Below, in pieces: positions 1 to 63,631 of a stretch of 63,631 bases of DNA; the first letter of the stretch is position 1; every line of letters starts with the position of its first letter. The translations under genes were made by a program, and so were the position numbers. The stretch comes from Fidelibacterota bacterium (GTDB lineage: Bacteria > Fidelibacterota > Marinisomatia > Marinisomatales > TCS55): positions 1 to 63,631 of the forward strand of contig SCKN01000009.1 in NCBI GenBank assembly GCA_004124385.1, read 5' to 3'. The notes under the pieces were generated by a model. That model saw only the letters and a list, made by a program, of their open reading frames with translations, was not told the DNA's origin and searched no databases.

Positions 1-134
1 GTAGATACAAATTCACTCCAATTTTTATCATTTTGCAATTGCCAATGTCTTTCAATAAAATTATTTATATCAGTGATATCATCTGCGAAAGTGAATGAAG
101 CCATTGTAATAATAGTTATTAATAGATGTTTCAT
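1..134 (-). CDS. Secreted protein, N-terminal part only (runs off window)
   Basis: The first 44 codons of a gene are visible before the window edge cuts it. The protein starts MKHLLITIITMASFTFA, a typical Sec signal peptide with likely cleavage before DDITDI. The next residues (IERHWQLQNDKNWSEF) resemble the first helix of SnoaL/NTF2-like small domains, but that is only a guess from a short stretch. An AGGAG ribosome binding site lies just upstream of the ATG at 134. No function can be assigned. Confidence 0.6.
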   Translation of the reverse strand, partial: MKHLLITIITMASFTFADDITDINNFIERHWQLQNDKNWSEFVS

Positions 135-295
135 TTATCATCTCCTCTTTTATTTTTTATAAAATTAGTAATTATTAAAATAATATTTTTCATATTTAAC
201 TCCTTACCTAAATCTACACATTATCATCTATACAAACAAAAAAACCGTTCCATTTTCACTTCTTTACATTGGATGAGCGGGGAGATTATTATAAT

Positions 296-1663
296 TTAAT
301 TCACATTCCCCAGTGAGTCTGTTTTTACTAGCCAAGTCACACGGTCACTTCCAAATGAATAAGATCTCCCAACTATGGCAAAACCATTGTCATATGATTC
401 AGCCACTCCGTATGCCTCATCTTCTTGGCTACCACCATGTATCCTATTCCATAGAACTTGACCTGTAGCTACATCAACACCCCATATCCTATATTTGAAT
501 GGACTGGATGAACTGCTTCTTGTATAGCCTACTACAGTAACAATATCCTCGTTCTCAGATAGGGTCAATGATGTAGCGGTCTCATAATTATTATTACCAT
601 GATTGTTCTGCCACAAAATATCTCCAGAGGAAGATACTCGCATGACCCTCATATTTAGATTAGTTGAGGATAGGGATATTTTCCCTGCTACGATATAGCT
701 ATCATCTGACAGTTTTACAATATCCTTGGCTTCATCCCATAAATTTCCACCTGACTCAATAGACCATTGCTCATTACCATTTCCATCTGTCTTCATGATC
801 CAAAAATGATCATAGAACGCAAAATTCCTATCTTGCAGTTTTTCACCAGCCAATACAAAACCACCATCATCAGCCTGAACGACTCCCCAAAAACTGTTCA
901 TAGGCGTATCTGATATCCCGTAACGTTTCACCCATTGTACTCCACCTCCTTCGGACATGCGCAGTATAAAGGCCTTCCCTTTTTGGGAATGTCCACCAAT
1001 CGGATCACCTCCTACACCTCCCACCACTATATAGTCACCTGCAAACGTTTGTATGACGTCCTCAACATAGTGATGATAAGAATATGAAAGTTTTTTATGC
1101 CACTGTAATGATCCAGTTGAATCGGTCTTTATGATAATATTTTGGTTTGCGCCAATTATGTAGCCTCCGTCGGTGGTATTATTGACGGCATTCCCCCAGT
1201 GATTGCCACTTATCTCACTGTAAGTTCTGCTCCATACCTCATTCCCTAGTTCATCGATTTTAAGGAGCATGGTCTTACCATCGGTACCGCATACTACATA
1301 GCTGCAATTGGATGATCGAACAATATCATATCCACCCGTCCCCTGTATAACGCGTGAAAAGCTGGTATCCACCCCACAATAAGAACAGCTGCCGTCATCA
1401 AACGTAGCATCCTGGTTATAGTTGGTAGCTGAACTATCCGTACAGCCGCAGATGGCGTCCCCGCCTTCAACTTCGGCACAATCGAGGCAGCTACCGTCAT
1501 CGTGGGTTGCCGTGCTGTCATAGTTTGATGCGGTACTGTCCGTACAACCACAGATCGAAGACCCATTGATGATGCCGGCACAGTCTTCCGGTTCCGGTTC
1601 ACTGCAGCTGAAATAAAAAACAATTAAGATAAAAACGAAAAAATAATGTGCTCTGTCGCTCAT
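296..1663 (-). CDS. Cys-rich lipoprotein with beta-propeller-like repeats
   Basis: A 455-residue predicted lipoprotein. The N-terminus has a hydrophobic stretch ending in FYFSC, a lipobox-like site that would place Cys20 at the mature N-terminus. Residues about 28-95 hold two copies of a Cys-rich module of the form CGCTD..A.NY...AT.DDGSC, common in surface proteins of marine FCB bacteria. The rest repeats short blocks such as GGYIIG, GGFVLAG and DNGFAIVGRS, each followed by a W.K..G.G sequence. This resembles delta-60/PQQ-like beta-propeller repeats. The next upstream gene, a second lipoprotein with the same Cys module, ends 6 bp away, so the pair is probably cotranscribed. It is likely displayed on the outer membrane; ligand unknown. 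Confidence 0.75.
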   Translation of the reverse strand: MSDRAHYFFVFILIVFYFSCSEPEPEDCAGIINGSSICGCTDSTASNYDSTATHDDGSCLDCAEVEGGDAICGCTDSSATNYNQDATFDDGSCSYCGVDTSFSRVIQGTGGYDIVRSSNCSYVVCGTDGKTMLLKIDELGNEVWSRTYSEISGNHWGNAVNNTTDGGYIIGANQNIIIKTDSTGSLQWHKKLSYSYHHYVEDVIQTFAGDYIVVGGVGGDPIGGHSQKGKAFILRMSEGGGVQWVKRYGISDTPMNSFWGVVQADDGGFVLAGEKLQDRNFAFYDHFWIMKTDGNGNEQWSIESGGNLWDEAKDIVKLSDDSYIVAGKISLSSTNLNMRVMRVSSSGDILWQNNHGNNNYETATSLTLSENEDIVTVVGYTRSSSSSPFKYRIWGVDVATGQVLWNRIHGGSQEDEAYGVAESYDNGFAIVGRSYSFGSDRVTWLVKTDSLGNVN

Positions 1664-1669
1664 CCAGGT

Positions 1670-3862
1670 TTATTCAATGAAAATACCCCTTGCAGCACTC
1701 CACTCCCAGCCTTCTGTTCCTTCAGGGACATCGTACTGATTTACAAGGTAATGGAGCTCACCATTAAGCCAGTAGCAGGCACTTTCTTGACTGTCGAAGT
1801 AGCTCGTATCCCGGGTTGCAACCCCCACGACAACAACATTCCCGTCCGCCACACCAATATCATAAGCCAAACCTGTTCCAAAATTAGTCATGGGACCCCC
1901 TTCCAGGTCATAGATTGTGCTGTTTTTCCAATATTGAGGAAAAGATCCCCCGGTAGTGTAGGGATTATTAGTGTCTTCAAACCAATCCGTGTAACCGGCG
2001 ACATAAACATCATCACCATCTATAGTAATACCATATGCTCCCGCTCCATAGATGTCAAAGGTTGAACCACCCAGGGGCAAATCAGTCCTGGTAGTATGGC
2101 GCCAATAAACAGCCGTTGGCGTATACCCTGCAAAGCTAGATGTTTTAAGTACATAGCCTGCATAATACCTCATATTGCCATCCATAAAAGCAATATCATA
2201 GACTTCCCCATCTCCACCGCTGGGGATAGGAAGGACGTGTCTGTTGTTTCCATTTTTCCAAAAGCAGGGAATATAATAATGGTTATTGTTCATGTAATAA
2301 CCGCCAACATAGATAGCTCCATTGTTACGAATTCCAAGTGCAAATGCTTGTGATTCCGCATTGGTGGTCAGGTTGATCCGTTCGCCGTTTTTCCAGTAGC
2401 AGGATCCATTATTATACCAACCTGCAACATAAACATCATTACCATCCACAGCGATGGCTTCGCCTACTCCCCCATTTCCTGGAAGGTCATACCTGGTTTG
2501 ATTAATCCAGTAGCAGGCATCATCAGCACTTCCAGATGTATAAACATTTCCATTACTGACTACAATATCGGTCGCTATATAACCGCCGGGAAGTTCTACT
2601 CTCACACCATCGACCCAGTAACAGGCTCCCCACTCACCATCGGAATTATAGGATTCTCCTACGATATATACAGTTTGACCAGAAATGATATATGAATTAC
2701 CGATCCCGTCCCCATCATCATCAGGACCATCATTAGATGGGTCATAGATACCGGATGAACAGTCGTCACAGCCATCTTCATCCGTATCGGAGCAGACCGT
2801 ATTGTCAAAAGGATCTGCGTCATTCTCATCTGTAACACCATCGTTATCGTCATCATCATCCGCATCATCGCATGTTCCGTCCGAGTCATGATCGTTTTCT
2901 AGGATTTCACCACTCACGCATGTGTCGCAGGGATCATCATCGTATTCACAGGTTCTGTTATCAATCGTGGCCGACGGATCATAATTACAAGCATTTTGGT
3001 CCGTACAACCGCATTGGACACAGGTGTTCCATACTGCCATATTAATGGTTCCAACATGACCATTACCGCTGGCGTCAGAAAGTGTTCCTCCTTCTCCTTC
3101 ATTCATCTTCCAGTAACCCTGCAAGTCATCCGAAGATGTGTAGTCTCCATGATTGGCTGAAGCACCCAAATCATTGCTGGAGTTTGAGAGTTCCAATATT
3201 TCAGTAGCAGTTAAAGCTTCATTCCAGATGCCTACTTCATCTATAGAACCTAACCAGTAGTTACCATTATTAAATTTTCCAATATAGGTGGTTGTACTTT
3301 CGTCCTGGGGTGCAACACCCGTTGCCTGGTCCACTTGAACCCCATTTCTGTAGAGTGTCATCGTACCTGTTTCGGCATCAGGGTCGTAAGTAACAGCAAC
3401 AAAGTTCCATACACCTGTTGGCAGTGAGTCCGTATCCTGAACAGCAGTATAATCTCCATTGTGACCTGCAGACAGCTTTGATCCTTGAGCAAAGGGCGCC
3501 CAAAATGCATGACCTGTATTTCCTGATATAATATTATTAGCAACGGCGTACCCAGAAATTCTTTTGACCCAGGCAGCTTTGGTATAAGCCCCCTGAGACA
3601 GCATATCCCCTAAATCCACATGGGCATTTGATCCGTTAAAGAACAGATAAAAATCACCATTATCAATATGGCTCTGGCAGCTCCCGTCATCGAAGGTTGC
3701 ATTGCTGTTGTAATTGAACGCGGTAGTATCTGTACACCCGCATATGTTGTTACCGCCTGCAACACCTGCACAATCTTCAGATGGTGATTCTGCTTTCTCC
3801 TCTTCACATCCAATCCAAAATAGAAGCAGCATAGCAACTAATATAAATTGAATTCTCTTCAT
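1670..3862 (-). CDS. Lipoprotein with Cys-rich modules, LamG domain and TSP3-like Ca-binding repeats
   Basis: The chosen start at 3862 gives MKRIQFILVAMLLLFWIGC, a lipoprotein signal with Cys19 as the acylated residue. A longer frame start at 3916 would bury this signal. In order: one GCTD..A.NY...AT.DDGSC module; a LamG/concanavalin-like domain (about residues 60-270, with DSLPTGVWNFVAVTYD and a GSIDEVGIWNEAL motif); a second Cys module; an Asp-rich calcium-binding segment like thrombospondin type-3 repeats (DHDSDGTCDD, DNDGVTDENDADPFD); and a C-terminal half of repeated Y.AG....CYWKNG blocks like a propeller. It precedes the related lipoprotein gene by 6 bp. A role in surface binding of glycans or particles is inferred, not shown. 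Confidence 0.75.
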   Translation of the reverse strand: MKRIQFILVAMLLLFWIGCEEEKAESPSEDCAGVAGGNNICGCTDTTAFNYNSNATFDDGSCQSHIDNGDFYLFFNGSNAHVDLGDMLSQGAYTKAAWVKRISGYAVANNIISGNTGHAFWAPFAQGSKLSAGHNGDYTAVQDTDSLPTGVWNFVAVTYDPDAETGTMTLYRNGVQVDQATGVAPQDESTTTYIGKFNNGNYWLGSIDEVGIWNEALTATEILELSNSSNDLGASANHGDYTSSDDLQGYWKMNEGEGGTLSDASGNGHVGTINMAVWNTCVQCGCTDQNACNYDPSATIDNRTCEYDDDPCDTCVSGEILENDHDSDGTCDDADDDDDNDGVTDENDADPFDNTVCSDTDEDGCDDCSSGIYDPSNDGPDDDGDGIGNSYIISGQTVYIVGESYNSDGEWGACYWVDGVRVELPGGYIATDIVVSNGNVYTSGSADDACYWINQTRYDLPGNGGVGEAIAVDGNDVYVAGWYNNGSCYWKNGERINLTTNAESQAFALGIRNNGAIYVGGYYMNNNHYYIPCFWKNGNNRHVLPIPSGGDGEVYDIAFMDGNMRYYAGYVLKTSSFAGYTPTAVYWRHTTRTDLPLGGSTFDIYGAGAYGITIDGDDVYVAGYTDWFEDTNNPYTTGGSFPQYWKNSTIYDLEGGPMTNFGTGLAYDIGVADGNVVVVGVATRDTSYFDSQESACYWLNGELHYLVNQYDVPEGTEGWEWSAARGIFIE

Positions 3863-3954
3863 ATAAACAATATTAAGTACCGTTTGTCGTAAATGTCTAT
3901 AAACAAAAAAAACCAATACTGCAGGGCTCCTTGCTTAAATCCTTCGGGTGGGGT

Positions 3955-5166
3955 TTACCAGTTATAACTATTCTTCTCAAGCCATTCTTGAGCATCTTGA
4001 TGCCCTAACTTTGCCGCTTTTTTATAGTTTGATATTTGTTGTTGTGTATTACCTATGTAGTAATAAGCAGACCCCAGGTTGTTATAGGCTAGAGCATAAT
4101 CAGGATCTAACTCAATGGCTTTCTCGTAACTCTCTATGGCTTTGGTGTAGTTGCCTTGGTTGTAGTAAGCAGACCCCAGGTTGTTATAGGCTAGGGCATA
4201 ATCAGGATCTAACTCAATGGCTTTCTCGTAACTCTCTATGGCTTTGGTGTAGTTGCCTTGGTTTTCGTAAGCATATCCCAGGTTGTTATAGGCATCAGTA
4301 TAATCAGGCTTTAGCTCAATGGCTTTCTCGTAACTCTCTATGGCTTTGGTGTAATTGCCTTGCTTTCTATAAGCATATCCCAGGTTGACATAGGCAGAAG
4401 CATAATCAGGCTTTAGCTCAATGGCTCTTAAATAGAATGAAATTGCCTTATCGTATTCTTTATTCTCATCAGCATCGTATCCTTTCTGAAACCAGTCTCG
4501 AGCTTCTTCAGCTAACCGAGTTTCTTCAGCTAATCGTGCCTCTTCGGCAGCCTTTTTGAGTTTAGCTAATTCAGCCAGGGCATTTTTAGCAGCGGCTCTT
4601 TCAGTAGCGGCTTCTTTGGAAGCATTTTTAGCCGCTAATTTAGCAGCAGCTAATTTAGCGGCAGCTTCTTCAGCTAATCGCGCTTCCTCAACAATTCGTG
4701 CCTCTTCAGCTTTACGAGCTGCTTCTTCGGCTAAACGGGCTTCTTCGGCTAATCTAGCCTCCTCTTCTAATCGAGCTTCTTCGGCCGCTATTTTAGCAGC
4801 TAATTCCGCGGCTTCCTTTACAGCGGCATTATATTCTTCTATAGTTCCTTCCCATTCCTTTTGGCCCTGATCATTCCAGGATATCCATATACCAAATATT
4901 TCCCCTTCTTTATAAGTTATTTTTGATGCCTGTATCCCATTCTCATGCCATTCAGTCCATTTCCCATCTTTTTTTCCATCCTTATATGAACCTTCAAGTT
5001 TTTTTTCTCCATTTTCATTTAATCTAAAAACTTTACCACTATATGGTTTTTGAGAATCTTGTTGGTTTTTTACACCACCTCTATCTATTAGTAATTCATC
5101 GTCAAGGGGTTTTGAACACCCAACTATCAGTAATAATGGTAATATGATTAGTAATAATTTTTTCAT
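3955..5166 (-). CDS. Lipoprotein with MORN-type repeats, Ala/Glu coiled coil and TPR array
   Basis: A 403-residue lipoprotein: MKKLLLIILPLLLIVGC gives Cys17 as acylation site, and AGGAGG lies 7 bp before the ATG. Residues about 42-105 contain MORN_2-type repeats (GKVFRLNENGEKKLEG, DGKWTEWHENG). Residues about 115-220 are a long, almost pure Ala/Glu/Arg/Leu helix (EEARLAEEARLAEEAA), predicted to form a coiled coil or single alpha-helix. The C-terminal third carries about five 34-residue TPR units (DYALAYNNLGSAYYNQGNY), several nearly identical. It ends with a SEL1-like helix (LGHQDAQEWLEKNSYNW). The layout suggests a periplasmic scaffold on a long helical arm. Partners are unknown. Confidence 0.8.
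   Translation of the reverse strand: MKKLLLIILPLLLIVGCSKPLDDELLIDRGGVKNQQDSQKPYSGKVFRLNENGEKKLEGSYKDGKKDGKWTEWHENGIQASKITYKEGEIFGIWISWNDQGQKEWEGTIEEYNAAVKEAAELAAKIAAEEARLEEEARLAEEARLAEEAARKAEEARIVEEARLAEEAAAKLAAAKLAAKNASKEAATERAAAKNALAELAKLKKAAEEARLAEETRLAEEARDWFQKGYDADENKEYDKAISFYLRAIELKPDYASAYVNLGYAYRKQGNYTKAIESYEKAIELKPDYTDAYNNLGYAYENQGNYTKAIESYEKAIELDPDYALAYNNLGSAYYNQGNYTKAIESYEKAIELDPDYALAYNNLGSAYYYIGNTQQQISNYKKAAKLGHQDAQEWLEKNSYNW
4060..4435 (-). repeat. 102-bp tandem repeats encoding TPR units
   Basis: Within the TPR lipoprotein, about 3.5 copies of a 34-codon unit follow each other with a period of 102 bp; for example GCAGACCCCAGG recurs at 4068 and 4170. The two copies nearest the 3' end of the gene are almost identical at DNA level, while those toward the 5' side have diverged at a few positions. 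Such identity points to recent duplication or gene conversion and makes copy number likely to vary between strains. Confidence 0.85.
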
Positions 5167-5648
5167 ATTAACCTCCTAAACAAATTCCATACTAACAGGT
5201 TGGATTTTCGAGCGTTCGTCTAATGCCCAACTCATAAAGTTGGTTATAATATTATGTATATATAAAAACTTCATAGAGGAATGTAAGAACAAATGCGGTG
5301 AAATGGGGGCATGCCTTTTAATTCAAGGGTAAAGATACCCATGCTGTACCCCCACCGATGGGCGAGTGCAGGTTTTAGCCGGTTTAAGAGCTCTTTGATA
5401 CAAGTAATACACCAACAACTAAAAATTATCTAAAAAATGTGTGAGCAGCTCATACCACGAACCCACCCCCATCCTTTTTGAATCAAGTAGGTGTTTTTTC
5501 GTTGAGTAGAAATTTTAAAATTGATAGGAAAGTCTTACAGACCTGGGGCGTGTCCCGAATAAGCGTGTCCCGAATCTGGCTATATTTGGTCGGTGTTTGG
5601 TTAAGGTTGACCACTTACCACATTAATATATAACTGACTAAAAATAGA
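5167..5648. other. Intergenic stretch, no gene recognised
   Basis: About 480 bp with no convincing reading frame. Near 5227-5243 there is a short perfect hairpin (CCAACT, 5-base loop, AGTTGG) upstream of the TPR lipoprotein, which could lie in its leader. At 5548-5575 the 13-mer GCGTGTCCCGAAT occurs twice with a 15-bp period. The promoter of the minus-strand lipoprotein presumably lies in the AT-rich part around 5240-5290. Nothing else was identified. Confidence 0.5.
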
Positions 5649-5674
5649 AAGCCCTCGTCTAAAAACGAGGGCTT
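5649..5674 (-). terminator. Rho-independent terminator after the tRNA pair
   Basis: A 9-bp perfect stem (AGCCCTCGT / ACGAGGGCT) with a 6-base A/T-rich loop lies 20 bp downstream of tRNA-Pro. Read on the minus strand it is followed by TTTCTATTTTTAG, a U-rich tract, so it fits an intrinsic terminator for the tRNA transcript. Confidence 0.8.
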
Positions 5675-5693
5675 CCGTCAGAAGTAAATAGTG

Positions 5694-5768
5694 TCGGGGT
5701 GAGAGGATTCGAACCTCCGACCCCCTGCTCCCAAAGCAGGTGCGCTAACCGGGCTGCGCTACACCCCG
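5694..5768 (-). tRNA. tRNA-Pro (anticodon TGG)
   Basis: The minus strand folds into a complete cloverleaf: acceptor stem CGGGGTG/CACCCCG, D arm with AGC...GGTTAGCG, anticodon stem CCTGC/GCAGG around loop TTTGGGA (anticodon TGG, proline), and a T arm with GGTTCGAATCC. The discriminator base is A and CCA is not encoded. It is 11 bp from tRNA-His and probably cotranscribed with it. Confidence 0.96.
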
Positions 5769-5779
5769 AGACTTATTTG

Positions 5780-5854
5780 GGTGAGCGACGGGACTCGAAC
5801 CCGCAACATCCTGGACCACAACCAGGTGCTCTAACCAATTGAACTACGCCCACC
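5780..5854 (-). tRNA. tRNA-His (anticodon GTG)
   Basis: Cloverleaf on the minus strand: acceptor GTGGGCG/CGCTCAC with a templated extra 5' G opposite C73, the hallmark of bacterial tRNA-His. The anticodon stem is CCTGG/CCAGG around TTGTGGT (anticodon GTG), and the T loop is GGTTCGAGTCC. CCA is not encoded. It is the first gene of the two-tRNA unit. Confidence 0.96.
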
Positions 5855-5860
5855 ATATAC

Positions 5861-5888
5861 GTTTTATTGCCTTAAAATAAGCTGGCAA
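5861..5888 (-). promoter_or_regulatory. Possible promoter of the tRNA-His/tRNA-Pro unit
   Basis: On the minus strand TTGCCA (5888-5883) and TAAAAC (5866-5861) are separated by 16 bp and would start transcription close to the first base of tRNA-His. The match to the sigma-70 consensus is moderate, and no other candidate stands out between the tRNA and the divergent lptF-like gene. Confidence 0.35.
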
Positions 5889-5974
5889 AATTAACGGTGT
5901 TTTCCGTCTCCTCCAAATGCTATTCATATTCCTTTACACGTGCATCCTGATATGGAGATTACGTAAGTTTTACT

Positions 5975-7351
5975 ATGCGTCTTCTACCTCGCTATATCGC
6001 CAGAGAACTTGTAATGCCCTTTATTTTTGCTCTGGGCATTATTGTATTTATTCTGTTTATCAATTTTTTCTTAAGAGCTGTAGACAGATTTCTGGGTAAA
6101 GGGTTGGATTTATTTACCATTTTGGAATACCTTTTTCTCAATTTGGCGTGGATCGTAGCTCTGGCTGTTCCCATGGCTGTTTTGATCGCTACGCTCATGG
6201 CTTTTGGTCGGCTCTCTGAAGATAATGAGATCAATGCACTTCGAGCATCGGGAATTAGTTTCCTCACCATTCTTCGACCGGCATTGCTATTTGGCACTGC
6301 TATATGTTTACTGCTTATATTTTTTAATACAAAAATATTACCTGAAATGAATTTTCACGCCCGCTTGCTTGCGGGCGATATCCGCAAAATGCGCCCGGGG
6401 CTGGATATTGAACCAGGCCATTTTATCGATAATATTCCTAACTATTCTATGATTATCCGAGGAAAAAAAGGTAATCTTATGGAAGATGTGCGAATATTTA
6501 GCAAAGATAGTAAAGAAGTCCAAACCAGCATCTATTCCAAAACAGGCGAACTTTCTACATTAGACGATGCGATTATACTTACACTTTATGATGGTGAGAT
6601 TCATGAATTGGATCTCAATAATTTTAGCAATTACCGACGCATCAATTTCGAAAAACACATTATTACCATTCCTGCAGATGACTTGATGCTGAACCGCCGT
6701 GATACGGCGAATCGCTCTGATCGGGAAATGACTTTGGATCTTATGCAGGAAAAAAAGATAAAATATGCCAAACGAATAATGCGTGTAGAGGAACGCCTGC
6801 ATAGAACAATCATGAAAGTGACCGGATCGGACATATTCCCCGAAAATTTCGCTGATACTCAAAAGATGCTAAACATGTATAAAGAAAATGTAAAACAGGA
6901 TACATCATTAACATCTGCACAACTTAAGTTGAAGGAACGGCGAATTCGCAGTCTGGAACGGCAAGCCAAAAATGAATTCAGACTCTTGGAATCATATATC
7001 AGAAGTTGGAATAAGTATGCTGTTGAAATTCATAAGAAATTTTCCTTACCGGTGGCGTGCATATTATTTGTCCTAGTGGGCGCACCATTAGGAACACTTT
7101 CTCAAAAAGGAGGGTTTACAGCAGCCATCACACTCGGTTTTGGGTTTTTCCTTATTTATTATATTTTCCTGATTGGCGGTGAGGAAATGGCTGACCGCAA
7201 TATTGTTTCACCGATAGTTGGTATGTGGACGCCGAATGTTTTACTGGCTATTTTAGGTGGTTATCTGACTCTGTACTCTGTACGTGAACGGGCACCCATC
7301 AATTTTAAATTGCCTTGGACAAAATCTGCGAGCGAAAATGAATCCGAATGA
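5975..7351 (+). CDS. LptF/LptG family LPS export permease
   Basis: A 458-residue inner-membrane protein of the YjgP/YjgQ (LptF/LptG) family, which with the LptB ATPase extracts lipopolysaccharide from the inner membrane for transport to the outer membrane. The N-terminus RLLPRYIARELVMPF followed by a transmembrane helix and AVDRFLGKG is typical. Two further N-terminal helices, a large periplasmic beta-jellyroll region (about 140-330) and three C-terminal helices (VACILFVLVGAPLG, GFGFFLIYYIFLIGGEE, VLLAILGGYLTLY) follow. Whether it is the LptF or LptG half cannot be decided. Its presence supports a diderm cell. The next gene overlaps its end by 14 bp. Confidence 0.9.
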   Translation: MRLLPRYIARELVMPFIFALGIIVFILFINFFLRAVDRFLGKGLDLFTILEYLFLNLAWIVALAVPMAVLIATLMAFGRLSEDNEINALRASGISFLTILRPALLFGTAICLLLIFFNTKILPEMNFHARLLAGDIRKMRPGLDIEPGHFIDNIPNYSMIIRGKKGNLMEDVRIFSKDSKEVQTSIYSKTGELSTLDDAIILTLYDGEIHELDLNNFSNYRRINFEKHIITIPADDLMLNRRDTANRSDREMTLDLMQEKKIKYAKRIMRVEERLHRTIMKVTGSDIFPENFADTQKMLNMYKENVKQDTSLTSAQLKLKERRIRSLERQAKNEFRLLESYIRSWNKYAVEIHKKFSLPVACILFVLVGAPLGTLSQKGGFTAAITLGFGFFLIYYIFLIGGEEMADRNIVSPIVGMWTPNVLLAILGGYLTLYSVRERAPINFKLPWTKSASENESE

Positions 7352-8615
7352 TATAATCGCTGATAAAAACAGCGGAAAATCTATTCGAACATCTGACCTT
7401 CACAGCTTCATCAGTGGTTATGTAGAGGGAACAATCAATGATGAAAAAATGACTGGATTGCTACGGGCAATTTTTGATCATGGTATGACGGATGATGAAA
7501 TATTTACGATGGTTGACATCATGATCCATTCCGGCAAACAAATGAATTTTGAACATATTGATGAGTATGTTTGTGATAAACATAGTATTGGCGGAGTGGG
7601 TGATAAAACATCATTGATTATTGCGCCATTGCTGGCCAGCGCAGGGTTATATCTTCCTATGATAGCAGGACGCAGTCTGGGTCATACGGGCGGAACGTTG
7701 GACAAACTGGAAACTATCCCCGGATTTCGTGCAGATATATCCATTGCAGATTTTCAAACATTAGTGAAAAATAATGGCGCCGGAATCATGGCTCAAACAT
7801 CAGAAATCTGTCCTGCAGATGGTAAAATATATGCTCTACGTGATGTAACCGGTACCGTTGCGTCTGTCCCTTTAATCGTGAGCTCAATAATGAGTAAAAA
7901 AATTGCTGAAGGAATCCAAGGATTGGTATTGGATATTAAAGTGGGCAGCGGCGCTTTTTTACCTACTGTGGAAAAAGCTAAAGTGCTTGCAGATATGCTA
8001 AAGAAAGTAGGTGAACACTTTGGAGTTAAAACAGATTTGGTTTATACAAATATGGATCAGCCCTTAGGTAATTTTTCCGGGATGGCGTGTGAAGTACTGG
8101 AAGCAATTGATTGTTTAAAGGGTAAAGGTCCGGAAGATACAATGGCTGTTTGTCTGAAATTATCTTCAAAACTGATGATTCAATCGGGAAAAACAAAAGA
8201 CGAAACAGAATCAAATTCAATATTGACTGCACTAATTAAAAACGGTTCAGCCTTTGATAAATTTGATGAAATGATTTCTATTCAAGGTGGTGATTTGAAT
8301 GCGTTTACAAATACACCTGCTTTTACACACGAAATCATCGCTGATAAGAGCGGTATAATCCAATCGATGGATACAACTCAAATTGGCTGGGGACTTGTAG
8401 ATATGGGCTGCGGACGAAAAAATAAAGATGACATTTTAGATGCAACAGCCGGCTTGGAATGTCATTATAAAATTGGAGAAGACATAAAAAATGGCGATGT
8501 TTTATTTACATGCTTTTGTGATGATGGAGATAAACTGAAAATGGGAATAGAAAAAATAACCGATTCAGTCAGTATCGGTACTGAAAAGGTAGACGTTACG
8601 TTAATATATAATTAG
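7338..8615 (+). CDS. deoA: Thymidine / pyrimidine-nucleoside phosphorylase
   Basis: A 425-residue cytosolic enzyme that cleaves thymidine (and perhaps uridine) with phosphate to the free base and (deoxy)ribose-1-phosphate in nucleoside salvage. The family signature is plain: KHSIGGVGDKTS for phosphate binding and AGRSLGHTGGTLDKLE for substrate binding. The N-terminal helical domain and the C-terminal domain (GWGLVDMGCGRKNKDD) are both present, and length matches the family. The start at 7338 gives MNPNDIIADK, the expected N-terminus, and overlaps the LptF/G gene by 14 bp, implying translational coupling. DeoA (thymidine) and Pdp (broad) cannot be separated by eye. Confidence 0.92.
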   Translation: MNPNDIIADKNSGKSIRTSDLHSFISGYVEGTINDEKMTGLLRAIFDHGMTDDEIFTMVDIMIHSGKQMNFEHIDEYVCDKHSIGGVGDKTSLIIAPLLASAGLYLPMIAGRSLGHTGGTLDKLETIPGFRADISIADFQTLVKNNGAGIMAQTSEICPADGKIYALRDVTGTVASVPLIVSSIMSKKIAEGIQGLVLDIKVGSGAFLPTVEKAKVLADMLKKVGEHFGVKTDLVYTNMDQPLGNFSGMACEVLEAIDCLKGKGPEDTMAVCLKLSSKLMIQSGKTKDETESNSILTALIKNGSAFDKFDEMISIQGGDLNAFTNTPAFTHEIIADKSGIIQSMDTTQIGWGLVDMGCGRKNKDDILDATAGLECHYKIGEDIKNGDVLFTCFCDDGDKLKMGIEKITDSVSIGTEKVDVTLIYN

Positions 8616-8617
8616 CT

Positions 8618-10723
8618 CTAGTGAACCGAACAACGTTTGGTCGGTTCAGTCCCTTTGATAAACACCTCTGTTTCCCAAGGACAAAGGTTTACCGGAAGGT
8701 TTTTTGTCACTTGACAAATTTTCACATTTTCGATACGCTCCGGTTGATCAAATTCTTTTCTGGAATAGGATAACGTATCATGGCTGTCACGCATAAACCG
8801 AGCCCAAGCCGGTAATGCAGCTTTACTTCCATCTAAGCCCTTCCCAAGACTTACTTGTGGATCATCCACTCCGAACCAGGCTCCGGCGGCAATGAATGGC
8901 GAATAGCCCACAAACCATGCATCCGTCCAACCCTGTGTCGTTCCTGTTTTCCCGGCAGCAGGATGGTAAAAATGATATTTCCAACGGGCGCTTCCGCCAG
9001 TGCCCCTATCTAAAACAGTCTGTAGCAAACTTGTCATAATAAAGGATGTTTCAGCGCTTAACACTTCTTCTTTTTGAGGGAAATATTCTTTCAATACATT
9101 TCCATAACGATCTTCAATTTTGGTAATACCGAATGGTTTACAATACACGCCTTTATTGGCAAACGTTCCGTAAGCAGCAACCATTTCAATCAAGTGTACT
9201 TCTGATGTTCCCAAAGCGATAGCGTCCACTGCACGAATATCTGTCGACACACCCATTCGCTGGGCCATTTGCTTTACAGCTTCTGGCGGTACGACTTCCT
9301 GCACCATGCGCACAGAAATCAAATTCATTGACCGGCGCAGCCCTTCGCGAATGGTAGTCAGTCCACCTGTGCTGCCATCATAATTTTGCGGCATCCACTT
9401 CACCCATTCACCTTTGGCATTTCGCACATTCAGAACAACCGGCTGATTCAACAATTGTTTAGTCACCGGCACGCCGTTATCAATAGCTGTCGTATAAACA
9501 AAAGGTTTAAAAATTGATCCTGGTTGGCGTAATGACTGCGTAGCACGGTTGAATTGATCCGGATAATCTGGCCGGCCACCCAACATAGCTAAAATCGCTC
9601 CGGTGCGAATATCCAATGCAACAAATGAACTTTGAACCAACAGTTTGTCACGCAGATCTTCATACAATTCCATTTCTCCGGCCATCATGAGTTTTACTGT
9701 ATCTTCCGGATAGATGCTCAGGTAAGCCAATTTGGAAAATTCTTCCTCATCATTAAATATACGTTTATTCAATTTTTGCTGAATCGCTATAACGGACTTA
9801 AGTACTGCATCTTCAGCAATGTTTTGTAATCGTGAATCCAGAGTCGTATATATTTTTAGCCCATCTCGATAAATATTGATGCCCAATTCATCATCTTCCC
9901 TTTCGAGAAATCTGCGGACATATTCTGTAAAATAAGGTGCAGTTCCTCTGGTCTGCTCTTGCTGGATACTATCCAGCAACCGGGCGCGGGCTTCTGCATA
10001 TTCTCCTTGGGAAATGTATTCCTGATCACGCATTACACGTAGAACTACATTACGTTTGATCAGCGCCCGTTCCGGAAACCGGACCGGAGAATATCGGGCC
10101 GGTGCCGGGAGCAGCCCCACTAATAATGCACTTTCATCTAACGCCAATTCATGTGCATGTTTTCCATAAAATCGTTTTGCCGCTGCTTGGACACCATAGG
10201 TCCCATGACCAAAATGAATACTGTTTAAGTACATTTCCAGGATTTCATCCTTCGTATACGTCCGCTCAATTTGTATGGCGGTGATGACTTCCTTGATCTT
10301 CCGCGTGATTGTTTTCTTGAAACCAATGGTATCATAAAGATTTCTGGCCAGTTGCTGCGTTAAGGAACTAAACCCTGAACTATAACTCATGGTAACCGTA
10401 TTAATTACGACCGCTCGTAATACATCCCGAAGTGAAATTCCCCAATGGTCGTAAAAGCGCCGATCTTCCTTGGCTACAACAGCATCGCGCATATGTTGGG
10501 GAATCTGCTCTAATTCAACAAAGACTCGCTTTTCAAAATACAGTTCATTCAGTAATACACCATCCGCAGAATAAATTCGCGTCACCAAGTCCGGATCATA
10601 ATTCTCTAATTGTTCGATGGAAGGGAGATCAATCGACAAGTAAAAGACATAGGCAAAAATAATGACTATTCCCGCCAAGGCAGTATAGATGGTTCGTTTT
10701 ATTATGTGAAACCAGGATTTCAT
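8618..10723 (-). CDS. Penicillin-binding protein 1A (bifunctional transglycosylase/transpeptidase)
   Basis: A 701-residue class A PBP that polymerises lipid II and crosslinks peptidoglycan in the periplasm. One N-terminal transmembrane helix (about 13-30) anchors it. The GT51 domain has the catalytic EDRRFYDHWG (Glu86) and GFSSLTQQLARNLY. The transpeptidase domain has SIFK (Ser403 nucleophile, Lys406), SMN (465-467) and KTGT (592-595). The C-terminal tail is short, without a PASTA or OB-like extension seen downstream. It is transcribed toward deoA, with only 2 bp between the two stop codons. Length and motif spacing are normal for PBP1A (mrcA/ponA). Confidence 0.94.
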   Translation of the reverse strand: MKSWFHIIKRTIYTALAGIVIIFAYVFYLSIDLPSIEQLENYDPDLVTRIYSADGVLLNELYFEKRVFVELEQIPQHMRDAVVAKEDRRFYDHWGISLRDVLRAVVINTVTMSYSSGFSSLTQQLARNLYDTIGFKKTITRKIKEVITAIQIERTYTKDEILEMYLNSIHFGHGTYGVQAAAKRFYGKHAHELALDESALLVGLLPAPARYSPVRFPERALIKRNVVLRVMRDQEYISQGEYAEARARLLDSIQQEQTRGTAPYFTEYVRRFLEREDDELGINIYRDGLKIYTTLDSRLQNIAEDAVLKSVIAIQQKLNKRIFNDEEEFSKLAYLSIYPEDTVKLMMAGEMELYEDLRDKLLVQSSFVALDIRTGAILAMLGGRPDYPDQFNRATQSLRQPGSIFKPFVYTTAIDNGVPVTKQLLNQPVVLNVRNAKGEWVKWMPQNYDGSTGGLTTIREGLRRSMNLISVRMVQEVVPPEAVKQMAQRMGVSTDIRAVDAIALGTSEVHLIEMVAAYGTFANKGVYCKPFGITKIEDRYGNVLKEYFPQKEEVLSAETSFIMTSLLQTVLDRGTGGSARWKYHFYHPAAGKTGTTQGWTDAWFVGYSPFIAAGAWFGVDDPQVSLGKGLDGSKAALPAWARFMRDSHDTLSYSRKEFDQPERIENVKICQVTKNLPVNLCPWETEVFIKGTEPTKRCSVH

Positions 10724-10801
10724 TGGGTTGAATTTACTGCTTGTTTAAGAATTTGAAATTGGTGAATTATACGGAGAAATGAAAAAACTGTTCCAGCGGA
10801 A

Positions 10802-12199
10802 TCAGCTTTTTCCCAAGGGATGGATCATATCACGAGGCTGAACCAGTTTTTCAAAGTCATCGCCACTCATGTAACCGAGATCGATGATGGCCTCCTTCAA
10901 GGTAGTATTTTCTTTATGAGCTTTTTTAGCCACTTCCGCTGCTTTGTCGTAACCAATATGAGGATTCAGTGCTGTGACTAGCATAAGTGAATTATGAAGA
11001 TTGCTGTGGATTCGATCTTCATTGGCTTCAATCCCATCCACACAATTATCTGCAAAAGAAACGGACACTTCAGCCAATAGTCGGATTGATTGAATTATAT
11101 TAAATGCTATCACAGGACGATAAACATTCAATTCAAAATTTCCGGAAGCGCCAGCCATTGTAATTGTAACATCATTACCGATTATTTGTGTACACACCAT
11201 GGTCATTGCTTCCGCTTGTGTGGGATTCACTTTACCCGGCATGATTGAACTTCCCGGTTCATTTGTGGGGAGACTAATTTCTCCAATTCCTGAACGGGGG
11301 CCACTCCCCAGCCAACGAATATCATTGGCAATTTTATTCAATGAAACGGACACTGTTTTTAATGCAGATGATAATTCTACAATGCTGTCTTGACCGCCTA
11401 ATGCTTCAAATTTATTAGGCGCAGTAACAAAAGGTAAATCTGTCAAGGCTGCAATTTCATTTGCGGCAGCTTCACCGAAGCCTGCAACTGAATTAATACC
11501 TGTTCCTACTGCAGTTCCGCCCATAGCCAATTCATAACAATGGGCTAGTGCATTATTCACACGTGTAATTCCATGTTCTACCATGGACGCATAACCGGAA
11601 AATTCTTGACCTAAACTCAACGGTGTGGCGTCCTGCAAATGGGTCCTCCCCAATTTTATAATATCTTTGAATTCGTCAGTTTTTGATGCCAATGCGCTCT
11701 GTAGTTTTTCCAGCGCCGGGAGCAATTGCTGACAAACGGATTCAACTGAAGCTATATTGATTGCGGATGGGAATGTATCATTGGTGGACTGGGACATATT
11801 CACATGATCATTGGGATGAACCGGATTTTTGCTGCCCAATTCACCACCTAGCATTTCAATGGCACGATTTGCAATCACCTCATTTACATTCATATTGGTT
11901 TGCGTACCGGAACCGGTTTGCCAAACAACCAGAGGAAAATGGTCATCCAATTTCCCTTCAATCACTTCGTCGGCAGCGGATCGTATAGTTTCTGCGGTCT
12001 TTGAATCAAGACTGCCAAAAGATTCATTCACAGTAGCAGCGGCTTTTTTTAAGATTCCGTATGCGCGAATGAATTCACGAGGGAAATGTTCATTCCCAAT
12101 TTTGAAATTTTGGAGAGAGCGCTGTGTTTGTGCGCCCCAATAACGATCGGCAGGAACGTTTACCGGCCCGAGACTATCGCGTTCGGTCCGAGTTGACAT
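10802..12199 (-). CDS. fumC: Fumarate hydratase class II
   Basis: A 465-residue iron-independent fumarase catalysing fumarate + water to (S)-malate in the TCA cycle. The family signature [15 protein letters not shown] is intact, with the preceding [23 protein letters not shown] and the N-terminal [13 protein letters not shown]. The C-terminal [20 protein letters not shown] is also standard. It follows the KorAB genes on the same strand with only 4 bp between korB and fumC, so these TCA-cycle enzymes probably form one operon. Confidence 0.96.
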
Positions 12200-12203
12200 T
12201 ACT

Positions 12204-13229
12204 TTATTTTACCTCCCACGTATCACCGGAATTCAATAAGTCCTGAATACTTCCGGTACCGCGCACATCAATAGCTTTGGCTATTTGTTTTGAAACCATA
12301 TCATCATAAACAGGCGCATCAATGTTGTATAAAACACCAATGGGATCCGGAAATTCAGGTTGATATGTAAAGTTGGCTAACATAGATGCAACAACGTAAT
12401 CTGATTCATTATGAACCATTATATCATCTGTAGAAAATTTTCCGTTTAATTCAACAATTGTTGGAGTATTCCCATCCATATGAATACCTTTGTTTTTTTC
12501 AGCTCCAAATAACATGGGCTGACCATTCTCCAGCCAAAGAACTTTATCTGCTTTACTTTCTTTATTAGTCATTGGAGCAAATGCGCCATCATTAAAAATA
12601 TTACAGTTTTGATAAATCTCCAAGAATGAAGTACCCTTATGTTTATATGATCGTTCAATCATCACTTGTAAATGTTTCGTTTCACGATCGATCGCTCGAG
12701 CTACAAATGTGGCATCTGCGCCTAATGCTAATGTGAGGGGGTTAAAAGGTCTATCCAATGAACCTAAAGGAGAAGATTTTGTTACCTTTCCGATTTCAGA
12801 TGTCGGTGAATACTGACCTTTGGTTAGTCCATAAATACGATTATTAAATAAAAGTACATTAATATCTAAATTACGCCTTAACAGATGAATGGTGTGGTTT
12901 CCACCAATTGAAAGTCCATCACCGTCACCCGTTACCACCCAAACAGATAATTCCGGATTGGCAATTTTTACGCCTGATGCAATAGCAGGGGCACGACCAT
13001 GAATCGTATGGAAACCATAAGTATTCATATAATATGGGAAACGACTGGAACAACCAATTCCGGAAATGAAAACCACATTTTCCTTATCCATTCCCAAATC
13101 TGGAAATAATTTTTGAGTCTGAGCTAAAATAGCATAATCACCACAACCAGGACACCAGCGAACTGCTTGATCCGATGTAAAATCCATCTTTGTATATTTA
13201 TTTTTTTGCACTGTCTTTGATTTAGCCAT
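12204..13229 (-). CDS. korB: 2-oxoacid:ferredoxin oxidoreductase, beta subunit
   Basis: A 341-residue subunit carrying thiamine diphosphate and a [4Fe-4S] cluster; with KorA it oxidatively decarboxylates 2-oxoglutarate (or a related 2-oxoacid) to the acyl-CoA and reduced ferredoxin, or runs in reverse. Visible features are [12 protein letters not shown] near residue 26, GIGCSSR, and the TPP motif [12 protein letters not shown]...[11 protein letters not shown]. It starts 2 bp after korA ends and ends 4 bp before fumC. The neighbourhood supports 2-oxoglutarate as substrate but does not prove it. Confidence 0.92.
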
Positions 13230-13231
13230 AA

Positions 13232-15079
13232 TCAGCTTCCCAACCTTTCATTAATTTTTTCAATAATTACGCCTTTACCAATTGGTTTTCCCCGTACAAT
13301 GTTCAATCCGTGAGCATCCACCAAATATTCAGCTCTAATTAATTTGATTAATTGACCCATATTGATTTCTGGGATTAACACGTTTTTAAAACGAATTAAA
13401 ATCTCACCTAGATCTTTTGGTAAAGGATTCAACCAGCGCAGATGTACATGGCTTACAGATTTGCCGTCATCTTGTAAATCTTCAGCGGCTGAACGACAGG
13501 CACCCATGGTTCCGCCCCAGCTCAATATCAATAATTCACCGCTGGACTTACCATAAATTTCAGTGGGTGGAATGTCGTTTACGACATTATTGACTTTTTG
13601 CTGTCGCGTGAGCGTCATATGGTGGTGATTTTCCGGATCATAGTTCACATTACCGGTTACGTCCTCTTTTTCCAAGCCGCCAATGCGGTGTTCCAGCCCA
13701 GCAGTTCCCGGGATCGCCCAAGGACGTGCCAGCGTTTCTTTATTTCGAAGGTAAGGCATGAACTGGCCATCGACTATGCTGGACGTATCTGCAAACGAAA
13801 CATCAATGGGTTCCAAATCGTCTAAATTGGGAATTGCCCAAGGTTCTGATCCATTGGCCAAATATCCATCCGTTAGCAGCATGACAGGTGTCATGTATTT
13901 CAAAGCAATACGGCATGCTTCATAAGCAGCATAAAAGCAATCGCCAGGTGTGGCCGCAGCGATTACAGGCAGAGGTGCTTCACCATTACGTCCATACAAC
14001 GCTTGTAATAAATCGGCTTGTTCTGTTTTGGTCGGCAATCCTGTACTGGGTCCGCCACGTTGAACATTCACGATCACCATGGGCAGTTCCGCTATGATAG
14101 CTAATCCAAGAGCTTCTCCTTTTAATGCAATCCCGGGCCCGGACGAAGCCGTCACTGCAAGGTTGCCGGTAAACGCAGCACCAATAATGGATGTCATTCC
14201 TGCAATTTCATCTTCTGCCTGAAACGTTTTCACATTGTGGTGTTTTAATGCTGCAAGATGATGGAGTATATCACTGGCTGGTGTGATGGGATAGCTGCCG
14301 TAGAATAAGGGCAGTTTTGATTTTTCAGCAGCGGCCACCAGACCTAATGTTAGGGCATAATTCCCTACAATATTGCGATAAGTTCCGGCAGGTAGGTCCG
14401 CTTTATCAACTTTATAACGGGTGGTAAAAATTTCTGTTGTTTCGCCATAGTTATAACCGGCTTCCATGGCTCTCACATTGGCTTCGATCAGTTCCGGCCG
14501 TTTGGCAAATTTCATCTCCAACCAGTTTTTTGTGGTCTCCATAGGACGGTCATAAATCCAATACAACAGACCCAATGCAAATAGGTTTTTGGTTCGATTT
14601 ACTGTCTTCGGAGTTAAGCTCATATCAGCACAGACTTCTGCAACAATCTTGCTCATATCAATGGCATAGACTCGGAAATAATCTTCCAATGATCCATCTT
14701 CCAGTGGATTGGAATCGAAACCAGCATATGTTAGATTTTTTTTTGTAAATGATGCTGTATTACAAATTAGCATCCCGCCAGGCTCTAATTCTGCACGATG
14801 CACTTTTAGAGCAGCAGGATTCATGGCAACCAGAACGTCAACTTTATCGCCAGGCGTATGGATATTTTTGGAACTAAAGTGAATTTGGAATGCACTAACA
14901 CCAGCCAATGAACCTGCGGGAGCACGAATTTCTGCAGGGTAATCTGGAAGCGTGCTTAAATCATTTCCGACAATGGCAGTGGTATCTGAGAATCGTCCGC
15001 CGGCGAGCTGCATACCATCGCCGGAATCACCTGCGAAGCGGATGACAACATTTTCTATATTTTTAAACGTTTTTTCCAT
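13232..15079 (-). CDS. korA: 2-oxoacid:ferredoxin oxidoreductase, fused gamma-alpha subunit
   Basis: A 615-residue protein in which the CoA-handling gamma domain (about residues 10-190, starting VIRFAGDSGDGMQLAG) is fused ahead of the alpha domain (YPITPASDILHHL, AEDEIAGM, GGPSTGLPTKTEQADL). This is the usual two-gene form of 2-oxoglutarate:ferredoxin oxidoreductase. It pairs with korB and fumC downstream. Use of ferredoxin rather than an NAD-linked dehydrogenase for this step is compatible with a micro-oxic or flexible metabolism. Its divergent neighbour begins 221 bp away with no clear shared promoter motif. Confidence 0.92.
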   Translation of the reverse strand: MEKTFKNIENVVIRFAGDSGDGMQLAGGRFSDTTAIVGNDLSTLPDYPAEIRAPAGSLAGVSAFQIHFSSKNIHTPGDKVDVLVAMNPAALKVHRAELEPGGMLICNTASFTKKNLTYAGFDSNPLEDGSLEDYFRVYAIDMSKIVAEVCADMSLTPKTVNRTKNLFALGLLYWIYDRPMETTKNWLEMKFAKRPELIEANVRAMEAGYNYGETTEIFTTRYKVDKADLPAGTYRNIVGNYALTLGLVAAAEKSKLPLFYGSYPITPASDILHHLAALKHHNVKTFQAEDEIAGMTSIIGAAFTGNLAVTASSGPGIALKGEALGLAIIAELPMVIVNVQRGGPSTGLPTKTEQADLLQALYGRNGEAPLPVIAAATPGDCFYAAYEACRIALKYMTPVMLLTDGYLANGSEPWAIPNLDDLEPIDVSFADTSSIVDGQFMPYLRNKETLARPWAIPGTAGLEHRIGGLEKEDVTGNVNYDPENHHHMTLTRQQKVNNVVNDIPPTEIYGKSSGELLILSWGGTMGACRSAAEDLQDDGKSVSHVHLRWLNPLPKDLGEILIRFKNVLIPEINMGQLIKLIRAEYLVDAHGLNIVRGKPIGKGVIIEKINERLGS

Positions 15080-15300
15080 AAAATATATAGGGGGTGTAAT
15101 CTAGGGTTTAAATACAAAAACTCCAGTAATTAGTGAGACTCTTTAGTCATTCAAAAGTAATGTTTTCAATCAATTTCTGTCTTGTCCAGTTGCAAATTTA
15201 CCATGCTGTTTATACGTAAATCAATTGTAATAGTACTTGAATGTATTCATGATGAAATTTGCACCTTACTCTCTAAAAGTGTAAACTTGATAGCGTTTAA

Positions 15301-16104
15301 ATGAGTCCGAAACATAATCCGAGCCAACTTTCCATATTCCCTGAAATATCGGGGGGTCTTTCTGCGCCTTCGATTGCAACCATTCCAGAATTCGATAAAG
15401 CATTAGGCAATCTAATAAAAATGAGTGATTTGGGAGCATTTATTCAAATCAATATTCATGGTATTGATAAAATTTATTCCTTGAACTTGAATGAGTTAAA
15501 CATCCCAGTAGATTTTTTATATAACAATGTTCCTCCTGCTCCCATTACAGTTCATATTTTTCCCCGAGATACACAAAAAGCATTGAAAAAACTGACATAT
15601 GGAGTGAAAACATTTTTTAATCGCGGTAATTCATTCAATACATCATTTGGTTATTTCCTTTTCCGGAGTCATTTCCCATTCTGGAAAACATATTTACTTG
15701 AACAACAAGAAACATTAAATCAATATTTAACCGATTCGTTGAGCAAAGGAATTTTTGGACAATATTTTTTAGATCATTTTCAACAAGGATACGATTATAT
15801 AAAAAATGCCGCAGCGGACACAGCTCCATGGACTTTCCGGGAAAAACTATTATTAAAAGATATTCAAGAATGTCGAAATAACCTTATCGAAAGCCAGGCG
15901 ACTCTTTCAGCTTTGAAAGCGACTGATTTGGATTTTCCATTTCAAGTTTTAACATTGAAAACAGCCCATATTCCTATGGTATTACATCAATACCAATCTC
16001 AAATTCATATCCATTCTGTATTCAAAACTATTCATCTAGAATATTTATCCGATATTGATGTTAATACAATTGAAGATGTTCGAAAATTAACAGAAAAATT
16101 ATAA
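15301..16104 (+). CDS. Conserved-looking protein of unknown function, coupled to selD
   Basis: A 267-residue soluble protein that I do not recognise. It has no signal peptide or membrane helix. The N-terminal 30 residues are Pro/Ser-rich, the centre is rich in Phe and Tyr (KTFFNRGNSF, GYFLFRSHFPFW), and the C-terminal half is helical. Its stop codon TAA shares one base with the ATG of selD, so the two are almost certainly translated together. That coupling suggests, but does not show, a link to selenium metabolism. Codon use looks like that of neighbouring genes. Confidence 0.7.
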   Translation: MSPKHNPSQLSIFPEISGGLSAPSIATIPEFDKALGNLIKMSDLGAFIQINIHGIDKIYSLNLNELNIPVDFLYNNVPPAPITVHIFPRDTQKALKKLTYGVKTFFNRGNSFNTSFGYFLFRSHFPFWKTYLLEQQETLNQYLTDSLSKGIFGQYFLDHFQQGYDYIKNAAADTAPWTFREKLLLKDIQECRNNLIESQATLSALKATDLDFPFQVLTLKTAHIPMVLHQYQSQIHIHSVFKTIHLEYLSDIDVNTIEDVRKLTEKL

Positions 16105-17153
16105 TGAAAACCAAAGAACAGATTAGACTGACTACCCTTTCTCACGGCAGCGGTTGAGCGTGTAAAATTGGTCCAAAAGACCTGTCCCAGGTTCTGGGTC
16201 AACTCAACTTAATGCAAGACGATCGTGTCATCGTTGGCTTTGATGGTGCCGACGATGCCGCCGTGGTGCACTTGGGAGGCGAAAAATATATCCTCCAAAC
16301 AGTAGATTTTTTTACTCCGATTGTGGATGATCCATATCAATTTGGGCAGATCGCTGCTGCTAACTCTCTATCAGATATCTATGCTATGGGTGGAACTCCA
16401 TTGTTTGCATTGAACATCGTTGGCTTTCCAATCAACGAATTGCCCAAGTCAATATTATCTGAAATTCTGCAGGGAGGTGCCGATAAAGCAGCCGAAGCGG
16501 GGATTACTATAGTCGGGGGACACTCGATTGATGATAAAGAACCTAAATATGGTTTGGTCGTTACCGGTGAAGTTGAAAAAAACAAATTGGTGCGCAACAA
16601 TGGCGCCCTTCCGGGAGATGTCCTTATTTTAACCAAACCGCTTGGCACAGGAATCATATCCACAGCAATCAAAAAAGAAAAAGCTTCAGAAAAACAAATC
16701 AATGCAGTTGTGGAATCCATGTCTGCATTAAATAAAGCTGCCGCTGATGCTATGAACGGATTGGATATTCATGCTGTCACCGATGTGACTGGCTTTGGGT
16801 TGTTGGGTCACTTGCGGGAAATGTGCCTGGCCAGCGATGTGTCTGCAGAGATTAATTTCAAGAATTTGGACTTTCTGAAGGGCGTTCGTGAACTGGCTGA
16901 AGCTGGAGTTGTTCCTGGCGGTACAAAACGCAACCTGGATTTCGTAAAGGAAGATGTGAACTTTGATGAAAGCCTTTCAGACGTAGAGCAATTACTGACA
17001 GCAGATGCACAAACATCTGGAGGATTGTTAATTGCAATACCCGAAAAATCTGTTCCTGATTATATAAATAATATGGATCCTGATTATTTTTATAAGCCAG
17101 TTCAGATCGGCATGATAACTGATAAAACAGCATATCTGATTTCAGTTAATTAA
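16104..17153 (+). CDS. selD: Selenide, water dikinase, itself a selenoprotein (UGA = Sec18)
   Basis: SelD makes selenophosphate from selenide and ATP, the selenium donor for selenocysteine and selenouridine. The reading frame starts at the ATG at 16104 and contains one in-frame TGA at 16155-16157. Read through, the N-terminus has SHGSG-U-ACKIGP, which matches the E. coli SHGAGCGCKISP, with Sec at the catalytic Cys17 position and the essential lysine at residue 21. The frame then continues without a stop for 331 codons (GFDGADDAAVV, GGHSIDDKEPKYGL, DVTGFGLLGHL), giving 349 residues, the normal length. A start at 16212 would remove the active site and the glycine-rich loop. The ATG overlaps the stop of the upstream orphan gene. 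Confidence 0.95.
16155..16205 (+). promoter_or_regulatory. Sec UGA codon and putative bacterial SECIS hairpin
   Basis: After the in-frame TGA (16155-16157) a hairpin forms at 16186-16198: CCCAG, loop GTT, CTGGG. A lower GAC/GTC pairing (16179-16181 with 16198-16200) is an alternative extension. The first loop base is G, as in known bacterial SECIS elements, and the loop starts 33 bases after the UGA, within the range reported for bSECIS. It would recruit SelB-Sec-tRNA. The fold was done by eye. Confidence 0.7.
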
Positions 17154-17156
17154 CCC

Positions 17157-17171
17157 CGACAAATTTTGTCG
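17157..17171 (+). promoter_or_regulatory. Inverted repeat between selD and the Rrf2 gene
   Basis: CGACAAA-T-TTTGTCG is a perfect 7-bp inverted repeat 4 bp after the selD stop. It shares the half-site CCCGACAAA with the operator-like repeat at 17213-17233. It may be a second binding site for the Rrf2 regulator; without a long T tract it is a poor terminator. Confidence 0.45.
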
Positions 17172-17181
17172 TAAATAGTCC

Positions 17182-17211
17182 TTGTCTTGCATTTTAATAC
17201 CCTGGTAAATT
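17182..17211 (+). promoter_or_regulatory. Candidate promoter of the SUF operon
   Basis: TTGTCT at 17182-17187 and TAAATT at 17206-17211 are 18 bp apart, fitting a sigma-70 promoter. Transcription would begin around 17218, inside the inverted repeat at 17213-17233, so a bound repressor would block it. Confidence 0.45.
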
Positions 17212-17212
17212 T

Positions 17213-17233
17213 ACCCGACAAAAATAGTCGGGT
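17213..17233 (+). promoter_or_regulatory. IscR type-1-like operator
   Basis: A perfect 7-bp inverted repeat, ACCCGAC and GTCGGGT around AAAAATA, ends 5 bp before the ATG of the Rrf2 gene. Aligned with the E. coli IscR type-1 consensus (ATASYYGACTRWWWYAGTCRRSTAT), 21 of 25 positions agree by my count. It sits across the predicted start of transcription, as expected for autorepression by holo-IscR. Confidence 0.65.
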
Positions 17234-17238
17234 TAGAT

Positions 17239-17637
17239 ATGCTTAAAATTACAAGAAAAGTTGAATACGCCTTGATTGCCCTGCGTCATATGCAAGAAAA
17301 GGAAAAAGACGAATTGACCAATGCCAAGGAAATTGCAGAACAATATGGCATGCCTGTTGAGCTCTTGGCGAAAACCTTACAGCACTTGGCTCGGGAAAAA
17401 ATTGTAGAAGCTGTTCAGGGGCCTCATGGAGGTTATCGCATAAAGAAATGTCTGGAAGATATCAATATGAAGGACTTCTTTGAAAAAATGGAAGGTCCCT
17501 TGGGAATAATGGACTGCTATTTTGATTCAGATTGCACGCTTGTCCCTATGTGCAATATTCGCACACCGATTCAACGCATCAACGAAAGCATGCGCTCCAT
17601 GTTTGAGAATATGTCCGTCGGTGAGATTACCCAGTGA
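17239..17637 (+). CDS. Rrf2-family Fe-S regulator, IscR-like
   Basis: A 132-residue winged-helix regulator of the Rrf2 family. The N-terminal helix-turn-helix (about 1-60, ITRKVEYALIALRHM) and wing (GPHGGYRI) are typical. Cys93, Cys99 and Cys105 reproduce the C-x5-C-x5-C spacing of E. coli IscR (Cys92, 98, 104), which binds a [2Fe-2S] cluster. It heads the SUF operon, so it probably senses Fe-S status and represses its own operon when cluster-loaded. An IscR-type inverted repeat lies directly upstream. SufR/CymR-like relatives exist, but the Cys spacing favours an IscR-type role. Confidence 0.88.
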   Translation: MLKITRKVEYALIALRHMQEKEKDELTNAKEIAEQYGMPVELLAKTLQHLAREKIVEAVQGPHGGYRIKKCLEDINMKDFFEKMEGPLGIMDCYFDSDCTLVPMCNIRTPIQRINESMRSMFENMSVGEITQ

Positions 17638-17644
17638 GGCAATG

Positions 17645-17989
17645 ATGGCAATTAATAAAGAACATATTATTGATGTTTTAAAACAGTGTTTCGACCCAGA
17701 GATACCGGTAGATCTTTGGAATCTGGGACTTATTTATGATATTAAAATTGATGAACAGAATGTAGTGATTACTATGTCTCTTACTACGCCCGGTTGCGGT
17801 ATGGCACAAATGATGGCAGAAGATATTAAAACAAAAGTGACTAGTTTAAACAGTATTGAAGAAACGACAGTTGAAGTAACATTCGACCCTCCATGGAATC
17901 CAGAAATGATGTCGGATGAAGCCAAAGAAAAGCTTGGCTTCTCTCCAAGTAAAACTCAATCAGAAAATATATCTACAGAGTGGGATTAA
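17645..17989 (+). CDS. DUF59/MIP18-family Fe-S assembly protein
   Basis: A 114-residue protein of the DUF59 (MIP18, PaaD, SufT core) family, implicated in maturation of Fe-S proteins. Family motifs are DPEIPVDLWNLGLIYD, the conserved TTPGCGM and VEVTFDPPWNPEMMSD. The start at 17645 is preferred over the ATG 3 bp upstream because GAGG at 17636-17639 then has a 5-bp spacing. It starts 8 bp after the Rrf2 gene and ends 1 bp before the SufA-like gene. The operon has a second DUF59 protein (22280-22837), so the two may serve different targets. Confidence 0.88.
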   Translation: MAINKEHIIDVLKQCFDPEIPVDLWNLGLIYDIKIDEQNVVITMSLTTPGCGMAQMMAEDIKTKVTSLNSIEETTVEVTFDPPWNPEMMSDEAKEKLGFSPSKTQSENISTEWD

Positions 17990-17990
17990 A

Positions 17991-18362
17991 ATGACTGAAA
18001 AAACACAAGACCAATTAGTTGAAGATTTCGCAAACGCTACAATAACAATAACCCAAAATGCTATTGACAGAGTAAAAAATGCAATGAAAAATGAAGACAA
18101 AGAAGGCTGGGCATTGCGCATGGGAGTTGAAGGTGGCGGATGTTCCGGAATGAATTACAAAATGACATTCGAAGAAAAACAAGGTACGATGGATAAGGTG
18201 ATTGAAAGTGGCGGACTTAAAATTTTATGCGATCTAAAGAGTTGGCTCTACTTAAGTGGTTTAGAGATTGATTTCTCCAACGATATGCTAAATGGCGGAT
18301 TTAAGATCCATAATCCAAACGCCAATAGAACGTGCGGCTGTGGCACCAGTTTTTCAGTATAA
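17991..18362 (+). CDS. sufA: A-type Fe-S carrier (HesB/IscA/SufA family)
   Basis: A 123-residue A-type carrier that takes Fe-S clusters from the SufBCD scaffold to target apoproteins. The three cluster-ligand cysteines are present: Cys51 in GGGCSGMNY, and Cys115 and Cys117 in RTCGCGTSFSV. FSNDMLNGGFKIHNPNA is the normal preceding block. The start at 17991 removes an unlikely upstream extension and lies 1 bp after the DUF59 stop. It could equally be called erpA or iscA; the operon favours SufA. Confidence 0.9.
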   Translation: MTEKTQDQLVEDFANATITITQNAIDRVKNAMKNEDKEGWALRMGVEGGGCSGMNYKMTFEEKQGTMDKVIESGGLKILCDLKSWLYLSGLEIDFSNDMLNGGFKIHNPNANRTCGCGTSFSV

Positions 18363-18378
18363 CTATATTTATTAAATC

Positions 18379-19815
18379 ATGTCTGATGTAATTGAAAAAG
18401 CCATAGAGCAAGATTATAAGTACGGGTTTGTTACTGATATTGAGCAGGACACCCTCCCTCCTGGTTTAAATGAAGATGTGATTCGTACCATCTCTGCTAT
18501 AAAAAAAGAACCAGAATTCATGCTGAAATGGCGCTTAAAGTCCTATCGTCAATGGCTCAAAATGAGAGAACCAACATGGGCAAAAGTAGATTATAATGAA
18601 ATTGATTACCAAGCTATCAGTTATTATTCTGCCCCAAAGAAAAAAGAATTGAAAAGTTTGGATGAAGTAGACCCTGAAATTTTGGAAACTTACAAAAAAC
18701 TGGGGATTCCCCTGGAAGAGCAAAAAATGCTGTCTGGCGTGGCGGTGGACGCAGTCTTTGATTCAGTATCGGTAGCTACAACTTTTAAAGATGAACTTAA
18801 AAAATACGGTGTTATTTTCTGCCCATTTTCTGAAGCAGTACAAAATCACCCAGAATTAATTGAAAAATATTTAGGATCTGTAGTCCCTCATACAGATAAC
18901 TTTTTTGCAGCTTTAAATTCTGCAGTTTTCACAGATGGTAGTTTTGTATACATCCCAAAAGGTGTTCGCTGCCCCATGGAACTCTCCACGTATTTCCGAA
19001 TCAATGCTGCCAATACAGGTCAGTTTGAACGAACGCTAATTATTGCTGACGCCGGGAGCTATGTTAGTTATTTGGAAGGATGCACTGCACCTATGCGGGA
19101 TGAAAATCAACTTCATGCTGCAGTCGTTGAGCTGATCGCTCACAAAGATGCAACCATCAAATATTCCACCGTTCAAAATTGGTATCCCGGTGACCCAAAA
19201 ACAGGTAAAGGTGGCATTTTCAATTTTGTGACCAAGCGCGGAATCTGTTTAGAAGAAAATGCAAAAATATCATGGACTCAAGTGGAAACCGGTTCAGCTA
19301 TTACCTGGAAATATCCATCGTGCATATTAAAAGGTGATAATTCTGTAGGTGAATTTTACTCTGTTGCACTGACCAATAATTTTCAACAGGCTGATACAGG
19401 TACAAAAATGGTGCACATCGGCAAGAACACCAAAAGCACCATTATATCTAAAGGAATTTCAGCCGGTAAAGGCCGGCAAACATATCGAGGTGGGGTAAAG
19501 ATCATGAAAAATGCCGATAATGCACGAAATTATTCACAATGTGACTCCATGCTCATTGGTGATAAATGTAAAGCTTATACTTTTCCATATATTGATGTCC
19601 GCAACTCCAGCGCTCAAATGGAACACGAAGCATCCACATCTTCCATTGGTGAAGACCAGATTTATTACTGCAATCAGCGGGGCATTTCTACAGAAAATGC
19701 CATATCCCTCATCGTAAACGGCTTCTGCAAAGAAGTCTTTAAAGAACTACCAATGGAATTTGCCGTGGAAGCCCAGAAACTCATGGAGGTGAGTCTGGAA
19801 GGCAGCGTTGGTTAA
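18379..19815 (+). CDS. sufB: Fe-S cluster assembly scaffold SufB
   Basis: A 478-residue core subunit of the SufBC2D complex on which new Fe-S clusters are built using sulfur from SufS/SufU. Recognisable blocks are [39 protein letters not shown]-type sequence at about 230, the right-handed beta-helix core, and the C-terminal [20 protein letters not shown] and [19 protein letters not shown]. The conserved Cys in the last motif (E. coli Cys405 equivalent region) is present. Length is normal. It is followed after 26 bp by sufC. Confidence 0.96.
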
Positions 19816-19841
19816 GCAACTATTTATTGAATCAGGAAATC

Positions 19842-20579
19842 ATGTTAGAAATAAAAAATTTATACGTCCGCATTAAAGATAAGGAAATTATTAAAGGAGT
19901 TGATCTCACAATAAAGGCAGGTGAACTCCATGCCCTCATGGGACGCAACGGCTCGGGCAAAAGCACCCTGGCCCATGTCATTACCGGTAAGGACGGTTAT
20001 GAAATTGAAGGTGATATTCTCTTTAACGGCGAAAGCATTTTGGATAAAACTCCGGAAGAACGTGCTTTGGATGGGATCTTCATGTCCTTTCAATATCCTG
20101 TGGTAATTCCTGGAGTCAACAATATGTATTTCTTAAAGGCTGCGCTGAATGCAAAATTGAAAGCAAACGGTCAAAGCGAATTAGATGCCATGGATTTTCT
20201 TACCCTCATCAAAGCGAAGATCAAGCAGGTGGGGATGGATGAAAGTTATTTAAGTCGAGCAGTGAATGATGGCTTTTCCGGCGGTGAGAAAAAACGGAAT
20301 GAAATTCTACAGTTATTAACTCTTGAGCCAATATTTGCCATTTTAGACGAGACCGATTCCGGACTGGATATCGATGCAATGAAAGTCATTGCCAATGGTA
20401 TAAATGAATATCGAAATGGTGAACGCGCCATTTTAGCCATCACCCACTATCAACGGTTGTTGGACTACATGAAACCGGATATGGTCCATGTCATGATGGA
20501 TGGGCAGATCGTCAAAACCGGCGATATTGAATTGGTTTATGAACTGGAAGCAAAAGGATATTCCTGGCTGGAAAACTAA
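19842..20579 (+). CDS. sufC: Fe-S assembly ATPase SufC
   Basis: A 245-residue ABC-type ATPase that dimerises upon ATP binding and reshapes the SufBCD complex. Walker A is GRNGSGKST (34-42), the signature is FSGGEKKRNEI, and Walker B/H-loop regions are AILDETDSGLD and AITHYQRLL. SGGEKKRNE is specific to SufC rather than transport ATPases. The start at 19842 has AGGA 4-5 bp upstream; a TTG at 19827 in frame is less likely. Its stop shares one base with the sufD start. Confidence 0.96.
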   Translation: MLEIKNLYVRIKDKEIIKGVDLTIKAGELHALMGRNGSGKSTLAHVITGKDGYEIEGDILFNGESILDKTPEERALDGIFMSFQYPVVIPGVNNMYFLKAALNAKLKANGQSELDAMDFLTLIKAKIKQVGMDESYLSRAVNDGFSGGEKKRNEILQLLTLEPIFAILDETDSGLDIDAMKVIANGINEYRNGERAILAITHYQRLLDYMKPDMVHVMMDGQIVKTGDIELVYELEAKGYSWLEN

Positions 20580-21844
20580 TGCAGCATTATCGATCAGAAT
20601 TAGAGTCATTACAGGCCAATGGGTCTGCTGAGCCTAAAGAGCTTTCAGTCTTACGAAGCAAAGCTTTCAGTCGATTTACTGAATTGGGTTTTCCCACCAA
20701 GAAATGGGAAGACTGGCAATTCACAGATTTCTCTCCTTTTAAAAAATCTCATTTTAGGCTGCCCACACTTGAAGATTTGCAACTTGCTTTGGAATATAAT
20801 ATTCTACCACTAAATGATTATTATTCCATAATCATACTTAATGGTCATTTTCAAGAGAACTTATCCAACGTTCCTTCCGGAGTTACAATTCGCACACTCC
20901 TCGATGTTTTCATGGATGATGAATTGACTGATTTCTTAAATGCCGAAGAAAATCCATTTGTAGCATTGAATACTTCGTTGATGAATAGCGGACTTGCCAT
21001 TGATATAGCTGATGATATGCAAATTGATACACCCATTTATTATCAATTTATTACCTCTGGATTCGAAGATCAAATAATGAACCACCCACGACTTTTAATT
21101 AGACTGGGAAAAAACAGTTCAGCTAATTTTATTGAGCATTATCATAGTAAAAACACAACTAATTATTGGAATAATTGTGTTACTATTTCTGAATTGGGGA
21201 ATAATAGTGTGTTCAACCACACTCGCATTCAGGAAGACACCTGTTATCATGTCAGTAATTTAGATTATCACTTACATAAAGATGCCGTTCTTAATTCAAC
21301 GATTTATAATCAAGGGGCTGAATTAAATCGGGGTGATATCAGAGTTAGTTTTCATGGTAAAAATGCCACTGCAAATATCAATGGACTTTCATTATTGAAA
21401 TATAACCAACATATGGATACACGGATTATCATTGACCATATGCAGCCGCATTGCAACAGCCATCAACTTTTCAAATATATCCTAGATGATAAAGCAACTG
21501 GTGTTTTTAACGGAAGAGTTATTGTTCGTGAAGACAGCCAAAGAACAAATTCAAGTCAGTCCAATAAAAATTTATTATTGAGTAAGAATGCTCGTATGCA
21601 ATCTAATCCGCAATTAGAGATTCTAGCTAATGACGTTCGCTGTACACATGGTTCAAGCACTGGACAATTAAGTGAAGAAGCACTGTATTATTTACGTTCC
21701 AGAGGGATTGAAACAACCGTTGCTCAAAAGCTTATGGTAGAAGGATTTGCAAGCGAAATTTTGGAAAAAATTGATGATGATATCACAGCAGAATATTTAA
21801 ATAATAAAGTATATACGTGGTTGGGAAATTTAGGAAATGGATGA
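20579..21844 (+). CDS. sufD: Fe-S cluster assembly protein SufD
   Basis: A 421-residue paralogue of SufB and partner in SufBC2D. The N-terminus (FTELGFPTKKWEDWQFTDFSPF) and the C-terminal block LEILANDVRCTHGSSTGQLSEEALYYLRSRGI with the conserved Cys-Thr-His-Gly are diagnostic for SufD. The His in that block corresponds to the E. coli SufD His360 region involved in cluster assembly. It overlaps sufC by 1 bp and sufU by 8 bp, so translation is coupled. Confidence 0.95.
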   Translation: MQHYRSELESLQANGSAEPKELSVLRSKAFSRFTELGFPTKKWEDWQFTDFSPFKKSHFRLPTLEDLQLALEYNILPLNDYYSIIILNGHFQENLSNVPSGVTIRTLLDVFMDDELTDFLNAEENPFVALNTSLMNSGLAIDIADDMQIDTPIYYQFITSGFEDQIMNHPRLLIRLGKNSSANFIEHYHSKNTTNYWNNCVTISELGNNSVFNHTRIQEDTCYHVSNLDYHLHKDAVLNSTIYNQGAELNRGDIRVSFHGKNATANINGLSLLKYNQHMDTRIIIDHMQPHCNSHQLFKYILDDKATGVFNGRVIVREDSQRTNSSQSNKNLLLSKNARMQSNPQLEILANDVRCTHGSSTGQLSEEALYYLRSRGIETTVAQKLMVEGFASEILEKIDDDITAEYLNNKVYTWLGNLGNG

Positions 21845-22283
21845 CTTAAGAGATTTATACCAACAATTAATTTTAGATCACAATCAAAATCCCCAAAATT
21901 TTAGAGAAATGATTGATGCAACATCCAAAGCGGAAGGTCATAATCCACTGTGTGGTGATGAGATAACACTATTTCTACAGATTGAAAATGAAAAGATCAT
22001 TGATGCAAGTTTTAAAGGAACCGGTTGTGCCATCTCCAAAGCATCCGCTTCTATAATGACGACACTCATCAAGGATTTGACTGTTAATAAAGCAGAAATA
22101 TTATTTGAACAATTCCATAAAATGATCACAACGGGAGAAACGAATGGTGACATGGGCAAATTAATGGTTCTTGCGGGAGTTTATAAGTTTCCTGCCAGGG
22201 TGAAATGTGCCGTTTTAAGCTGGCACACAATGAATAATGCGCTCCATGGAAATACAGAATTAACCTCAACAGAGATATCATGA
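21837..22283 (+). CDS. sufU: SufU-type sulfur-relay protein
   Basis: A 148-residue IscU/SufU-family protein. It has the three zinc-binding/catalytic cysteines Cys39 (NPLCGD), Cys64 (GTGCAISKAS) and Cys124 (RVKCAVLSWH), and Asp41. The insertion between the second and third cysteines marks it as SufU rather than IscU. SufU accepts persulfide sulfur from SufS and hands it to SufB. Both ends overlap neighbours (sufD by 8 bp, sufT by 4 bp). Confidence 0.94.
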   Translation: MDDLRDLYQQLILDHNQNPQNFREMIDATSKAEGHNPLCGDEITLFLQIENEKIIDASFKGTGCAISKASASIMTTLIKDLTVNKAEILFEQFHKMITTGETNGDMGKLMVLAGVYKFPARVKCAVLSWHTMNNALHGNTELTSTEIS

Positions 22284-22837
22284 TTAATAGTACAAGTTCA
22301 GAAGAAGTCATAACATTTAGCAGGGAGTGTAAAGCAACCATGATTCCATCCGGAACGATTGGGAAAATCATTGAAGGCGAACATGGAATTATTACACAAT
22401 CTTTAGGCGGCAGTTACACAGTTGCAGTCAATGGAAATCTTTACCGCATTGAAGGCGAAGATGCTGATGCTATAGGTAAGGAGCAAATAGTAGAAAAACA
22501 GAAAGAATCCCACAATGGTCGAAACGTGGATGAACGTGCTATTTGGGATGCTATGCGTACCTGTTATGATCCAGAAATACCCGTAAATATTGTGGACTTG
22601 GGTTTGATTTATTCTTGTGATTTTTCACTTATTGATGGGGATGAAACTTTAGTAGACGTTGCCATGACACTTACAGCTCCAGGTTGCGGTATGGGCCCAA
22701 TCCTGCAACAGGAAGTAGAACAAAAATTATTGGGAATCCCCGGAGTGTCTGAAGTAAAAGTAGTTTTAGTCTGGGATCCTCCATGGAGTCAAGGAATGAT
22801 GAGTGAAGCTGCCCGCTTACAATTAGGATTACTCTGA
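22280..22837 (+). CDS. sufT: Fe-S maturation protein SufT
   Basis: A 185-residue protein with an N-terminal SufT-specific domain (about 1-75, IPSGTIGKIIEGEHGIITQSLGGSYTV) and a C-terminal DUF59 domain (NIVDLGLIYSC, TAPGCGMGPILQQ, VVLVWDPPWSQGMMSEAAR). In other bacteria SufT is an accessory factor for maturing Fe-S enzymes under high demand. It overlaps sufU by 4 bp. It is the second DUF59 protein in this operon, the first lying just after the regulator. Confidence 0.92.
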   Translation: MINSTSSEEVITFSRECKATMIPSGTIGKIIEGEHGIITQSLGGSYTVAVNGNLYRIEGEDADAIGKEQIVEKQKESHNGRNVDERAIWDAMRTCYDPEIPVNIVDLGLIYSCDFSLIDGDETLVDVAMTLTAPGCGMGPILQQEVEQKLLGIPGVSEVKVVLVWDPPWSQGMMSEAARLQLGLL

Positions 22838-22991
22838 TTGGTAATTTGTAGAGTGGTAACTGGTGTGTAGTAGAATGTTAGATGGAAAAGGTTAGACGTT
22901 AGACTAAAATGTGTCAGTGACAGTATTCCAATCAGTCAACCATCCAATCAATCAATTTTTTTCATAATATCTTTGTGTATTGGTGGCAACT

Positions 22992-24209
22992 ATGTTTGAC
23001 GTAAAAAATATTCGGAAAGATTTTCCAATATTTGCCGAACAGCCTGATAATTTTGTTTATTTAGACAGTTCAGCCACAACATTAAAACCACAATCTGTCA
23101 TTGATGCTGTTGCAGGCTACTATTCCAAATACAGCGCAAATGTCCACCGTTCAATTTATACTATAGGCGAACAAGCCACTGCTGAATACGAAGGTAGTCG
23201 GGGAAAAGTTGCCAAATTTATTAATGCTGACTCTCATTCCATCATTTTTACCAAAGGAACGACGGAAGCCATTAATTTAGTTGCGTATACTTGGGCTAGG
23301 AAAAATTTAAAAGCCGGTGATGAAATTCTACTGACGGAAATGGAACACCACAGTAATCTCATCCCTTGGCAGCTTTGTGCGCAAGAAACAGGTGCAATAT
23401 TAAAACACATTCCCTTTAATGAGGATGGTACGTTAGATTTATCTGAACCGGAAAAATGGTTTACACATAAAACAAAGCTGGTAGCAGTCATTCATCAATC
23501 AAATGTATTTGGGACGGTAAACCCAATCAAGGATATAATAAAAATGGCTTACGATGTCGGAGCAATCGTATTAGTGGATGCTGCACAAAGTGTACCTCAT
23601 CAAACTGTGGATGTCCAAGATATGGATTGCGATTTTCTGGCTTTTTCCGGACATAAAATGCTGGGCCCAACCGGAGTTGGAGTCCTGTACGGAAAACCTG
23701 AATTATTAGAAGCAATGCCTCCTTTTTTGGGTGGCGGAGAAATGATCCGAACTGTATCTTTGAATGATTCAACATGGAATGGCATCCCCTGGAAATTTGA
23801 AGCGGGGACACCCAATATTGCTCAAGCTATTGGCCTAGGAGCTGCCATTGATTATATCAACAAAATTGGGCTAGAAAAAATTCACGAATACGAGCAAGAA
23901 CTTTTGAATTATGCACTTGAGAAAATGCAGGAAATTCCGGGAATTAACATTTACGGAGCTGCACAGAAACGTGGAGCTGTAATCAGTTTTAATGTGGAAA
24001 ATATTCATCCTCACGACCTTGCTCAATTTCTTGACAATGATGGAATAGCCATCCGTGCAGGACACCACTGCGCACAGCCGATAATGAAAAAGCTTGGTGT
24101 ATCGGCTACAGGCCGAGCAAGTTTTTATGTATACAATTCAAAGGAAGATGTAGTTCGCCTTTGTGAAAGTATAGAGAAAACCATTAAGTTTATGGGTGGA
24201 AGTAAATAA
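22992..24209 (+). CDS. sufS: Cysteine desulfurase SufS
   Basis: A 405-residue class V aminotransferase-fold PLP enzyme that removes sulfur from cysteine as a persulfide for SufU. Lys222 in AFSGHKMLGPTG binds PLP and Cys360 in RAGHHCAQPIM is the persulfide-bearing residue; this context is the SufS (group II) form. HQSNVFGT and DAAQSVPH are normal. The start at 22992 (MFDVKNIRKDFPIF) is preferred to an in-frame TTG 12 bp upstream. A 154-bp gap separates it from sufT, longer than elsewhere in the operon, so it may also have its own promoter. Confidence 0.95.
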   Translation: MFDVKNIRKDFPIFAEQPDNFVYLDSSATTLKPQSVIDAVAGYYSKYSANVHRSIYTIGEQATAEYEGSRGKVAKFINADSHSIIFTKGTTEAINLVAYTWARKNLKAGDEILLTEMEHHSNLIPWQLCAQETGAILKHIPFNEDGTLDLSEPEKWFTHKTKLVAVIHQSNVFGTVNPIKDIIKMAYDVGAIVLVDAAQSVPHQTVDVQDMDCDFLAFSGHKMLGPTGVGVLYGKPELLEAMPPFLGGGEMIRTVSLNDSTWNGIPWKFEAGTPNIAQAIGLGAAIDYINKIGLEKIHEYEQELLNYALEKMQEIPGINIYGAAQKRGAVISFNVENIHPHDLAQFLDNDGIAIRAGHHCAQPIMKKLGVSATGRASFYVYNSKEDVVRLCESIEKTIKFMGGSK

Positions 24210-24241
24210 GGATCGTTTATAATATTAAAAAAGAGGTTAAT

Positions 24242-24505
24242 ATGGCTGAAAAGAAAACAGAAGATAAACGCTTTAAATACTTGATCACCATGCGTTGGTA
24301 TGTAGAAACAGACGAAGATATGGTGGCCGGAGCCCAGGAAACGGACCAAAAATTATTGGAACTGTTAAGGCACAGGGAAGATGGTTCAATCAGTTGTTCT
24401 ACGTGTCCCACGCGAAACAATGAGGGTTATGCTATCCTTAATTTCAATTATTTCATGGGTGATAAAAAGCCGGTATATATGTCTGTGGATAAAGTTAAGA
24501 AATAA
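24242..24505 (+). CDS. Small protein of unknown function downstream of sufS
   Basis: An 87-residue, strongly charged soluble protein with a good GAGG ribosome binding site 7 bp before the ATG. It has one CSTCP motif at about residue 52-56, flanked by SIS and TRNNEGYAI. The pair of cysteines could bind metal or form a disulfide. No family is recognised. It follows sufS by 32 bp and may be the last gene of the operon. Confidence 0.65.
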   Translation: MAEKKTEDKRFKYLITMRWYVETDEDMVAGAQETDQKLLELLRHREDGSISCSTCPTRNNEGYAILNFNYFMGDKKPVYMSVDKVKK

Positions 24506-24575
24506 TGATTATTTGTAAGTGATAGAGTGGTGATTGGTGAATGGTAAAACAATGAACACAATTGATTTGTAATTT

Positions 24576-24827
24576 ATGAAGACGATCAGCATGGATGATT
24601 TTCTTGATGGTGGACTGTTGAGAGAAAAATCATTCCGTAAACAGGTGGCTGAAATTGATTGGTCACAGTATAAAGGTGATCGTGTTTTAGTCAGGGGCTG
24701 TTCAGAGGTTCCCGTACCAACGTGGGCATATTTAATACTTACAGCACAATTAGCACAATTTGTCGACCGTATTTATTTTGGTGAATTGCGGTCAGCTGTA
24801 AAAATATTTGTAAAGGATAAGAGTTAA
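24576..24827 (+). CDS. DUF2480-like small protein
   Basis: An 83-residue protein resembling the C-terminal part of DUF2480 proteins of Bacteroidota: GGLLREKSFRKQV..IDWSQYKG..VLVRGCSEVPVPTWAYLILTAQL. DUF2480 proteins are usually about twice this length, so this is either a short form or a piece. Function unknown. It overlaps the dCMP deaminase gene by one base, so the two are coupled. Confidence 0.65.
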   Translation: MKTISMDDFLDGGLLREKSFRKQVAEIDWSQYKGDRVLVRGCSEVPVPTWAYLILTAQLAQFVDRIYFGELRSAVKIFVKDKS

Positions 24828-25252
24828 TGTCATCAGACCGTGTAAGCTGGAATACATATTTCATGAATATTTCCAAGGAAGTGGCCACACGTTCAACATG
24901 CGATCGTAAACATGTAGGCGCAGTTATTGTACGGGATAAAAATATTCTATCTACCGGTTATAACGGTAGTATTAAAGGATTACCCCACTGCGATAAAGCC
25001 GGACACGAAGTGGTGGATGGTCACTGTATTCGCACCACACACGCAGAAGCAAATGCCATTGCCCAAGCAGCCAAAAATGGTGCTCGTGTGGATGCAGCAG
25101 AAATATTTGTGACCGCTTCTCCGTGTTACAATTGCTTTAAGATTATTGCTAATTCGGGAATCAAAACTATTTACTACGATGAATTCTACCACGATGAGAG
25201 GGTTCTAGAACATGCCAAAGAAGCCGGGATTGAGTTAGTACATTTAAATTAA
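24827..25252 (+). CDS. Deoxycytidylate (dCMP) deaminase
   Basis: A 141-residue zinc enzyme of the cytidine/deoxycytidylate deaminase family that turns dCMP into dUMP, the substrate of thymidylate synthase. The active-site motifs are HAE (His72, Glu74) and SPCYNC (Cys100, Cys103). The extra block GLPHCDKAGHEVVDGHCIRTTHAE is typical for dCMP deaminase (ComEB type), not tRNA or cytidine deaminases. It fits with ThyX at 55038-56000. Its stop lies 14 bp from the convergent gene. Confidence 0.9.
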   Translation: MSSDRVSWNTYFMNISKEVATRSTCDRKHVGAVIVRDKNILSTGYNGSIKGLPHCDKAGHEVVDGHCIRTTHAEANAIAQAAKNGARVDAAEIFVTASPCYNCFKIIANSGIKTIYYDEFYHDERVLEHAKEAGIELVHLN

Positions 25253-25266
25253 TAAAATATAATTAC

Positions 25267-27117
25267 TTAAGAAGTAATCATATTTTCAGCAACAATATCG
25301 GCGACATCTTTTACATTGATTGCTGATCGATCATCAGGTGTTAAGGCCCCCAATCCCTGTTTCATCATTCCATAACAAAAATTGCAGCCTGTTACTACAG
25401 TATCTGCACCAGATTCCACTACTTGTTCTGCACGAACTAAGTGTGTTCGTCCTTTCGTTTCTTTTTTCCACCAAAGACCGCCACCGGCTCCGCAACATAG
25501 CGTTTTCCTTCCGGATTCTTCCAACTCCATAAAATCATTCGTCACGGATGTAATGGCCTTTCGAGGTGCATCTACCTCATCCATCATCCGTGATAAGTTG
25601 CAAGGATCATGAAAAGTCACCTTCCCTTTTTCTCCTTTTTCAACTATTATTTTATCTTCGTTTAAAAGCCGTTCTATTACTTGAGTATGATGTTCAACTT
25701 TATAATTTATTTCACCATATTTTGCATATTCACTTCCCAAATTCACTGCACAATGGGGACATAGAGTTACAACTTTTTTAGCGCCACCTAACTCTTTTAC
25801 ATTGTGGCCTCGCAGCATGGAAAAAGTCAATTTATCACCCAATCGATTTGCAGGATCGCCTGAGCAATGTTCCTTTTCCAAAACGCCATAACTCACCTTT
25901 GCTGCATCTAATATTTTTGTAAAACTTCTCACAGAATTTTCAAAATCCGGATCCAATCCATATCGAGCAAAACAACCCAACCATAACACATATTCCATTT
26001 CTGAATTATATCGTGGTAGACTATCAGCTAATGGACTGCTGAAGGCTCCTTCCGTGTTGCCGGATTCTTGCAAATTATTAAATAATTTTTGGTATTCTTG
26101 GGGTACTTTTCCTTCAACCAATACTTCTAATCGTCGAATTTCATCCGATTTTTCAACGTTATTTCCTACAGGACAAACATCCGTACACGCTTGGCAAGTG
26201 GTACACTCCCACCCTGCTTCTACATTGAGCTGGGCTAACACATCCACATCCCCCGTTTCCATAAGAGGATCACGTAGATCCAGCATAAAATGGTTTTTGG
26301 GATCTAATATTCCGCCGCCGCGATTTGCCGGACAGACTTCGGTACACCTTCCACATTCCACGCAGGAAAAAACATCTAATGCCTGATTCATGGTCATTTT
26401 GGTTAAACTGGCAAGCATATTATCCAACTCTTCTTCTGATGCTTCAAGATCAATTTCAACCGGTGTATGATCTGGCAGAATAAAAGGTTTAAAGAAAATA
26501 TTTACAGGTGCTAATACAAGATGTAAATGCTTGGATCTGGGAACAAGCCACAAAAATCCCAGGATGACACTCGTGTGCAACCACCAATTAATTTTCCAAA
26601 CTAAAGGCGATAAATCCCACTCACCAAATATATATGTTAACATAAGTATAGCTATGAATACGGCAACCAATCCTGATGTTGGAGATGTTTTACCTAAATA
26701 CTTTGGCCGCGTAATAAATCTGCGATAGGCCAAAGCAATGATACCTATCAAGACTAGAATTGCAAAAGGAATACCAAAATAAGAATAAGCATGATGAAAG
26801 GATGAACTTAATAATGGAACTCCAAAACCAGTTGCGAAATGGTTAATGGTTATTAAGCCAAATACAAGAAAACCCCAAAATACCAGTCCATGCATTAAGC
26901 CAGGCCAAAAACGACCACTCATAACTTTTTCATGAAATAATACTTCTCGCACTACTCGCCAACATCTTTTTCCAAACTGGTCAAAGGGTAATGATTCCCG
27001 CCCTTTTAACACAATCTTAAAACGGCGCCAGACTTCATAACTAAATGACCCCAAACACGTAAGCGTACTTAAGGTTAGAATTATTTTTTCAATACTTGAA
27101 AATTGAAAATTGTCCAT
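25267..27117 (-). CDS. Membrane Fe-S oxidoreductase, probable ETF:(mena)quinone oxidoreductase
   Basis: A 616-residue membrane protein combining an N-terminal NarI-like domain of about five helices (residues 1-215), a dicluster ferredoxin domain with two Cys sets (ECGRCTEVCPANRG and CTTCQACTDVCPVGNN), and a C-terminal pair of CCG/DUF224 domains (LCPHCAVNLG, LCCGAGGGLWW, TGCNFCYGMM). This is the HdrD/GlpC-like arrangement found beside ETF genes in many bacteria and proposed to pass electrons from reduced ETF to menaquinone. It sits 3 bp downstream of etfA. It would link acyl-CoA dehydrogenases such as the one at 46610-47782 to the respiratory chain. Confidence 0.85.
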   Translation of the reverse strand: MDNFQFSSIEKIILTLSTLTCLGSFSYEVWRRFKIVLKGRESLPFDQFGKRCWRVVREVLFHEKVMSGRFWPGLMHGLVFWGFLVFGLITINHFATGFGVPLLSSSFHHAYSYFGIPFAILVLIGIIALAYRRFITRPKYLGKTSPTSGLVAVFIAILMLTYIFGEWDLSPLVWKINWWLHTSVILGFLWLVPRSKHLHLVLAPVNIFFKPFILPDHTPVEIDLEASEEELDNMLASLTKMTMNQALDVFSCVECGRCTEVCPANRGGGILDPKNHFMLDLRDPLMETGDVDVLAQLNVEAGWECTTCQACTDVCPVGNNVEKSDEIRRLEVLVEGKVPQEYQKLFNNLQESGNTEGAFSSPLADSLPRYNSEMEYVLWLGCFARYGLDPDFENSVRSFTKILDAAKVSYGVLEKEHCSGDPANRLGDKLTFSMLRGHNVKELGGAKKVVTLCPHCAVNLGSEYAKYGEINYKVEHHTQVIERLLNEDKIIVEKGEKGKVTFHDPCNLSRMMDEVDAPRKAITSVTNDFMELEESGRKTLCCGAGGGLWWKKETKGRTHLVRAEQVVESGADTVVTGCNFCYGMMKQGLGALTPDDRSAINVKDVADIVAENMITS

Positions 27118-27120
27118 TAA

Positions 27121-28086
27121 TTATTGGAGTGCTTTCGTCAATTTAGGTATGATTTCCAGTACATCTCCTACGACACCATAATCCGCTAATTCAAACAAGG
27201 GTGCATCTGGATCTTTATTAATAACGATAATATTTTTAGAACCCTTCATCCCCACCACATGCTGGATTGCTCCAGAAATTCCAAGAGCTAAATACAGTTT
27301 TGGGGCAACGGTTTGTCCTGAACTGCCCACTTGGTGATGAGCCGGCAGCCAACCTGAATCCACAACAGGACGTGAAGAAGCAATTTCTGCGCCCATGACA
27401 TTTGCTAATTCTTGAACAAGGGGGATATTTTCTTCTTTTCCAATTCCTCTACCAATGGAAACAATCAATTCTGCGCTTGATAAATCTACTCCGCCTGCTG
27501 CTTCCTGGAATGGATCTTCCGGAACTGTTTTTATAGCACTTGCATCTATTTCAATAGATATTGATCGGAGACTGGCTGATCCACTTTGAATATTATCCGA
27601 TGAAAATGAAGCTGATTGAAAACTGATTAAAATGTGTCCGTCGCTGTTGGGATTTAATTCAGCAATCAATTTAGCATTAAAAGCTTGTTTACTAAATACC
27701 GGCTTTCCGCTTTCGTTTTTGTATGAAACAACATCGTTCAAAAAAGGGCGCTTTAATTTTGCGCTGACTCTTGGTGCATAATCCCGGATTTGATACGTAT
27801 GACCAAAAAATATATACGTGGGGTTTTCGCTGGTAATCACATTTGCTACGGCATCAGCATAACCATCAGCTGTGTAATCATTTAAATGTTCATTTTCGAG
27901 AGTTAGAACTTCTTCTACATCATATTGTTTAGCTTGTTCACCTAGCGCTGAAGCATTTTTACCAAAGGCTAATATTCCAATGCTCAAACCACATTCCGAG
28001 CCAATTTGTTGCGCGCCAGCAATTGCCTCCAAACTCATCCTGTGAATACGTCCGTTTTTATCTTCTAATACAACTAAAATATCCAT
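27121..28086 (-). CDS. etfA: Electron transfer flavoprotein, alpha subunit
   Basis: A 321-residue subunit carrying FAD. The C-terminal FAD-binding signature is intact (SRPVVDSGWLPAHHQVGSSGQTVAPKLY-type block, then LGISGAIQHVVGM and INKDPDAPLFELADYGVVGD). The ATG at 28086 is favoured over the ATG 3 bp upstream by spacing from GAGGG. It follows etfB by 8 bp. With EtfB it shuttles electrons from acyl-CoA dehydrogenases to the membrane oxidoreductase encoded next. Confidence 0.94.
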   Translation of the reverse strand: MDILVVLEDKNGRIHRMSLEAIAGAQQIGSECGLSIGILAFGKNASALGEQAKQYDVEEVLTLENEHLNDYTADGYADAVANVITSENPTYIFFGHTYQIRDYAPRVSAKLKRPFLNDVVSYKNESGKPVFSKQAFNAKLIAELNPNSDGHILISFQSASFSSDNIQSGSASLRSISIEIDASAIKTVPEDPFQEAAGGVDLSSAELIVSIGRGIGKEENIPLVQELANVMGAEIASSRPVVDSGWLPAHHQVGSSGQTVAPKLYLALGISGAIQHVVGMKGSKNIIVINKDPDAPLFELADYGVVGDVLEIIPKLTKALQ

Positions 28087-28094
28087 CATGCCCT

Positions 28095-28865
28095 CTAATT
28101 AATTCGTATTTCGTTTTTGAATACATCCACCAAACGATTTACTATTTGGTCAATATTCCCTTCGATCATTTCCGTTTGTTTCTCCGCGTGTTGTACAGAT
28201 AAACCAGCGAATGACTGCAACTCATCCACGTTACATATATCAACAAAGTTTAATTTTTTAATTTCTTTCTTTTTGGCAGTCATAATGCCTTTTAGCGAAG
28301 GATAACGGGGTGTGTTTAATCCTGATTGAATTGCCAGACTAGCTGGTAAATCCATTGTTTGCCATTGGAACCACCCTGCTTCAAGCTCTCGTTTTACTTT
28401 GATTTTCCCTTCTTGTACTTCTGTTCCGACTACTAGCGTTGCCGTGGTCATTCCTAACATTTCACCTAAAATAACCCCAGTTTGACCAAAGCCAAGGTCA
28501 TCGGATTGTAAGCCCGAAAGGACTAAATCAAATCGTTCGTCTTTTACAGCATTGGCTAAAGCTGAGGCAATAGAATACGGGTCTGTATTATAAGGCGCAT
28601 CTGCATTAATATGAATTGCACGATCTGCACCTTTTGCCAATGCTTCCCGAATTACTTTCTGGCAGCGGTCCGGACCAAGACTGACAATAACAACCTCTCC
28701 TGCTCCTTTCTGTTCACGAATTTGTAGAGCTTCTTCCAGTGCATAGTTATCACTTTCATTCATTTCATAGGGTAGTTCAGTCTCCTGAATCCAGGATCCA
28801 TCTCCCGACACATTAAATTGTGCTTCGCTACCTGGAACTTGTTTTATCAATACACAAATATTCAT
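28095..28865 (-). CDS. etfB: Electron transfer flavoprotein, beta subunit
   Basis: A 256-residue EtfB, first gene of the etfB-etfA-oxidoreductase operon. Typical blocks are MNICVLIKQVPGSEAQF, MNESDNYALEEALQI, VSLGPDRCQKVIREALAKGADRAIHI and SGLQSDDLGFGQTGVILGEMLG, with the LNTPRYPSLKGIMTAKKKEIK recognition-loop region. It looks like a group I non-bifurcating ETF, because the partner is a quinone-type oxidoreductase, but this is not provable by eye. Confidence 0.94.
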   Translation of the reverse strand: MNICVLIKQVPGSEAQFNVSGDGSWIQETELPYEMNESDNYALEEALQIREQKGAGEVVIVSLGPDRCQKVIREALAKGADRAIHINADAPYNTDPYSIASALANAVKDERFDLVLSGLQSDDLGFGQTGVILGEMLGMTTATLVVGTEVQEGKIKVKRELEAGWFQWQTMDLPASLAIQSGLNTPRYPSLKGIMTAKKKEIKKLNFVDICNVDELQSFAGLSVQHAEKQTEMIEGNIDQIVNRLVDVFKNEIRIN

Positions 28866-28993
28866 TAAGGTTTTCCTATTGGATAATTAGATAAATAGAA
28901 TTTTAACAAGGTTAAATTAATTAATGATAGGTAAACAGACCTATTACTTGTTAGAATTTAAACTCAATTGTAAATTTATTCAGGGAAAATCAT

Positions 28994-29104
28994 GTGAACA
29001 GCAGTATTACTATTATTCTTGCAAATATATTTTTTATCTTTGGATCAATTATTTTTCTTTGGTCAATTTGGCGATGGATTCAGCGCCGTAATTATAAAGA
29101 TTGA
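28994..29104 (+). CDS. Possible 36-residue single-helix membrane peptide
   Basis: A GTG-started frame encodes a peptide with one hydrophobic helix (IILANIFFIFGSIIFLW) followed by a positively charged tail (RWIQRRNYKD), the profile of small inner-membrane proteins with the C-terminus in the cytoplasm. A weak AGGGA lies 8 bp upstream. It stands alone between two transcription units. Short length and a GTG start make it uncertain. Confidence 0.4.
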   Translation: MNSSITIILANIFFIFGSIIFLWSIWRWIQRRNYKD

Positions 29105-29130
29105 TTAATATCACTTAGATGAAAAATAGT

Positions 29131-29160
29131 TTGAAAAAAGGTGTAAAAACGTGGTATACT
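29131..29160 (+). promoter_or_regulatory. Strong sigma-70-type promoter
   Basis: TTGAAA (29131-29136) and TATACT (29155-29160) are separated by 18 bp, with a GTG just before the -10 box. Transcription would start near 29167 and produce a roughly 70-base leader ahead of the secreted-protein gene at 29240. Confidence 0.65.
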
Positions 29161-29174
29161 TCACATGATTGGAT

Positions 29175-29210
29175 GAACGAAGGAATACCCTTCGGAGTAA
29201 AATTTCGTTC
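29175..29210 (+). promoter_or_regulatory. Structured 5' leader of the secreted-protein gene
   Basis: GAACGAA (29175-29181) pairs with TTCGTTC (29204-29210). An alternative hairpin GAAGG/CCTTC (29179-29183 with 29189-29193) uses some of the same bases, so the two folds exclude each other. This may only stabilise the mRNA of an abundant surface protein; no known riboswitch is recognised. Confidence 0.4.
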
Positions 29211-29239
29211 TTAACTAACTACAAACAGAAGGAGTTAAT

Positions 29240-30979
29240 ATGAAAAAACAATTGTTAACGACTATAATACTATCACTTATGCTGTCTGTAATGATACAGG
29301 CACAATCATTTACCGGTTCTTATCAAATGACTGGTGTATACGTAAAATACACAAACGTAGCTCGTATGACGGAAAGCGCAGATGATTCAGTTGCGAATTA
29401 CTTAATAGAAGCCCATTGGCCTAATGCTGCAAATTCTATGTTTTCTGCTCCTTTGGCTGGGTATGCTCCCGGTGATACGATTGCAGTAATTGAAACACCC
29501 GATATTTTACTTTCATCTTTTGGTTTATCAGCCTACGGAATTGATCTTTCTGTTGCGTTGAACCAAGAAGATGGTCAAATGCTCATACCTGGTGTTGAGG
29601 GTTGGTCTTCAACATATCCTACAACGGATACAGAAGACTGCTCTACCTTTTTCACTATCGCTCCTGTTTCTGATAATGCGAATATTGAGTATACAACTAC
29701 TTCAAACTCATACGATTCTGATGCCGGAACATTTACGTGGGGTTTTGGTATTTCTCAATCATCCGTTTTTGACTGGTATGAAGCACCTTCAGACTGGGAA
29801 AATCCTGACGTTCAAAATTATGGTTGGCTGATAGGCCATTTTAATTCTGCTATGGATGGGTTTGATATGCTTGAATTGAGTTGGCATGCGGAAGATGGTC
29901 AGGGATCTGACAGCGGTATTGACGCTGCTGGTTATCTTAATCGTCATCTTGGTATTACCCGGGCTTTTTCTGATACAGTAACTGTTGCTTTTTTGAATGC
30001 TGCGCTCGGAACAAGCTTTAACGTTGGTGATTATCCCATACTAGGTGGAAGTGGCCAGGATCTTGATGGAGATGGAAGCGCTGACGGCGTTTTTGATACG
30101 GACTGGGGTTATTATTTTGATCCGACGGGTGATGATGGTGCGATGATGAGTGGTGACGAACCATTCCAGTTTACAGGTTATTATTTTACCTACAATGATC
30201 TGGCTGCTTTAAGCGCAATTATGACAGCTGCCGGTGATGATGCTGATGGTGATGGTGTTCCAGATAACGTAATGGCTTTAATTGTCCAGTATATGACAGC
30301 TGGTTATGATCAAGCGACTGCAACAATGATGGCCATTGATTATGTTGCACAGGCCGCATTTGTTGGTTTAGCTACTGCCTTTGGTGTTGATGCCACAACT
30401 GCAGCTGCTGGTGCAGCAGCCGTTGGTGCTTATGCACAGTCTACATATGCAGCTTTAGTTGCAGCTGGTGATCCAAATGCCCTTGAAAATATGGCCCAAG
30501 CTACTGCTTTCTATTCTGTAGGTGTTCTAGCTTCATTTGGTGTTCCTGTTGATGATTCTGATCATGATTACAATGGAGTTAATGGTCGTTTGGTTTTCCA
30601 AATAGGGAATTCCTGCGTACCCGATTTTCAAGCAAGGGATGTATACGCTATTTTCAGTAGAATTGAAGTTTCGGGTATAGATACAGAAAATATTCTCCCG
30701 GCTAAATTTGCTGTTCATGAGAATTATCCAAATCCCTTCAATCCCACTACGAATATCAGCTTTGATCTAGTTGAACATTCTCCTACAGAAGTAACTGTGT
30801 GGAATATGCTGGGTCAAAAAGTAGCAACTCTATATTCTGGTGAACTTCCTGCAGGTCGCCATACGCTTACGTTTGAAGCTCGCAGTGAAAATGGCAACAT
30901 GCTACCTAGTGGTGTGTACATTTACAAAGTAGCAGCAGGTAATAAAGTAGATACTAAAAAAATGATGCTGTTGAAATAA
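29240..30979 (+). CDS. Secreted protein with type IX-type C-terminal sorting domain
   Basis: A 579-residue exported protein with a clear Sec signal peptide (about 1-21, ending MIQAQS) and a GGAG ribosome binding site. The last 85 residues are a Por-type sorting domain: ENYPNPFNPTTNISFDL, VWNMLGQKVATLYSGELPAG, SGVYIYKVAAG and the terminal KKMMLLK. The body contains Asp-rich loops (DLDGDGSADG, DADGDGVPDN) that may bind calcium and an Ala-rich helical part (about 370-440). No catalytic motif is recognised. The strong promoter suggests an abundant surface or released protein. Type IX export is inferred from the tail. Confidence 0.85.
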   Translation: MKKQLLTTIILSLMLSVMIQAQSFTGSYQMTGVYVKYTNVARMTESADDSVANYLIEAHWPNAANSMFSAPLAGYAPGDTIAVIETPDILLSSFGLSAYGIDLSVALNQEDGQMLIPGVEGWSSTYPTTDTEDCSTFFTIAPVSDNANIEYTTTSNSYDSDAGTFTWGFGISQSSVFDWYEAPSDWENPDVQNYGWLIGHFNSAMDGFDMLELSWHAEDGQGSDSGIDAAGYLNRHLGITRAFSDTVTVAFLNAALGTSFNVGDYPILGGSGQDLDGDGSADGVFDTDWGYYFDPTGDDGAMMSGDEPFQFTGYYFTYNDLAALSAIMTAAGDDADGDGVPDNVMALIVQYMTAGYDQATATMMAIDYVAQAAFVGLATAFGVDATTAAAGAAAVGAYAQSTYAALVAAGDPNALENMAQATAFYSVGVLASFGVPVDDSDHDYNGVNGRLVFQIGNSCVPDFQARDVYAIFSRIEVSGIDTENILPAKFAVHENYPNPFNPTTNISFDLVEHSPTEVTVWNMLGQKVATLYSGELPAGRHTLTFEARSENGNMLPSGVYIYKVAAGNKVDTKKMMLLK

Positions 30980-31005
30980 TACAGTTTCAGTTTGAGTAAT
31001 TAATA

Positions 31006-31046
31006 AAACAAACAGCTCCATCAAATTGGTGGGGCTGTTTGTTTTT
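31006..31046 (+). terminator. Rho-independent terminator after the sorted protein
   Basis: AAACAAACAGC pairs with GCTGTTTGTTT over 11 bp, with additional pairing of CTCCA and TGGGG-type bases near the loop, followed by TTTTT. It lies 27 bp after the stop and separates this gene from the TonB receptor gene, which starts 15 bp beyond. Confidence 0.8.
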
Positions 31047-31060
31047 AATCCAAGGCTATT

Positions 31061-34000
31061 ATGAAAAAAATGTCTATCTCTCTTATCATAGTTATTCTTT
31101 TTGGCCAACTCTTTGCCCAAAGCGGTTCAATAACGGGTCGTATTTTAGACGAAGAAAATAATGATCCCCTTATTGGAGCAAATGTTATTGTTGTGGGAAC
31201 CACCATGGGTGCCGCTACTGACGTTAGGGGTAATTATAACATTTTAAATGTTCCAGTGGGAGCAGTAACCATCATGGTCTCATACATTGGCTATGAAGAA
31301 AAGACCCAGGATCTGACTGTTACTTTAGGTGAAATTGTTACTGCCAATATCGCATTGGCTCCAGAAGCCATCCAGATGCAGACCTACGTGGTAACCGCTT
31401 CACGGAGACGGGAGCGCGTGGAAGATGCACCGGCTGCGATCAGCGTGATTACGCAAAAAGAAATTCGCAGAGAAAGCAATACAAACCTTGGGGATTATTT
31501 AAAACAAGTTAAAGGTGTGGATTTTACTCAATCAGGCGTTGATAGTTACAACTTGAGTGCCCGAGGTTTTAATTCATCGTTTAGTTCCAGACTATTAACA
31601 CTAACAGATGGCCGAATGGCCAATATCCCTTCATTGCGTTTGATCGCATATAACGTCATTCCTGTATCATTTGAAGACGTTAAACAATTTGAAATAGTAC
31701 TAGGACCCTCTTCCGCGCTTTATGGTCCAAATGCTCATAGTGGAGTTTTAAATATAATTACATTTAAACCCCGAGAATCCGTTGGAACAACTGTTAATAT
31801 TCAAGGAGGAACTCTATCTCAAGAAGGAGGATATATAAAAAAACTGACAGTTCGTCATGCGGCTACTTTCAAAGATTTTGGTTATAAAATATCCGGCGTT
31901 GCATTCAATGCATATGATTGGGAGCATTTCAACAATGATGAATATGAAGGCCACGATCCTGCTTTTATTGGCCGCAAAGTATTAGTACATAACGGAGTAG
32001 ATGAAGTGGGCTTATCAGGTATAAATACTGCTGAATTTGGAAACCCAAAATTCACTGAAGAAATGCTGTTGGATTTGATGGACGGTGAAATTCCTAATAA
32101 TGGAATTGATGATAATGACAATGGGTTTATTGATGAAAACTTAAATTGGGCGGGTCTTTATTATAGAGACAATATTGATGAATTGTTTACAGCAGGTAGT
32201 GAAATCGGTAGCCCACAAATCACTCAGGAAATGGTGGATGAAGCTGCAAATGATCACTACAATAGGTATAGATTGGACAATGGGACTATTCTTTGGGGTG
32301 TAACAGAAAGTGTCATTGGCAGAGCATATTCCGATGGTCTTGATAATAATGGAGATGGCAGAATTGATGAAGGTATTGATACGGGTATTGATGATGTAAC
32401 TGAAGTGTGGTATGATGGATTTGATAATGATGGGGATGGTCTCATAGATGAAAAAGATGAAGTTGGATCCAGATGGTTGAGTCGCTTCGGCAGTTATAAT
32501 TCAGGAGTTTATGACGAAAATACCGGTGAATGGTCGGGCTTTGGATTTGGTGATTATAAATATGACGAATCAGGTAATATTTTATTCGACACCAATTCCG
32601 ATGGTATATATGGAGGTCCTGATGATTTTAATTTAGCGTATCCTTCTAATTTTCCAAGATTTGAATCAGATGCCAATGATGATGGTATTGATGATTATCC
32701 AGATTTTTTAGTAAAAAATTATCGTTATGACATGCGTCTTGATTACGACCCTAATGATGATTTTACCATGAGTTTTTCACATGGATATGCGTATGCACGA
32801 AATATAAACATAACCGGTATAGCACGTTATTTAGCCGATGGCTGGGTTTATAAATATTGGCATGGCAGATTACGCTATAAAAATTTCTTTTTTCAATCTT
32901 ATCTGAACACCAGTTTTTCAGGCCCTTCAGATAGACCTACACGTAATTTGGCTACGGGCGGAACTATTTATGATCGTTCAGGGAAATGGAGTACACAGTT
33001 TCAGCATTTTATTGAATTATTGGATGGCGATTTCAGGCTTGTATGGGGGATGGATTATTTTTTGACAATGCCGGATACACGAGGAAGTATTTTATCTGAT
33101 AATGAAATGTTTGACCGAAGAGATAATAATGGAAACGGTGAAGGCGGCTCTCCAATTAGTTTTGCAGACTTTAATGATAATTTATTATATGATCCAGGCG
33201 AGCAATTGAACATTTGGTCCACTGATTCAACGGATAATGTTTTTGGAGCAATTATGGATGGCGTTGATAATGATGGAGACAGTGATGATTATGAAGATAC
33301 AAACGGTAATGGTCAGCCAGATCCTTTTGAGCCTGGCGTAAATGGTGTTGGTAATGTAATTGCTGATGGGATCGATAATGATGGCGATGGAAAAATTGAC
33401 GAAAATATTGATGAGGGTATTGATGAAAGCGCTGAAGATAACAGGTATATTGTAAATGAATTGGGGATTTATTATCAACTCAATTGGAAATTGAACGATA
33501 AATTTGAAATAGTTCAAGCCACCCGCTTTGATGCCCATGATCGATTAACTGATTTGATCGTATTCAATAATTCAAATCGTGACTACAATCCACTAAATTG
33601 GCGTTTCAACTTTGACAAAACAGATGGTTTACAGGTTTCACCCAAAATTGGATTGGTCTGGCGTCCTCGAGAAAACCAGAATTTGCGCTTGACGTACGCT
33701 CAAGCTTTCAACACACCATCAAATCAGGCATTATTTTTGGATATTTTTGTTACACGTGTTGTCACGTTTAAAGTGTATGCCCGAGGAGCGTATGGTGGAT
33801 ATATTTACCCACGTACCGAAGATACAAACCAAATTTATTGGAAAGATCCTCGGAATGCCACAGCTTTAATTGTATTTAATCCTGAAACTCATTTATTTTT
33901 CTATCCATCAACTGATCCAAAAATAGCTGGTTATTTTAAAGATGAAGTAAAAGATAAAGGTGGGATTTATCCGGAAGTTGTTCAAACGCTGGAGCTGGGA

Positions 34001-34717
34001 TATAAAGGCAGATTAACGCCAAAATTATATGGTACATTGGATATTTTCGGCAGCCATTATAATTCTTTCGTTAGCTCAATTACATTTATTACTCCTATCG
34101 TTGTTAAAAAAGAAGTCCTAACAACAGATTGGAATGGAGATGGAATTAAAAATGAGGACCCCAATAATATTATTGATGAAGGTGATTTGGATTTAGCGTA
34201 TGATCATTGGCGTGAATTTATAGATGGAGTAGCCGCATTAGATACAACCAGTGGACAGAACCCTCCCATAGTTGTTGGTTATGTTAATTATGGTGAAGTT
34301 GATATGTGGGGATTTGATATGAGTTTAGCCTGGTTTTTGAATCGTGAAGTCACATTGGGTTTGAATTATTCTTATTTAAGTATAACGCAATTTCATAATC
34401 CAATCACTGGTGCACCGGATCCAATTAACGCCCCTAAACATAAAGGCGGGGTTAAAATTCAATATAATCCTCGGAAATTTGACTTTAGCAGTACACTTAA
34501 TGTTAGGTATGTAGATTCATTTCCGTGGTCATCAGGAATTTATTACGGTAAAATTAATTCCTATTTCATTGGTGACCTGCACACCAGCTATAAATTAAAT
34601 GAACACCTGGCAGCGATGTTGACAATCAATAATATTCTGGATCATCGCCATGTGGAAATCATGGGTGGTCCAGCATTGGGTCGATCGATCATTTTGCGCT
34701 TACAGGCTAAACTGTAA
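31061..34717 (+). CDS. TonB-dependent outer-membrane receptor with Ca-binding-type insertions
   Basis: A 1218-residue outer-membrane receptor. A signal peptide (1-19) is followed by a carboxypeptidase-regulatory-like domain (about 22-105, GSITGRILDEENNDPLIGANV), a plug domain (about 115-235, DAPAAISVITQKEI, LGPSSALYGPNAHSGVLNI) and a beta-barrel that ends in ...SIILRLQAKL. Unusually, the barrel region contains several EF-hand-like loops of the form DG.DN.GDG.IDE at about residues 347, 425-439, 451-466, 733-755, 768-788 and 1022-1042, probably in extracellular loops. The substrate is unknown. A SusD partner gene is not adjacent. Confidence 0.9.
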   Translation: MKKMSISLIIVILFGQLFAQSGSITGRILDEENNDPLIGANVIVVGTTMGAATDVRGNYNILNVPVGAVTIMVSYIGYEEKTQDLTVTLGEIVTANIALAPEAIQMQTYVVTASRRRERVEDAPAAISVITQKEIRRESNTNLGDYLKQVKGVDFTQSGVDSYNLSARGFNSSFSSRLLTLTDGRMANIPSLRLIAYNVIPVSFEDVKQFEIVLGPSSALYGPNAHSGVLNIITFKPRESVGTTVNIQGGTLSQEGGYIKKLTVRHAATFKDFGYKISGVAFNAYDWEHFNNDEYEGHDPAFIGRKVLVHNGVDEVGLSGINTAEFGNPKFTEEMLLDLMDGEIPNNGIDDNDNGFIDENLNWAGLYYRDNIDELFTAGSEIGSPQITQEMVDEAANDHYNRYRLDNGTILWGVTESVIGRAYSDGLDNNGDGRIDEGIDTGIDDVTEVWYDGFDNDGDGLIDEKDEVGSRWLSRFGSYNSGVYDENTGEWSGFGFGDYKYDESGNILFDTNSDGIYGGPDDFNLAYPSNFPRFESDANDDGIDDYPDFLVKNYRYDMRLDYDPNDDFTMSFSHGYAYARNINITGIARYLADGWVYKYWHGRLRYKNFFFQSYLNTSFSGPSDRPTRNLATGGTIYDRSGKWSTQFQHFIELLDGDFRLVWGMDYFLTMPDTRGSILSDNEMFDRRDNNGNGEGGSPISFADFNDNLLYDPGEQLNIWSTDSTDNVFGAIMDGVDNDGDSDDYEDTNGNGQPDPFEPGVNGVGNVIADGIDNDGDGKIDENIDEGIDESAEDNRYIVNELGIYYQLNWKLNDKFEIVQATRFDAHDRLTDLIVFNNSNRDYNPLNWRFNFDKTDGLQVSPKIGLVWRPRENQNLRLTYAQAFNTPSNQALFLDIFVTRVVTFKVYARGAYGGYIYPRTEDTNQIYWKDPRNATALIVFNPETHLFFYPSTDPKIAGYFKDEVKDKGGIYPEVVQTLELGYKGRLTPKLYGTLDIFGSHYNSFVSSITFITPIVVKKEVLTTDWNGDGIKNEDPNNIIDEGDLDLAYDHWREFIDGVAALDTTSGQNPPIVVGYVNYGEVDMWGFDMSLAWFLNREVTLGLNYSYLSITQFHNPITGAPDPINAPKHKGGVKIQYNPRKFDFSSTLNVRYVDSFPWSSGIYYGKINSYFIGDLHTSYKLNEHLAAMLTINNILDHRHVEIMGGPALGRSIILRLQAKL

Positions 34718-34735
34718 TATTATCTAAATCAATTT

Positions 34736-34772
34736 TAACGCCCCTGTTTCGTAAGATGCCGGGGCGTTTTAA
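34736..34772 (+). terminator. Rho-independent terminator after the TonB receptor gene
   Basis: AACGCCCC pairs with GGGGCGTT around a 16-base loop and is followed by TTTT. It lies 19 bp after the receptor stop codon and 30 bp before the Ni-SOD gene, so it marks the end of the receptor transcript. Confidence 0.8.
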
Positions 34773-34801
34773 CTTACACTATTCTTAAACGAGGATAAAT
34801 T

Positions 34802-35284
34802 ATGATAAAACACATCGCAATCACCCTTTTTTGTATTTCATCACTCCTATTTAGCCATTGCCAAGTTCCATGTGGTATTTATGATGATGCTATGCGTATT
34901 CACCAAATTAAGGAACATACACAAACTATAATTAAAGCATCCGTACAAATTAATTCATTATCTAATGAGAATAGTGGGTTGAATAATAACCAATTAGTAC
35001 GATGGGTAAATACAAAAGAATTGCACGCCACTTTAATCCAAGATATCATTTCAGATTATTTTCTGACACAACGGATTAAATTCAAAAACGAAGGTGATTC
35101 GGATAGAAAAAAATATATTGAAATGACAACAACCCTTCAGCAAATGCTAGTATCCGCCATGAAATGCAAACAAACAGTTTCAAATAAAAGTACGGAAAGA
35201 TTATCAAATTTAACCGAACGCTTTTCCAGTATTTATTTTGATGAGCATGGTTTAGAACATTTGGAAGAATTAAATCATAAATAA
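34802..35284 (+). CDS. sodN: Nickel superoxide dismutase with Sec signal peptide
   Basis: A 160-residue precursor. Residues 1-18 form a Sec-type signal peptide. The sequence directly after it is HCQVPCGIYDDA, matching the nickel-hook HCxxPCGxY of Ni-SOD: His19 would become the N-terminal axial ligand, with Cys20 and Cys24 as thiolate ligands and Tyr27 gating the active site. The helical remainder (RIHQIKEHTQTI, WVNTKELHATLIQDIISDYFL) fits the four-helix bundle. Ni-SOD must have His1 exposed by proteolysis; here signal peptidase could do this, and no sodX protease gene is adjacent. The enzyme would act in the periplasm. GAGGA precedes the ATG. Confidence 0.92.
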   Translation: MIKHIAITLFCISSLLFSHCQVPCGIYDDAMRIHQIKEHTQTIIKASVQINSLSNENSGLNNNQLVRWVNTKELHATLIQDIISDYFLTQRIKFKNEGDSDRKKYIEMTTTLQQMLVSAMKCKQTVSNKSTERLSNLTERFSSIYFDEHGLEHLEELNHK

Positions 35285-35862
35285 TGATCTCTTGGCTGGA
35301 TAGCGTTGATAGAGCCTTGTTTCATTTTATAAATGGTACATTATCCAACTCCATATTTAATGTTATCATGCCCATCATCACTAATCAGGATGTTTGGGCC
35401 ATTCCCATTTTTCTGCTTGTTTTAGGATTGCTAATCAAAGGTGGGAAAAAAGGAAGAATAACAGCTGCTATTCTTATATTTGCTATTATTACAACTGATG
35501 CTATCGCAGCTCAATTAATAAAACCGTTGATAGGCCGTCTGCGACCTTCATATGCTCTGACTGATTCAATCAACCTCCTGGTTTCAAAGGGCGGCAAGTA
35601 CAGTTTTGTCTCCAACCATGCCGCTAACATGTTTTGCGCAGCAACTGTATTAACGTATTTTTTTTCCAATTGGAAACATGTATTGTATGCTTTGGCGGTG
35701 ATTGTTGCTTTCAGCCGTGTGTACGTTGGTGTACACTATCCCGGAGATATTATTTTTGGAGGTATTTTTGGTTTTGGAATAGCATGGATGTTTATTTCTC
35801 TCTGGGTAATCGTTAAAATGAGGGAAATAAAAAGAGGACAAACATGGGTCCTCTACAATTAA
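35284..35862 (+). CDS. PAP2-family membrane phosphatase
   Basis: A 192-residue integral membrane phosphatase of the PAP2 family (undecaprenyl-pyrophosphate or phosphatidate phosphatase type). The three catalytic motifs are visible: KPLIGRLRPS, SFVSNHAANMF (the PSGH equivalent, with Asn-His) and SRVYVGVHYPGDIIFG. About five hydrophobic helices surround them. The ATG overlaps the Ni-SOD stop by one base, implying cotranscription. Substrate cannot be told. Confidence 0.88.
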   Translation: MISWLDSVDRALFHFINGTLSNSIFNVIMPIITNQDVWAIPIFLLVLGLLIKGGKKGRITAAILIFAIITTDAIAAQLIKPLIGRLRPSYALTDSINLLVSKGGKYSFVSNHAANMFCAATVLTYFFSNWKHVLYALAVIVAFSRVYVGVHYPGDIIFGGIFGFGIAWMFISLWVIVKMREIKRGQTWVLYN

Positions 35863-35865
35863 TAA

Positions 35866-36183
35866 TTAATTAGGAAGATTATCATTAGGTGGTTTAACAC
35901 CATATTCCTGAAAAGAGTCATGCCCTGGTGTTTTCACTTCACCATGTTTTTCTTCAAATTTTCTAATGTTATCTTGCAAAGCTAACATAAACGCTTTGAC
36001 ATGTTGTGGAACCATTATTATTCGGGAATGAATTTTTGCTTTGGGAACTCCAGGGAGTAATCGAGTGAAATCCATCACGAATTCTGCAGGGGAGTGTGTT
36101 ATAACAACAAAATTAGCATATTCACCACTACTGACTTTTTCGTCTAATTCAATATTTATTTGCTGAACTTTCTTTTTATCCAT
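35866..36183 (-). CDS. DUF3467 protein
   Basis: A 105-residue protein of the DUF3467 family (ANFVVITHSPAEFVMDFTRLLPG, AKIHSRIIMVPQHVKAFMLALQDNI), function unknown. The ATG at 36183 is preferred over an upstream GTG because GGAGGAG then lies at a normal distance. It is the last gene of a two-gene unit with the zinc-ribbon protein, and converges with the PAP2 gene (3 bp between stops). Confidence 0.8.
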   Translation of the reverse strand: MDKKKVQQINIELDEKVSSGEYANFVVITHSPAEFVMDFTRLLPGVPKAKIHSRIIMVPQHVKAFMLALQDNIRKFEEKHGEVKTPGHDSFQEYGVKPPNDNLPN

Positions 36184-36205
36184 CACTCCTCCTTAAAATA
36201 AGAAT

Positions 36206-36601
36206 TTAATAATTATCAAAATCCCTGCGATTGAATTCTTCCCAATCTTCATCTAATCCATCAAATTCATTGTATTCTGGGTGTTTCTCATTATCTTCTT
36301 CATCTTTTTGACGAACCATTTCATTCTCGTATAAACTAAATGTATCTTTTTTCTTTTCAAAGTCAGCAGGGTTGACTTCTTCTATCTCGGTTTGATCGAG
36401 ATCTTCAATATCCTCACTATATATTTCCGTATTAAAGAAATCTAAATCTTCAACAATCCCATTGGTCATCAAATATTCAAGAAAATCTAGATATTTTCTA
36501 ACTTTCAGGTCTGTACGACAGACGGGGCACGTCAGCTTCTCCTTGAGATCCCTCTCATTAAGGGTTGTTCCACAGGCTGGGCAAATAAGTCCTTCTAACA
36601 T
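36206..36601 (-). CDS. Small zinc-ribbon protein with acidic tail
   Basis: A 131-residue protein. The N-terminus has a zinc ribbon (CPAC at about residue 7 and CPVC at about 26), and the C-terminal two thirds are extremely acidic (DLDQTEIEEV, DGLDEDWEEFN). No family is recognised beyond the ribbon. An in-frame TTG 15 bp upstream is a less likely start. It is 22 bp from the DUF3467 gene on the same strand. Confidence 0.65.
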   Translation of the reverse strand: MLEGLICPACGTTLNERDLKEKLTCPVCRTDLKVRKYLDFLEYLMTNGIVEDLDFFNTEIYSEDIEDLDQTEIEEVNPADFEKKKDTFSLYENEMVRQKDEEDNEKHPEYNEFDGLDEDWEEFNRRDFDNY

Positions 36602-36665
36602 AAGTTTTTCCAACAAAAATCGGGCGTTAAGTTAATCGAGTCACTCTGTACCATCAATAGCTTTA

Positions 36666-38259
36666 TTAAGAAATATTATAATTATTTTCAAATGTATTTG
36701 CATGTGGAATTAAGCTTATAGCTCGTTCTGTTAAGGCTGTTATTGTTAACGATGGATTCACCCCGGGATTTGCAGAAATCATAGAGCCATCACATACGAG
36801 CATGTTTTCATATCCAAATACATGGTTGTTTTTATCAATTACTCCTTTATTCACATTTGCTCCCATACATGATCCACTGAGGATATGAGCTGTAGTTGGA
36901 ATACCAAATAATGCTTCGTTATTGGGCATCATTGGTTTACCGTTTATTTTTTTAGCATATTTTTCAGCTATAGATTGAGTTTCCGGTATAAAAGGCGTTG
37001 GTGCTTTACCGGCCTCCAATTTTGTTTTCATTCCTAGCCCAAAAAGTCTTTCTTTAAATTTTAATGTACTATCCAGCGTTTGCATGAATAATAAAACTTG
37101 AGTGCGTTTTGCCCAATCATCGACAAAAATAGTATTTAGATTTTTTATAGGGTGAGTAATAAAGTCAGCAAAAATCTTATAAATTCGAATAATAAAAGAT
37201 TTTCCTTCAACTCTGGATAACATCATTAAACGCCAGATTCCAGAGCCTTTGGAATATCGAACGGGTCCCAAGTGGCTGTGTTCACCAATGTGCAAAATAG
37301 ATCCAATAGCAACACCTTTAGAATAGTCTGTCTTTTTATCCATTGCAGTAACTGGCATAAGTGCTTCAGAATTTGTTCTGACCATGTTTCCTATTTTATT
37401 TGATAATTTTGGTAAGGATGATTTTTTAAATTTCAATAATAATTTGACTGTTCCTAATACACCTCCGGAAAAAATAATACCCTTACTGGTATATTTACCT
37501 GATTTTTTAAAAAATAGAGCTGTTGATTCCTCCCACATTACCTCATAACCTTCTGACCCATCAGATTTAACTAGAGGCTTAACATCTACAACTTGTGATT
37601 CGCCTGTACCTTGGTCCCTTCATGTTGAGCCAAATACAGATAATTTTTATCCAATGTATTTTTTGCATTATACCTACACCCCACCATACATTCCCCGTAG
37701 AAGGCACACCCTGTTCTATCTGGCTCTTTACCATTAAAATACGGATCCGGTACTGTTTTGCCTGGTTTGCCAAAAAAGATAGAAACATTTGTAGCCTTAA
37801 ATTCATCTTCCTTGTTTAAATCTTTTGCCAGTTCCTGTAAAGCAATATCACCTGGTTCCATCCTAGGATTCCTGTCAGCTCCTAGCATCTTAAGCGCTAT
37901 TGGATAAAACTCTTTCAATTCTTCTTCCCAATTTGCTAAATGCGACCAGCTTTTAGAAGTATAAAACGAATGTTTAGGTATAGGTAATGTATTGGCATAT
38001 ACAAGTGAGCTGCCTCCCACTCCTACACCTGATAAAATACCAATATGCCTATAGTATGTAAGTCTGAAAAATCCGAAAAATCTAAATAATGGCAGTCACA
38101 TCCATTTTTTCAAATTCCAGATTGTTTTTGGAAAATCGCTACTTTTCCACCACTTATCTTTTCAATTACCAAAACTTTTTACCCTTTTTCTGATAATCGT
38201 AAAGACGATACTGATCCTCCAAAACCTGAACCAATAATAATGTAATCGCAGTCAAACAT
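36666..38259 (-). pseudogene. Decayed GMC-family (cholesterol-oxidase-like) oxidoreductase
   Basis: The pieces together cover a full FAD-dependent GMC oxidoreductase of about 530 residues: MFDCDYIIIGSGFGGSVSS (FAD-binding glycine motif), GILSGVGVGGSSLVYAN, and at the C-terminus GSCMGANVNKGVID and ANPGVNPSLTITA. The frame is broken by a TAA at 38179-38181, a shift between about 38101 and 38179, a TGA at 38096-38098 where Trp is expected, and an apparent one-base loss near 37602. Two open fragments remain (37586-38020 and 36666-37538). Two nonsense changes plus two shifts point to real decay more than to a sequencing error. Confidence 0.88.
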
Positions 38260-38278
38260 TATTTATAAATTAATAAAC

Positions 38279-39475
38279 TCAAACTTCAAAAATATTTAAT
38301 AGTAACTTTTCTTCCGCTGGAGATAAATCCAAGCCCCTTCTGTTTTTCACTATTTTAGCTGTTTCAATAAATGCTTCCCATTTATTACGTCTAATCTTTT
38401 CACCTACGCACCAGGAAAATGGCTGAATTGTTTTTGGCGGAAACCCATTAAAAGCAATGTTGCTGCCCGTTCCAATTACCGTACCAGTATTTAACCGTGT
38501 TCCGATAGCCGTTTTTACATAATCGCCTATAAAACAACCAATATGTTTTGAGCCTGTATTTATCTTTGTGCCATTGACCATCACATCTATATCGCTATAA
38601 TTATTTTTAAGATTACTGTTTACTGTACCCGCGCCCAAATTTACCCATTGTCCTAAATATGCATCTCCCAAATGACCATCATGGACTTTGTTCGTCCAAC
38701 CCTGAATTATAACACTATTTACCTCTCCACCCAGTCTACAGACCGGCCCAATTGAACAACCGCCCTTTATTTGTGTCATGGGCTCAATGATGCACTTCTC
38801 ACCCAAATATAATGGTCCTTCTAAATATGATAATGGTTTTACAATGGTATCATTGGCAATCATAACCGGACCTTTGGAGGCATCAATAACGGCTCCTTTT
38901 GATATAATTACGGATTTGTGAACAAAAATATTTTCCCTGTTGATCAAAATCGCATCTGAATCAGGTGATGAAAATTCCATAAAAAACTGAACATCTTTTT
39001 CAATTTGCTGTTTAGTTAATGCAACGGCTTCCCATAAAAATTCTACTACAGGCGTATTTAAATCACACCTAGCATAATCATTCTTTAAATCATTTAAAAT
39101 TGGACCACCTGATTCTATCCATTTCTGTCCAGCTTCTTTTGAAAGATTGGCTGCAATTAAAGTATTATTGGAAAAAAATAGTGTCGATTTTTGAGTTTTA
39201 ATCGCAGAAATATCTTCGGTACCCCAAAGAACATTGCCTAGTAACCAGATCCCCTCTTTTATATGATTAGGATTTACATGATGCCCGGGAAAAGTTTCTT
39301 TTGTTACATCTTCTAATTCTGGGCGAATACATAAATGAATATTTTCATCAGGAAGTAAAATGCTTAATCGCTCAATAAAGGTCAAAGCGCCACATCGAAT
39401 ATCAAACGATGGTCGTGTTAACGAAATTGGGGATAAGTTTAAAGCACGGTTATTTTCATAAATGTAAATATTCAC
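38279..39475 (-). CDS. GlmU-like sugar-nucleotidyltransferase / acyltransferase fold protein
   Basis: A 398-residue protein of the GlmU-like family found in Bacteroidota and relatives. The N-terminal part (LSPISLTRPSFDIRCGALTFIERL) is the NTP_transf_4 type and the C-terminal half is a left-handed beta-helix with hexapeptide repeats (GAVIDASKGPVMIANDTIV, GAGTVNSNLKNNYSDI, GTVIGTGSNIAFNG). It probably makes or modifies an activated sugar for envelope polymers; the true substrate is unknown. It overlaps the upstream gene by 4 bp (ATGA). Confidence 0.8.
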   Translation of the reverse strand: MNIYIYENNRALNLSPISLTRPSFDIRCGALTFIERLSILLPDENIHLCIRPELEDVTKETFPGHHVNPNHIKEGIWLLGNVLWGTEDISAIKTQKSTLFFSNNTLIAANLSKEAGQKWIESGGPILNDLKNDYARCDLNTPVVEFLWEAVALTKQQIEKDVQFFMEFSSPDSDAILINRENIFVHKSVIISKGAVIDASKGPVMIANDTIVKPLSYLEGPLYLGEKCIIEPMTQIKGGCSIGPVCRLGGEVNSVIIQGWTNKVHDGHLGDAYLGQWVNLGAGTVNSNLKNNYSDIDVMVNGTKINTGSKHIGCFIGDYVKTAIGTRLNTGTVIGTGSNIAFNGFPPKTIQPFSWCVGEKIRRNKWEAFIETAKIVKNRRGLDLSPAEEKLLLNIFEV

Positions 39476-40020
39476 ACTAGTCCCAATAATTGCTGGATAT
39501 TTAGAAATCCTTTTTCAATATAATCACTTCCTTTACGATCGATCAAAATATTATAATATTGTTCACTTTCTTCAGTATAAAAGCCAATTCGCATAGGCGC
39601 ATTTGATTGCTGAACAATTGTTGCGGAGATAGGATCAAAATCAAGATTCAGGTCTATCACAGCATCTGGTTGTGACGAAAAGACTATTTCCAAAAAAGAC
39701 TTATAGGGTAATCCCCAACGGTTTATGTGCTCATTTGAATATGTTATTAAACGATCGTTAATTGATGAATCAATGAATTCCAAATTTCTGCGCATAGCAA
39801 TATAACGCACTTGAATTCGACCTTCCGGACCAATGGCATTTTGAAGAGATTGGATAAAAATCCGCGCCATGCGTGAATGTTCTGGCTTTTTTGGTAATAA
39901 CACTAAAAAATTTGAAAAAGAGTATCGTTCTTTCCTTAAAGCTAATCCAACGTTACTATTAGATTTTTTCCGGGAAAGGTTCCACCGTAATGCCATTCGA
40001 GTTTTTAATGGTAAATCCAT
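39472..40020 (-). CDS. DUF6913-like protein
   Basis: A 182-residue soluble protein with a basic N-terminus (MALRWNLSRKKSNSNVG), a Rossmann-like centre (NFLVLLPKKPEHSRMARIFIQSL) and the block PMRIGFYTEESEQYYNILI, which resembles DUF6913 proteins of Bacteroidota. Its shape recalls the N-terminal half of family 9 glycosyltransferases, but the nucleotide-sugar half is absent. Overlap with the GlmU-like gene suggests a shared envelope role. Confidence 0.65.
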   Translation of the reverse strand: MDLPLKTRMALRWNLSRKKSNSNVGLALRKERYSFSNFLVLLPKKPEHSRMARIFIQSLQNAIGPEGRIQVRYIAMRRNLEFIDSSINDRLITYSNEHINRWGLPYKSFLEIVFSSQPDAVIDLNLDFDPISATIVQQSNAPMRIGFYTEESEQYYNILIDRKGSDYIEKGFLNIQQLLGLV

Positions 40021-40089
40021 AGTGGAATATACCTTTTTTCACAGAAAAGAATCTGTGTAGTTTCGCCCTTCTAATAATCTGGGGAAATA

Positions 40090-40821
40090 ATGAGTGTAAG
40101 TAAAAAAATTCTTTTTGGTGGGCTAGGTTGGGCTCTTGCTGGGCCTATTGGAGCAATAATTGGATATTATCTCGCTTCTTCTAACGACTATTCTGGTCAA
40201 AGAACGTTCGGTTCGGCAACACAAAGCTATCCCCGAACAAAACCAGGTGATTTTATGGTTTCACTTTTGGTGCTTTTAGGTGCAGTAATGAAGGCCGATA
40301 ATCAATTGTTAAAATCCGAACTAGATTATGTTAAACAATTTTTACGGCAGCAATTCAGTTCTCAAGATACCCAAAATTATATGACTTTGTTTAAAGATAT
40401 CATTAAACAGGATTACCCTTTACGTGATGTCTGCCGTCAAATTCAACGCTCCATGGATCATCCCAGTCGATTGGAACTGATTCATGTTTTATTCGGCTTG
40501 TCCCAAGCCGATGGCCACGTTCATCCTGACGAAATCAGAGTCATTCACACTATTGCTCGCTATTTGAATGTTAATGAAAATGATTTTAATTCAATAAAGG
40601 CCATGGTTATTAAAGATACGCATTCAGCATATGAGGTACTTGAAATTGAAAAGTCAGCCACAGATAGTGAAGTAAAAAAAGCATATAGGAAAATGGCATC
40701 AAAATACCATCCGGATAAGGTCGCTCATTTAGGAGAGGATTTGAAGAATCTTGCTGAAGAAAAATTCAAGTCCGTGAATGATGCCTATCAATCTGTCAAA
40801 AAAGAACGAGGCATCTCTTGA
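40090..40821 (+). CDS. djlA: DjlA-like cochaperone (TerB + J domain)
   Basis: A 243-residue protein with one N-terminal hydrophobic segment ([22 protein letters not shown]), a TerB-like helical domain (about 55-170) and a C-terminal J domain (about 178-243) with the key HPD in [12 protein letters not shown]. This is the DjlA layout, a membrane-attached DnaK partner. The TTG start of the mutase gene lies inside its stop codon region (4-bp overlap), so the two genes are coupled although unrelated in function. Confidence 0.85.
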
Positions 40822-42314
40822 ATCAGGAAAAAGCCGGCCAATTTCCATTTACCCGGGGAATCTATTCCAATATGTACAAAGATCGCCTTTGGACTATGCG
40901 CCAATATGCAGGCTTCACTACGGCAGAAAAATCCAACAAGCGCTATCGCTATCTGTTAGATCAAGGAGTAACTGGATTATCAGTGGCCTTTGATTTGCCC
41001 ACACAGATTGGCTATGATTCTGATCATGCAATGGCATTAGGTGAAGTGGGCAAAGTGGGTGTTCCTATTTCAACTTCTGAAGATATGATTAGATTATTTA
41101 AGGATATTCCACTGGAATCCGTTTCTACATCTATGACCATCAATGCTACAGCCGCCATTCTTTTAGCATTGTATATTATCACTGGGGAAAAACAAGGTGT
41201 CTCAACCCAAAATTTGAAAGGCACAATTCAGAATGATATTCTAAAAGAATATATTGCTCGGGGTACTTACATCTATCCGCCTGAACCATCAATGCGTATT
41301 GTGACGGACATTTTTGATTTTTGTTCCAATCATGTCCCGAACTGGAATACAATTTCTATTTCAGGGTATCACATTAGAGAAGCTGGCTCTACGGCCGCTC
41401 AAGAACTGGCTTTCACTCTCGCTGATGGAATTGCTTACGTACAGGCTGCCATTGATAAAGGATTGGATGTGAATCGCTTTGGTAAGCGACTCTCTTTCTT
41501 TTTTAATTCTCATAATGATTTTTTAACAGAAGTTGCAAAATTTCGTGCAGCTCGACGTATGTGGGCTCATATTATGAAAGACCGATTTGGCGCCACAGAA
41601 GAAAAAGCGCTCATGTGTCGATTTCACACCCAAACAGGTGGTTCAACACTAGCGGCTCATCAAATTGATAATAATGTTGTGCGTACAACCGTTCAAGCCA
41701 TGTCAGCTGTGTTAGGCGGGACACAATCGTTACATACGAATTCACGGGATGAAGCATTGGCATTGCCATCTGATGATGCAGTAAAACTAGCGTTGCGCAC
41801 CCAACAGATAATTGCTAATGAATCAGGTATTACTGAACATCCCGATCCTTTTGGGGGGAGTTATGTAGTAGAAGGACTAACTGACCAATTGGAAACAGAG
41901 GCAAAGGCTATAATAGCTGATATCGACAAGATGGGTGGCGCTGTAGTCGCAATTGAAAAAGGATGGGTCCAGAGTAAAATTGCTCGAAGTGCCTATGAGT
42001 ATCAAGCGCAGGTTGATTCCGGAGATCAAGTAATTGTTGGTGTAAATAAGTATACTTCAGATGAGATGGAAGAAACTGATCTTTTATCGATTGATTCATC
42101 TGCTGTTGAAGATCAAATTAAACATGTGACTGATTTTAAAACAAAACGAAATAATGATCATGTACAGAACAGATTAAACGGACTAAAAACAGCAGCAGAC
42201 ACTGCTGAAAATCTTATGCCTGTTATCATTGAATGCGTTAAACATGATTGTACATTGGGTGAGATTTCTGATTCTCTTCGCTCTGTTTTTGGCGAATATA
42301 TTCCCAACTTTTAA
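40818..42314 (+). CDS. Methylmalonyl-CoA mutase, catalytic (large) chain without B12 domain
   Basis: A 498-residue protein covering the TIM-barrel catalytic domain of B12-dependent acyl-CoA mutases: [82 protein letters not shown]. The C-terminal cobalamin-binding domain (DxHxxG) is missing, so it must work with a separate small chain, as in two-gene archaeal-type mutases; that gene is not in the window. It converts methylmalonyl-CoA to succinyl-CoA. The start is TTG at 40818 with GAGG 7-10 bp upstream; the first ATG would cut the conserved N-terminus. Ethylmalonyl or isobutyryl mutase is an alternative. Confidence 0.9.
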
Positions 42315-42327
42315 AATATTTTTAAAC

Positions 42328-42912
42328 ATGAATTCGCGTATTTTCTCCTCAATAATATCTTTTGTATTCCACCCTATGCTCATTTCACTTGTAGCATTTT
42401 ATTTGTTATTATTTGGTAAGGGAACCATTGCGGCTAATGCGTTCAGTGTTCTAATCGTTTGTTTCATTTTCTCCAATCTAATACCCATTTCCACAGTATT
42501 AGTTTTGAAAAAAATGGGAAAAATATCAGACTTGGATGCCTCGAAAAAAGAACAACGAATTTTTCCACTGACTCTAGGTATACTCTATTCGGGAATTGCA
42601 TTTCTTATATTGGTCAAAATAAATGCCAATCCCTTGGTACAAGGATTAATGTTTTGTTATATGTCAAATACTATTATTACCATTTTAATAACTCGTTACT
42701 GGAAAATATCAATACATGCCATGGGTGTAGGTGGACCAATCGCTGCCTTATGGGTTGCGGGATTCCAATTTCCAATTCCAGCTTTTTTAATTTTAATTGC
42801 TGTCAGTTATGCAAGAGTCGTTTTGAAAGCACACACAGTTTTACAAGTTATTGCAGGAACCCTAGGGGGATTAATATTTACGTATATCCAACTGCAATTG
42901 TTTTTTGTGTAA
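42328..42912 (+). CDS. PAP2-like multi-span membrane protein
   Basis: A 194-residue protein with about six hydrophobic helices. Degenerate PAP2 motifs are visible: DASKKEQRIFPL, ISIHAMGVGG (for PSGH) and ARVVLKAHTVLQVIAG (for SRxxxxxHxxxD). The His of motif two and the Arg and His of motif three are kept, but the final Asp is replaced, so activity is doubtful. The start at 42328 follows the mutase stop by 13 bp. Confidence 0.65.
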   Translation: MNSRIFSSIISFVFHPMLISLVAFYLLLFGKGTIAANAFSVLIVCFIFSNLIPISTVLVLKKMGKISDLDASKKEQRIFPLTLGILYSGIAFLILVKINANPLVQGLMFCYMSNTIITILITRYWKISIHAMGVGGPIAALWVAGFQFPIPAFLILIAVSYARVVLKAHTVLQVIAGTLGGLIFTYIQLQLFFV

Positions 42913-42914
42913 TT

Positions 42915-43691
42915 ATGTTCACTAACCTTATTCAAACTAATCTCACCACTGCTTACCTAGGTAAAAATGTTGAACATTTTCCGTGGACTGAATCCACAAA
43001 TGATGACGCGTGGGAACTGATATCTGAAGGTGCGGCAGATGGGACTTTAGTTGTTACGGATAAACAAACTGCAGGAAAAGGCCGAGCCGGACGAAAATGG
43101 GGATCTGTACCGGGAAAAAGTTTAATTGCTTCAATGATAATTAAATCAGAAATAGACAGTCGCCTGTCTGGTTGGTTTCCATTATTAACGGGTGTTGCCA
43201 TAGTAGATGCATTTGCAGAATTGGGTCTGAAGGTGAAATTAAAATGGCCAAATGATATTATAATGGATAACAAAAAGATGGGGGGAATACTTTGCGAAAG
43301 CCGCGTACTGGGAAAAACTCTTGAATGGATAGTGGTCGGCATTGGTTTGAATATCAATGAACAAGAAAATGAATTACCGTCAGGCTTACAGGCGACATCT
43401 TTTTTTATTGAGAAATCTTCATCTATTCAGCGTGAATTGGTATTAGCAAAAATAATAAATCATTTAGAACCATTATATAATGAATTAAAAATAAACAATG
43501 ATTTATACCATTTAATAAAATTATGGACAGATCATTGTAATCATGTGAATATGACAGTTAAGTTTGAAATAGAAAATGAAACACGATCAGGTGAATTCAT
43601 GGGCATTAATTCCTATGGGGCAGCCATTATTAATATAAATGGAAATGAAAAAATATATACAAGTGGAGATATTCATTTAATTCAACCATGA
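42915..43691 (+). CDS. birA: Biotin-[acetyl-CoA carboxylase] ligase
   Basis: A 258-residue biotin protein ligase that activates biotin and attaches it to carboxylase carrier proteins. Motifs are ESTNDDAWE, the nucleotide loop GKGRAGRKWGS, and KLKWPNDIIMDNKKMGGIL, followed by GIGLNIN and a small C-terminal SH3-like domain (SGEFMGINSYGAAIIN). It lacks the N-terminal helix-turn-helix of E. coli BirA, so it is a ligase without repressor function (group I). It overlaps coaX by 4 bp. Confidence 0.93.
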   Translation: MFTNLIQTNLTTAYLGKNVEHFPWTESTNDDAWELISEGAADGTLVVTDKQTAGKGRAGRKWGSVPGKSLIASMIIKSEIDSRLSGWFPLLTGVAIVDAFAELGLKVKLKWPNDIIMDNKKMGGILCESRVLGKTLEWIVVGIGLNINEQENELPSGLQATSFFIEKSSSIQRELVLAKIINHLEPLYNELKINNDLYHLIKLWTDHCNHVNMTVKFEIENETRSGEFMGINSYGAAIININGNEKIYTSGDIHLIQP

Positions 43692-44455
43692 TTCTGGCAA
43701 TCGATATTGGTAACACAAACATTGTTCTTGGTCTTTTTAGCAATGGAGATATAATAGAAAGCTGGCGTTTAAACACCGCCGCTACCCGAACGATTGATGA
43801 ATGCTGGGTCGCTATAAAATTACTCGCAGAGGATGCAGGTCATAATCTGCAAACAATCGAAAACGTGGTCATCGGCAGCGTGGTGCCGAAAGAAACATTT
43901 ATTTTCAAAAAAATGTGCGACCATTATTTAAACATCACCCCATTTGAGGTTAACGGTTCAATTGATCTTGGAATTAAACTGAGTGTGTCTTCTCCGGATG
44001 AGGTTGGAGCTGACCGCATTGCCAATGTATATGCTGCAGGAAAATTATATGGAAAACCTTCCATCGTTGTGGATTTTGGCACTGCAACAACCTATGATGT
44101 TATTGATGAAAAAGGTGACTTTATTGGTGGCGCCATCGCTCCCGGGATTGAAACAAGCGCTATACATTTATTCCAGAAAGCTGCATTGCTCCACCGTATA
44201 GATTTTGAAATTCCTGAATTTGCAATAGGGATTGATACACGTACTAATTTAGAAAGTGGAATATTGTTTGGAGCAGCTGACCAAGTCGACGGCATGATTA
44301 AACGAATCAAAGCTGAAAAAGGATGGGGTGATATACCAGTAATAATTACGGGTGGATTAGGTAAGGTTATCGGTGGGATTTCTAAAACAAATATCACTTT
44401 CGATGATGACCTGACTCTTAAGGGATTATATTATATTAATAAAGATCTGAATTAA
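43688..44455 (+). CDS. coaX: Type III pantothenate kinase
   Basis: A 255-residue kinase for the first step of coenzyme A synthesis. The ASKHA-fold motifs are DIGNTN (5-10), PDEVGADRIANVYAA, VVDFGTATTYDVI and GGLGKVIGG. CoaX needs a monovalent cation and is not feedback-inhibited by CoA. The birA-coaX pair is a common arrangement. Its stop codon directly abuts that of the convergent CDF gene. Confidence 0.94.
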   Translation: MILAIDIGNTNIVLGLFSNGDIIESWRLNTAATRTIDECWVAIKLLAEDAGHNLQTIENVVIGSVVPKETFIFKKMCDHYLNITPFEVNGSIDLGIKLSVSSPDEVGADRIANVYAAGKLYGKPSIVVDFGTATTYDVIDEKGDFIGGAIAPGIETSAIHLFQKAALLHRIDFEIPEFAIGIDTRTNLESGILFGAADQVDGMIKRIKAEKGWGDIPVIITGGLGKVIGGISKTNITFDDDLTLKGLYYINKDLN

Positions 44456-45622
44456 TTAATAGCGGTGCAACGGTGACACCTTAATATTAATTTCAAAACC
44501 ACTGAACTTTTGTTTTAATTCAACTTCCAAAGACTGACAACAGTCTACAATTTCTTTCTGTAACATTCTCACTTTAACATTTATACCAAATAAGATTACA
44601 TGATGGTTCTCCGTTTCTACAACTCGAATATCATGGATATCTGTAATGTTTTCATCTCTCTTCAAATGTTGATTTAGAAAAGATTGGATTTCCTGCACGA
44701 GTGGATTTCCTGGTTGGACGGGATCCATGTGAACGGTGGGCTCAACACCAAGAGCAATTTCCAATTTATGTTCTACTTCTTCTGAAACATCATGAGCTTC
44801 AGCAGTAGATTTTTCTGCATCAATTTCCACGTGTACACTTATGAATTTATCATGGCCATAACTGTGGATTGTTATATCATGAGCACCTAACACACCATCC
44901 ACATCCATTACAATTTGTCGAATAGATTCAATATCTTCAGTCCTAGGTGGTTTACCAATTAAATCATCCACTGCATCCTTGGCTATTTCAAATCCTGTAT
45001 AGATTAAAAACAACGCCACTCCTAATCCAGCCCAACCATCGACTGCCGGATAACCGTAAATACCTGCAATCAACGCAGCCACAACCAAGATGCTTGAAAT
45101 GGCATCTGTACGGTGGTGCCACGCATCGGCATGAAGTGTACCAGAAGCAATTTTAGATGAAAGAAATTCTGCATATCTTGCTGTAATCTCTTTCAAAATA
45201 ATAGTTGATGAAAAAATAATAATCATCCACCATTCAGCGACTACTAGTTCAGGGTTTTGAATACGGTCTGTGGCTACTTCTATGAATTCGATACCAGCGA
45301 CACAGAGTAAAATCGCAATAATCAACGTTGCAATATATTCTGCCCGGCCATGACCATATGGATGTTCTACATCAGCTGGTTTATCAGCTTGCTTGAAACC
45401 CCAAATCACTATCACAGATGAAACAACATCGGATAATGTATGAACAGCATCGGCGATTACACTGACAGCCCCCACCATAAGTCCAATCACTAATTTGAGA
45501 ATAAATAAAATGCTGTTTACTAAAACGGAAATCCACCCTTGGAATACACCGATTTTTGTTCGGTAGGTTTGGGCCGATTCTTTGGTGTTGGGGACGAAAT
45601 AATTGGTGATGGATTCAAACAT
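44456..45622 (-). CDS. Cation diffusion facilitator transporter
   Basis: A 388-residue CDF-family exporter of divalent metals (Zn, Fe, Mn type). Six membrane helices span about 30-230. The metal site residues are in helix 2 (VIADAVHTLSDVVSS) and helix 5 (HADAWHHRTDAISS), i.e. the HD-HD pattern that favours zinc or iron. A cytosolic C-terminal dimerisation domain (DVDGVLGAHDITIHSYG) follows, with an extra tail of about 70 residues. The metal cannot be fixed by sequence alone. Confidence 0.9.
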   Translation of the reverse strand: MFESITNYFVPNTKESAQTYRTKIGVFQGWISVLVNSILFILKLVIGLMVGAVSVIADAVHTLSDVVSSVIVIWGFKQADKPADVEHPYGHGRAEYIATLIIAILLCVAGIEFIEVATDRIQNPELVVAEWWMIIIFSSTIILKEITARYAEFLSSKIASGTLHADAWHHRTDAISSILVVAALIAGIYGYPAVDGWAGLGVALFLIYTGFEIAKDAVDDLIGKPPRTEDIESIRQIVMDVDGVLGAHDITIHSYGHDKFISVHVEIDAEKSTAEAHDVSEEVEHKLEIALGVEPTVHMDPVQPGNPLVQEIQSFLNQHLKRDENITDIHDIRVVETENHHVILFGINVKVRMLQKEIVDCCQSLEVELKQKFSGFEINIKVSPLHRY

Positions 45623-45624
45623 AT

Positions 45625-46574
45625 TTAAACAATCCCCTTAATTTTATGGAGCTTATTGACGCCATCTCTTGCCAGCGCATATTCAAATGACCATTTGATA
45701 CAAGCGGAACCAATTTTACCATCCTTACGAATAGCAATGTAGGCAATTTGAAAATCAGGGTTTCCATTATGTCTCTTAATAACACGATTTAACGCTTTTT
45801 CACAAGCCGCTGTGGGGTCATAGCCTTGGCGCATGAGTTCCACCACGAGAAAGCTCCCTGTTGTTTTGATTACTTCCTCACCTAATCCGGTTGCGGCAGC
45901 ACACCCAATTTCATTATCTACATAAAGTCCAGCTCCAATTATTGGACTGTCCCCAACTCTGCCATGCATTTTATAAGCCCAGCCGCTGGTGGTACAGGCA
46001 CCCGCCAGATTTCCATTGGAGTCCTGTGCTAAAACAGAAATAGTATCGTGAGTATCATGGGGTGTCATTTCATTTTGTTCTTTTTTCCATTTTTTCCAAG
46101 CTTTTCGGGATTCATCAGTAAGCAAGTCCGTTTCTTCAAATCTTTGGGATACAGCAAATTGGCGGGCACCTTCTCCCACCAACATTACATGCTTGGTATC
46201 TTCCATTACCTTCCTGGCCAGAGACACAGGATGCTTAATATTCTGTAGAAAAGCTACGGATCCGCAATTGCCGGTGGAATCCATGACGCATGCGTCTAAA
46301 GTAACGTTACCCTGTTCATCGGGTAGACCGCCAAAACCTACCGATGTACTGGTGGATCCGCTTCGGGAATACGGGCTCCTGCTTCAGCAGCATCCATGGA
46401 AGAACCCCCATTCTGCAGAACTTTCCATCCAGCATCGTTGGCCGGTAGACCATGACTCCATGTGGAAAGAATGATAGGGTTGTTATTATTGGTTTTGATT
46501 TCCTGATCCGATAAAAGTATTGTGGGAGCTGCGAATCCAACAACGGATGTTTTTAAAAAATCCCTGCGTTTCAA
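45625..46574 (-). pseudogene. Glycosylasparaginase (N4-GlcNAc-Asn amidase), frameshifted
   Basis: An N-terminal nucleophile hydrolase that frees GlcNAc-linked asparagine. The first 78 codons (from 46574) start with a Tat-type signal, MKRRDFLKTSVVGFAAPTI, then WSHGLPANDAGWKVL and GGSSMDAAEAGA. The frame then breaks near 46353; adding one base after GATCC restores DPTSTSVGFGGLPDEQG. The rest is intact and includes the self-cleavage site HDT-I with the Thr nucleophile, GRVGDSPIIGAGLYVDN and GCAAATGLGEE. With just one lesion this is either a recent pseudogene or a sequencing error. Confidence 0.82.
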
Positions 46575-46609
46575 AATGGAACCGTTAGGCTTGCACTAAT
46601 AATCTCTGC

Positions 46610-47782
46610 TCAAGAATCATACGCAGCCATACCCGTTATTGCCTCACCTAAAATTAGTGTATGCATTTCGTGGGTGCCTTCGTAGGTGTACACCGATTCG
46701 ATATTGGCCATGTGGCGCATGATTGGATAATCTTCGGTGATACCGTTTGCGCCCAATATTCCACGAGATATTTGAGCAATGTCTCTTGCGAGAACACAAT
46801 TATTCCGTTTCGCCATGGAGACTTGCTGGAAGGTCATTTTTCCTTCATCTTTGAGTCGCCCCAATCTATAAACTAATAATTGCGCTTCGGTAATTCGAGT
46901 CACCATATCCGCCAACTTGGCTTGAGTGAGTTGGTATCCGCCGATAGGCTTGGAAAATTGTTTTCGTTCTTTTGAATACTCCAATGCTGTGTTGTAGCAA
47001 TCCACTGCGCACCCGACCATTCCCCAAGCGATACCATATCGTGCTTGAGTCAAACAGCCTAATGGACCTTTTAATCCTTCAATATTTGGGAGTCGAGCAG
47101 AATCAGGCACCCGAACATTTACCATGGAAAGTTCTGAAGTAACGGACGCTCTTAAACTTAATTTTCCATGAATGTCGCTGGATGTGAATCCGTCCATTCC
47201 CTTTTCCAATAAAAACCCGCGAACGAGTCCATCTTTGTCTCTGGCCCAGACCACAGACACATCAGCCAAGGATCCATTGGTGATCCACATTTTATTGCCG
47301 TTAATGATCCAGTCATCACCATCTCGTTTACATCTTGTTGCCATTCCAGCAGAGTTTGAACCAAAGTTTGGTTCAGTAAGCCCAAAACAACCTATTAGAG
47401 TTCCAGCACCTAAGCCAAGAAGCCATTTGGCTTTTTGTTCATCAGATCCATAAGCATGAATCGGATACATGACCAAAGCGCCTTGCACACTTGCGAAAGA
47501 TCGAAGTCCGGAATCACCCCGTTCTAATTCGTGTAAGATCAACCCATAAGCCACGTTGCTTACACCAGCGCCACCTGATTCTTCCGGCAATGAAGATCCC
47601 ATAAATCCCAATTCTCCTAATTTTGGAACAATATCCATAGGGAAAGTTGAATTTTCATAATGCTCATTAATCACAGGCATGAATTCTGTTTGTACAAAAT
47701 CGTAGGCTGTTTTTTGAATAAGCAATTCTTCTTCTGTGAGTAAATCGGTTATATTATAAAAATCGGGTCCTAATTCTTTCAT
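46610..47782 (-). CDS. Acyl-CoA dehydrogenase, glutaryl-CoA dehydrogenase type
   Basis: A 390-residue FAD enzyme of the acyl-CoA dehydrogenase family, closest in pattern to glutaryl-CoA dehydrogenase: FGLTEPNFGSNSAGMAT, SVVWARDKDG, QARYGIAWGMVGCAVDCYNTALEYSKERKQF, RHMANIESVYTYEGTHEMHTLILG. The catalytic base is Glu368 in YEGTHE. Glutaryl-CoA dehydrogenase forms crotonyl-CoA and CO2, passing electrons to ETF, whose genes are at 27121-28865. It is the last gene of the E1/acyltransferase/homocitrate-synthase operon (28 bp after it). Confidence 0.88.
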   Translation of the reverse strand: MKELGPDFYNITDLLTEEELLIQKTAYDFVQTEFMPVINEHYENSTFPMDIVPKLGELGFMGSSLPEESGGAGVSNVAYGLILHELERGDSGLRSFASVQGALVMYPIHAYGSDEQKAKWLLGLGAGTLIGCFGLTEPNFGSNSAGMATRCKRDGDDWIINGNKMWITNGSLADVSVVWARDKDGLVRGFLLEKGMDGFTSSDIHGKLSLRASVTSELSMVNVRVPDSARLPNIEGLKGPLGCLTQARYGIAWGMVGCAVDCYNTALEYSKERKQFSKPIGGYQLTQAKLADMVTRITEAQLLVYRLGRLKDEGKMTFQQVSMAKRNNCVLARDIAQISRGILGANGITEDYPIMRHMANIESVYTYEGTHEMHTLILGEAITGMAAYDS

Positions 47783-47810
47783 AAAATTCCTATAAATTTT
47801 TAAATCGAAA

Positions 47811-48938
47811 TTACGATTTTATTCCCATTGATTTAAGGAGAGATATTAAGGAATCATCATCCCAGATTACCTTTTCAGGATGCATTTTTATTTCTAATAA
47901 AATAGCTTTTAAACGTTGATTTTGAATTTTCACTCCCATTTTGACCAACCTGTTTTTCAAGGCTGATTTTCCAGTGAATTTATCAATCGCAAAATGACGT
48001 TCTCGATTTAATGATTCCGGTGAAATAGCTTCATAAGATTTTGGTTCCTCAACTACTGCTTTCACATGGAGGCCAGCTTTATGGGTAAATGCATTTTTCC
48101 CAACAATGGGTTGGTTGGCATTAGAAACCAATTTCGAAAAGGAATCAACCATTTTAGTCAATTCTGGAATCATCCCTAAATTCCAATTTCCGTTTACTTT
48201 ATAAATATTGGTTAAAGCAATGACAACTTCTGCCAAAGGTGGGAGACCGCATCTTTCGCCCAAACCATTCACAGCCACATCTACACATTGGGCGCCCGCT
48301 TCCAGTGCTGACAATGAATTTGCAGTTGCCATTCCAAAATCATTATGACAATGAACATGGATGGGGATATCTAACTCTGAAACCATTTGACGGACCAATT
48401 TTTGCATTTTTGTGGGCGTTAAACACCCCACTGTATCCGCCAAACTGAATCGATCTGCACCCGATTGTTGGACCAATTGTCCAACTTGAATTAAGTAATC
48501 CAAATCGGTTCGACTGGCATCTTCAGCCGTGAATCGAAGTTTGAGTCCTTTATCCTTTCCATATTTCACAACAGTCTCAATGCGTTGAAGCGCTTCTTTT
48601 TTTGTCACATTAAATTTATGTTTTAGGCTTAATGGAGATGTCCCAAAAAAGATCCCCATCCATTCAACACCAATGGCTGCAACATCATTGATGTCTGATT
48701 TTGACGCCCTCCCGTGTGCCATTTTCTTTGCTTTCAGATCAAGATTATTTAATGATTGCACAGCTTCATACACATCCGGGGAAACAGCCGGATGACCTAA
48801 TTCAATAAAATCAACGCCAAAAGTATCCAAGCGGTTTGCCATGACAATCTTTTGGTCTATGCTAAAAGAGACGCCCGGAGTTTGCTCACCTTCCCGAAGC
48901 GTTGAATCTAATATTTCTATTTTTTGGCCAATTAGCAT
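47811..48938 (-). CDS. Homocitrate synthase-like enzyme (LeuA/NifV superfamily)
   Basis: A 375-residue TIM-barrel Claisen condensing enzyme. Metal and substrate residues are seen in DSTLREGEQTPGVSF (Asp11, Arg15, Glu16), HVHCHNDFGMATANS (His196, His198), GLGERCGLPPL and FTHKAGLHVKAV. The last motif and absence of the long LeuA allosteric domain favour homocitrate synthase over isopropylmalate synthase; Re-citrate or methylthioalkylmalate-type activity is possible. It would join acetyl-CoA to a 2-oxoacid such as 2-oxoglutarate. It overlaps the acyltransferase gene by 7 bp. No other lysine-pathway gene is nearby. Confidence 0.82.
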   Translation of the reverse strand: MLIGQKIEILDSTLREGEQTPGVSFSIDQKIVMANRLDTFGVDFIELGHPAVSPDVYEAVQSLNNLDLKAKKMAHGRASKSDINDVAAIGVEWMGIFFGTSPLSLKHKFNVTKKEALQRIETVVKYGKDKGLKLRFTAEDASRTDLDYLIQVGQLVQQSGADRFSLADTVGCLTPTKMQKLVRQMVSELDIPIHVHCHNDFGMATANSLSALEAGAQCVDVAVNGLGERCGLPPLAEVVIALTNIYKVNGNWNLGMIPELTKMVDSFSKLVSNANQPIVGKNAFTHKAGLHVKAVVEEPKSYEAISPESLNRERHFAIDKFTGKSALKNRLVKMGVKIQNQRLKAILLEIKMHPEKVIWDDDSLISLLKSMGIKS

Positions 48939-49945
48939 ACCAATTCTCTTTGCGCTTTCATTCCCATGGAAATGAGAAATGGATCATTTTTCTGATGAGA
49001 CGAAAATGATTTTTTTGAATCCACATCCAGCCAATGATTTTGAATCATAATTTGACCTATGGCGCCACCCAAGGAATTTCCCGGTCCTAGTAAAACCATA
49101 TTATCCGGGCAAAATTCTTTCATGGTCACTGTGACCGCCGTAGAAAAATCGTAAGCATTTGTCACTTGATGCCCTAATGTATACCTATACAATTCTTCAA
49201 TATCAGAACTATATGGCGACCAAATATGACCTTGTCCATCTACCAATGGAATTGTGGGTTTTTGAAAAATAGATTGGGGTAATAATTCGAATGCTTTTTG
49301 TGAAATGGGTTCTAATAAAGGTGTATGAAATGCAGCATGGAAAGGCAATTGAAATGGGTAGTTATCCTTTGCAGGTAATGTTTTTAAGAGCGTATCTAAT
49401 GCTGATTGTTCACCCCCGATGACCAAATATCCGCCAAGATAAATAGATACATAAGCTCCAACATTTTTTATCTCGATTAATACCGATTCTTTTTCTGCTT
49501 CATCCACACGCCAATTCTCATCCACAAGTGAATAAATTAGTTGTCCGCCGATGATACTATCTTTCATCATGGATCCCATGGTACTTATTAATGAAAAGGA
49601 ATTTTCATGGCTCAATGCGCCACTTAATGCCAAGGCAATATACCAACCCATAGAATTTCCTGTAATGGCCGTAATCTCATATTTTTCTTGATCAATGGAA
49701 AGAAAGTCAGCCAAACTACAGGCATAAATGAGTGGTGATGCATGTTCCCCAGACATGTGAATATTGGCTCTGAATGGCATTGAGTCCAAATCTGTAAGAG
49801 TAGTATTACCGACCAATTTTCGCTGTTCATCCATATAAGCGATTTGGCTTTTTACCGATGAACCAAATGCAGCCAAATAGCCCGATGTTTCCCGAGTATA
49901 TGTCCCACGCCCAGGACAGATTACAACAATGCGTTTTTTAGCCAT
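48932..49945 (-). CDS. FabD-like acyltransferase-domain protein
   Basis: A 337-residue protein of the malonyl-CoA:ACP transacylase fold. The nucleophile elbow GNSMGWY (Ser98) corresponds to GHSLGEY, and LPFHAAFHTPLLEPI supplies the catalytic His207. FCPDNMVLLGPGNSLGG matches the C-terminal GPG block. It is divergent, with Trp-Tyr after the elbow, and no ACP gene is near. The acyl group moved is unknown. It is coupled by overlap with both the E1 gene (8 bp) and the homocitrate-synthase-like gene (7 bp). Confidence 0.78.
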   Translation of the reverse strand: MAKKRIVVICPGRGTYTRETSGYLAAFGSSVKSQIAYMDEQRKLVGNTTLTDLDSMPFRANIHMSGEHASPLIYACSLADFLSIDQEKYEITAITGNSMGWYIALALSGALSHENSFSLISTMGSMMKDSIIGGQLIYSLVDENWRVDEAEKESVLIEIKNVGAYVSIYLGGYLVIGGEQSALDTLLKTLPAKDNYPFQLPFHAAFHTPLLEPISQKAFELLPQSIFQKPTIPLVDGQGHIWSPYSSDIEELYRYTLGHQVTNAYDFSTAVTVTMKEFCPDNMVLLGPGNSLGGAIGQIMIQNHWLDVDSKKSFSSHQKNDPFLISMGMKAQRELVC

Positions 49946-52151
49946 TCACCAACTCCAGCGCATTCTTGATTATCGAATCTTTACTTGGAAGTGTTACCGT
50001 AGCTGCAACGCCGATTGATATAAAACTATCTTCCGCAGCATGGAGTTTAATATTCAACGGTTTCTTGGACTCACTCACTAGTTGTGCAAAAAGCCCTTCT
50101 CCATGACACCCCGTTCGACGGCATTCGTCTACAATAAGTATATTATCACAGGTACCAATGGCTTTCAATAATTTTGGAATATTCATTTCAGATAGCCAGC
50201 GGAGGTCAATAATTTTTATTTTTTTCTTTAATTTTTTCTCTATCTCTTTTTTCGCTTGAAGAGACAAATATAAACCATTTCCATAGGTAATAATTGTAAG
50301 TGCTTTCCCTTTTCCATATTCTGCGAATTCCCCTACAGGAATTTCATCATCCACATCAGGATATTGGAAAGTCCATTTGCTATCTTTTGGTTCATGAAGA
50401 TCCTTCGTCATATACAGTGCAATCGGTTCTACAAAAACGGTAATTCGTCCATTTTCGTACGCTTCACAAACGGCGGTTCGAAGCATTTTTGAAGCGTCGG
50501 CACCATTGGATGGAACTGCAAGAATTAACCCTGGAATATCTCTAAAAATAGTTAACGAATTATCATTGTGAAAATGGCCACCAAATCCTTTTTGATACGC
50601 CAAGCCAGGTACACGTAAAACCATGGGATTGGTGAATTGCCCATCAGAGAAAAAAGGGAGAGTAGCCGCTTCACCACGTAATTGATCCTCTGCATTATGA
50701 AGATAAGCTAAAAATTGAATTTCTGGAATAGGGACAAAACCGTTGTGGCCAAATCCCATTCCAAATCCAATGATGGATGTTTCGTCCAATGGACTATTAA
50801 ATACACGACGAACACCAAATTGTTTGCAAAGGTCAGCTGTCACATGATACACACCGCCTTTTTGCGCAACATCCTCTCCAAATACCACTGTGTTTTTATA
50901 TCGTAACATGATATCAGATAAAGTATAATTGATCAATTTTGCCATATGGTAGGGTTGATCCATCCGATTAAATTCTTTCCCGAACAGATTTTGTCGTGTT
51001 TTTTTTGTGGGTTGCTTCGGCGATTTTTTTGATGATTGATTCGCAGTTATGGATTCCATCACATCTTGAGCCGATTCAAGTTTTGGCCGAAGTGTTGCAG
51101 CTTCAAATACATGACTTACTTGATCTCCAATTCCTTCATAGAGATGAATTATTTCTTCTGAGGATAAACAATTATTTTCGATTAATATCCGTGCTGAATG
51201 GAGTAATGGATCGTTGAATTCTGTTGCTTCAATATCTTGAAGTGATTTATAACCAACTTCCACATCAGACCCGGCATGCCCCATAAGTCGAACCGTTTTC
51301 ATATGTAGAAAAATGGGTGACCGATCTATCCGGCAATCGTGTTCTACCCGTCGAGATTTAATCATAAGATCAATGAGATGGAGCCCATCTGTTTGTACGT
51401 ACTGCAGTCTAGGACGATTAGAGAAATTTTGCTCAATCCAATGCTCATTGGTCGGCACAGAAATTCCGGTTCCATTATCTTCACATATAAAAATAATGGG
51501 GACATGTCCCCCAGAATTGCTGACCCAACTAGCTGTATTAAACGCACTTAATGCTGTAGCATGGTTTGCACTCGCATCTCCAAAACTGCACAATATTATA
51601 CTGTCTGCTTTCAAATCTCTTTCTGAAATGTCCAGATCTTTAGCGCGATCTATGGAGAAAGCAGCCCCCACAGCTTTTGGAAGGTGACTGGCAATGGTAC
51701 TGGTTTGGGGCGGAATATTTAATTCTTTACTTCCCAATACTTTATGTCGTCCACCGCTAATGGGATCTTCTGATGATGCCATAAACGAAAGCGCCATATC
51801 ATAAATCGGCGTTGTACCGGAAAGTTGTTTAGACCGTTCTAAAAAAAAAGGTCCACTTCTATAATGTAGAAAAGCCATATCTGTGTATGGAAATACGTTG
51901 CCGAAAACCGCATTCCCTTCATGCCCGGAACTGCCAATGGTATAAAAGCACTTTCCTTCATTTTTAAGAAAACGGGCTTTCAGATCCATATGACGACTTA
52001 AAACCTGAGTTTCAAAAAGTGAAATCAGTTCGGACGGACGAATATTGGTTTGGGATAAAAGAAGATTGGTTCGAGATAAAGGTAAATTCCCGGCGCTAAC
52101 ATAATCCAGAAAATTCTGTTCAATCACTTCTTCTCTATTAAAAATGCTCAT
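49938..52151 (-). CDS. 2-oxoacid dehydrogenase E1, fused alpha-beta
   Basis: A 737-residue fusion of E1 alpha (about 1-360) and E1 beta (about 390-737) of branched-chain-type 2-oxoacid dehydrogenases, which use thiamine diphosphate to decarboxylate a 2-oxoacid and acylate lipoyl-E2. The alpha part has GSSGHEGNAVFG and a ThDP motif GDASANHATALSAFN...CEDNGTGIS. The beta part has VVFGEDVAQKGGVYHVT, FNSPLDETSIIGFGMG and GGHFHNDNSLTIFRDIPGL. E2 and E3 genes are not in the window. An in-frame GTG at 52163 is an alternative start. Substrate may be branched-chain oxoacids or, given the operon, 2-oxoadipate. Confidence 0.85.
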   Translation of the reverse strand: MSIFNREEVIEQNFLDYVSAGNLPLSRTNLLLSQTNIRPSELISLFETQVLSRHMDLKARFLKNEGKCFYTIGSSGHEGNAVFGNVFPYTDMAFLHYRSGPFFLERSKQLSGTTPIYDMALSFMASSEDPISGGRHKVLGSKELNIPPQTSTIASHLPKAVGAAFSIDRAKDLDISERDLKADSIILCSFGDASANHATALSAFNTASWVSNSGGHVPIIFICEDNGTGISVPTNEHWIEQNFSNRPRLQYVQTDGLHLIDLMIKSRRVEHDCRIDRSPIFLHMKTVRLMGHAGSDVEVGYKSLQDIEATEFNDPLLHSARILIENNCLSSEEIIHLYEGIGDQVSHVFEAATLRPKLESAQDVMESITANQSSKKSPKQPTKKTRQNLFGKEFNRMDQPYHMAKLINYTLSDIMLRYKNTVVFGEDVAQKGGVYHVTADLCKQFGVRRVFNSPLDETSIIGFGMGFGHNGFVPIPEIQFLAYLHNAEDQLRGEAATLPFFSDGQFTNPMVLRVPGLAYQKGFGGHFHNDNSLTIFRDIPGLILAVPSNGADASKMLRTAVCEAYENGRITVFVEPIALYMTKDLHEPKDSKWTFQYPDVDDEIPVGEFAEYGKGKALTIITYGNGLYLSLQAKKEIEKKLKKKIKIIDLRWLSEMNIPKLLKAIGTCDNILIVDECRRTGCHGEGLFAQLVSESKKPLNIKLHAAEDSFISIGVAATVTLPSKDSIIKNALELVNG

Positions 52152-52228
52152 TATTTTTGCCACAAAGAGAGCGAAGTTTCACTAAAAATAATTAAAATAA
52201 TATTAACGTGCATTAGCGAACTTCATGG

Positions 52229-52379
52229 CTATTTAAGTTTTTTTCCATCAGATAACAATTCAACTGCTTTTGCAATACAGCGTTGTCGCGTTTCTTCTTT
52301 TTTCGCGCTTTTAATCCAATCCATATACGCTTTTTTATAGAATGGTGGCCAACCCATCAAAAAATTCTACTACTGATGG
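52229..52379 (-). pseudogene. C-terminal remnant of an OmdA/YdeI-type gene
   Basis: On the minus strand the sequence encodes SVVEFFDGL, then after a one-base frame change PPFYKKAYMDWIKSAKKEET and RQRCIAKAVELLSDGKKLK, ending at TAG (52229-52231). This is the typical C-terminus of YdeI/OmpD-associated (OmdA) proteins. Its missing N-terminal half, a DUF1905 domain, is found at 53941-54180 on the same strand. Confidence 0.75.
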
Positions 52380-52391
52380 AACCATGGCAAA

Positions 52392-52634
52392 CTAACTTGT
52401 TGCACCGCCTTGAAGAAAGAGAATATCGTGGGTATCAGTAAGAGACAGAAGTGTGCTTAATGACTGTTTGGTTTCTTCCTGAATCTCAACCCACCCTTTT
52501 GAACGATGACTCATCTCCATAATCGACATTCCAAAATTTTCGGCACAGACTACATTCCCGGATGCCTCCTCCAAAACTTCCACCGGTAAAGCTGCGGGAC
52601 CTGCGCTAAAGTTCCAAACTCTTTTCATGGTCAT
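52392..52634 (-). pseudogene. serC: Truncated phosphoserine aminotransferase (first ~80 residues)
   Basis: The frame encodes MKRVWNFSAGPAALPVEVLEE ending at ILFLQGGATS and a TAG stop, matching only the first fifth of SerC (normally about 360 residues). After the stop the bases still read FAMVP, the next SerC residues, before the homology switches to the OmdA tail. The PLP-lysine region is absent, so it cannot be active. AAAGGAG lies 8 bp before the ATG, at the end of serA. An intact serC must lie elsewhere if serine is made by this route. Confidence 0.85.
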
Positions 52635-52647
52635 TACCAATTCTCCT

Positions 52648-53850
52648 TTAGAATTTAATTAGATTCGCTGCCAGTATAGAATCACTCATCCTTATATCTT
52701 TTAAAGTCTCACTATCCACTTCCAAATCAATTTGAATGCGGGCTGCTGCTGCTTTGGCGCCATCAAATATTATATTCTCCGTTTCCTGAACATTTATGGA
52801 TGCCTTTTTTAACAGTTCAAAAACAGATGCTAAAACTCCAATCTTGTCTAAATGACGAACCACCAGCATATGAGTTGCAGGTGATCTTTCACAGAGATTA
52901 ACACTATTAGGCACTACGCCGTTATCCTTGAAATCAAGAATCACCCTCACCGCTTCGCTGGCAACAGCATCCTGTGCCTGTGCCGTAGAAGCGCCGATAT
53001 GATGCGTTCCAACAAAATTTTCCTCATTTTTTAGAGGATTAACAAAATTACTGTCATTTGCGCCGGGTTCATCACAAAAGACATCCAACCCTGCTCTGAT
53101 TCCCTTGTTTTTCATGGCATCCAACAAACTGGCTTCATCTACAACAGGTCCCCGTGACGTGTTTATAAAATAGGATCCCTCTTTCATTGCATTAAAAATT
53201 TCTTCATTGACAATTCCTTCCGTATCAGGATTTAAAGCCAAATGGACCGATAAAATATCTGCCTCTTTTGCCACAGCTACCGGAGTCGGTAAACAGGTTA
53301 CTCCCAATTCTTTTGCTCTTTCTTCATTCAGCGACCGGCTCCAGGCCACAACCTTTAGACCAAATGCTGCTGCTCTAGATATCATCTCTTTACCAATACC
53401 GCCAACTCCAAGCAAGCCCAATGTACATCCATGCAGTCCCCTTGCCTCGCTGTACTTTTTCTTGTTCCAGATGCCATTATTTAAATCTTTGGTACAGTTG
53501 GAAATCTGCCTGTCACATGCCAGGATGAGTCCAAAAGCCAATTCAGCAACGGCAATTGAATTTTTACCCGGGCAATTGGCAACATATATTCCTTTTTCAG
53601 CAGCATCTTTTACAGCAATAGCGTTGACTCCCGCACCCGCCCTTACAATAAGGAAAAGGTTTTTATCAGCTTCAATCATTTCAGGAGTTACCTTTGTTGA
53701 TCTCACGACAAGAACTTCAGGAGAAATTTCTCTCATTTTTTCTTTAAGGTCATCACCTGATAGAGTGAGGTCAAAATGGACGACACATCCAGTATCGTTT
53801 AACTCTTCCCGGTAAATTTCAGGAAACTTATCCGCAATTAAAATATTCAT
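52648..53850 (-). CDS. serA: D-3-phosphoglycerate dehydrogenase
   Basis: A 400-residue NAD-dependent enzyme for the first step of serine synthesis. The Rossmann motif is GLLGVGGIGKEM, the catalytic Arg is in STSRGPVVDEASL-like NTSRGPVVDEA, followed by DVFCDEPG and the His of GTHHIGAST. A C-terminal ACT domain (about 320-400) may sense serine. GGAG precedes the ATG. It is intact but lies with the truncated serC between two halves of an omdA gene, so this segment appears to have been inserted. Confidence 0.94.
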   Translation of the reverse strand: MNILIADKFPEIYREELNDTGCVVHFDLTLSGDDLKEKMREISPEVLVVRSTKVTPEMIEADKNLFLIVRAGAGVNAIAVKDAAEKGIYVANCPGKNSIAVAELAFGLILACDRQISNCTKDLNNGIWNKKKYSEARGLHGCTLGLLGVGGIGKEMISRAAAFGLKVVAWSRSLNEERAKELGVTCLPTPVAVAKEADILSVHLALNPDTEGIVNEEIFNAMKEGSYFINTSRGPVVDEASLLDAMKNKGIRAGLDVFCDEPGANDSNFVNPLKNEENFVGTHHIGASTAQAQDAVASEAVRVILDFKDNGVVPNSVNLCERSPATHMLVVRHLDKIGVLASVFELLKKASINVQETENIIFDGAKAAAARIQIDLEVDSETLKDIRMSDSILAANLIKF

Positions 53851-53940
53851 TTTTCATCTCCAATTACAACTTTATTAAAATTATTCATAAATATGGATTA
53901 CGAAAGAGAATGAACAAAAAGCCCCGATCTCAATTTTGGC

Positions 53941-54180
53941 TCAAACCATGTCCCCTGCTTCTTTTCCAATTTTTGTCCGAATCTCTTTTTTAACGACCAA
54001 ATTATGTTTTCCTCCACCCAATAGCAGAAGCGTACTTTCATATGAGAGTCTGTGAATAGTTCCTTTTACTTTCACCTTTGCTTTCGAACCATATTCTTTT
54101 TCAACACTAAAGGGTACCGTCAGGAAAGTCCACGCTCCGGGAATATCATAAGTGATTAGTTTTGTTTTAAATTTTTTCAT
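53941..54180 (-). pseudogene. N-terminal (DUF1905) half of an OmdA-type gene
   Basis: A 79-residue frame encoding a DUF1905 domain (PGAWTFLTVPFSVEKEYGSKAKVKVKG, IRTKIGKEAGDMV). In OmdA proteins this domain is followed by a linker and the YdeI C-terminal domain; here the frame stops just after GDMV. The matching tail is 1.5 kb downstream at 52229-52379. A stand-alone DUF1905 protein is possible, but the presence of the tail argues for an interrupted gene. Confidence 0.75.
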
Positions 54181-54296
54181 GGTTTAATCATTCAGCATCA
54201 GAGAACACAAAGAGTTTAAATATTTGAAAACTAATAATTTTCATATTTTATATATCTTCCTGTTTTAAAAAGAATTCTCTTTGGCTTATTAAAGAT

Positions 54297-54980
54297 TTAA
54301 ATCAACCCATGGTCCGCAAACGAATACACATCATTCCCTGCAATGATCAAATGGTCGTGGACTGATACATCAATTGCCTGAACGGCTTTTTTCAATTTTT
54401 TTGTGATGGTAAGATCATCCTGGCTCGGATTTGGATTTCCACTCGGATGGTTATGGACAAAAACTAAAGCAGCGGCATCATTATCAATAGTTCTCTTTAC
54501 AACTTCCCTCGGATAAACGGCAGATGTTGATAGTGTTCCTTCAAACAGGATTTCCATTTTTATAATTTGGTTTCGACCGTTTAAGAAAATAACTAAAAAT
54601 ACTTCACGATTTTTGTCTCTTAAATTATGTTTTAAATAAGCTAGTACATCATCAGATGACCTAACATAATCCATATCAACAATACGGTCTGCTAAATATC
54701 TACGTGCTACATCCTGTGTCATTTTAAGACCAAACACATTGTTGTTTCCTATGCCCTTAATTTTTATTAATTCTTTTGGATCAGCTTCAAGGACTGCTTT
54801 CAGTGATCCAAATGTTTTAAGGGCATCTTTGGCTGATTGTTTGCAATCGGTACGGGGAGTACCTAATGTGAGTAATAGTTCGATTATTTCGTAATCGTGG
54901 AATCCATCCAAACCACTTTTTAGAAATTTTTCACGGAGTCTTTGACGGTGGCCTTCTTTAGAATTAACCATAGAGTTCAC
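54297..54980 (-). CDS. radC: RadC family JAB-domain protein
   Basis: A 227-residue protein with an N-terminal helix-hairpin-helix-like part (about 1-90, KGIGNNNVFGLK) and a C-terminal MPN/JAB metalloprotease-like domain with HNHPSGNPNPSQDD (His176, His178, Asp188/189 as metal ligands). The old name is DNA repair protein RadC, but the molecular function is unsettled. It is 57 bp from thyX and may be a separate unit. Confidence 0.92.
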   Translation of the reverse strand: MNSMVNSKEGHRQRLREKFLKSGLDGFHDYEIIELLLTLGTPRTDCKQSAKDALKTFGSLKAVLEADPKELIKIKGIGNNNVFGLKMTQDVARRYLADRIVDMDYVRSSDDVLAYLKHNLRDKNREVFLVIFLNGRNQIIKMEILFEGTLSTSAVYPREVVKRTIDNDAAALVFVHNHPSGNPNPSQDDLTITKKLKKAVQAIDVSVHDHLIIAGNDVYSFADHGLI

Positions 54981-55037
54981 AGAGTTGAATTAAATTTTGA
55001 TTGGACATATTGCTCTGTAAGTATTGCAGCTCCGTGG

Positions 55038-56000
55038 CTAGTTTTTTAAACTCTCCAACTTTGTCTTGAATTCTCTTAATTCTCGTACATTTCCAATTTC
55101 AATCTCACCTGAATCCCATTTGAGTTTGAAATCTACTTTTGAATCAGAACCGCCTTGTTTTTGATACAAAGGAAAAAGATCCGTTTCTTCGCGGGATTTA
55201 TTATTATGTAAAGTGGCCGTTATCTGGTAAAAAATATCTTCTAAAATATCATCTATAACTCTTGCAGGAAGATTTTTTTCTAATAGACTTTGTTCAATAC
55301 GGGAAAATCGCATCCCTCTCACCACATAATCCTGATAGGCTTCCCATGCAAAAGGGGCTACTTTTTTCACTGATTCTGCCATGGCATCGGAAAAAACACG
55401 AATTTCATATTGTGCATGTGGGTCAGAACGTAAACCAATAAAATGAAGCAGATTATGCAAATCATTTTTCCAATACCATTCAGTATAAAGGTTAACTGGT
55501 AAAATTGCACGGATTAACTCTCGGGCTAACCCGGCTTCATTCAATTCCTTATACATTTCAAAACTGCGATCAGACATTTCCCTAAAATATTTTAAAACTT
55601 TGTCCGTGAGTTCTTTTGGCACTTTTCCTGAACGACCTTGTTTATTCAGTGCGCTCTGATATTGAATATGTTCCGCTTCCGGATAATAAAATTCATCCCT
55701 TGCTTCAGAATATCGTAGAGAATATTCATTAATATTTGCTGTACGATGGCGTACCCATTGGCGAGCAACAAAAATAGGCATTTTGCAATGATATTTGAAT
55801 TCCACCATTTCAAAAGGCGTTGTATGACGATGGCGCATGAGATAACGGATTAATCCCCTATCTTGGGATACTTTACTTGTCCCTTTCCCATAACTAACAC
55901 GAGCCGATTGAACAATGGCATCATCCCCACCCATGGAATCCACGAGCCGGACAAAACCTTTATCTAAACATTTGATTGCATCTTCTGGTATTTGTGTCAT
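55038..56000 (-). CDS. thyX: FAD-dependent thymidylate synthase ThyX
   Basis: A 320-residue flavin-dependent enzyme that methylates dUMP to dTMP using methylene-tetrahydrofolate and NADPH. The ThyX motif region is RHRTANINEYSLRYSE (84-99), with upstream MRHRHTTPFEMVEFKYHCK. It is longer than typical ThyX (about 220-250) because of a C-terminal extension of about 60 polar residues (from about 255 on). It complements the dCMP deaminase at 24827-25252, which makes dUMP. The O-methyltransferase gene ends 10 bp upstream. Confidence 0.93.
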   Translation of the reverse strand: MTQIPEDAIKCLDKGFVRLVDSMGGDDAIVQSARVSYGKGTSKVSQDRGLIRYLMRHRHTTPFEMVEFKYHCKMPIFVARQWVRHRTANINEYSLRYSEARDEFYYPEAEHIQYQSALNKQGRSGKVPKELTDKVLKYFREMSDRSFEMYKELNEAGLARELIRAILPVNLYTEWYWKNDLHNLLHFIGLRSDPHAQYEIRVFSDAMAESVKKVAPFAWEAYQDYVVRGMRFSRIEQSLLEKNLPARVIDDILEDIFYQITATLHNNKSREETDLFPLYQKQGGSDSKVDFKLKWDSGEIEIGNVRELREFKTKLESLKN

Positions 56001-56010
56001 ATAAATATCT

Positions 56011-56649
56011 CTAAATTATTTTACGACAAATCATTAATCCATCCCTGACGGGCAAAAGTAGTTGTTCTAATCTACCATCATTTTTTATGAGCTCAGCGGT
56101 TTCCCTTAATGCTGTTGCATCATCATCGTCTGGATTTAAAACTGAACCACCCCATAACATATTATCAAAAACTGCAATCCCTCCTTTTTTCAAAAGCATG
56201 GTTCCTTTTCGATAGTATTCCGGGTAACCTGTCTTGTCGGCATCAATAAATATCATATCGAATGAGCCTACTCTAAATTCTTCCAATGATTTTGCTGCTT
56301 CCCCCAAATGAACTGTAATTTTGTGATTCAAATCCGATTTTTCAAACCAGCCCTTGGCTGTAACAACATGTTTTTTCATTAATTCGCAGGAATGAACCTC
56401 CCCATCTTCTGGCAATGCTTCGGCCATTTTTAAAGTGGAATACCCTGTAAACATTCCAATTTCTAACACTTTTTTAGCACCAGATATTTTAATCAACATT
56501 TGTAATAAACCACCTACCAAAGATCCACAAAGCATTTGGGGTTTATCTTCCGTATCCCAAGTGGATTTCGATAATTCCATTAGTAAATCCGAATCTGCCA
56601 AAGAATGATCTTTGCAGTATTGTTCGATATTCTCTGATACTATATGCAT
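56011..56649 (-). CDS. SAM-dependent O-methyltransferase (class I, COMT-like)
   Basis: A 212-residue methyltransferase of the catechol/caffeoyl-CoA O-methyltransferase family. The SAM-binding motif is VLEIGMFTGYSTLKMAEALP, the metal and catalytic block is FIDADKTGYPEYY, and DNMLWGGSV closes the site. The substrate is unknown. It lies between cysQ (7 bp) and thyX (10 bp) in one apparent operon. Confidence 0.88.
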   Translation of the reverse strand: MHIVSENIEQYCKDHSLADSDLLMELSKSTWDTEDKPQMLCGSLVGGLLQMLIKISGAKKVLEIGMFTGYSTLKMAEALPEDGEVHSCELMKKHVVTAKGWFEKSDLNHKITVHLGEAAKSLEEFRVGSFDMIFIDADKTGYPEYYRKGTMLLKKGGIAVFDNMLWGGSVLNPDDDDATALRETAELIKNDGRLEQLLLPVRDGLMICRKII

Positions 56650-56656
56650 TGTTTTT

Positions 56657-57436
56657 TTATTTACTTTTTAACACCTGGAAGGTTTTATCGACTGCTCCCA
56701 ATTCTCCGGCTATAAGCCCAGGTTCAATTAATGTTTTTGCTTGATTATACTTTCGCTGATTGCCGTTAAGGTCAATTAATTTTCCACCCGCTTCATTAAT
56801 AATGCAATGCCCGGCACAAATATCCCATTCACTTTTTGGGCGGAGGGAAGCAAAAATATCCGCATGACCTGCTGCCGTAAGTCCTAATTTATAAGCCACT
56901 GATCCAATAGCGCGAAGTTCTCCAAAAGTATCACCATAAGGCGCCCATAATCCACGACGAGTTTCAGAACGACTATTTAATATGACCATATCACAAACAT
57001 CTTCTTTAGTAACACAATTGATTGTTTCTCCATTTAAATGAGCACCTTCGTCCCAGGCAGCTGTGAACGTTTCTTTTGTGACCGGATTGTAAAGGACACC
57101 CACAATGGGTATTCCATTTTCAACCAAAGCCACGCTTACTACAAAATTAGGAACACCCTCAATAAACTCTTTAGTACCATCTAATGGATCTACAACCCAC
57201 ACACGCTCTTTGGAAAGACGATCAGGTGAATCGACTGTTTCTTCAGAAAGCCAACCATATTCAGGTCGAGCTTCCATCAACATTTTTTTTAAACATGAAT
57301 CCGCAGCATGATCTGCAGTCGTTACAGGATTATGATAACTTTTGTCACGTATTTCATAATCCGCTTTATAATAATTCATGATTATAGCTCCGGCTTTCTT
57401 GGCGGCATAAATAGCTAGTTTTAATTCTGAATTCAT
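56657..57436 (-). CDS. cysQ: 3'(2'),5'-bisphosphate nucleotidase (inositol-monophosphatase family)
   Basis: A 259-residue metal-dependent phosphatase. The Li-sensitive family motifs are seen: VTTADHAAD, WLSEET, VVDPLDGTKEFIEGVPNFVVSVAL and the C-terminal WDICAGHCIINEAGG. DGTKEF rather than DGTxNF favours CysQ, which removes 3'-phosphoadenosine 5'-phosphate left by sulfate assimilation, over inositol monophosphatase. First gene of the cysQ-O-methyltransferase-thyX unit. Confidence 0.9.
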   Translation of the reverse strand: MNSELKLAIYAAKKAGAIIMNYYKADYEIRDKSYHNPVTTADHAADSCLKKMLMEARPEYGWLSEETVDSPDRLSKERVWVVDPLDGTKEFIEGVPNFVVSVALVENGIPIVGVLYNPVTKETFTAAWDEGAHLNGETINCVTKEDVCDMVILNSRSETRRGLWAPYGDTFGELRAIGSVAYKLGLTAAGHADIFASLRPKSEWDICAGHCIINEAGGKLIDLNGNQRKYNQAKTLIEPGLIAGELGAVDKTFQVLKSK

Positions 57437-57516
57437 GGGGCAAAAATTAGGACAAAGTCTTTAAGGTCACATTATATTATTATGTTTTAAATTTAAAAAA
57501 TCAAAAGGAGATTTTA

Positions 57517-57886
57517 ATGATCAGAAATATTATAGCTGTTCCAGCAGGTATGGGGCATACTCTGCAATGCTATTCTCTTCCCCTTACTTATGAGTATTTT
57601 CCCCGATCATTTTGAAAATTTTGTGCCCCTCACTACCGGGATGTTAATCTCCACCCTATTCCTAACTTTTATATGTTCATTGGCTACAGGCTATATCACT
57701 GCCCTTATTGCTGCCAGCCATCATATGAAGATCGTATTGTCGACAAGTATCCTCATTCTGATATTTGGTGTAGTTATGCAAATCATGAATTGGAATACCA
57801 TGCTAGTTTGGTATCATATAACCGTTTCGGGTTCTTTAGCTCCATTGATTTATTTAGGTGGAACGGGACGTATAAAGCGGTTATAA
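57517..57886 (+). pseudogene. Small membrane protein with a frameshift
   Basis: The strong AAAGGAG at 57504-57510 points to the ATG at 57517, which starts MIRNIIAVPAGMG but shifts out of frame near GGTATGGGGC (57549-57558) and soon stops. In another frame the sequence continues to 57886 with CNAILFPLLMSIFPDHFENF and three to four hydrophobic helices (ISTLFLTFICSLATGYITALIA, ILILIFGVVMQIM). Together this looks like one membrane protein of about 120 residues with a one-base error or mutation at a G run. The intact downstream part alone would start at 57590. Confidence 0.55.
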
Positions 57887-57924
57887 TTAAATAATTTCTT
57901 TCCATTGATTAAAAATAAATACTA

Positions 57925-58332
57925 TTAATTCCCTAAAACTTTAATCATATCCCAATATTTTTTTTCAACTGGCATTACAGACAGGCGACTGAACTTTACC
58001 AGATGAAATTCATTGAAGCGACTATCTTCTTTTATCTGCTTTAATGTAACAGGTTTCTTTAGAGAATGGTTTGGTGTAATATCAAATACTGCCAATTTTT
58101 CATTGTTCTCATTGGGATCCGGATAAGGGTCCGAAACCACATTAGCTATCCCAGCGACACACCGTTGGTTGCCTGTATGATAAATAAATACTTTATCCCC
58201 TTTTTTCACTTTTCGTATAAATGTTAAAGCCCAATTATTTGAAACTCCATCCCAAACCGTTTTCCCATCTTTTTCAAGATCACTATAACTATAATCATCA
58301 TCCGGTTCACATTTTAAAAGCCAGTAATTCAT
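57925..58332 (-). CDS. EVE-domain protein
   Basis: A 135-residue protein consisting of one EVE domain (MNYWLLKCEPDDDYSYSDL, WDGVSNNWALTFIRKVKKGDKVFIYHTG, PVTLKQIKEDSRF). EVE domains share the PUA-like fold and are thought to bind modified bases in DNA or RNA. The family is widespread; the ligand here is unknown. It ends 10 bp after the methyltransferase gene on the same strand. Confidence 0.9.
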   Translation of the reverse strand: MNYWLLKCEPDDDYSYSDLEKDGKTVWDGVSNNWALTFIRKVKKGDKVFIYHTGNQRCVAGIANVVSDPYPDPNENNEKLAVFDITPNHSLKKPVTLKQIKEDSRFNEFHLVKFSRLSVMPVEKKYWDMIKVLGN

Positions 58333-58342
58333 AATTTTAATC

Positions 58343-58954
58343 CTATAATTGTTTTCGAAATATAATCAGTTTTTCACGACCCTTTCTAGGGCCAATGGAT
58401 AATTCAGGAAATTCTTCCAACTCAATTTTCCATCCCAATTTAAAAATGGATTTTACTTCATCAATTGTTGTTCCCCATGGCGGTCCACCATCTTCTTCTG
58501 CTTTATCTAAAGGAAACCATAAACCAATCAGCTTCCCACCGATTTTAAGCATATGCTTCACTATAGATTCATATTCTTTACGGCGTCCCGGATTGATGGC
58601 GCAAAAAAACGTTTGTTCTATAACATAGTCGAAAATGTTAATGTATTCAGATGTTAACGAAAATATGTCACTTTGGATTATTTGAATGTTAACATCGTGT
58701 TCTTTTGCCAGTTTTTCAAGTGCGTTAACTGCTGACGGTGCAAAATCTATGGCAGTCACTGCAAACCCTTTCTGGGCAAACAGGATAGCATCATATCCCT
58801 TACCGCAACCAATGATACACAATTCCCCCGGGGACATCGAATGGGCCATGGATTCAAATATGGGCGTAGGACCACCCAAGTCCCATCCGGCATCGTCTTC
58901 TAAATAAATATCTTCCCAGAATTGGGAATTGTCTTCTTTATATATCAATTTCAC
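58343..58954 (-). CDS. SAM-dependent methyltransferase (TPMT-like)
   Basis: A 203-residue class I methyltransferase resembling the thiopurine/thiol methyltransferase family: [53 protein letters not shown], and [15 protein letters not shown]. Such enzymes in bacteria methylate thiols, halides or metalloids (tellurite, selenite). It starts at a GTG inside the end of metH (17-bp overlap), so it is read from the metH transcript under the same SAM-responsive leader. Confidence 0.82.
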
Positions 58955-61900
58955 TTACACTAAAATATCGAGATTCAGGATGAGAGAAGTACCAACCACT
59001 AACGGAAGCAGCGGGATACATGGCACGACTTTCCGTTAATGAAATTCCTGTATTTTTCTCAACATTCAACAATGTCCAGATTTTATCTTTTTCAGCATGA
59101 TCAGGACAGGCGGGATATCCGGGTGCCGGACGAATACCTTGATATTTTTCTTTTATTAGGTATTCATTATTTAATTGTTCATCTGAATCATATCCCCAGA
59201 ATTCTTTTCGGACTCTTTCGTGAAGTCGTTCTGCAAATGCTTCAGCCAGTCTATCGGCCAACACTTTAACCATAATGGCATTATAATCATCATGCTGATC
59301 TTCGAATTCTTTTACGATGATTTCGATTCCATGGCCTGTAGTAACTGCAAATGTGCCAATAAAATCATCTTTAGGCGCAATGAAATCCGCCAAACAATAA
59401 TTTGGTTTCTGCGCACCTTTGTCTACAGTTTGCCGGGGAAAATTGAATACTTCACCTTCTATAATTACTGATTCATTTTCTGCATGGGCAGGATGAATAC
59501 CCATCACTCCTTTTGACGTGAGCAATTTTTCGGATACTATTCTTTTCAATAGGGCTTGGCCGTCATTAAAAAGTTTTTGTGGTTCAGCCCCATATTTACT
59601 ATCCGTTAATATTTTCGGATAAACTCCTTTTAATTCCCATGCATGGAAAAAAGGTGACCAATCGATATAATCCACCAATTCATCCAATGGGTAATCCTCA
59701 AATACTTTGATACCTTGAAAATAGGGGATTGGCGCTTGATATTGATCCCAATCAATTTGAGGTTTTCTGGATCTTGCGGTTTCAATATCAAGTCGTTTCA
59801 GCTTTGGCCTTTTTAAACGCGCTTCCCGAATTTTGGCAAAATCGGTGCGAATATCCTCTACAAATGACTCCTTTACATCCGCATTCAATAGTTTACTCAC
59901 CACACCCACGGCGCGGGACGCATCAATCACATGAATGGTTGGTCCGGAATAATTCTCTTCAATTTTTACGGCAGTATGTTTTCGGCTCGTGGTAGCACCG
60001 CCGATCAAAAGGGGGATATCCAATTTGAGCCGTTCCATTTCGCTGGCCACGTGAATCATTTCATCTAAACTGGGCGTGATTAATCCGGATAATCCAATAA
60101 TATCTGCACCTTCAGTTTTGGCGGTCGAAAGTATTTTATCCGACGGAACCATCACACCAAGATCAATAATATCATAGCCATTACATCCCAGTACAACACC
60201 CACGATATTTTTTCCGATATCATGAACATCTCCCTTTACCGTTGCCATGACAATTTTGCCATTGGATTTTCCCGTAAGGCCCAACTCATCTTTTTCTTTT
60301 TCTATAAATGGGAGCAGATGTGCCACAGCTTTTTTCATTACACGAGCGGATTTTACGACTTGAGGCAGAAACATTTTACCAGCACCAAATAAATCTCCCA
60401 CCACATTCATACCATCCATAAGCGGGCCTTCGATCACATGAATCGGGCGGTCATATTTCTGCCGAGCTTCTTCCGTATCTTCTACCACAAAATCCACAAT
60501 GCCATCAACCAACGCATGGCTCAACCGTTTTTCCACAGAATTTTCCCGCCAGGACAAATCTTTTTTATCTAATTTTTTAACACCGCGATATTCATCGGCG
60601 ATTTCTACCAAGCGTTCCGTCGCATCTTCACGACGATTGAATATTACATCTTCCACCCGATCTTTTAAATCAGGAGCAATTTCATCATAAACCGTGAGCT
60701 GTCCGGCATTTACGATTCCCATGTCCATTCCGGCCTGGATCGCATGATAAAGAAAGGCAGAGTTCATGGCTCCGCGGACACCATCATTCCCTCTAAACGC
60801 AAAGGACAGATTGCTCACTCCACCGCTGATATGTACACAGGGTAATGTTTTCTTAATTGTTTTTACTGCATTAATAAAATCATTCGCATATTCATTATGC
60901 TCTTCAATACCGGTTGCCACTGCAAATATATTTGGATCAAAAATGATATCTTCTGGTGGAAATTCAACTTTTTCCGTCAAAATTTTATATGCTTTAGTAC
61001 AAATTACTACTTTTCTTTCATAGGAGTCAGCCTGCCCTTTTTCATCAAATGCCATAACGATTACGGCAGCGCCATATTTTTTAACGATTTTTGCCTGACG
61101 GATGAATTCAGATTCCCCTTCTTTCATGGAAATTGAATTCACAATCCCCTTCCCCTGTAGGTTTTTTAGCCCTTCTTCCAATACTGACCATTTGGAAGAA
61201 TCCACCATAACCGGCACTTTGGCAATATCCGGTTCCGCAGCAATTAAACGCAGGAATGTCTCCATGGCTTGTTCAGAATCGAGAAGACCTTCATCCATGT
61301 TTACATCAATAATTTGTGCCCCATTTTCAACCTGTTGTCTTGCAACAGATAATGCTTCTTCATAATTATCTTCTTTAATCAATCGCCGGAATTTGGCCGA
61401 ACCGGTTACATTGGTTCGTTCACCAATATTTACGAAATTACTTTCAGGACGAATGGTTACTGGTTCAAGTCCGCTTAATTTTGTTAATGGTTGAATGTCT
61501 GGAATTTTTCGAGGGGTAATAACTTTAACGACTTCCGCTATGGCTTTGATATGTGACGGCGTGGTACCACAACATCCGCCAACAAGATTCACAAGACCTG
61601 CTTCAGCAAATTCTTTTATAATATCAGCCATGGCTTCTGGTGATTCATCGTATTCACCAAACTCATTCGGCAATCCCGCATTTGGATATACAAAGACAGG
61701 AATATCCGCAATCGTAGAAAGTTCATCTAGCCAAGGTCGAATTTGTTCAGCGCCCAAAGCGCAATTGAGTCCCACCGCTGTTAAATCTGCATGGCGAATG
61801 GAATGCCAGAATGCCTCTACAGTTTGCCCGGATAATGTACGGCCGCTGGCATCCGTGATGGTTCCTGACACCAACAGGGGTATATCGACACCTCGCTCAT

Positions 61901-62471
61901 CCAAAAGTGTTCTAACAGCAAAAAGTGCTGCCTTACAATTCAGTGTATCAAAAACAGTTTCAACTAATAATAAATCGACGCCGCCATCCAAAAGACCTTT
62001 GGCCTGATCGTAATATGCATTTTTTAATTCATCAAATGTAATATTTCGGAATCCAGGATCATTCACATCCGGACTCATAGAAGCTGTTCGGTTGGTTGGC
62101 CCCAATGCACCAGCGACAAACCGTTCTTTATCCGAATACTCTTTTGCTACGGATTTGGCAATTTTGGCTGCTTCAAGGTTAATCTCATACGCCAGATCTT
62201 CCATGCCATAATCGAGTTGAGATATAGAATTGGCATTAAACGTGTTTGTTTCAACAATGTCTGCCCCTGCATCAAAATAAGCTTTATGGATTTCACTCAC
62301 CACATCTGGTCGTGTTAGAGAAAGTAAATCATTGTTGCCCTTCAAATCCTTCAGATGATCTTTAAAATGATCGCCTCTAAAATCACTTTCCGTAAGATTA
62401 TAGGACTGCACCATAGTGCCCATAGCGCCATCAAGTACTAATATTTTTTCTTTAAACAATTTATTTATCAT
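58938..62471 (-). CDS. metH: Cobalamin-dependent methionine synthase
   Basis: A 1177-residue four-module enzyme that methylates homocysteine from methyltetrahydrofolate through B12. In order: homocysteine domain (about 1-325, [11 protein letters not shown], zinc Cys in VGGCCGTTP near 300); folate domain (about 345-620, [14 protein letters not shown]); cap and B12 domain (about 640-880, with DVHDIGKN near 745 carrying the Co-ligand His); and the SAM-binding reactivation domain (about 900-1177, [12 protein letters not shown]). The start at 62471 gives [15 protein letters not shown]; a longer frame from 62570 would run through the riboswitch and terminator. Regulated by a SAM-II-like leader. Confidence 0.96.
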
Positions 62472-62487
62472 TTTTTTTATACCAAAA

Positions 62488-62517
62488 TTAAAAAAACCCG
62501 ATGCTAAAGTCGGGGTT
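62488..62517 (-). terminator. Intrinsic terminator in the metH leader
   Basis: On the minus strand AACCCCGA, an 8-base loop, TCGGGTT and a run of seven T form a terminator that ends 17 bp before the metH ATG and starts only 3 bp after the riboswitch-like core. Being upstream of the coding region, it must be an attenuator rather than the end of another gene. Confidence 0.85.
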
Positions 62518-62520
62518 AAT

Positions 62521-62577
62521 GGCCGTTTTAGCACTATTCTTTTACGTCGCAGCAATCGGGAGCAAATCACGACGGTG
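62521..62577 (-). promoter_or_regulatory. SAM-II/SAM-V-type riboswitch aptamer
   Basis: Read on the minus strand: CGTCG, then TGATTT, a CCCGATTG loop, the closing CGACG, a linker TAAAAGAATAGT, and GCTAAAACGG. The order of stem, UGAUUU, CCG-containing loop, second stem strand and GCUAAAA.GG is that of the SAM-II fold, and CCG can pair with CGG as the pseudoknot. Followed at once by a terminator and metH, this fits transcriptional shut-off by S-adenosylmethionine. SAM-V shares the same core, so the class is not settled. Confidence 0.8.
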
Positions 62578-62793
62578 TTATTTTACACAATAAATCTAAC
62601 ATTTTTCAAGAAAAGGGTTAATAGATAATTCACTTGCGGTATTTTACTAAAACTAGTAATTTTAGCATTGGTTAGAAAGATAATGAAGGTTAATTAACAA
62701 AATTTTTACACGGATTTTTTTGAAACAAATTCAAGATTTTACACATTTTTTCCCTCCTTCAACTCTTCCAACCTGACATAACAGTATAAAATC

Positions 62794-62817
62794 CTCCGTA
62801 CACGGAGTGTTTTTTGC
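62794..62817 (+). terminator. Terminator-like hairpin in the leader of the RNase E/G gene
   Basis: CTCCG, loop TACA, CGGAG and TGTTTTTT lie about 50 bp before the RNase gene. The stem is only 5 bp. It could be a weak terminator of an upstream transcript or a leader element used in RNase autoregulation, as known for E. coli rne; the sequence alone does not decide. Confidence 0.35.
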
Positions 62818-62865
62818 TGTTTACATAAAATAGATGATAACGATGGTAATTTATAGGTACAGGCT

Positions 62866-63631
62866 ATGAAAAAAGAAATATATATAAATGAAAGCATGGG
62901 CGAAACGCGCATTGCGATTCTCGAAGATACTCAGTTAGTTGAAGTATATATAGAAAAGCAAGAGAAACAACGCATGGTTGGTAATATTTATAAAGGTAAA
63001 GTGGAAAACGTTTTACCGGGGATGCAGGCTGCCTTTGTGGATATTGGATTTGATCTAAATGCATTTTTACCTTTTTCTGAAATTGAAAATAGTGATTATC
63101 TCGTTGATATAGATGAAGATGAAAAAGGTAATTCATCTCGCAATCACCGCAAGAACCGTGACAATATATCTGTAGATCTACATACAGGGCAGGATATCTA
63201 TGTACAGATAATTAAAGAGCCCTTTGCAGGGAAAGGCCCAAGAGTAACAACTGAAGTGGCTCTTCCCGGTAGATTACTCGTATTGGTCCCGAATACCAAT
63301 TATATAGGAATTTCCAAAAAGGTATGGGATAAATATGAGCGTCGTCGTTTAAAGAAAATCATTAGTTCGATAAAACACAAAGGGTTTGGTGTTATTGTAC
63401 GTACGGTAGCGGAAGGAACAAGTGAGGATTTACTTAAAAATGACTATGATCAATTGAAATCATCGTGGGATCGTTTACAGGGGAAAGCTGAAAAGACACA
63501 AGCGCCAACAATAGTCTATGAGGACCTTGAAACTGCATCTTCAGTCATCCGAGATTTATTGACTTCTGACGTAGAAAAAATAGTCATCGATTCTAAAAAA
63601 TTGTTTCGTAAAACATCTCGTTACTTAGAAG
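62866..63631 (+). CDS. Ribonuclease E/G family protein (3' end outside window)
   Basis: The first 255 codons of an endoribonuclease of the RNase E/G family, open to the window edge. The N-terminal block MKKEIYINESMGETRIAILED is followed by the S1 RNA-binding domain (NIYKGKVENVLPGMQAAFVDIGFDLNAFLP, about 40-125, with a charged insert DIDEDEKGNSSRNHRKNRD) and the RNase H-like part (VTTEVALPGRLLVLVPN, IGISKK). The catalytic DNase I-like domain lies beyond the window, so RNase E and RNase G cannot be told apart. ATG at 62866 after AGGTACAGG. Confidence 0.92.
   Translation, partial: MKKEIYINESMGETRIAILEDTQLVEVYIEKQEKQRMVGNIYKGKVENVLPGMQAAFVDIGFDLNAFLPFSEIENSDYLVDIDEDEKGNSSRNHRKNRDNISVDLHTGQDIYVQIIKEPFAGKGPRVTTEVALPGRLLVLVPNTNYIGISKKVWDKYERRRLKKIISSIKHKGFGVIVRTVAEGTSEDLLKNDYDQLKSSWDRLQGKAEKTQAPTIVYEDLETASSVIRDLLTSDVEKIVIDSKKLFRKTSRYLE

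Follow-up and report, generated by a model that had tools for sequence, protein, structure and literature searches.

A predicted SAM-II riboswitch with a terminator and candidate antiterminator before metH in an order of uncultured marine bacteria

Introduction

Most targets reported for SAM-II riboswitches are methionine genes of Proteobacteria, homocysteine-forming ones among them (metY, metA, metX, metZ and bhmT). These RNAs bind SAM, are often followed by terminators and occur in Proteobacteria and Bacteroidetes (PMC1273637, PMC2258182), and the RNA has been noted to begin at the aptamer (Corbino 2005, PMC1273637). Across about 200 proteobacterial genomes surveyed, metY, hom, metA, metX, metC and metW were the targets of SAM_alpha, and metH was absent from them (Leyn 2014, PMC4239095). 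Tandem SAM-II arrangements, partly of mixed design, have been described with 44 examples (PMC9481103).

Here we describe an RNA element in the metH leader of a Neomarinimicrobiota genome (2.09 Mb, 11 contigs). The stretch analysed, hereafter the window, comprises the 63,631 nucleotides of contig SCKN01000009.1. An earlier note, made from the letters of the window alone, had proposed that a SAM-II-like riboswitch and a terminator control metH and a coupled methyltransferase gene.

Results

When the whole window was scanned against all 4227 Rfam families, the RF00521 model (named SAM_alpha in Rfam) matched over its full length, positions 1-79, at 47.6 bits (E 1.3e-7), and it was the sole match besides tRNA. 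The score is well over the gathering cut-off of 36 bits, which bears out the proposal of a SAM-II-like riboswitch. The UGAUUU, UUGC and GCUAAA elements are all found in the aptamer (Table 1), and its L1 CCG is complementary to the 3' CGG; these CC/GG positions are near-invariant in metH leaders and leave little covariation available. As for the location, the earlier note had placed a pseudoknot pattern 50-106 bp before metH. The elements do lie on the minus strand near the positions it gave, but the aptamer match extends from about 36 to about 112 nt upstream of the metH ATG (62471). The folding energy of the leader is ordinary (z -1.18), and it is therefore the covariance model, together with conservation, that supports the assignment. 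A chance match can be rejected given the E-value and the order-wide conservation described below. Judged by its sequence, the element is thus assigned to a known riboswitch class, SAM-II, before a methionine synthase gene.

Table 1. Positions of the features discussed (window coordinates unless a locus is named)
Feature	Position	Strand	Basis
SAM-II (RF00521) aptamer	62507..62583	-	covariance-model match, 47.6 bits vs gathering 36
P1 stem	CGTCG(TG) 62574-62568 with (TG)CGACG 62551-62545	-	sequence
UGAUUU (TGATTT) loop element of aptamer		-	sequence
L1 CCG	62559-62557	-	sequence
GCUAAA (GCTAAA), SAM-contacting	62532-62527	-	sequence
Pseudoknot strand CGG	62525-62523	-	sequence
Predicted sigma-70 type promoter	62580..62609	-	-35 TTGAAA 62609-62604, 18 nt spacer, -10 TAAAAT 62585-62580
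Intrinsic terminator	62490..62514	-	CCCGA 62514-62510, UCGGG 62501-62497, U7 62496-62490
Terminator loop CUUUAGCA	62509-62502	-	DNA form CCCGA-CTTTAGCA-TCGGG-T7
Antiterminator, SAM-free fold	62501..62534	-	predicted fold
metH, cobalamin-dependent methionine synthase, 1177 aa	58938..62471	-	TIGR02082 1759.6 bits, NF007024 2025.9 bits
TPMT-like SAM-dependent methyltransferase	58343..58954	-	PF05724 2.5e-25
Betaproteobacterial SAM-II before metH (Methyloversatilis)	L099:3813-3891		above curated cut-off
Betaproteobacterial SAM-II before metH (Methyloversatilis)	L104:3811-3889		above curated cut-off
Betaproteobacterial SAM-II before metH (MAG)	L053:1359-1437		above curated cut-off

The aptamer is flanked by a predicted promoter and by a terminator. 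The promoter-like pair ends at 62580, so that the start site is expected at the first P1 bases, at about 62574. On the other side, the clear intrinsic terminator announced by the earlier note was confirmed as a CCCGA/UCGGG hairpin followed by a U7 tail. In the minimum free energy fold predicted for the SAM-free leader (-20.5 kcal/mol), GUGCUAAA (62534-62527) pairs with UUUAGCAU (62508-62501), and CGG pairs with the CCG at 62513-62511. This antiterminator, which takes up the terminator's loop and 5' arm, lies 1.4 kcal/mol below the state with a forced terminator. As it uses the GCUAAA-containing and pseudoknot strands, it would compete with the ligand-bound aptamer for the same nucleotides.

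We then considered the distribution of the element. Of 61 relatives, 54 gave a match to RF00521, and 27 of these matches exceed the curated cut-off; at an equal E-value, the 14 control genomes gave none. Seven relatives gave no match: metH was not detected in five of them, in one the gene is cut at the contig end before the leader, and in the last, G019, a SAM-II leader is visible but was missed by the strict search filter. Every readable metH leader among the 61 relatives carries SAM-II. Over the phylum, the family was found in 105 of 245 genomes, mostly of the window's order and of two other families in its class, f16 and f19. The metH sequences closest to that of the window come from Candidatus Marinimicrobia/Neomarinimicrobiota MAGs, with 69-86% identity.

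About 97 related metH leaders have a common layout, in which a promoter is followed by an aptamer at the start of the RNA, a terminator and metH, whose start lies 13-74 nt past the aptamer match. The terminator occupies the corresponding position in 92 leaders, a set of clean leaders that leaves out G025, in which a terminator is visible, and G141, which is near a contig end. In these 92 leaders TANNNT peaks at -12/-11 from P1 (63 occurrences, against a background of about 5.6 per position) and TTG at -36 to -34 (58 occurrences). Peaks at a fixed spacing from P1 argue that the RNA begins at the aptamer.

The covariation that the earlier note had suggested looking for in metH leaders is present at the fifth P1 pair, which is paired in 91 of the 92 leaders with five pair types (82 or fewer in shuffles), but the first four P1 pairs hardly vary. 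At the positions immediately below P1, the 92 leaders show no covariation. Conservation of the GCTAAAA and TGATTT elements, to which the same note had tied its proposal, was observed: GCUAAA is in all clean leaders, and the GAUUU position varies slightly, reading GUUUU, CAUUU or GCUUU in some.

The pairing between the terminator hairpin and the GCUAAA strand is also found in relatives. At least six contiguous pairs can form in 79% of the 92 leaders, versus 21% after shuffling, and at least seven in 52% versus 8%; the terminator shuffles preserved the stem while loop and stem columns were shuffled. When nascent RNA without the 3' arm of the terminator was folded, the antiterminator appeared in 74 of 92 leaders (80%), versus 16% with shuffled terminators, and about one fifth of the leaders have no clear antiterminator in the nearest-neighbour fold. 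A comparison of ON and OFF energies, in which the pseudoknot is ignored, gave an antiterminator in 75 of 92 leaders, with a mean energy 2.9 kcal/mol higher than that of the terminator state. Swapping terminators among leaders made the pairing weaker (z -6.4). With one leader per family the signal of the swap was weak (mean z -1.5, range -3.4 to 0.3), which indicates that the overall signal is partly due to shared ancestry. The complementarity that underlies the antiterminator is above chance.

The identification of the downstream gene as metH is upheld by its TIGR02082 score (Table 1). Divergent from it, at 62866-63630 of the plus strand, a gene cut by the window end resembles, by eye, the start of the ribonuclease G/E family. 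The start of the TPMT-like gene overlaps the end of metH by 17 nt, and the two genes are probably co-transcribed. L037 and L039 also have the two genes side by side, and in L038 a distance of about 1.2 kb separates them; elsewhere among the relatives, the place of the TPMT-like gene after metH is taken by metF-metK-ahcY or by different genes. The coupling of the methyltransferase to metH put forward in the earlier note is therefore apparent in the overlap, but the link is conserved only in part among relatives, and we rejected tight metH-TPMT coupling as a general design.

When SAM-II positions were compared with metK positions in relatives, at least 22 genomes, from families f2, f7, f9, f12, f16 and f19, proved to have metK a short distance downstream of the SAM-II-metH unit and in the same orientation. 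At the eight loci that were read through (L257-L264), ahcY comes after metK, and metF or a metF-like gene lies between metH and metK; gene identities were confirmed at two of these loci, with metF there just under the curated cut-off. The metH-metF-metK-ahcY set is a complete activated methyl (SAM) cycle. In the window's genome, metK and ahcY are found together on another contig (C5:201956-204570), and no known riboswitch precedes them. We lean towards the view that SAM-II was ancestral in the window's class, where it headed a single metH-metF-metK-ahcY operon. This operon would later have been broken up in the window's lineage, with metK-ahcY relocated without a riboswitch and the switch kept at metH, while the terminator loop that captures the aptamer strand would have been kept throughout. 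If so, a single SAM-sensing terminator would have set the enzymes of synthesis, use and recycling together.

Further SAM-II aptamers, frequently arranged in tandem, are located on islands with phage-like genes in the window's genome and in several relatives. In one such pair (L006:3399-3572, or G000:C5:245898-246071), the first aptamer (C5:245898-245974) has its own terminator and is followed by the second (C5:246013-246071), past which a hairpin would occlude the ribosome-binding site of a small gene (130 aa; phrog_27831, function unknown). Similar tandem pairs are present in G002, G167, G176 and G231, and apparently related copies in G004 and G235. The pseudoknot of the island aptamers, read by eye, is flipped (AGG/CCU). 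Two strict patterns of the tandem island aptamers matched nothing in viral contigs, and no SAM-II was found near the viral homologues of the island gene. The phage-like setting and genes are the unusual part of these tandem islands.

Other side observations concern single aptamers and repeats. At L220:9285-13738 (G134:C25), a predicted operon with a single SAM-II aptamer before it comprises an AAA+ ATPase gene, two genes with no confirmed Pfam family, one of which resembles phrog_1314, and a gene for a divergent SAM synthetase (PF02773/PF00438/PF02772, phrog_1569), with HNH nuclease genes alongside; a synthetase 58% identical to that of G134 is found on G037:C55. A 168-nt direct repeat with a SAM-II-like aptamer and a terminator occurs at L006:3346-3513 and 12619-12786 (93% identity, 9273 bases apart), and its second copy precedes a pair of genes for a Phd-family antitoxin and a YafQ/RelE-like toxin. 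Finally, L006:12500-19122 and L223:1966-8588 (G153:C40, a MAG of another order) are 99.3% identical over 6.6 kb, which reflects either a recent transfer or a misbinned contig.

Discussion

We have high confidence in the overall reading of the metH leader as a SAM-II riboswitch with a promoter at P1 and a SAM-dependent antiterminator/terminator switch. Transcription would begin at or beside P1, so that the aptamer is made first. Without SAM, the GUGCUAAA-A-CGG strand would pair with CCG-AC-UUUAGCAU, which belongs to the 5' arm and loop of the terminator made next, and this antiterminator would block the terminator and let RNA polymerase continue into metH. With SAM, the same strand would be locked in the pseudoknot and triplex of the aptamer; the CCCGA/UCGGG hairpin and its U7 tail would then form, and transcription would end before metH. 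Transcription is expected to be OFF when SAM is high, and the sensor very probably stops metH transcription when SAM suffices. From the features described above we infer that the aptamer binds SAM, in which direction it switches and that transcription terminates in the cell. The SAM-off logic advanced in the earlier note gains from the terminator being real and from its loop, which appears able to capture the SAM-contacting strand and so provides a concrete candidate antiterminator.

A SAM-II aptamer might instead act mainly on translation or mRNA stability, with the terminator serving as a constitutive attenuator, as has been reported for metA of Sinorhizobium. In S. meliloti, SAM control was predicted for translation but not for the terminator past the metA aptamer (PMC9373788). 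In the window, however, about 50 nt separate the 3' strand of the aptamer from the start codon, a Shine-Dalgarno sequence is not seen there, and the terminator loop shows specific complementarity to the SAM-contacting strand, which makes this explanation improbable. Even less probable is a SAM-II-derived aptamer with a changed ligand such as SAH, an idea suggested by the presence of ahcY in the operon of relatives and by the SAH riboswitches that precede metH or SAM-cycle operons elsewhere, as seen in L080, L084 and L101. The UGAUUU, UUGC and GCUAAA elements are nevertheless retained in the window and in nearly all relatives. A switch that turns metH off is in keeping with SAM as the ligand, whereas sensors of SAH are expected to activate their genes.

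The reading to which we give the least credence is that the element belongs to SAM-V or to another pseudoknot class. SAM-V, which the earlier note had considered alongside SAM-II, has a closely similar pseudoknot and a nearly identical binding site (PMC6061858). Yet a lenient Rfam scan of the leader (E up to 1) gave RF00521 at 47.6 bits and the SAM-II long loop family RF01726 at 21.4 bits, under its gathering cut-off of 44, and no SAM-V match, and the suggestion of SAM-V is accordingly dropped. Furthermore, the expression platform here is a terminator, whereas that of SAM-V is translational.

The proposed SAM-II terminator switch resembles most closely the alphaproteobacterial SAM-II systems (PMC1273637), with which it shares the aptamer, a promoter just before P1, a terminator between the pseudoknot and the gene and a target in the methionine cycle. 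It differs from them in its lineage, Neomarinimicrobiota, and in its target, metH, or metH-metF-metK-ahcY in relatives; no SAM-II was found at the ten alphaproteobacterial metH loci scanned. Among the other metH loci that we fetched, one of Bacteroidetes has SAM-I, and those of Betaproteobacteria include three with an SAH riboswitch and three others with SAM-II. The latter are similar to the window's element in that they are above the cut-off and have a putative terminator, but their leader extends about 100 nt past the aptamer, the terminator sequence is different and their occurrence is occasional rather than order-wide. These three loci led us to reject the idea that SAM-II at metH is unique to the phylum. 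A SAM-II-like core was also found by pattern in Undibacterium (L113). The earlier note had expected occurrence in this lineage and on metH to be notable: the element is near-universal in the order, but metH as a target is shared with some Betaproteobacteria.

The SAH riboswitch RF01057 (PMC4239095; L080, L084, L101) likewise places metH and related SAM-cycle genes under RNA control, but with another aptamer, another ligand and an expected opposite logic. As for the tandem SAM-II/SAM-V of Pelagibacter and tandem SAM-II (PMC9481103), they have in common with the window's element the aptamer class and their occurrence in marine bacteria; the metH leader of the window differs by its single aptamer, the tandem SAM-II being located elsewhere in the genome.

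Our survey of titles and abstracts, which takes in little of the subscription literature so that a prior report is possible, revealed no riboswitch work on Marinimicrobia/SAR406. The present observations extend SAM-II to a major uncultured marine phylum and point to a way in which these bacteria could sense SAM sufficiency. The set of about 97 natural leaders, with their compact terminators and candidate antiterminators, offers a test set for the coupling of a minimal pseudoknot aptamer to termination. In many relatives, one SAM sensor heading a complete SAM cycle represents a distinct regulon design. Compared with the described systems, the class and the mechanism are known, while the lineage and the target operon look new to the searchable literature, as does the near-universal use of SAM-II before metH within an order, many of whose members carry the entire SAM cycle downstream of it.
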